22,622 nucleotides of DNA from a virus, in IMG/VR virus record IMGVR_UViG_3300010885_029617, positions 1 to 22,622 of that record. One strand, given 5' to 3'. This document shows, piece after piece, positions 1 through 22,622 of this stretch. The notes below the pieces were generated by a model, which was not told the DNA's origin, did no database searches, and saw only the letters and a list, made by a program, of their open reading frames with translations. Each line of letters opens with the position of its first letter. Positions within the stretch are counted from its first letter, which is position 1. The translations under genes and the position numbers were made by a program.

Positions 1-268
1 CTCTGAATCCGGCTGAAATTTACAGAAATCCGTTTCCCTCTGCTTTCCACGCTGAGCTTGTGGTGTGGGGGGGCGTTTTGGGAGCTGAGAGGCCGCTCAA
101 GCGATTGTTAAGGCGTTTACGGTAGTTGGGAGTGCAACGCAGGGGGTGAGGATCGCGTAGGCTGAAATTCCGGGTTAGGGGCAGGTTGCTGATTTTGAAA
201 AACGTTTTGGGGGATGCGGGTTGAAAAACGGGGGTAGGGGCTGAAAAAAAATGGGGTAAAATTGAGGT
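1..268. other. Non-coding G-rich leader upstream of the first gene
   Basis: No convincing gene is seen here. A long minus-strand reading frame crosses it but has a low-complexity, Pro/Arg/Thr-rich translation typical of a shadow. The stretch is rich in G runs on the plus strand. The ten-base string GGCTGAAATT occurs twice (about 10 and 160). A TAAAAT box at 257-262 lies seven bases before the first start codon, but no good -35 box is seen at the right distance. It probably holds the promoter or leader for the early gene cluster; this is inference. Confidence 0.45.
209..256 (+). other. Cluster of G runs (possible G-quadruplex)
   Basis: Runs of G occur at 209-213, 218-220, 230-234, 237-240 and 253-256, separated by short loops. 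This pattern fits a four-stranded G structure on the plus strand just upstream of the first gene. Whether it folds or regulates anything is not known. Confidence 0.3.
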
Positions 269-496
269 ATGGCGTTGATGTTGCATCGGCGGGACGGGAC
301 GGTGGCGGTGAAGTGCCGCGAGTGTCAGCGGTTGTGCGAGGTTCCGGGGAGTTCGTCGGGCGATGCGGTTTGCGGGAAATGTGTTCGGGCGGAACACACT
401 TTCGTCTTCGATGGAGATCGGGACGCTGCGCGGCGGACGATGCAGTTGATTGTGGCTGACGCTAAACGTCTATTGGCGCAGGGGAGAATGGCGTGA
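269..496 (+). CDS. Small zinc-ribbon-like protein
   Basis: This is a 75-residue hypothetical protein. Two CxxC pairs (K-CREC and A-VCGKC, about residues 16-19 and 35-38) suggest a single zinc ribbon, followed by a charged helix-rich tail. The ATG at 269 follows a GAGG only a few bases upstream, and a TAAAAT box sits at 257-262, so translation may start from a very short leader. The stop overlaps the GTG start of the next gene, suggesting coupled translation with the winged-helix gene. A small nucleic-acid-binding role is plausible but not shown. Confidence 0.65.
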   Translation: MALMLHRRDGTVAVKCRECQRLCEVPGSSSGDAVCGKCVRAEHTFVFDGDRDAARRTMQLIVADAKRLLAQGRMA

Positions 497-1083
497 GTAA
501 GGGAAAGGTAACCCATGCAAAGAATTGCACGGGTCTTTCTTTTTCTGAAGTAAAGAACCATGCACAGACTTGCACGGGTAGGGATACAAAACTTGCCCCG
601 GTTTTAGACCGTCTCGTGGGGGCTGGCGCGGATCGGCGGTTCAGCAAAGTCCCGGTGCTGGCAACGTTGAATCCGGCGATTTCAGATCAGGCGCATCGCC
701 TGTTGACGTTTATGGCTGTGCCTGGTGTTGGCAATGGGAAGTCGGTTATGTCGGCACCGGACATAGGGGCGGCGCTGGGGTGGTCAGAACGCAAGGTGAA
801 GTATTGCGTTGCGGAATTGCTGCGGCTCGGGGTCATCGCGGTAGAGCGGAAACAGGGGCAAGCCAACGCCTATGCTATTCGCTCGGATGTGTTTGCGGAG
901 ATCCCACGGCAAACGCGGACAGAGCGACTGATAACAGCCAAAGAATTATCGCCGTGCTTGAAGTGCCGAAAGCCGTGTCGGCCAGATCGGACTACGGGAT
1001 GGTGTCGGGGATGCAAGGCTGACGTGGCGCTGGATGCGCGGATTCGACGGATAGCTACGGCGGTTGTGGCGCGGTCTGCCTGA
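493..1083 (+). CDS. Winged-helix DNA-binding protein with C-terminal zinc ribbon
   Basis: This 196-residue protein starts at GTG 493, preceded by GGGGAGA at good spacing and overlapping the previous stop. Residues about 70-135 look like a winged helix-turn-helix: a helix around RLLTFMAV, a recognition-helix stretch IGAALGWSERKVKYCVAEL, then a beta wing LGVIAVERKQGQANAYAI. This is the pattern of phage and plasmid replication initiators and regulators. A C-terminal Cys cluster (CLKCRKPC and WCRGC) suggests zinc binding. The N-terminus contains a duplicated seven-residue unit (HAKNCTG, HAQTCTG). It could be a replication initiator or an early regulator; the sequence does not decide. Confidence 0.75.
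   Translation: MSKGKVTHAKNCTGLSFSEVKNHAQTCTGRDTKLAPVLDRLVGAGADRRFSKVPVLATLNPAISDQAHRLLTFMAVPGVGNGKSVMSAPDIGAALGWSERKVKYCVAELLRLGVIAVERKQGQANAYAIRSDVFAEIPRQTRTERLITAKELSPCLKCRKPCRPDRTTGWCRGCKADVALDARIRRIATAVVARSA
514..579 (+). repeat. Pair of 21-base direct repeats inside the winged-helix gene
   Basis: Two copies at 514-534 and 559-579 match at 19 of 21 bases and are 45 bases apart. Each runs from CATGCA to TTGCACGGGT. They encode the duplicated HAKNCTG/HAQTCTG units. Iteron or operator function is possible because they lie at the start of a DNA-binding protein gene, but a coding explanation is enough. Confidence 0.5.
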
Positions 1084-1100
1084 CGGGTGGCACAATCAAA

Positions 1101-1124
1101 GCCAACCTGTGGTATCGTGTTGGC
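1101..1124. promoter_or_regulatory. Inverted repeat immediately upstream of the HTH gene
   Basis: GCCAAC at 1101-1106 and GTTGGC at 1119-1124 form a perfect six-base inverted repeat with a 12-base spacer. The right arm touches the ATG at 1125. It is placed to act as an operator or a start-region hairpin for the small HTH protein encoded next, perhaps autoregulation. No clear Shine-Dalgarno sequence is present there. Confidence 0.4.
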
Positions 1125-1331
1125 ATGGATACTACACAGAATAACGAAACGGATGTTTTGCTATTAAGGCCGGATGCGGTGTGCCGCGCCCTCGGATTAA
1201 GCCGCCCCACGGTCTACAAAATGCTGAAATCAGGCGAACTGCCGTCGATGCGAGTGGGCAAGGCGATTCGGGTTCCTGTTGCCGCGTTGCAGCAGTGGGT
1301 TGAGGACAACACCAGCAAGGCAAAGCCATGA
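1125..1331 (+). CDS. Excisionase/AlpA-type helix-turn-helix protein
   Basis: This 68-residue protein is close to the usual size of excisionase-family DNA-binding proteins (HTH_17, MerR-like fold). The core is residues about 14-58: a short strand LLLRPDAV, helices CRALGLSRPTVYKMLKSGEL, then a wing PSMRVGKAIRVPVAALQQWV. The family binds DNA and works in excision or transcription control. It sits directly behind the GCCAAC/GTTGGC inverted repeat and overlaps the next gene by ATGA. It could serve the serine recombinase at 4114-4824, but that link is inference. Confidence 0.85.
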   Translation: MDTTQNNETDVLLLRPDAVCRALGLSRPTVYKMLKSGELPSMRVGKAIRVPVAALQQWVEDNTSKAKP

Positions 1332-1720
1332 ACCGGAAGTTGATCCCGAAGATCGTTGAAGTCGCAAATTGTGGGGCTGCGTTTATTTCAGCTAAAAAAC
1401 GCGCCGGGATGAACGGCAGTGGCATCGATAGTTCGGTTTCTGACGCTGTTAGCTTGGGCGTTGAGAAGATTAACCCGGCTACATTGGCAGATGTTCGGGC
1501 ACTTCCAGAAATTCTTCAGATGGAGGGGATGCTCCACTTGCTGACCAGAGAAGAAAGGCGACGACGAAGCAAGTGGGTCGCGGATTGGTACTACAACGAG
1601 ATGTTCGATGATCCATCGGGCGTGGCAACAATGCTGCAAGATGAATCAATTCAGTTAGTGGCCCATGTCTTGCGATGGATTGAAAGGGCTGCGGATGCGC
1701 GGGAATCGGCTGGAGGATAG
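1328..1720 (+). CDS. Hypothetical early phage protein
   Basis: I do not recognise this 130-residue protein. It starts within an ATGA overlap with the HTH gene. The N-terminus is neutral to basic. The C-terminal half is helical and charged, with REERRRRSKWVADWYYNEMF and a final VAHVLRWIERAADARES helix. No Cys motif, signal peptide or membrane segment is seen. Its translational coupling suggests it belongs to the early operon. Confidence 0.65.
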   Translation: MNRKLIPKIVEVANCGAAFISAKKRAGMNGSGIDSSVSDAVSLGVEKINPATLADVRALPEILQMEGMLHLLTREERRRRSKWVADWYYNEMFDDPSGVATMLQDESIQLVAHVLRWIERAADARESAGG

Positions 1721-1745
1721 ACCTGAAAACCGGGAGAAGATCAGG

Positions 1746-1940
1746 ATGAACGAAGTTTCTGCGTTCGCCGCATTTATGGATTGCATGGAGCACACTGAAG
1801 GCAGTTCCGTGCTGTCGGAGTATGGCAACATTGGGCAGTCCTGCGACCGGCAGCAAAGACTCCTGAAACTTGAGCACCCTGCCGGGCGGGTCGAGATCAC
1901 GGATGGCCAGATGCGATGGATAATGGAGCTAAAGCCATGA
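1746..1940 (+). CDS. Hypothetical small protein
   Basis: This unrecognised 64-residue protein begins MNEVSAFAAFMDCMEH. An upstream in-frame ATG at 1665 lies within the previous gene; the start at 1746 is preferred because GGGAG lies about ten bases upstream and the N-terminus is more protein-like. The C-terminus (about GRVEITDGQMRWIMELKP) reads as a short strand and helix. The stop overlaps the next ATG (1937). Confidence 0.6.
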   Translation: MNEVSAFAAFMDCMEHTEGSSVLSEYGNIGQSCDRQQRLLKLEHPAGRVEITDGQMRWIMELKP

Positions 1941-2176
1941 ATCCATTCACGCCAGAAGTCGTTGAACTCCAGCGAGGCATCCACCGGGCTATGTCGATGG
2001 CACACGAAATCGTTGAGTGCGGCTTGAAGCCCCGAGTGCGGTGGATCAGGTCAAAGTACTTCGGGTGCTGGCAGTGGTCAACCGCCAACGCAAGCGGCCT
2101 GAGCAACGGTATCCGCACGGAACAGGACGAGGATAACTTCTACTCGGACAGATTTGTAGTGAAGTGGACCCAATGA
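1937..2176 (+). CDS. Hypothetical small protein
   Basis: This 79-residue protein starts at ATG 1937 in an ATGA overlap, with GGAG eight bases upstream. An in-frame ATG at 1916 is less likely. The sequence has an N-terminal helix (VVELQRGIHRAMSMAHEIVE) and an aromatic-rich centre (WIRSKYFGCWQWS). No family is recognised. It is coupled to the 36-residue gene that follows. Confidence 0.6.
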   Translation: MNPFTPEVVELQRGIHRAMSMAHEIVECGLKPRVRWIRSKYFGCWQWSTANASGLSNGIRTEQDEDNFYSDRFVVKWTQ

Positions 2177-2283
2177 TCGGACGGATTATCTGCTGGCTGT
2201 TCGGCCACGCCATCAACCCGCACGCACTGCCGAATCGGTGGTACCAGTGCGGAACGTGTTGCGACTATCACTACAGGGGATAA
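2173..2283 (+). CDS. 36-residue Cys-rich mini-protein
   Basis: ATG 2173 overlaps the previous stop (ATGA), and the TAA at 2281-2283 shares its last base with the next ATG. The peptide starts MIGRIICWLFGH and ends with a YQCGTCCDYHYRG tail. The CxxCC-x-H pattern could bind zinc, and His12 could contribute. The tight overlaps on both sides are the main evidence that this very short frame is translated. Function unknown. Confidence 0.55.
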   Translation: MIGRIICWLFGHAINPHALPNRWYQCGTCCDYHYRG

Positions 2284-2480
2284 TGCCACTCTTTGACCTC
2301 GACAAAATTCCGCCCGTCGATAGCTGGCCGGTTGACCTGAAAGTGCTGTACTTTGAGCGGCTGAATATCTGCGAGTTTGACGGGCACTTAGCCCCCGAGG
2401 CTGCGCGGCAGCTTGCTATCAGGGACACATGGGCTAAACTCAAAACGGCGCAAGCCACGGTTTCTTCCGCTTCCCGGTAA
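2283..2480 (+). CDS. Hypothetical small acidic protein
   Basis: This 65-residue protein begins MPLFDLDKIPPVDSWPVDLK. The start at 2283 is chosen because it forms a TAATG junction with the 36-residue gene and has AGGGGA just upstream. A start at 2238 would duplicate coding of that gene. The centre reads as two helices (LKVLYFERLNICEF and PEAARQLAIRDTWAKLKT). It is unrecognised. Confidence 0.6.
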   Translation: MPLFDLDKIPPVDSWPVDLKVLYFERLNICEFDGHLAPEAARQLAIRDTWAKLKTAQATVSSASR

Positions 2481-2533
2481 AACTCAGCGCGGCCAGATGA
2501 GCGGACGTTATTGGGCTACGCTGACCTTCCCTG

Positions 2534-2562
2534 TTGCGTTCGTGCCACCTTCACGGTAAAGT
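2534..2562 (+). promoter_or_regulatory. Weak candidate promoter in the only clear gap of the early cluster
   Basis: TTGCGT (2534-2539) and TAAAGT (2557-2562) are 17 bases apart. This resembles a sigma70 promoter at three and four of six positions. It lies in the gap 2481-2568, the only sizeable break within the chain of small genes before 4071 apart from the gap at 1084-1124. The support is only pattern and location. Confidence 0.25.
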
Positions 2563-2568
2563 GAAGAG

Positions 2569-2802
2569 GTGCCAGTCACCGAAGCAGAACACCTTCAGCG
2601 GATCGAACGGCAGCGGGAGTACCGCGAAACGTCGCCGTTGCCTGAAGACGAGCGCATCGCCCTTCCGCAGCCGTCCAACCTGCCACGCCCCCGCAAGGTG
2701 GCTGAGTTTGAGTCTGTCTGCGATTGCGGCGCATGTTGCTTGTCCACAGCGGTTCTCATTCGTTGCGGTTGCGGGTGCGTTCACGAAAGAGCGTGGCGAT
2801 GA
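2569..2802 (+). CDS. Small Cys-cluster protein
   Basis: This 77-residue protein probably starts at GTG 2569, with AAGAGG very close upstream. It has an acidic, Arg/Glu-rich N-terminal half and a C-terminal Cys cluster (CDCGACC followed by RCGCGC) that may bind zinc. A 115-residue reading frame in another phase overlaps it but has an Arg/Ser-rich, shadow-like translation. Its stop overlaps the next gene (ATGA at 2799), which supports this frame. Confidence 0.55.
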   Translation: MPVTEAEHLQRIERQREYRETSPLPEDERIALPQPSNLPRPRKVAEFESVCDCGACCLSTAVLIRCGCGCVHERAWR

Positions 2803-2888
2803 CCGCAGCGGAAGTCTCATGGGCGATGTTTTGGTTTATTGTGCTGGTTGCAATTCTATTGGCGGCAACAAAAGGAGATGAGGAATGA
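2799..2888 (+). CDS. 29-residue single-membrane-segment mini-protein
   Basis: The frame starts at ATG 2799 inside an ATGA overlap and stops at 2886-2888 inside another, so it fills the exact interval between two coupled genes. The peptide has a short N-terminus (MTAAEVSW), about 17 hydrophobic residues (AMFWFIVLVAILLAATK) and an acidic tail (GDEE). It is predicted to be a one-segment inner-membrane peptide. A holin-like or superinfection role can be imagined but there is no direct evidence. Confidence 0.55.
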   Translation: MTAAEVSWAMFWFIVLVAILLAATKGDEE

Positions 2889-3145
2889 GCGATTGGATTC
2901 AACGCGGTGGCGACGCATACTGCAAGTTCTGCAAGTTTAGCGTGATGAACGGCGGCGACGTAGATGCAACCCCTGCGAAGTGCCCACAATGCCGCAACAG
3001 TTTTTCAATGGCGGCACTGACAGGAATTCTGGCATCGCAGCCGTGGCAGGATTCACCATATAGCGATGACGAGATTGCTGTTCTGGCGCTTGCTCAGGCC
3101 GACGCCATGATGAAGGCCAGATCCTGCGTGCCTGATGCCAGCTAA
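2885..3145 (+). CDS. Zinc-ribbon small protein
   Basis: This 86-residue protein has a strong Shine-Dalgarno sequence (AGGAG) before ATG 2885. Residues 13-16 (CKFC) and 33-36 (CPQC) form a CxxC-x16-CxxC zinc ribbon. The rest is a helical tail ending in an Ala-rich helix (IAVLALAQADAMMKA). This is typical of small phage nucleic-acid-binding or regulatory proteins; no specific family is recognised. Confidence 0.65.
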   Translation: MSDWIQRGGDAYCKFCKFSVMNGGDVDATPAKCPQCRNSFSMAALTGILASQPWQDSPYSDDEIAVLALAQADAMMKARSCVPDAS

Positions 3146-3296
3146 ACCTATCCTGCGGCCCTGTGGCTGGTGCGGAAAACTTCAGTCGGCCCGAGAGGAC
3201 CGGAAGCACTTCGCGGTGTGCCCCAGCCGCCCAAAGCAGATCGTGAAGGTGGTTCAGCGGTTACGCGCATTCAACGACAGTAAACGGGAAAAGTGA
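3135..3296 (+). CDS. 53-residue basic zinc-finger-like protein
   Basis: ATG 3135 overlaps the end of the previous gene by 11 bases and the stop overlaps the GTG at 3293. The peptide contains PCGWCGK and, after about 15 residues, HFAVCP, so a CxxC-H-x3-C ligand set is possible. A basic helix follows (KQIVKVVQRLRAF). It is Lys/Arg-rich, consistent with nucleic-acid binding. Overlap on both sides supports translation. Confidence 0.55.
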   Translation: MPAKPILRPCGWCGKLQSAREDRKHFAVCPSRPKQIVKVVQRLRAFNDSKREK

Positions 3297-3535
3297 ATAT
3301 GACGCCTGAACAAATCTACGACCTCCACTGCGAAACGGTCGGTGGCGGCAAGTACGGCCACGTTCACTGGGACGACCTCCCGCTTGAGTCCCGCATCCAG
3401 TGGCAGCGGTTTGCCACAAAGGTTAACGAAGCGAAAGACCGCGTTAAAGGCGTTAACAGCGTTGAGCAGGAAACGCAACGGGGCGAAACTGTCACCGAGA
3501 CAAAAGCAGTGCAAAAAATCAGGAGTTGGATATGA
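3293..3535 (+). CDS. Hypothetical charged protein
   Basis: This protein has 80 residues from GTG 3293 (GTGA overlap) or 78 from ATG 3299. It has an N-terminal helix (PEQIYDLHCETV), a motif YGHVHWDDLPLESRIQWQRFA, and a long charged C-terminal helix. The phrase ending in W..FA resembles small phage proteins of unknown role found near recombination or single-strand binding functions, but I cannot assign it. It is translationally coupled to the SpoVG-like gene. Confidence 0.6.
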   Translation: MNMTPEQIYDLHCETVGGGKYGHVHWDDLPLESRIQWQRFATKVNEAKDRVKGVNSVEQETQRGETVTETKAVQKIRSWI

Positions 3536-3792
3536 CAATCGAAAACTGGAAGCCGACAACAGGCGGCAAACGACTTGGAACCTTTGACTTGACGATGCCA
3601 AGCGGCATGCTGCTAAAACAGTGCAGTCTGGTAAAGGGCGACAACGGCGACTTTATCGGCCTGCCGCAAACTTCGTGGACAAACAGCGAAGGGCAAAAGA
3701 AATACACCAGTGTCGTCGAGATCCCTGACAAGGACATCCGCCAAAAGTTTACCGATGCGGTGATTCGGGCGCTGCGGGAGCTTGGCGTATAA
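3532..3792 (+). CDS. SpoVG-like small protein
   Basis: This 86-residue protein starts at ATG 3532, six bases after AGGAG and overlapping the previous stop. The order of motifs GTFDLTMPSGMLLKQCSL, FIGLPQTSW, KKYTSVVEIPDKDIRQKFTDAV matches the SpoVG-like domain common in phages and plasmids: a beta sheet followed by a helix, with a conserved GLP turn. SpoVG proteins bind nucleic acids. Its place among small early proteins suggests a DNA- or RNA-binding accessory role. The assignment rests on motif memory only. Confidence 0.6.
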   Translation: MTIENWKPTTGGKRLGTFDLTMPSGMLLKQCSLVKGDNGDFIGLPQTSWTNSEGQKKYTSVVEIPDKDIRQKFTDAVIRALRELGV

Positions 3793-4071
3793 GTGACCAT
3801 CCAGCTTTCCCCGCCCATTCCGTTATGGACGCCGAAAGGCTTTGCCCACGCCCACGTCATGATCGACCCAGGAATCGACCATGACCTGCAATGGGTATGT
3901 TTTATCGTGGCAACCGGGGAGTGCTGGACCTACCTGAACAAAGACATTCGGTTGGTGGACAATCAGACGATGGGCAGGAGACAGCAAGGCGAAGTTGTTC
4001 CGGTTGGGCCGCAACAGGGGCCGCTGGAAGGTAAAGCTTCAACCGGAGCGCCGCCAAGGCCAGAGCGATAA
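3793..4071 (+). CDS. Conserved phage hypothetical protein
   Basis: This 92-residue protein starts at GTG 3793 directly after the previous TAA. Residues about 8-60 (PIPLWTPKGFAHAHVMIDPG, W-V-FIVATGECWTY, NKDIRLVDNQTMGR) match a recurring small phage/plasmid protein of unknown function that ends in a T-x-GR motif. The C-terminus is a Pro/Gly/Gln-rich tail. It is the last gene of the plus-strand early cluster and converges with the recombinase gene. Confidence 0.65.
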   Translation: MTIQLSPPIPLWTPKGFAHAHVMIDPGIDHDLQWVCFIVATGECWTYLNKDIRLVDNQTMGRRQQGEVVPVGPQQGPLEGKASTGAPPRPER

Positions 4072-4113
4072 CGGCGGGGCGGTTCAGCATGTGCGATGTT
4101 GAGCGCGAGAGTT

Positions 4114-4824
4114 TCACTGTGCCACCACCGAGTTAGCCTTAATGATCTGCCCCATCGCGGGAAACGTCCACTTGCCACCCTTGCGCGTCCGGTAGCCAGC
4201 CGCGTTCAGCGCGTCGGCCATCTCCCGGTAGCTTTCACCCCGGCTGTGCATGTCGAGGATAACGCGGATCGTGTGCTGTTCGGCTTCGTCCTCAAGCAAT
4301 GGCATCCGCGTTTTCTTCCCATCAATCACGGGCCGTTCCTGTGAGCGGTAGCCGTATGGCGCGGGGCCAGCGGGGCACCCGGACTGTTTGATCTGCTGAA
4401 GCGCAAGGCGGGTTCGCTCCCCAATCAGTTCGCGCTCCATTGCGGCAAACACGGTGATGATCCCGATCATGGCGCGGCCCATGATGGTGCCCATGTCGAA
4501 GCCCTCATCAATTGAGACGAGCCGAACGCCGTGCTTTTCAAACAGCGAGATCAGGTTTCCGCCGTCAACGACATTGCGGGTGATGCGGTCCATGCGCTTG
4601 ACGATAACGGCATCCACCTGACGCGCCTTGACCATCTCCAGAACACGCTGGGCACCGGGGCGGTCGAGATCCTTTGCGGACTCCCCGGCGTCGGTGATGA
4701 TGTCGATCAGCGGGTGCCCAAGCAACGCGGCCTGAAGTTTGATCTTCTCAATCTGGGCGTCGATGGAAGCCCCGGAGTCGGCCTGAGCCTGACTCGAAAC
4801 GCGACAATATCCGATTAAGCGCAT
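4114..4824 (-). CDS. Serine recombinase (resolvase/invertase family)
   Basis: This 236-residue protein cuts and rejoins DNA through a serine nucleophile. The N-terminal resolvase domain shows YCRVSSQAQADSG with the likely catalytic Ser10, the helix IDAQIEKIKLQAALLG, the Arg-rich KRMDRITRN segment and AMERELIGERTRLAL. A shortened recombinase region follows (PYGYRS, then RGESYREMADALNAAGYRTRKGGKW). Large serine integrases are 450-600 residues, so this is a small form. The start MRLIGYCR at 4824 is preferred over one 16 codons upstream. It lies on the opposite strand between the early cluster and the packaging genes, a place where it could control excision or invert a segment, but no target sites were identified. 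Confidence 0.9.
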   Translation of the reverse strand: MRLIGYCRVSSQAQADSGASIDAQIEKIKLQAALLGHPLIDIITDAGESAKDLDRPGAQRVLEMVKARQVDAVIVKRMDRITRNVVDGGNLISLFEKHGVRLVSIDEGFDMGTIMGRAMIGIITVFAAMERELIGERTRLALQQIKQSGCPAGPAPYGYRSQERPVIDGKKTRMPLLEDEAEQHTIRVILDMHSRGESYREMADALNAAGYRTRKGGKWTFPAMGQIIKANSVVAQ

Positions 4825-4850
4825 ACGTTTTCCATCTGTGGCTTTTTGCT

Positions 4851-4876
4851 GTCCATGACCACATCTTAACATGGAC
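4851..4876. promoter_or_regulatory. Inverted repeat in front of the recombinase gene
   Basis: GTCCATG (4851-4857) and CATGGAC (4870-4876) are perfect inverted repeats with a 12-base spacer. On the minus strand the spacer carries TTAAGAT, a possible -10 box for the recombinase gene. The element is therefore placed to be an operator or a recombinase binding site. Function is inferred from position only. Confidence 0.5.
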
Positions 4877-4914
4877 TACGATAGTTTCGGTACGTACGGA
4901 ATTAAAATAAATGT

Positions 4915-4943
4915 TTGACGTGGCGAAATTTCGGGTCTAAGAT
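4915..4943 (+). promoter_or_regulatory. Sigma70-like promoter for the packaging genes
   Basis: TTGACG (4915-4920) and TAAGAT (4938-4943) are exactly 17 bases apart, matching the consensus at five and four of six positions. The spacer contains the perfect ten-base palindrome CGAAATTTCG (4924-4933), a possible repressor site. Transcription would begin near 4950 and run into the packaging genes, in divergent orientation from the recombinase. Confidence 0.6.
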
Positions 4944-5068
4944 GAATGCGTAGCACGATTCAGCCGCAAGGTATGCTGAAAGTGCTACGGTTGCTGAGAT
5001 TCGTAACACGGTCTGGGCCGCTTACCCCTGGCACCACCGCACCAAACCGTTTGAACCCACGCTCAAAA

Positions 5069-5425
5069 ATGACTACGCAAGCCCCAAATCTACTGGAAAG
5101 GCTCCCGGCGTTGCCGATCCGCGTTCAACGCGAGGACCGCACGACGTACATGGAAGACAACCTTGAAGAGGTGCTGCGTATGGTCAAGGCTGGCGTGGTT
5201 GAAGGCGTAGGCCCACGGTCTGGGCGCATCGATATCCTGCGTATCACCGTCACCCACGAAATTGCGGTGGAGCGCATGAAGGCCGTCCCGATGGACAAAC
5301 TTCCCGAAGAGTCGCCGGGTTCGATTACGTCGATGGCATCCCGCGAAGTCTATCGCGAGGTTGTTGGCGACTCGGGACATTGGTGCTGGGCATTTGTGAA
5401 ACGCGACCGAACCGCGTTTGCCTAA
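5069..5425 (+). CDS. Hypothetical protein preceding the large terminase
   Basis: This protein has 118 residues from ATG 5069. The frame is open back to ATG 4946 and ATG 4973, but 4946 lies before the expected transcript start and the translation between 4973 and 5069 looks non-coding. No candidate has a good Shine-Dalgarno sequence, so the start is uncertain. The sequence includes an acidic helix (MEDNLEEVLRMVKAGVVEGV), a strand segment RIDILRITVTHEIAVERM and a final HWCWAFVKRD. Its place three bases before the terminase would suit a small terminase, but no HTH is obvious and I do not assign it. Confidence 0.6.
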   Translation: MTTQAPNLLERLPALPIRVQREDRTTYMEDNLEEVLRMVKAGVVEGVGPRSGRIDILRITVTHEIAVERMKAVPMDKLPEESPGSITSMASREVYREVVGDSGHWCWAFVKRDRTAFA

Positions 5426-5428
5426 CCC

Positions 5429-8400
5429 ATGAGCCTTGCTGGTTTTGACATCGCGGGGCTGGATCTTGGCGAGATCAGCCGCGAAATCGAGCGGCAGCAG
5501 GAAAAGCGGCGCTACGACTGGAAGTTGCAGGCAAGGCCAGAACAATTACCGCCTGCTGGAGAATGGCGATTCTGGCTTATAATGGCTGGGCGCGGGTGGG
5601 GTAAGACCAGGACCATCGCCGAGTATTTGCGAATGCTCGCATTTGCTGGCAAGCATCGGCGTATCGCTATTCTTGGGGCAACCGCAGCGGACGTTCGGGA
5701 CGTTATTGTTGAAGGCGATTCGGGGATCATTGCAATTTCACCACCCGATTTCATGCCGCTGTACGAACCGTCAAAGCGGCAACTTACTTGGCCAAATGGA
5801 GTAATTGCCAAGACGTATTCTGCTGATGAGCCTGACCGTTTGAGAGGTCCACAACATCATGCGGCAGTTGTAGATGAACTTGCGGCCTACGAATACCCAG
5901 AATCATTTACGCAGTTGAAGTTTGGCCTGCGATTGGGCAATGACGTTCGTTGCGTGATTGGGACGACTCCGAAACCGTGCGCCGCAATTCGGGAGCTGGT
6001 AAAGCAGTCCAAAGAGGGTAATGGGCGGGTGGTCATCACTCGCGGTTCCACCTACGACAACAGGAAGAACCTGGCCCCAGAGTTTTTCACTGAAATCATT
6101 CGGCAGTACGAGGGCACCCGCCTTGGCCGTCAGGAACTTGAAGGCGAACTGCTGGAAGACACCCCCGGTGCGTTATGGAATACGCTACTGATTGACCGAA
6201 CGCGGGTTAAGCGGGAAGACCTTCCCCCAATGGCCCGAATTGTGGTGGCGATTGACCCGTCAGTAACGTCAAACGCGAGATCCGATGAATGCGGCATTGC
6301 CGTAGTCGGAAAGGGCGTTAACGGGGACGGGTACATGCTGGAAGACCTTTCCGGCGTCATGACCCCGAACGAATGGGCGATGGCGGCGATTTCGGCCTAC
6401 CATCGGCATTCGGCAGATGTGATCGTTGGCGAAACGAACAACGGTGGCGATCTGGTCGGAAACACGATTCTTGCGCTGGACCCCGGCGTCCCGTTCCGCA
6501 AGGTAACGGCTTCGCGGGGCAAACATCTCCGGGCTGAACCGATTTCGCTGTTGTCGGAACAGGGGCGGTTTCATCTGGTCGGGAATTTTCCGAAACTTGA
6601 AGAGCAGATGTGTTCCATGTCGAGTGATGGCTACTCTGGTCATGGTTCGCCAGATAGGTGTTTTGTTGCTGGCACGCTGATTCGTACTGAATACGGCGAT
6701 ATCCCTATCGAAAATGTTCTTGTGGGGGATTTAGTCCATACACGGGCAGGGCTTCGGCCTGTGATCGCCGCAGGGCTAACCGAAAAAGCTGCGATGGTCA
6801 GTACCGTCAGATTTGTCGGCGGGTCTTTAACGGGGACAGGAAACCATCCAGTTTTTGTTGAAAATATTGGCTATGTTTCGTTGAGTGGCTTGCGCCGGGA
6901 TGATAAACTGGTTACATGGCCGCAAGCGAAAAAGTCACTATCGACGGGTTCAGCTTTTACCGATCCCTGGAATCAAAAAGTCCGTACTTTGTTGCAAGTC
7001 GGGCAACCAGGATTGCAAGTGGCCACCACAGCTTGCATCGGTACATATGGGCCAAGAAGTACGGCGAAATTCCGTCAGGATTTGTCATCCACCATAAAGA
7101 CAAAGACGCCAGGAATAACGACGTTTCCAATCTGGAGTGCATCAGCACAAAGAAACACGGCGGAATACATGGCCCGGACCGGATCGAGCAGTGCCGGGTC
7201 AATATCGCCAAGGCTCGGATCGGGGCCAATAAGTGGCATTCCTCGGCGGAAGGGCGTGCGTGGCATAGCCTGCAAAGCATTGAAGGATGGAAAGGAAAGG
7301 CCCCGACCATCAAAAGCGCCTGCGTCGTTTGTGGCGCTGAGTGCCTGGCCTTTCTCCGCGCCCGAAGGTTCTGTTCCGCTTTATGTAAAGGGCGGTACGG
7401 CGAAACAATCCGCAAGGATTTTGAGCAGCGGGAATGCCCCGCATGCCACGTCTCGTTCAAGGTTAAGCGGTCATCTAAGCAAAAGACATGCTCGCGGGCG
7501 TGTGAGGTCAGTATGCGCAGCAGGAACCGCCCCGGTTTACAACCTGACGGTCGCTGATGCTCACGAGTATTACGCCAATGGCGTATTAGTCCATAACTGT
7601 GATGCGATGGTTTGGGGTGCCAGTGAAGTCATGCTGGGCGGCACGACGGTCCAGATGTTCCCCGATTTCCGAGCAGCACATCGCGGTAACGGCGAACCAG
7701 CGCAAGCGGTTCACGTTGTCGATATGGGCGATTTGAAAGACTGGTGGACCCGCTGGATTTCGGTTACGATGGGCAGTTCAAGCGCGGCGCATTGGTGGTG
7801 CCGGGAACCAGCACAACCGGGCAAGGTCGGGTCACGGTCGCGGATCTATCGCGAGTTTCTGGCGCAGGACATGACGCCTGAAGAGTTCGGAGCGCAGATA
7901 GCCCAACGCAGTCAGCAGGAAGCCAAGATATCCCGCATCCTGCCCGTGTGGCTCACTGAGAGCGCGTTCAGTGGCGTTCAGGGCAAGTCAGTAGCGGCAG
8001 CGGTTGCTGAGGGCATACAGCGGTCGCTGGGGCAGCACAAAGCGTTCCTGTTCGTTCACGACGATGAAGAGCGCGGCATAGTTGATCCGCAGCAGCGATG
8101 GCGTGCATTTAGCGCACGTATGGACCGGATGCCGACCGGGTTCCTGTCGGTGCAGCCGATCAAGGGCAAGGATTCGGACGGGTGGGATGTTGTGCGAGAA
8201 ATGCTTCGCTGGCGTCCAGCCGCAAGCGGCAGGCTTGAAGGGCCGGATTGGGATTACGCCCGTCAGTTGGTGCTGACGGATTACCCGGCCTACGAACGCT
8301 ACATATCTGAATTCAAGGAACCGGATGTTGAGGTTCTTCCCGAACTCCTGATCTCCAATCAGTGCAAGGGGGTGATCCAGGCCATGAGCGGTGCGGTGCG

Positions 8401-8650
8401 AACGAATGATGATTCGGCGCTGGCAATGGGCGGCGGTTCGTTCGTATTGCAGTCTTTGAGAATAGGCGCGTTGGCGTCTCGTGAAGATGCTTCGCGAGAA
8501 CCAATGCAAGAGTTTGTAGGCCGCAAGCTTGCGGCGTTGCCTTTGGGGGCTTCGGGGACAGCGCGGCACATGGCGGCAATGAAAGCCGAACAGGACTGGG
8601 GCGGTCAGCACGGCATGGGGCCGATCAGTTTTTCAAGGAAGCGCAAATGA
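5429..8650 (+). CDS. terL: Terminase large subunit interrupted by an intein, with extra C-terminal domain
   Basis: The terminase motor packages DNA into the capsid and cuts it. The 1073-residue frame gives a host protein of about 760 residues after removal of a 313-residue intein (residues 411-723). ATPase motifs: Walker A AGRGWGKT (53-60), Walker B AAVVDE (145-150), coupling motif GTTPKP (178-183). Nuclease motifs: IDPS (Asp276), VGETNN (Glu335), and PDR/CDAMVWG (Asp409, Asp725), split by the intein at Arg410/Cys724. A normal enzyme would end about 15 residues later. Instead some 335 residues follow, including RWISVTMGSSSAAHWW and YREFLAQDMTPEEFGAQI, which resemble a second terminase nuclease domain lacking the usual aspartates. 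No clear Shine-Dalgarno sequence is seen. The stop overlaps the next ATG. Confidence 0.93.
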   Translation: MSLAGFDIAGLDLGEISREIERQQEKRRYDWKLQARPEQLPPAGEWRFWLIMAGRGWGKTRTIAEYLRMLAFAGKHRRIAILGATAADVRDVIVEGDSGIIAISPPDFMPLYEPSKRQLTWPNGVIAKTYSADEPDRLRGPQHHAAVVDELAAYEYPESFTQLKFGLRLGNDVRCVIGTTPKPCAAIRELVKQSKEGNGRVVITRGSTYDNRKNLAPEFFTEIIRQYEGTRLGRQELEGELLEDTPGALWNTLLIDRTRVKREDLPPMARIVVAIDPSVTSNARSDECGIAVVGKGVNGDGYMLEDLSGVMTPNEWAMAAISAYHRHSADVIVGETNNGGDLVGNTILALDPGVPFRKVTASRGKHLRAEPISLLSEQGRFHLVGNFPKLEEQMCSMSSDGYSGHGSPDRCFVAGTLIRTEYGDIPIENVLVGDLVHTRAGLRPVIAAGLTEKAAMVSTVRFVGGSLTGTGNHPVFVENIGYVSLSGLRRDDKLVTWPQAKKSLSTGSAFTDPWNQKVRTLLQVGQPGLQVATTACIGTYGPRSTAKFRQDLSSTIKTKTPGITTFPIWSASAQRNTAEYMARTGSSSAGSISPRLGSGPISGIPRRKGVRGIACKALKDGKERPRPSKAPASFVALSAWPFSAPEGSVPLYVKGGTAKQSARILSSGNAPHATSRSRLSGHLSKRHARGRVRSVCAAGTAPVYNLTVADAHEYYANGVLVHNCDAMVWGASEVMLGGTTVQMFPDFRAAHRGNGEPAQAVHVVDMGDLKDWWTRWISVTMGSSSAAHWWCREPAQPGKVGSRSRIYREFLAQDMTPEEFGAQIAQRSQQEAKISRILPVWLTESAFSGVQGKSVAAAVAEGIQRSLGQHKAFLFVHDDEERGIVDPQQRWRAFSARMDRMPTGFLSVQPIKGKDSDGWDVVREMLRWRPAASGRLEGPDWDYARQLVLTDYPAYERYISEFKEPDVEVLPELLISNQCKGVIQAMSGAVRTNDDSALAMGGGSFVLQSLRIGALASREDASREPMQEFVGRKLAALPLGASGTARHMAAMKAEQDWGGQHGMGPISFSRKRK
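6659..7597 (+). other. Intein within the terminase nuclease motif
   Basis: This is a protein-splicing element of 313 codons. It begins with Cys (CFVAGTLIRTEYGDIPIENVL, block A). Block B is GTGNHPVFV with the splicing His. It ends with VYNLTVADAHEYYANGVLVHN (blocks F and G) with the penultimate His and terminal Asn, followed by Cys+1 of the host protein. All residues needed for a class 1 intein are visible. Only about 86 N-terminal and 34 C-terminal residues look like intein; the roughly 190 residues between them are Ser/Arg/Gly/Thr-rich and are the off-frame reading of an HNH gene. The insertion site, inside the DR-x-DA nuclease motif, is a typical conserved-site choice for inteins. Confidence 0.93.
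6916..7557 (+). CDS. HNH homing endonuclease nested in the intein in the -1 frame
   Basis: This 213-residue protein reads one base ahead of the intein frame, with ATG 6916 and TGA 7555-7557. It has a VTIDGFSFYR opening, then SLHRYIWAKKYGEIPSGF, the catalytic IHHKDKDARNN (His59, His60) and SNLECISTKKHGG, the layout of free-standing HNH endonucleases. The C-terminal half has several Cys pairs (CVVCGAEC, CSALC, CPAC, CSRAC), probably two zinc-binding modules. The last 15 or so codons overlap the C-terminal splicing block. No Shine-Dalgarno sequence precedes the ATG. Expression could come from internal initiation or a -1 slip on GAAAAAG (6928-6934). The likely role is homing of the intein into uninterrupted terminase genes. 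Confidence 0.9.
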   Translation: MAASEKVTIDGFSFYRSLESKSPYFVASRATRIASGHHSLHRYIWAKKYGEIPSGFVIHHKDKDARNNDVSNLECISTKKHGGIHGPDRIEQCRVNIAKARIGANKWHSSAEGRAWHSLQSIEGWKGKAPTIKSACVVCGAECLAFLRARRFCSALCKGRYGETIRKDFEQRECPACHVSFKVKRSSKQKTCSRACEVSMRSRNRPGLQPDGR

Positions 8651-8979
8651 CATTTGACATCATCATCGCGGCGATGACCGCAAAGCATGGAATCAACCCC
8701 GAATGGGGCGGATGCCGTCCGGGCATTCTGGCTAACGCATCGCAGGATTACACGTTTCTGGTGGGGCATAGACCAATCGGCTTTAGCGCAAAGGAAGTTG
8801 AGTTAGCAATTGCGGAATGGATCAACCCTGCCGTAGCGGTTGACGCCGCAGTTTCCGGCAACACTGAGTTTCAAGTAGAAGCAGAGCCAGAACTTGCCGT
8901 GTTTACTCTTGATGGGCCAACACAGGTCGAAGCGGTGATTGTGACCCAAACAACCAAAAAGAAAGGCGGCAAAAAGTGA
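8647..8979 (+). CDS. Hypothetical protein downstream of terminase
   Basis: This 110-residue protein starts in an ATGA overlap with the terminase stop. It has an N-terminal region MTFDIIIAAMTAKHG and a hydrophobic middle, then an acidic Val/Glu-rich segment and a basic tail (TTKKKGGKK). It is unrecognised. Coupling to the terminase suggests a packaging or head-assembly accessory role. Confidence 0.7.
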   Translation: MTFDIIIAAMTAKHGINPEWGGCRPGILANASQDYTFLVGHRPIGFSAKEVELAIAEWINPAVAVDAAVSGNTEFQVEAEPELAVFTLDGPTQVEAVIVTQTTKKKGGKK

Positions 8980-9263
8980 TGAGCCACATGATGAACAAGA
9001 AACCCGGCATGGAAATTGTTATTGGCCTGAGCAAGCCCAAACGCCCAGAACTGCCGTCCCGCATGTTTGGCGACAAACATCCTGAAGCTGAAGCTGAAAC
9101 TGAGACTCCGATGGATCAGGCTGCGGAAGACGCCCGCGCCGCCCGCGCCGAATTACGTCTGGATCGCATTGAACGACTTCTTGAAAAGGTAGCCGAGTCA
9201 ATGGGCATTGAAGATGAGATGGCTGAAGGTAAAGAAGCAGAATCCGAGGAGTACGAAGATTGA
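8979..9263 (+). CDS. Acidic coiled-coil small protein
   Basis: This protein has 94 residues from ATG 8979, which overlaps the previous TGA; a GTG at 8976 is also possible. After a basic, Pro-rich N-terminus, residues about 35-48 are EAEAETET-like and acidic. A heptad-like helix follows (AARAELRLDRIERLLEKVAESMG), then a Glu-rich tail. A short coiled coil is likely. The role is unknown; it forms a coupled set with its neighbours. Confidence 0.65.
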   Translation: MSHMMNKKPGMEIVIGLSKPKRPELPSRMFGDKHPEAEAETETPMDQAAEDARAARAELRLDRIERLLEKVAESMGIEDEMAEGKEAESEEYED

Positions 9264-9625
9264 TCGGGTTCTTGCGGCTGTTTGCTGATTTCCGCAGGAT
9301 AGAAGCGCGAAACGCCGAACTGGAAGTGCAGAACGATCACCTGATGGACCAGCGTGCGGCGTTGCTCGGGCAACTGTCCGAAGCGATGGACCGCATCGAT
9401 ACCGCCCATCGGTCAGAGATTGAAGCAACTCGAAGTTTTACTGATTTTGTGGCCATCGGCAGAACCGGACGCCCTGTGTTTAATCTGGCATCGCCGGTCC
9501 CGGTGCAGCCCGACCTGAACGAAATTCCGACCGCCAAGCCGCAACAGTCCGCAATCCAGCAGCAACTTGAACGCGAATTCTTCGCGCAATACAACGCGCC
9601 TCCGAAATCTGAAGCCACGCAATGA
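9260..9625 (+). CDS. Coiled-coil protein upstream of portal
   Basis: This 121-residue protein starts at TTG 9260, with GAGGAG eight bases upstream and a TTGA overlap with the previous stop. The N-terminal half is a long helix (ARNAELEVQNDHLMDQRAAL, then QLSEAMDRIDTAHRSEIEAT) with coiled-coil spacing. The C-terminal half is Pro/Gln-rich and flexible. It is coupled to the portal gene by ATGA, so a head-assembly accessory role is possible. Confidence 0.7.
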   Translation: MIGFLRLFADFRRIEARNAELEVQNDHLMDQRAALLGQLSEAMDRIDTAHRSEIEATRSFTDFVAIGRTGRPVFNLASPVPVQPDLNEIPTAKPQQSAIQQQLEREFFAQYNAPPKSEATQ

Positions 9626-11982
9626 CGCCATCTGCCGAAACACCGCCAACGCCCGAGGAGCAACTGCTTCAGCGACTGAAGCAACCGCTTATGGAAATGC
9701 TGGCGAGTGACGTTGACGCTGAATCTGCCCCTGAGAAGATTTATCAGTACAACCTTGCACAGCGCAATTACCTGATGTTCAGGGGGATGCAGTTCGTTGC
9801 CCCAGTCATGCGCGACGGCGTTTCTTCCTACGCTCCAATTGGCAGCAGCTACGGTCCGTTTGGCGCAGGCGGCGATGACGACGGGGCTTACGACTACACC
9901 CGTAACATTTTCCGTGGGTACGGGAATAAGTTCATTGCTGTACTTGGCCAGCGTGCTCCAAACGTCATTGCGCTGGCGGACGACCCCGACGATGACAAAA
10001 GCGTTCGGGCGTGCCGAACAGCTAACGAGTGCAACGCGATTCTTAATTCGTGGTGGGACGTTGATGTCAAAAACATCGAAGTTGCCACCTACTCCTGGAT
10101 TACGGGGCCAGCGTACCTGTACACTCCGTGGAACGCTGACGGCCTGATGTACGGCTTCCGCGAGGAGCCGACCTACTCGGTTGAACAGAAACCTATGGGG
10201 GAGCCTGGGTATCGGTGTATTCAGTGCGGTGCAATTTCCCCGCAACCAGGTAAGTGCCAGCAATGCGGCGCTCCGCTTGGGCCTGAGTCGCTGGTTGAGC
10301 CAGAGATGGCGGACGTTCCTGTTCAGTCAGGCGTGCAGAAGTACGCCAATGGCCGCGTTGAATGCTATGTGCTTGATTGCACGATGATAACAACGCCCTT
10401 CTTCATTAAGAGCGACCTGCGGTTTTGCCCTTGGCTGGAATACAAGTACGAAGAGAACCGCCAAACGCTTATCAGCCTGTATCCAAAACTAAGAGAAAAG
10501 GGCGATGACTTTGGAACGCCTAATACCGGAGTTGCAGGGGACCGTGGGCGACAAGTCCGCGACTCGATCATCTCCCCGACCGGCGCACCGATGCGGACGA
10601 CTGCCAAGAACCGATGGGCGTTTGCCCGCACATGGATTCAGGCCAATCAGTACTCTGGCGTCAAGAGCGAAGAGATTCGCAAAGTACTTGAAGAAAATTT
10701 TCCCGATGGCATCAAGATCACCCGCGTCAACGGTGAGATTATGCAGATCGAGAACGAACGACTGGATCACGTTTGGGCTGCGATTCAGCCGTCAGCTTCA
10801 GCTACGCTAAACGCTGACCCCGTAGGTCAGGATCTTGTGTCAGCGCAACTGCTGACCAACCACGCGCTAAACATTGCGGCAGAAACTATTGAGCGCGGCA
10901 ACCCTCTGACGTTTGTTGATCCCCGCGTTGTGAACCTGACCGCTTGGAACAAACAGAAGTCCCGGCCCAATCAGGTTATCCCCACGCTGGCCGCTGTGGG
11001 CGCGACACTGGCCGATGCGTTCCACCAGACGCAGCCGTCCCGCTTTAGCGAGCAGATGGAGCCGTGGATGGCTTCCGTCGAAGCTGGCGCAGTGCAGGAC
11101 GTAGGCACCCAGCCTCAGATCTTTGGCGGCGGTAATGCGTCAACGGCCCGTGAAGCTGAAATCAACAAGAACGCGGCCATGATGCAGTTGGGGATCATCT
11201 GGACGTTCATCCGTAAAGGGTGGGAACGCGCCAAGATGAATGGCGTTCGCCAGCTCATCAAGTACGGACCGGCGCAGATTCGAGAAGGCCGCAACAGCGC
11301 AGACCTGGACGAACTGACGGCTGGTGACTGGCACTTTGAAGCGAACGAAGCTATCCCTACAACGTGGGGGCAGCGCCGCGACTTCCTGATGTTCATGCTG
11401 GGGCAACCGGAACAAGTTCAGCAGTCTTGGGGCATAACGCGCCCTGAGAACATTGCATCGAACAAGGAATTGATGGGGATGGAAGGCTGGTATACACCCG
11501 GCCTTGATGATGCCGACAAGGTGCATGACACCATCCAGAAACTTTTGCAGGCGGCTCCGATTGAGCAGCAGCAGCCAGATGGGTCAATGCAGTTGATGCC
11601 ATCTATCCCCGCTGACACGTTTGAGGATAACCCGGAAACGGTGGTTCAGCTTATTCAGGGATGGGCGCAGAAAGCAAGCCTGTCGGGTGGTATTCGAGAG
11701 ACGATGCCGGATGCTTACGCCAATGTCATCGCGTATGGCATGCAGTATAAGAAAATGCTGGAGCCTCCTGCACCGCCCCCAACGCCGATTACTCCCAAAG
11801 TCTCGGTATCAGTGAGTTCAAAGGATCTTGATCCAAATCAGACGATGGCTGTTTTGAAAGACGCCAACATCGAAGTGCCTCCGCCACAGCGGCCTGTGCT
11901 TCCGGTGATGGCCGACCGGGCCGTGCGTGAAACAGCCCAGCCGCCCGTTGCGCCTGCCGTTTTCGATGGCCGTATTCAATAG
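9622..11982 (+). CDS. Portal protein with inserted zinc ribbon
   Basis: This 786-residue protein forms the dodecameric ring through which DNA enters the head. The assignment rests on size, position after terminase, and portal-like segments: YDYTRNIFRGYGNKFIAVLG near residue 100, an acid-rich DDPDDDKS region, long helices around 390-440, and GNASTAREAEINKNAAMMQL with FIRKGWERAKMNGVRQLIKY toward the C-terminus. Unusually, residues 199-215 carry C-x2-C-x9-C-x2-C, a zinc ribbon inserted in the body. The last 65 codons lie opposite the minus-strand HNH gene. The Pro-rich C-terminus is probably flexible. It starts by ATGA overlap with the coiled-coil gene. Confidence 0.85.
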   Translation: MTPSAETPPTPEEQLLQRLKQPLMEMLASDVDAESAPEKIYQYNLAQRNYLMFRGMQFVAPVMRDGVSSYAPIGSSYGPFGAGGDDDGAYDYTRNIFRGYGNKFIAVLGQRAPNVIALADDPDDDKSVRACRTANECNAILNSWWDVDVKNIEVATYSWITGPAYLYTPWNADGLMYGFREEPTYSVEQKPMGEPGYRCIQCGAISPQPGKCQQCGAPLGPESLVEPEMADVPVQSGVQKYANGRVECYVLDCTMITTPFFIKSDLRFCPWLEYKYEENRQTLISLYPKLREKGDDFGTPNTGVAGDRGRQVRDSIISPTGAPMRTTAKNRWAFARTWIQANQYSGVKSEEIRKVLEENFPDGIKITRVNGEIMQIENERLDHVWAAIQPSASATLNADPVGQDLVSAQLLTNHALNIAAETIERGNPLTFVDPRVVNLTAWNKQKSRPNQVIPTLAAVGATLADAFHQTQPSRFSEQMEPWMASVEAGAVQDVGTQPQIFGGGNASTAREAEINKNAAMMQLGIIWTFIRKGWERAKMNGVRQLIKYGPAQIREGRNSADLDELTAGDWHFEANEAIPTTWGQRRDFLMFMLGQPEQVQQSWGITRPENIASNKELMGMEGWYTPGLDDADKVHDTIQKLLQAAPIEQQQPDGSMQLMPSIPADTFEDNPETVVQLIQGWAQKASLSGGIRETMPDAYANVIAYGMQYKKMLEPPAPPPTPITPKVSVSVSSKDLDPNQTMAVLKDANIEVPPPQRPVLPVMADRAVRETAQPPVAPAVFDGRIQ

Positions 11983-12427
11983 CGCAGGTACGGCAAATTC
12001 TGTTGAAGCGATTAGGCTTCCCTGAGATTGGCTTTACTGTAGTGTTCTCGGGAGAGTACTCGTGGCCTTGCGGGCAATGGGTTTTGTCGCGAAAATAAGC
12101 GCCGCCGTTGCCTCGCCGAACGTTTTCCGCCCGCGTTACAGGCTCAAGGTGTTTTGGATTTACGCATGATCGGACCCTGCAAAGGTGATCGATATGTAGC
12201 CCATCCGGTATCTCGCCAACGAATAGTTCATAGGATGCGCGATGTGCCAGTTTGCTTTTCCCTGGCCTCGCAAAAGATCCGTAGCCGTTGTATCCGGGGT
12301 ATTTGGGGAACGGTGATTGCTGGATTGATCCAGTCCAAAGCCAGCACCCTGAATTTGGTTCGGGCGACACCTTCGCCATGAATCGGTCAAGTAGTAGCGG
12401 CGACTGTTTAAGATATTGGTTAGGCAT
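11789..12427 (-). CDS. HNH homing endonuclease, antisense, after portal
   Basis: This 212-residue protein starts MPNQYLKQ at 12427, placed by AAGGAGG six bases upstream; a longer frame from 12475 runs through the leader hairpin and is rejected. The opening FMAKVSPEPNSGCWLWTG is typical of phage HNH proteins. The catalytic core is KLAHRASYELFVGEIPDGLHIDHLCRVRSCVNPKHLEPV, with the DH-x-C...CVNPxHLE signature. Later CPQGHEY and CRTC form a zinc module. The C-terminal 65 codons overlap the portal gene on the other strand; the recognisable HNH part ends near residue 162, so most of the overlap is an extension. It is likely a free-standing homing endonuclease inserted between portal and scaffold genes. 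Confidence 0.9.
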   Translation of the reverse strand: MPNQYLKQSPLLLDRFMAKVSPEPNSGCWLWTGSIQQSPFPKYPGYNGYGSFARPGKSKLAHRASYELFVGEIPDGLHIDHLCRVRSCVNPKHLEPVTRAENVRRGNGGAYFRDKTHCPQGHEYSPENTTVKPISGKPNRFNRICRTCAIEYGHRKRQAQRAAGLFHARPGRPSPEAQAAVAEALRCWRLSKQPSSDLDQDPLNSLIPRLWE

Positions 12428-12496
12428 GTGATCCTCCTTAGATCGCATTGCTTGGGCCGCACAGTGGTTGCACACTGCGTGGCCTTTTCTATTTTA
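12428..12496 (-). promoter_or_regulatory. HNH gene leader: -10 box, hairpin and Shine-Dalgarno
   Basis: Reading the minus strand from 12496: TG-G-TAAAAT (extended -10 form), then AGGCC, a 12-pair stem with one mismatch and one G-T pair, the loop TGCAAC, GGCCC, a short GCAA-containing linker, AAGGAGG and the start codon. The same arrangement and nearly the same spacing occur before the HNH gene at 21743-22246. It is probably a structured 5' leader controlling expression of the endonuclease. Confidence 0.6.
12455..12495 (+). terminator. Intrinsic-terminator-like hairpin after portal
   Basis: GGCC (12455) to GGCC (12484) folds into a roughly 12-pair stem with a six-base loop, followed directly by TTTTCTATTTT. 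On the plus strand this is a good rho-independent terminator between portal and scaffold genes. It is the same DNA as the leader hairpin of the minus-strand HNH gene. Confidence 0.6.
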
Positions 12497-12549
12497 CCAA
12501 GTTTTGTGCCAAGTTCGCCAGCGTTGATCGTTGGCACGCGGGAGCAGTA

Positions 12550-13896
12550 ATGCCCCGCAAATCTCACCCCGGCAGCAGTCGGGCAAAGGACCACATGACA
12601 CCAGAAGCACCCATGTCCTCGTCAGCAGACGCGGGCGATTACGGCAACACCTCCGATGCGCTTGATTCAATGTTTGATGGAGCATCAACTCAGCAGTCAT
12701 CTTCGGAACTTTCGCAGCAGCAGAGTGAACCGGAAGCTGAACAGGAATATCAGGCAGAAGACGGCGCTGAACCGCTTGAAGCCGAAGCCTCCAGCGATGA
12801 ACCTGTTATTGACGAAGACGGACGAGATGAGCAGTTTACCGACGATGCGGGTCGCAAGTATTACAACGTCAAGCCCGACCGGATGCGCGGCTTTGTCAAC
12901 GCCAAGAACTTTGTAAAGTCCATTGAAGAGTTTGCTCCGACCGTAGAAGACGCCAAATCGCACTACGAAGGTGCCAGCGACTTCCGCGCCATGCAGAGCA
13001 TGTTTGACTCTGCGGAACCGGAATCCTTGACTCAGTTCATGGACTACTGGCAGAAAGGTTCGCCTGAGGCATTTGGGTCGATGGCGCAGCGCCTCCCCGC
13101 TTACCTTGCATCTCAGGCCAGCAATAACCCGATGGCAGCGCAGGCGTTGGGGCAGATTGAAGCGCAGGTTCACCGCGTCACGATTAACCGGGCTTACGAC
13201 AGGGCAAGGGAAACAGGCGACAGGGACGATTTCCTGTCAGCTCAGGCGCTTGATTACGCCATCAACGGGCGATACATCGAGACGATGGAGAAGATTCCCA
13301 GCCGTCTGCGGCAATTTGATCCACAGCTTGAAATGCGGCAGCGCGAACAGCAGATTGACCAGCGCGAAACTCAGTTTGCCAACCAACGCTGGCAGGAGTT
13401 TGACAGGAACTACATTAGTGGGGCGCGGGACACCGTCCTCACCAGCGCAGTTGATGCAGCATTCAGGGGGGCCGAACAGGCATTCCCTGCTGGCATCCTC
13501 AAAGCAGCAAAACGCGAAGCAATCGCACAGATCAACGAATCAATCGAGAAGAACTTTGAGTTCAATCGCAATCAGAAGGTGGAAACCAGCGACATCCAGC
13601 GGGATCTCGTAAGGGCCATCAGGTCCGGTCAAACAACCAACCTTGAACCACGCGCAGCGCGTTTGGTCGAGGAGTTTAAGGCGCGGGTAAACCGCATCCT
13701 TCCCGGCATCGTGAAACCTCTGATCGGAGACGCCACGAAAGGCGTAGTGCAGCAAAGTCAGGCGACTCATAACCGTCTGGCTACCGGGTCGCAGAAGATG
13801 GCACCAGGTGCTGGCGGTAAGCCAACTCCGAGGGACATCTTCCCAAAACCAAACTGGAAGTCCGCAAGTGAAGGGCTGGACGCTCTTCTCGGCTAA
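12550..13896 (+). CDS. Scaffold-like protein
   Basis: This protein has 448 residues from ATG 12550, preceded by GGGAG; ATG 12595 (AAAGGA upstream) is also possible. The open frame starts earlier at 12448 but would run through the terminator hairpin. The first 110 residues are very acidic and Ser/Gln/Glu-rich. The middle and C-terminus are helical and charged (LEMRQREQQIDQRETQFANQ, KAAKREAIAQINESIEKNFE). This composition and the position between portal and capsid genes are typical of internal scaffolding proteins. No sequence motif proves it. Confidence 0.75.
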   Translation: MPRKSHPGSSRAKDHMTPEAPMSSSADAGDYGNTSDALDSMFDGASTQQSSSELSQQQSEPEAEQEYQAEDGAEPLEAEASSDEPVIDEDGRDEQFTDDAGRKYYNVKPDRMRGFVNAKNFVKSIEEFAPTVEDAKSHYEGASDFRAMQSMFDSAEPESLTQFMDYWQKGSPEAFGSMAQRLPAYLASQASNNPMAAQALGQIEAQVHRVTINRAYDRARETGDRDDFLSAQALDYAINGRYIETMEKIPSRLRQFDPQLEMRQREQQIDQRETQFANQRWQEFDRNYISGARDTVLTSAVDAAFRGAEQAFPAGILKAAKREAIAQINESIEKNFEFNRNQKVETSDIQRDLVRAIRSGQTTNLEPRAARLVEEFKARVNRILPGIVKPLIGDATKGVVQQSQATHNRLATGSQKMAPGAGGKPTPRDIFPKPNWKSASEGLDALLG

Positions 13897-13920
13897 TCCC
13901 AAAATTTTAAGGAGCCTATC

Positions 13921-15222
13921 ATGGGCGTTTCTCAGATTTATGCAGTCAGCATGGAAAAGGTACGGAGCAAGCTCCCCTACCTGCAATCTCTTTCGCACTC
14001 GGCGTTTCTCAAAGAACTGAAGAAAACCGACGTGGAGAAAGTCTCTCCCTGGTACGCTGGTTCGGGCGCAGTGCTCGGCTATCGTATCCCGGTTGAACAG
14101 TACGTCGGCGGCGCGTTTGGCGGCATCTCGCTTGACAACGCGGCCTTCCTTGACGGCAACCAGATGACCACGCAGTACATGACCATTGGTTACACTGCGC
14201 TGTCTCTCTCGTTCTTGCTGCCGACAATCTCCATCGACGGTACTGCGACCAGCTCTCAGGCTGTCGTCAACGTGTTCAAGAAAACCATGAAGGACGCCAT
14301 CAGAACCTTCACGGCTTACGAAGACTCTCTGGCGTTTGCTTCCGGCAATGCGGTTCTCGCGACCGGCATTGGCTCGGGCGCTACTCCCGCAGGCACCGAT
14401 CCTCTGTACTACCTCGAGGCCAACTTCGGCCCGCAGCGCCTTGAACTCGGTCAGATTGTTGACGTTTATAACGCTGCCGGGTCCACCAAGAAGGGCATTA
14501 GCCTTCAGGTCACCGCCATTGACCCGGTCAACAAAACAGCGCAGTTGGTCGGCACCGTCACCAGCCCCCTGAACACCGACGTTATCGCGGTTGCCAACTA
14601 CGCAGCCACTCTGGCCGCAGGCACCACGCGGTATGGCCTGTACAACTACAATTCGTCCACCACGTCTGGTTCGACGCTCGGCTTGAGCCGCGTGACCGTT
14701 CCTGAACTGGTGACCCCGAATTACACTGCTTCCGCTTCTCTCACGTCTGCAATGGGGCTGATCCTCAACGATTACCGCATCCAGCGCCGTGACGAATCGG
14801 TCATCGGCAAGACTCTTGGCATTTGCCACATGGCACAGCGTCAGGCAATCTTCAACACCGGCGATCAGGTGGTGATGTGGAACGTCCCCGGTCCCGACAT
14901 CGCTCGCAACCTTGACCGGATTCCCGGCAATCGCAAGGAAAACGACAAGGTTCCGTTCTGTGGCGTGGATTACCTCGTCAGCAAGAAAGCTGACCGCAGC
15001 CGTCTCGACCAGGTCGTGATGGATGACTGGGGTCGCGTCAACCTGAAGGAACTGGAGTACTTCTCCACTCCCGATGGCAAGTACATCTTCGAGGGTCGTA
15101 ACGGCGACGGCGCAGTCAAGACCAGCATGAACTTCTTCCTCGTCTCCAGCGAGAACACGTTCTGCGCTGATCCTGGCTCCGGCGGCATCATCTCCAGCCT
15201 GACCATCCCGACAGGTATGTAA
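13921..15222 (+). CDS. Major capsid protein candidate
   Basis: This 433-residue protein is preceded by AAGGAG at ideal spacing after a short gap. Codons end in C/G more than in neighbours, as expected for a very highly expressed gene; this also creates a long stop-free shadow on the other strand. The sequence has an N-terminal region SVSPWYAGSG-like, then YGAALSLSF-type hydrophobic strands, a helix VVNVFKKTMKDAIRTFTAYE and a conserved-looking C-terminal DRSRLDQVVMDDWGRVNLKEL plus ENTFCADPGSGG. Position after the scaffold gene, size and a strong ribosome site support a HK97-type major capsid protein; the fold is inferred. Confidence 0.8.
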   Translation: MGVSQIYAVSMEKVRSKLPYLQSLSHSAFLKELKKTDVEKVSPWYAGSGAVLGYRIPVEQYVGGAFGGISLDNAAFLDGNQMTTQYMTIGYTALSLSFLLPTISIDGTATSSQAVVNVFKKTMKDAIRTFTAYEDSLAFASGNAVLATGIGSGATPAGTDPLYYLEANFGPQRLELGQIVDVYNAAGSTKKGISLQVTAIDPVNKTAQLVGTVTSPLNTDVIAVANYAATLAAGTTRYGLYNYNSSTTSGSTLGLSRVTVPELVTPNYTASASLTSAMGLILNDYRIQRRDESVIGKTLGICHMAQRQAIFNTGDQVVMWNVPGPDIARNLDRIPGNRKENDKVPFCGVDYLVSKKADRSRLDQVVMDDWGRVNLKELEYFSTPDGKYIFEGRNGDGAVKTSMNFFLVSSENTFCADPGSGGIISSLTIPTGM

Positions 15223-15235
15223 GTCTCTCCCCTTG

Positions 15236-15277
15236 GTGGGGGCTGCTCTGGTGCAAATCAGAACGGCCCCCACGTTT
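15236..15277 (+). terminator. Hairpin after the major capsid gene
   Basis: GTGGGGGC (15236-15243) pairs perfectly with GCCCCCAC (15266-15273). The inner TCTG/CAGA can extend the stem. A short GTTT follows. The weak T tract suggests partial termination or protection of the capsid message from 3' decay. Confidence 0.6.
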
Positions 15278-15293
15278 AACCGAATCGGAGTTT

Positions 15294-15878
15294 ATGGAAA
15301 TTCCAAAGCAGATCAAGAAGATGAACGAACGCATCGGGGCCAGCCTCGGGCGTAACCCGCATGGAGAACCGCTGTACAAGTGGGTCCATTCGGAAGACTT
15401 CTGGCACTGGATGCGAGACATCACCGGGTACGAATCGGTGACTATGCCGTCTGGCTTAATTGTTCAGCAGCCGATTTACAAGCGCCGGAAGATGATGCCG
15501 CACTATCACGATGTTTGGGTCATCGCTCACTGGCACGAAGCGGACAACGAAGTGAGCTGGCGCATCAAGTACGGTGCCGACGCTCTCTGGCCGCGTGAGG
15601 GGTATTGGACTCCGGTTGACGCTTGGGCTGAACAAGGGAAACTGCCCACCGAAACGCTGACCGACACGTTAATCGAACTTGTCAAGACTCGTAGGGCAAT
15701 GACGCAAGCCGATATTGCCAAGGAAGGTCAGGACATTCAGGACCGAATCGATAAGCACGCTGAAGACGAACAGGACGCTGCATTTGGTGATGCAGTCCCG
15801 GCGTTTGGCGCTCTTCCCGGTTCACGTTCCAGCAGCACAAGTTTTCCATCAGTCGGCGCGGCATTGCTCGCGCAATAA
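15294..15878 (+). CDS. Hypothetical structural-module protein
   Basis: This 194-residue protein has CGGAG just before ATG 15294. It is rich in Trp, His and Tyr in the first 120 residues (KWVHSEDFWHWMRDITGYES, HYHDVWVIAHWHEADN). A helical acidic stretch follows (QADIAKEGQDIQDRIDKHAEDEQDA), then a Ser/Ala-rich tail. No family is recognised. Its place after the capsid gene suggests a head-completion or adaptor-type protein, but this is only context. Confidence 0.7.
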   Translation: MEIPKQIKKMNERIGASLGRNPHGEPLYKWVHSEDFWHWMRDITGYESVTMPSGLIVQQPIYKRRKMMPHYHDVWVIAHWHEADNEVSWRIKYGADALWPREGYWTPVDAWAEQGKLPTETLTDTLIELVKTRRAMTQADIAKEGQDIQDRIDKHAEDEQDAAFGDAVPAFGALPGSRSSSTSFPSVGAALLAQ

Positions 15879-15888
15879 GGACATTGAT

Positions 15889-16596
15889 ATGGCAGATACA
15901 TTTGACAGATTTACAGCACGAACCCTTACTATCGCTTCCGTTTACCCGTTGGAGTGCAAGCTCCAGCGTGATTACGGATTTACGCGAAACGGCGGCATGA
16001 CGGAGTTCGTTCTCCCCGCCGCAAAGAAAGGCAACTATTCTACGCTCAAGGTTTCCGATATGTTTCAGCGGATTCAGGACGTGGACGCAATGACTGCATC
16101 CGGGCGTCAGAGCAACAAGGACTTCTTTGTTGACGTCGGGTCGCTCGCGAAGGATCTACACACGCACTGGGCCGTTCAACGCATCGGTACGGGCAATGGA
16201 TTCCTCCCCGGCATCATGGTTATCGCGGGTGACGAACCCACCGATGCCGAACTCGCCACCATGAACGCCCAACAGAAAGGCTATTTCGAGGGGCTGTTTC
16301 TCGAAGGTCAGGCATACGCGGAAAAGCACGATTTCAAGCAAATCAACGAGATTCACCGTGCGGCTGCTGTGTGGCTCGGCGTTGACGCGAAGTGGGTTGC
16401 CAACATTGGCGAACAGCATAAGGGCTGGAAAGAATGTACGGCGTGCTTTGAAAAGATCAACGCGCTGGCCACGATCTGCAAGGTGTGCCGGTCGGTTCAG
16501 CCCGACTTCAATGCCTCCCCGGTTGCTGAACAGGAAGCGCCCCGCAAGGCTGGACGCCCCCCTATTGCACCCCCCTTGAAGCCTGTGTTCGCGTAA
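15889..16596 (+). CDS. Hypothetical protein with C-terminal zinc ribbon
   Basis: This protein has 235 residues from ATG 15889, with TAAGGA eight bases upstream; the frame is open far upstream but that part lies inside the previous gene. Residues about 50-140 read as a mixed alpha/beta domain with LPGIMVIAGDEPTDAELATM. A helical segment follows (YFEGLFLEGQAYAEKHDFKQ). Residues 183-200 are C-x2-C-x10-C-x2-C, a zinc ribbon. The end is Pro/Arg-rich (APRKAGRPPIAPPLKP). Function unknown. Confidence 0.7.
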   Translation: MADTFDRFTARTLTIASVYPLECKLQRDYGFTRNGGMTEFVLPAAKKGNYSTLKVSDMFQRIQDVDAMTASGRQSNKDFFVDVGSLAKDLHTHWAVQRIGTGNGFLPGIMVIAGDEPTDAELATMNAQQKGYFEGLFLEGQAYAEKHDFKQINEIHRAAAVWLGVDAKWVANIGEQHKGWKECTACFEKINALATICKVCRSVQPDFNASPVAEQEAPRKAGRPPIAPPLKPVFA

Positions 16597-16602
16597 ACCA
16601 AC

Positions 16603-17919
16603 ATGAAAAACACGCTGCTCAACGTCTTTGATACGGCCCGCGCACAACTTCAAGGTGGCGACACCAGTGCGTCTATTGGGTTCTCTAATACGCAAATGCA
16701 GCAGTTCTTTAATATCGCCTACCCTGAACTGTGGCAGATCATGGCGCAGGTCCAGACTCCGCGTGTACGTCGGGATTTCTTCCACTACCTTCCGTCGTAC
16801 ACCACCCTATTTGACCCGTTCGCTATCGGCATCGACGACTTTGCAGAACCGGAGCAGATCGAGGAGCGCGGGAACGTCACTACCCTGACGATTACCGGCA
16901 CGACCGATACCACGCCGATTCGGGTGGCGACCTCGGGCACCGGCGGTCTGGCGAATAACGCTTCGGTACAGATTGCGGACGTCACCGGGACAACGGCTCC
17001 GTGGGGCATGTGGTACATAACGTACCTTTCGCCTACGTTGTTCTCGCTTAACGGGTCTACCGCTCCGGGCGTTGCCGGTACAGGCGGCAAGGTTATGTGG
17101 AGCGGCGACAGGTTTCTAATGATGGGCGCGGTGCGGGACATGCCGTACAACCAGCCAATCAGTTCGTATTTGCGGATCTGGCAGTGGCAGGATAGCCAAC
17201 TGCGATTTCTTGGCGCAACTCAGCCGGTTCAGCTTCACATCACGTATTGGGCATCCGCAATACCTCCGACCAACGTGAATACCGAACTTGGGATTGATGA
17301 CTGCATGGCGTTCCTTGCCACTAGGGTCGCGTCCCTTGCGGCTGAATCTCGCGGATGGTACGAGATGGCCAACAGGCTGACCGCAAGAGCACTGGGGCCG
17401 AAGGGTGAAGCAGACGGGTCCGGTGGCTTGCTCCGCTCGTTTTTAAACCTTCAGGTTCAAAACCTTCAGCGCACCATTTTTGTTAAGCCAATGTTCCGAT
17501 CAAAGGCTGGACTTAGCACGTTGACAGGGGACTACATTTATGGATCTTTCAGCTACGGCGGCAGCAGTTCAGCAAGTTCGGGGGGCGGCGTGAACCCTTC
17601 AGGCGGGTATTACGTGGTCCCTGTTGCGGCTGGTGTAGCGCCACTGGACCTCAGCCTCGGCAGCGTGCAGGAAGTGACCGTAACGCAAGCCACGCTCATT
17701 TCAACGCCGACCAACCTGCAACCAGGCCCATTCTGGATTGTCTTGATTCAGGGAGGCTCTGGCGAGTATGCGGTCACGTTCTCTGCTGACTATATCGGCA
17801 TCGACCCGACTGCGTTCAGCGGTACAGGCGTAACCGTGGGCATGACAACCCGGCTTTCGCTGGTTGTCACTGACGACCTCACCATCACCTATCTTGGAGT
17901 AACCTACGGACCAGTATGA
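16603..17919 (+). CDS. Head-tail connector or tail adaptor-like protein
   Basis: This 438-residue protein has an N-terminal helical part (FSNTQMQQFFNIAYPELWQIMAQVQ) and an all-beta insertion at about residues 93-165 with repeated Gly-Thr turns ending WYITYLSPTLFSLNGST. That insertion resembles the E1 FCCH-type beta domain found in phage structural proteins. A helical region follows (DDCMAFLATRVASLAAESRG), then a Gly/Ser-rich linker and a C-terminal beta domain. The combination suits a connector or adaptor with a surface-exposed beta domain. No Shine-Dalgarno sequence is seen. The stop overlaps the tail-spike start by ATGA. Confidence 0.6.
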   Translation: MKNTLLNVFDTARAQLQGGDTSASIGFSNTQMQQFFNIAYPELWQIMAQVQTPRVRRDFFHYLPSYTTLFDPFAIGIDDFAEPEQIEERGNVTTLTITGTTDTTPIRVATSGTGGLANNASVQIADVTGTTAPWGMWYITYLSPTLFSLNGSTAPGVAGTGGKVMWSGDRFLMMGAVRDMPYNQPISSYLRIWQWQDSQLRFLGATQPVQLHITYWASAIPPTNVNTELGIDDCMAFLATRVASLAAESRGWYEMANRLTARALGPKGEADGSGGLLRSFLNLQVQNLQRTIFVKPMFRSKAGLSTLTGDYIYGSFSYGGSSSASSGGGVNPSGGYYVVPVAAGVAPLDLSLGSVQEVTVTQATLISTPTNLQPGPFWIVLIQGGSGEYAVTFSADYIGIDPTAFSGTGVTVGMTTRLSLVVTDDLTITYLGVTYGPV

Positions 17920-19772
17920 AATTCTTAATTGCATTGCTCATCCCAGTTGCTTTGATCGCTCAAACCGGCGCATCTCAGATCACCACCAAGCAGACCGGAA
18001 CCGGGGCGGTGTTGCGCAACACTCAGTCCAAGGCAAACGACATCATAAGCGTAAAGGACTTCGGCGTGACCGGGGATGGGACAACAGACGATACGGCAAA
18101 TTTGCAGAGGGCCATCAACACGGTCTGCGGTACAGGGAGTGGACTGTATTGGCCGAATGGGACGTATCGGAATACCGGGACATTGAGTTGGGCCGGGACC
18201 AACTGCACATGGAAAGGGCAAAGTCTGTCTGCGACTCAGATATTTTGCGATCCAACGAATGCAGGTACGAAATGCGTTTCGTTTGACGGGGGAACTGGTG
18301 GCGGGTATCAGTCTGAGAATCGGATTCAGGATCTCCAGATTTACAACACGCTACCGAACTCTAAAGTTACGAATTTACTTTTCGTTCGCGCACAGAACAG
18401 GTTCAGCACAAGCAATATCCACCTGAGCGGCGGAACGAACCCGCTGTATCTGGATTACCTTCAGGTGAATGATTACGAAAACACCCGCGTTACTAACGGA
18501 ACCGGGACTGGGGTGGTGTGGAACCCCTCTCCGGTTGGGGTCAGCACGACCACCAGATTTCATGGAGGAAAGTGCTACATCGGAAGCAATGGCGGTGACG
18601 GTATTTCCGCCGATAGTACTGTTTCGACAGTCTTTGATGGTTGCACTGTCGAATCGAACGCTGGTCGCGTGATGAATGTTGGGCATACTATAGTCGCCTC
18701 AGTTGCGTTCATTAACGGGCATACGGAAGGGAACGGGAGCACGACCGGGCTGAATCCGTTCCGGGTTGGCGACGTGGGAAGTTCCATTAGTTTTTCCTAT
18801 TTGACGCTGACAAATAACCAAATACTTGCATCGGCTCCTGTGGCAACGCAGGAATCCCCAACCGTACTGGTGATGGCTGGCTACGCCAACGTGCGGATCG
18901 ACAGCATTTATGCGCTTTGGAACCCAAACGTATTTCCTGATGGACTGATGTCCACTACCGCCAACACCGGAGAGGTAATCCTGACCGGAAACCCGGTTGG
19001 AGAGTTCGCCCTCAACGCCTTCCCGTTTATGGCGTCTACTACCAAGCTCTACGGGTACGGCCCGTTTTTCAACCAGCGAGCCTCCTCTTTCGCCACGAAG
19101 AACACGCGAGATACATGCGGATCTGGAACCCTGACCCCAGATTTCAAAAACTCACCGACTGGATACACGATGGTTCTCGCAGGCGCAGGTTGTACAATCG
19201 GAGCGCCGACCGGGATGCTGGACGGGCAGGAGTACATGATGGTGGTGGATAACGCATCCGGTGCCGGGGCGACGGTTACGTTTAACGCGGCCTGGAAACT
19301 TGCTACCGGTACGGCGACCAAGACTCTAGCGAATGGCGAAAAGCGTGGGTTCAGGTTCTGGTACGACCCTACTGGCTCCAGAATGATCGAGATAGCCAGC
19401 TCTACAAGCCTGTGCTTTGACGAAAGCACGAGAAGGATCGGCATTTTGGCTTATGGTTCATGCTCTCCCGGTGCAGCAGTTGACATCAACAACGGCGAGG
19501 TGAACCCAGTTATCAAGCTGACGGCAAATGGTGGAACCGCCGCACTCGTTATGATCGGTGGCCATATTTGGGAATTTGACAGTGCCTCGGCTGGTGGGGG
19601 GAATAGCTTGTGTATTTACGATGACACTGTCAGCGCCGGAACTCCTCGGATGTGCATCACCAACGCTGGCGGCATTCGTTCGTACCAGGGATACCAGGCT
19701 TCTGACGGATCTGCCGGCGTTACCGCAGGCGCCTGCTCTTCTTTCAAAAACGGACTGTGCATCGCGCCATAA
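17916..19772 (+). CDS. Tail spike, pectate-lyase-type beta-helix
   Basis: This 618-residue protein carries the classic opening of beta-helix tail spikes, SVKDFGVTGDGTTDDTANLQ at about residues 45-64, then YWPNGTYRNTG. This is the Pectate_lyase_3 pattern found in phage depolymerases and receptor-binding spikes. A long run of short Gly/Asn/Thr-rich strands follows, fitting a right-handed beta-helix, and a separate C-terminal domain ending CSSFKNGLC. The N-terminus (MKFLIALLIPVALIAQTGAS) is a good Sec signal peptide, which is odd for a virion protein. It probably binds or cuts host surface polysaccharide. Confidence 0.85.
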   Translation: MKFLIALLIPVALIAQTGASQITTKQTGTGAVLRNTQSKANDIISVKDFGVTGDGTTDDTANLQRAINTVCGTGSGLYWPNGTYRNTGTLSWAGTNCTWKGQSLSATQIFCDPTNAGTKCVSFDGGTGGGYQSENRIQDLQIYNTLPNSKVTNLLFVRAQNRFSTSNIHLSGGTNPLYLDYLQVNDYENTRVTNGTGTGVVWNPSPVGVSTTTRFHGGKCYIGSNGGDGISADSTVSTVFDGCTVESNAGRVMNVGHTIVASVAFINGHTEGNGSTTGLNPFRVGDVGSSISFSYLTLTNNQILASAPVATQESPTVLVMAGYANVRIDSIYALWNPNVFPDGLMSTTANTGEVILTGNPVGEFALNAFPFMASTTKLYGYGPFFNQRASSFATKNTRDTCGSGTLTPDFKNSPTGYTMVLAGAGCTIGAPTGMLDGQEYMMVVDNASGAGATVTFNAAWKLATGTATKTLANGEKRGFRFWYDPTGSRMIEIASSTSLCFDESTRRIGILAYGSCSPGAAVDINNGEVNPVIKLTANGGTAALVMIGGHIWEFDSASAGGGNSLCIYDDTVSAGTPRMCITNAGGIRSYQGYQASDGSAGVTAGACSSFKNGLCIAP

Positions 19773-19781
19773 CCGAAGATT

Positions 19782-20319
19782 ATGAAACTTACTTTTTCAT
19801 CTATTGTGTTTGTGTTTTCATTAGCCGCCCAGGCGCCGCCGGTCCCCCTCCAGTCGGTGATTTACAGCAACATCAGATCAACCAGCCTTCTCGACGGTAA
19901 TGGGTACATTGACAACCGGTCGCAGTTCACGCGCCAGTCCAACTACCACGCCTTCCGCGCCTACGGCACCGGCACTTGGCAGGTCGAGATGTTCTGGGCT
20001 GATACGAACACAAGTTTGACAAGCTACGGCTCGACGGCAATCGTGCCCGTCGAGCGCTATTGGCTACGGCATAGACCCGGCAACCGCATCGCACCCTTAC
20101 CACGACTACATCAAGTGGGTCTTCACCGGCAATGTGACGATCCAGAACTACTTTGGGACGAAGAACGCCTGGTGGACGCCGTCAGTTGCTGGCATTTCGT
20201 ACCCGCTCACATTGGGGGCATACGCCAATAATGCGGCGGCTCTTGCTGGTGGCCTGAGGGTTGGTGATTATTACCGAACCGGGGCAGATCCTGACCTTGT
20301 GGCGCAGGTGCATCCCTGA
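19782..20319 (+). pseudogene. Tail protein gene with apparent +1 frameshift
   Basis: The frame from ATG 19782 gives a signal-like N-terminus (MKLTFSSIVFVFSLAAQAP) and sensible sequence up to TSYGSTAIVPV near 20051. Beyond this it reads as basic noise to a stop at 20231. From about 20053 the +1 frame continues sensibly with SAIGYGIDPATASHPYHDYI, KWVFTGNVTIQNYFG and a typical tail-protein C-terminus GGLRVGDYYRTGADPDLV to TGA 20319. Joined, the product is about 178 residues, probably a tail-spike partner or chaperone-like tail protein. One extra base near 20049-20053, a real disruption, or a programmed +1 slip on CCC are all possible. Confidence 0.65.
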
Positions 20320-20406
20320 CCTGGAACCGTTCAACGGCATTCAACTAACGACTTCGGTAGTACCGCACCGCATGGCGGAATCATGCGGAAAATAAGGAGC
20401 AACATC

Positions 20407-21741
20407 ATGTCTTTCAGCATTTGGCCTGCCCTTAAGGCACCGTTCAACAAGGTTCTCGGATCTGGTTTGTACAGTGGGCCTGCTGCCGATATCGCAGTTG
20501 ATAACGGTTATCAAGAGTACGCTTTCAACGCAGCCGGGGCCACAGTCCCTGTACGCATTCCAGCCAGAACGGCGGATGCGGTTACTGTTCTTAACAACCC
20601 AAACGGCGTTTCGATCACCGGGCCGCTTTCGCAGGGATCAAAAACCGTCACCTTCAATCTGACGGCTAACGGCTCTTTGGGCACTCAGACGTTCTTCATC
20701 TGCGATAACATCTACACGATCACAAACATCACCTACTCTGCTAAAACGCAGGGAACTGGCACACTGACGTGTAACGTGACAAAGGACACCGGGACTCTGG
20801 CTCCGGGCGCTGGCGTTTCGCTTCAGTCCGGCACGTTTGACTGCGTCACTATCGTCAACAACACGGTCACGACCGGCACGCTTACCTCGACTACCGCAGA
20901 CCTGACAACTGCTGTTGGTGACCGCTTGGCTATCTTGTTCACTGGCACCGTCAGCACGCTTGCAGGCGTGACTGTCACCGTCACAATGACGCCGAATGCA
21001 GCCAGCGATACTGCTGTCTACTTCTGCAACCTCAACGCTGACATCAAGACGCAGACGTTCCACATCGCTAACCGCGACCGGGTCATTACGGGTGTTAAGT
21101 GCATCTATAAGACCGCATTTGCAGCGGCTGTGACTATCGACGTTACCAAGGATACTGGCACTACAGCGGCTGGCGCTGGTACGTCAATCCTGGCTGCTGC
21201 AATGGCGGGAGATGGCACGGTAAACACTGTTATTACGCCAACCCTCGCAACTTCAGCGGCTACGCTGAAACTTTCTGGCGCTGCTGGCGACCGTCTTTCC
21301 GTCAAGTTCTCGGCTACCACCACGGGCGTCGGGGTTTGCGTTATTGTGACGTTTGCGCCGGTTGCAGCAGAAATGGCTGTGACATATCAATTGGCGCTTA
21401 ACGCCCAGCAGCAGATCGCGCAGAACTTCTTTACCGCCGACCGGGCGTATGAGGTTGTTGATGCGTCCTGCGTGTTTGATGTTGCGGCGGGTGGAACTTC
21501 TACTCTTGCCGTAACCATCGACAAGGGGACGGCAACACCTGGGGCAGGCAGCGTAGTGCAAACTGATAACTCCAGCGCCGGGTTTAACCTGAACTCGACT
21601 GCAAGGACGGTTCAGTGGATGACTTCGGCAAGTCGCCACCTGCGTTTTCTCTCTGCTGGTGATCGCCTTGGTTTACTTCCAGCTGGCTTGGCGCAGAGCA
21701 CGTCTCTCGTCGCCATCACTGTACAGCTGCGCCCGATGTAA
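20407..21741 (+). CDS. Triple-repeat beta-rich structural protein
   Basis: This protein has 444 residues from ATG 20407, with AAGGAG at good spacing; the upstream ATG 20383 is less likely. After about 80 N-terminal residues the sequence consists of three copies of a beta-rich domain with a period near 123 residues. Each has a KDTGT/DKGT strand (about 126, 248, 372), a PGAG or AAGAG turn and a GDRL turn (171, 294, 418). It is Thr/Ala/Val-rich with almost no charge. It is likely a virion surface, decoration or tail protein. No known family is named with confidence. Confidence 0.7.
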   Translation: MSFSIWPALKAPFNKVLGSGLYSGPAADIAVDNGYQEYAFNAAGATVPVRIPARTADAVTVLNNPNGVSITGPLSQGSKTVTFNLTANGSLGTQTFFICDNIYTITNITYSAKTQGTGTLTCNVTKDTGTLAPGAGVSLQSGTFDCVTIVNNTVTTGTLTSTTADLTTAVGDRLAILFTGTVSTLAGVTVTVTMTPNAASDTAVYFCNLNADIKTQTFHIANRDRVITGVKCIYKTAFAAAVTIDVTKDTGTTAAGAGTSILAAAMAGDGTVNTVITPTLATSAATLKLSGAAGDRLSVKFSATTTGVGVCVIVTFAPVAAEMAVTYQLALNAQQQIAQNFFTADRAYEVVDASCVFDVAAGGTSTLAVTIDKGTATPGAGSVVQTDNSSAGFNLNSTARTVQWMTSASRHLRFLSAGDRLGLLPAGLAQSTSLVAITVQLRPM

Positions 21742-21742
21742 G

Positions 21743-22246
21743 TCAGATATGCTTCCACCATTTACGCAATATGATGGATGAAATATGGGCTTGACTCACA
21801 CCAAACATGGCCCCAATCCGCCGTTGCGTCATGCCCGGATAGAGAGATCTGATTTCGATGATCTCTCTATCCGTGAGCCTACTGAAACTCAGGGCCTCGC
21901 CGCTAGTTTTTTGGCATCGCCCTTTCTCTTTTTTATCCAGCGCATTGGTCAGCGCAGTTCCTAAGAATAGATGGGATGGCCGGAAGCATGGAGGATTATC
22001 ACACCGATGAAGAACGCAAAGCCTGTCAGGGATAGGGCCTACTGCGGCCTCGTATGCTGCCCTATGAACAAGGGAACGGTGGCCCGGTCCTCCAGATTTG
22101 GATGGCACGCATATTCTCCCGTACGTTCCGACTCCGACTCCTGCCTTGTTTTTGCCGGCTGGCCATTCCCAGCACTCATCATTATGATCACGTGGATCGG
22201 AAAGCAACTTCAAAAGCAGCTTATAACTGGTACCCTTAGATTGCAT
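21743..22246 (-). CDS. HNH homing endonuclease with C-terminal HTH, antisense
   Basis: This 167-residue protein starts at 22246, eight bases after AGGAGG. The opening DHNDECWEWPAGKNKAGVGV is of the same family style as the HNH at 11789-12427. The core is SLVHRAAYEAAVGPIPDRL, VLHRCDNPPCFRPSHLFLGT, the LHxCDNPxC...HLxxGT form of HNH, followed by NALDKKEKGR. The C-terminal 45 residues (LTDREIIEIRSLYPGMTQRR, IGAMFGVSQAHISSI) are a resolvase-type helix-turn-helix, probably for target recognition. It ends one base after the upstream gene's stop, without overlap. It is a free-standing mobile endonuclease placed between two tail genes. Confidence 0.9.
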   Translation of the reverse strand: MQSKGTSYKLLLKLLSDPRDHNDECWEWPAGKNKAGVGVGTYGRICVPSKSGGPGHRSLVHRAAYEAAVGPIPDRLCVLHRCDNPPCFRPSHLFLGTALTNALDKKEKGRCQKTSGEALSFSRLTDREIIEIRSLYPGMTQRRIGAMFGVSQAHISSIILRKWWKHI

Positions 22247-22319
22247 CTTGCGGGCCTCCTATCGCCCGTCTTTGCATGGGGCCGTTGCTGCTTGAACAGC
22301 GCGGCCTCTCTTTATTTTA
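22247..22319 (-). promoter_or_regulatory. Second HNH gene leader: -10 box, hairpin and Shine-Dalgarno
   Basis: Reading the minus strand from 22319: TAAAATA, a purine stretch, AGGCCG, a second stem GCTG/CAGC with loop TTCAAG, CGGCCC, a GCAA-containing linker, then TAGGAGG and the start codon. The distance from TAAAAT to ATG is 73 bases versus 69 in the leader at 12428-12496. The loops share T-x-CAA-x. This repeat of layout in a different HNH subtype suggests a conserved leader. Confidence 0.6.
22280..22319 (+). terminator. Intrinsic-terminator-like hairpin before the last gene
   Basis: GGCCG (22280) pairs with CGGCC (ending 22306) around an inner TGCTG/CAGC stem, followed by TCTCTTTATTTTA. 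On the plus strand it resembles a rho-independent terminator upstream of the gene at 22343. It is the same DNA as the minus-strand HNH leader. Confidence 0.5.
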
Positions 22320-22342
22320 TCGCAGTGAGAGGAGTATCGTAA

Positions 22343-22622
22343 ATGGCATTCCTGAGCGACGCGCTATCAGTTGAACTTGCTGACTTTAACGGAGCCTGGA
22401 CGCCGTCTCCATCGCTCATCGACCCGACAAAAATCTCTATAAACAAAGGTCGCCTGGCTCGGAACGTGTCATTCTTCGGCCAAAACGTGGCCACTAGGTA
22501 CGGCTATTCCGCAGTGTTCAACCCGTCTGCATCGGTCACGTCGATGATTAACTGGCTGTTCCTCGACGGGACAACGCCCGCAAACTATCTCGCGTTTTAC
22601 GTGCCGGGTACCGGGGTTAGAA
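22343..22622 (+). CDS. Tail protein, 5' part only (tail tube/hub-like)
   Basis: This reading frame runs off the end of the window; 93 codons are visible from ATG 22343, with AGAGGAG nine bases upstream. The sequence MAFLSDALSVELADFNGAWT, then RLARNVSFFGQNVATRYGYS and MINWLFLDGTTPANYLAFYV follows the N-terminal pattern of podovirus tail-tube (B-type) or beta-propeller hub proteins: an ARNV-x-F, an R-x-G, then a W-containing strand. The assignment is tentative because the rest is missing. Confidence 0.65.
   Translation, partial: MAFLSDALSVELADFNGAWTPSPSLIDPTKISINKGRLARNVSFFGQNVATRYGYSAVFNPSASVTSMINWLFLDGTTPANYLAFYVPGTGVR

What the first reader, a model, noticed from the sequence alone, without database searches (positions are those of the whole stretch)
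6659..7597. Dual-coding homing cassette: a complete HNH gene in the -1 frame inside an intact intein frame
The terminase intein has every splicing residue (Cys1, block-B His, penultimate His, Asn, Cys+1). Instead of an in-frame endonuclease domain it contains a full HNH gene (6916-7557) with its own ATG and TGA, one base out of phase. The intein frame is still open through about 190 codons that read as Ser/Arg/Gly-rich filler. So one DNA stretch encodes a splicing protein linker and a separate nuclease. I know of in-frame endonuclease domains and split inteins, but not of this nested off-frame arrangement; whether it has been described needs a literature check. It would free the endonuclease from the splicing fold and let a free-standing HNH colonise a mini-intein, provided the off-frame linker has no stops.
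Basis: partly seen in the sequence, partly recalled or inferred. Interest (0 to 1): 0.92.

Follow-up and report, generated by a model that had tools for sequence, protein, structure and literature searches.

The report
Endonuclease gene hidden inside an intein
A phage packaging gene carries a self-removing protein segment (an intein) whose DNA also encodes, one base out of step, a complete DNA-cutting enzyme; the same two-in-one layout recurs in well over a hundred database sequences from very different phages, and it looks like a widespread, almost unstudied way for inteins to spread.

Summary
A 313-aa intein (6659-7597) interrupts terL (5429-8650) at its nuclease motif. Its linker is overprinted by a complete HNH gene (6916-7557) in the -1 frame. 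This is not an artefact or a one-off: about 70 HNH-seeded loci and 69 of 80 inteins found by their C-terminus alone carry the same nested HNH, always in the same phase and never in frame, including in named phages (Tetrasphaera TJE1, Acinetobacter Highwayman). Cys1, Asn and Cys/Ser+1 are kept throughout. Expected stops in the intein frame are absent (0 vs 317; unrelated frame 1221 vs 1210). Substitutions follow intein codons in the splicing halves and switch to HNH codons inside the overlap. AlphaFold gives a Hint fold with a 183-residue disordered linker, and a well-folded HNH. A 98%-identical terL with an exact empty site shows recent mobility. Relatives show HNH decay, mini-inteins, free HNHs beside intein-less terL, and split-intein versions. 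Best reading: a mobile intein whose endonuclease gene is nested off-frame and expressed independently. Splicing, HNH expression and cleavage are inferred. Precedents: an out-of-frame 'intein-encoded' HNH noted in brucellaphage terL (2015), and the non-intein ShiLan element (2025). New variant of a known kind.

The parts
5429..8650 (+). terL (terminase large subunit) gene, one open frame: N-extein 5429-6658, intein, C-extein 7598-8647, stop 8648-8650
   Evidence: Terminase_6N E=1.3e-23, Terminase_6C 2.4e-9; PHROG terminase large subunit
6659..7597 (+). intein, 313 aa, inserted at the TerL nuclease-domain motif SPDR|CDAMVW
   Evidence: Hint_2 E=2.6e-7, TIGR01443 intein C-terminus E=1.5e-5; Foldseek best gp41-1 intein TMt 0.86; exact empty site in L124
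6659..6916 (+). N-terminal half of the splicing (Hint) domain: Cys1, block A, block B TGTGNH
   Evidence: AlphaFold pLDDT 87-98; Cys1 56/56 and 76/76 in relatives
6916..7557 (+). nested HNH endonuclease gene, -1 frame relative to terL, 213 aa: HNH_3 domain plus two Cys4 zinc-finger-like motifs
   Evidence: HNH_3 E=6.9e-16; PHROG 15471 E=2.8e-28; AlphaFold pLDDT 93.9; family constrained as a protein
6932..7480 (+). intein-frame reading of the overlap: stop-free, disordered linker (intein residues 92-274)
   Evidence: pLDDT below about 50 and no secondary structure; 0 stops vs 6.3 expected
6896..6915 (+). region before the HNH start: no Shine-Dalgarno; extended -10-like TGATAAACT ending 6 nt before the ATG; TGA and TAA stops in the HNH frame 3-4 codons upstream
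   Evidence: the -10 match of this one locus is not individually significant (p=0.21)
7481..7597 (+). C-terminal half of the splicing domain, ending HN; its first part overlaps the last HNH codons
   Evidence: pLDDT 95-98 from about residue 280; overlap of HNH 3' end with the last-26-residue block in 55 of 57 relatives

Best explanation
This is a mobile intein in which the homing endonuclease is a separate gene overprinted, out of frame, on the intein's linker. Ribosomes reading terL make a precursor whose Hint domain (two halves joined by a 183-residue disordered linker) splices itself out and restores TerL (inferred). Ribosomes that initiate at the internal ATG make a free 213-aa HNH protein (independent initiation inferred from stops 3-4 codons upstream and from conserved start positions in relatives). 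The HNH cuts intein-less terL alleles at the nuclease-motif codons, and repair copies intein plus HNH into them (inferred from the exact empty allele, the divergent tract next to the insertion and the homing-cycle range of relatives). Shown computationally: both frames conserved, each with its own constraint; same phase everywhere; splicing residues invariant; HNH can decay while the intein frame stays open.
For: Recurrence at one offset: 64 loci, about 10 more in bacterial and archaeal genome assemblies, 69 of 80 inteins found by C-terminus only, none in frame. Splicing residues: Cys1 and Asn 56/56 and 76/76, +1 Cys/Ser always. Stops in the intein frame 0 vs 317 expected, other frame 1221 vs 1210, non-nested homologues 168 vs 156. 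Frame of constraint switches: host codon positions 1/2/3 changed 134/106/269 in the N-intein, 230/575/282 in the overlap (fast site = HNH position 3), 41/26/89 in the C-intein. HNH identity above filler identity in the diverged pairs, e.g. 94 vs 80%, 75 vs 50%, 68 vs 34%. Structures. Empty site with 224 identical nt downstream and a divergent tract of roughly 190 nt upstream. Decay series L165, L171, L188, L192, L193, L198 and 7 mini-inteins. No intron family in Rfam.
Against: No experiment shows splicing, HNH expression or cleavage. The 0-stop count is partly by construction, because loci were classed as nested when open; the C-terminus-seeded census (76 of 76 scorable with both halves in one ORF) is the fairer test. 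One relative (L098) has a frame break between the intein halves. The window HNH has no Shine-Dalgarno. Mobility of this element rests on one empty allele, seen in two contigs. HNH distance tracks terL (r=0.61) more than the intein (r=0.39), so intein and HNH are not always one inherited unit.
Confidence: 0.92

Rival explanations
1. The HNH is made as a fusion by programmed -1 ribosomal frameshifting from the terL/N-intein frame, not by independent initiation.
For: The HNH is always in the -1 frame, as a -1 shift would need; TJE1 has a long open HNH frame upstream.
Against: In the window the HNH frame has TGA and TAA 3-4 codons before the ATG, and the open stretch upstream is at most 10 codons in 34 of 63 loci. 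Many loci have a Shine-Dalgarno, or a -10-like box 6 nt before the start. The constant phase has another explanation: this phase meets about 5 potential stops per gene, the other off-frame about 19.
Confidence: 0.05
2. The HNH frame is a fossil or accidental ORF: the intein is the only functional product and the stretch is neutral filler.
For: About 13 of 69 relatives carry truncated, remnant or atypical HNH.
Against: Catalytic His/Asn and eight Cys conserved; substitutions concentrate at HNH codon position 3; pLDDT 93.9; 56 of 69 keep a full-length HNH.
Confidence: 0.02
3. The open intein frame is irrelevant: the gene is really a fractured terL joined by trans-splicing, or an RNA intron, and the contiguous frame is chance or assembly error.
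For: Fractured relatives with split inteins and the same HNH exist.
Against: Contiguous frames in more than 130 loci; fractured and free homologues show stops at the expected rate; no intron family; AlphaFold joins both halves into a full Hint fold.
Confidence: 0.02
4. The HNH is a TerL packaging partner (Kala-type terminase-associated HNH) kept for packaging rather than for homing.
For: Free relatives lie next to terL, terS or portal; HNH distance tracks terL (r=0.61); brucellaphage authors suggested such a link (PMC4422536).
Against: Empty allele, HNH decay with terL intact, nearest solved sequence is the homing enzyme I-HmuI, disjunct distribution.
Confidence: 0.1

Closest known systems
[quoted passage not shown] 2015, PMC4422536)
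   Same: HNH gene overlapping the middle of terL, out of frame, attributed to an intein
   Different: A passing remark in a genome comparison; splicing residues, selection, structure and distribution not analysed there. Their R63L change, said to be silent in terL, implies the other phase if taken literally (my inference). The records were not in the collections held here, so not checked.
ShiLan domain (Arsenault, Gosselin, Gogarten 2025, PMC11855218)
   Same: Off-frame HNH with zinc fingers inside a phage gene, no stops in the host frame, homing-like distribution
   Different: Inserted in a DNA methylase; the authors found no intein or intron splicing domain and think it stays in the protein. 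Here a full Hint domain surrounds the HNH.
Fractured genes with split inteins and a free-standing endonuclease between the halves (Dassa et al. 2009; paper not held, from memory and citations)
   Same: Independent endonuclease gene at the endonuclease position of a gp41-1-like intein; split relatives with this very HNH family found here
   Different: Here the intein is one continuous chain and the endonuclease is overprinted on it.
Canonical large inteins with in-frame LAGLIDADG or HNH domain (Vibrio phage 1.238.A terL appears to carry one upstream)
   Same: Splicing blocks, insertion at an active-site motif, endonuclease in the conserved insertion loop (PMC6801210 for that loop)
   Different: Endonuclease is in frame and part of the intein chain; here it is off-frame and separate.
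I-HmuI (PDB 1u3e), HNH homing endonuclease
   Same: HNH domain similar in sequence (E=0.0012)
   Different: Carried by a phage group I intron (from memory), not an intein; structural match weak.

Membership tests
Class 1 intein (self-splicing) | Cys/Ser at position 1, block-B TxxH, penultimate His, terminal Asn, Cys/Ser/Thr +1 | tested here: met
   for the window; 56/56 Cys1 and Asn in relatives, penultimate residue not always His
Class 1 intein (self-splicing) | Hint fold | tested here: met
   (gp41-1 TMt 0.86)
Class 1 intein (self-splicing) | protein splicing | not testable with these tools
   needs an expression assay
Canonical large intein | endonuclease domain in the intein reading frame | tested here: not met
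   no nuclease in the intein frame; HNH at offset 2
Mini-intein | no endonuclease, usually under about 200 aa | tested here: not met
   313 aa with a 183-aa linker carrying the HNH gene
Split intein / fractured gene | N and C halves on separate ORFs | tested here: not met
   one open frame 5429-8650; the feature is true of relatives such as L029, L034, L047, L049, L053, L060, L062
ShiLan-type off-frame HNH insertion | off-frame HNH with open host frame | tested here: met
ShiLan-type off-frame HNH insertion | no splicing element around the HNH | tested here: not met
   complete intein blocks and Hint fold
HNH homing endonuclease | conserved HNH residues | tested here: met
   HNH_3 E=6.9e-16; His59, His60, Asn68, Asn72, His81 invariant
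HNH homing endonuclease | cleaves the element-free allele | not testable with these tools
   an empty allele exists
Group I/II intron | ribozyme fold around the insertion | tested here: not met
   no intron family in 5400-8700

The most novel reading that the evidence does not exclude
Off-frame nesting is the main architecture of a large class of phage TerL inteins and the evolutionary bridge between free-standing HNH genes and split inteins. In members without a Shine-Dalgarno the HNH is expressed from an internal promoter written into the splicing-domain codons (extended -10 box 6 nt before the ATG), giving a leaderless mRNA.
Probability: 0.3. Interest if true: 0.88.

Novelty: new variant of a known kind. 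Interest (0 to 1): 0.77.

Why it matters
Inteins are thought to carry endonucleases as in-frame domains or, when split, beside a free gene. A common third design, with the endonuclease overprinted off-frame, separates the evolution of splicing and homing: the linker can drift freely as long as it has no stops, and the HNH can decay without touching splicing. It provides more than a hundred natural replicates of gene overprinting with a clear control frame, a plausible route to split inteins, and natural inteins predicted to tolerate about 180 disordered linker residues, which may interest protein engineers. Such genes are hidden from annotation because only the long terL frame is called (for example in TJE1 and Highwayman).

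Tried and rejected
Rfam scan for introns: nothing. DNA-level search of phage genomes: no match. N-intein alignment was too diverse for a collection scan, so the C-terminal block was used instead. Programmed frameshifting considered and judged unlikely. Shine-Dalgarno as the general start signal: only 47% of nested starts are at or below -5 kcal/mol against 20% of control codons, hence the -10 test, which is post hoc and on related sequences. Foldseek of the HNH gave no significant hit. Brucellaphage records are not in the held collections, so that precedent rests on the paper's text. Dassa et al. 2009 is not held.

Full report
What is there. terL runs 5429-8650 in one frame and matches terminase profiles. 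An intein of 313 aa starts at Cys 6659 and ends at Asn 7595-7597, followed by Cys+1. Inside it, ATG 6916 to TGA 7555-7557 encodes a 213-aa HNH protein (HNH_3 E=6.9e-16). The HNH's first base is the third base of a terL codon, so the HNH lies in the -1 frame.

It is not chance. When the HNH codons are resampled synonymously, the intein frame should contain 6.3 stops; it has none, and none of 500 resamplings was stop-free. Over 64 nested relatives (a few near-duplicates included) the sum is 0 observed against 317 expected, while the remaining frame shows 1221 against 1210 and non-nested relatives show 168 against 156 in the same phase. The zero is partly by construction, because these loci were classed as nested when open. 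A search using only the C-terminal intein block avoids this: of 80 inteins, 76 have both halves in one ORF, 69 of those carry an HNH or its remnant at the same off-frame phase, 7 are mini-inteins, 4 others are cut by contig ends (and also carry the HNH), and none has the HNH in frame.

It recurs in named phages and in cellular genome assemblies. tblastn of the HNH against phage records and reading frames in those records show the same layout in Tetrasphaera phage TJE1, Acinetobacter phage Highwayman, Rhodobacteraceae phage LS06-2018-MD07 and a human-gut phage; IMG/VR adds dozens. Contigs of Parabacteroides, Bacteroides, Thermoplasmatales, Nitrospiraceae, Opitutae and Patescibacteria assemblies carry it too, probably as prophages or phage contigs. 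Hosts are TerL of at least two Pfam families (Terminase_3 and Terminase_6), invaded within a few residues of the nuclease-domain motif.

Two codes, two constraints. In nine pairs of related nested loci, substitutions follow intein codons in the N-half (134/106/269 at positions 1/2/3), switch to the HNH rhythm in the overlap (230/575/282 in intein phase, so the fast site is HNH position 3), and switch back in the C-half (41/26/89). HNH identity exceeds filler identity once pairs have diverged, e.g. 94 vs 80%, 75 vs 50%, 68 vs 34%. The filler is therefore constrained mainly to lack stops.

Structure. AlphaFold gives the intein a confident Hint fold for residues 1-90 and about 278-313 and a disordered linker between. 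Its best PDB match is the gp41-1 intein (TMt 0.86), a split intein known from fractured genes (from memory). The HNH folds with mean pLDDT 93.9, with invariant HNH residues and two Cys4 motifs; its nearest solved relative by sequence is I-HmuI (E=0.0012).

Mobility. L124 and L125 hold a nearly identical phage region with terL lacking the intein: SPDR|LDAMVW against SPDR|CDAMVW, with 224 identical bases downstream and identity falling from about 97% to 57-60% over roughly 190 nt upstream of the site. This is what co-conversion beside a homing event leaves (inference). Elsewhere, L027 and L077 share inteins (59%) and HNHs (53%) in terL genes only 21% alike.

The homing cycle is visible. 56 of 69 census inteins have a full HNH; others have internal deletions (L171, L198, L165) or short remnants (L188, L192, L193), always with the intein frame open and splicing residues intact, and seven have none. 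Relatives of the HNH also occur free beside terL, terS or portal, and between the halves of split TerL inteins (cultured examples Vibrio phage 1.238.A and, with a remnant HNH, Brochothrix phage BL3). In 10 of 13 split cases the C-half keeps the nested phase relative to the HNH, which hints that split forms came from nested ones. The HNH tree mixes the three states (18 changes, weak support), so direction is open.

Expression. In the window the HNH frame has stops 3-4 codons before the ATG, so the HNH needs its own start. Relatives fall into two groups: some have a Shine-Dalgarno; those without show a -10-like box, mostly 6 nt before the start, stronger than synonymous recoding predicts (Wilcoxon p=5.5e-5 for SD-less loci, 0.13 for SD loci). 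This suggests leaderless internal transcripts, but the test was post hoc and the loci are related; the window alone is not significant (p=0.21).

Why this phase. In this phase a stop needs T at HNH codon position 2, i.e. hydrophobic codons, so a zinc-finger HNH has about 5 possible stops to lose; the other off-frame has about 19. The constant phase may reflect this, common descent, or both.

Prior knowledge. Searches of open-access papers found two direct precedents: a remark on an out-of-frame intein-encoded HNH in brucellaphage terL (PMC4422536), and the ShiLan element, which is off-frame but not an intein (PMC11855218). Most subscription papers are not in the library. So the layout is not unheard of, but its breadth, phase, dual constraint, decay series and relation to split inteins seem undescribed.

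What is inferred, not shown: protein splicing, HNH translation, cleavage specificity and the direction of evolution.

Noticed in passing
L029, L034, L047, L049, L053, L060, L062, L093, L099, L100, L102, L109; L128 (Vibrio phage 1.238.A); L129 (Brochothrix phage BL3): TerL genes fractured into N-intein and C-intein ORFs with the same HNH family (a remnant in BL3) between them: split inteins at the same TerL motif.
   Followed up: partly
L043 1-1311, L048 138-815, L045 2504-4612, L019 2-1581: Free HNH genes directly downstream of intein-less terL (terL not visible in L048, where the contig starts); in L043 and L048 the bases before the HNH start read LDTMRYTV / LDATRYAV, like the TerL target motif, as if a copy of the target had been carried along.
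   Followed up: no
window 5539-6108 against L124: Mosaic terL: the ATPase part differs (about 60% identity) between two phages that are 93-100% identical on both sides.
   Followed up: no
window 7598-8650: C-extein continues about 350 aa beyond the intein, unusually long; it may hold a second RNase H-like or other domain.
   Followed up: no
window 11789-12475 (-) and 21743-22246 (-): Two further HNH-like genes on the minus strand beside structural genes of the plus strand (judged from the translations only).
   Followed up: no
window 4114-4872 (-): Serine recombinase (resolvase-like) gene on the minus strand just upstream of the terL region (judged from the translation only).
   Followed up: no
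L128 3-2519: The same Vibrio phage terL appears to hold a second, in-frame LAGLIDADG-like intein near the ATPase motif, so both designs meet in one gene.
   Followed up: no
L098 3709-4691: Nested locus in which the N and C intein halves are in different frames: a sequencing indel or a broken intein.
   Followed up: partly
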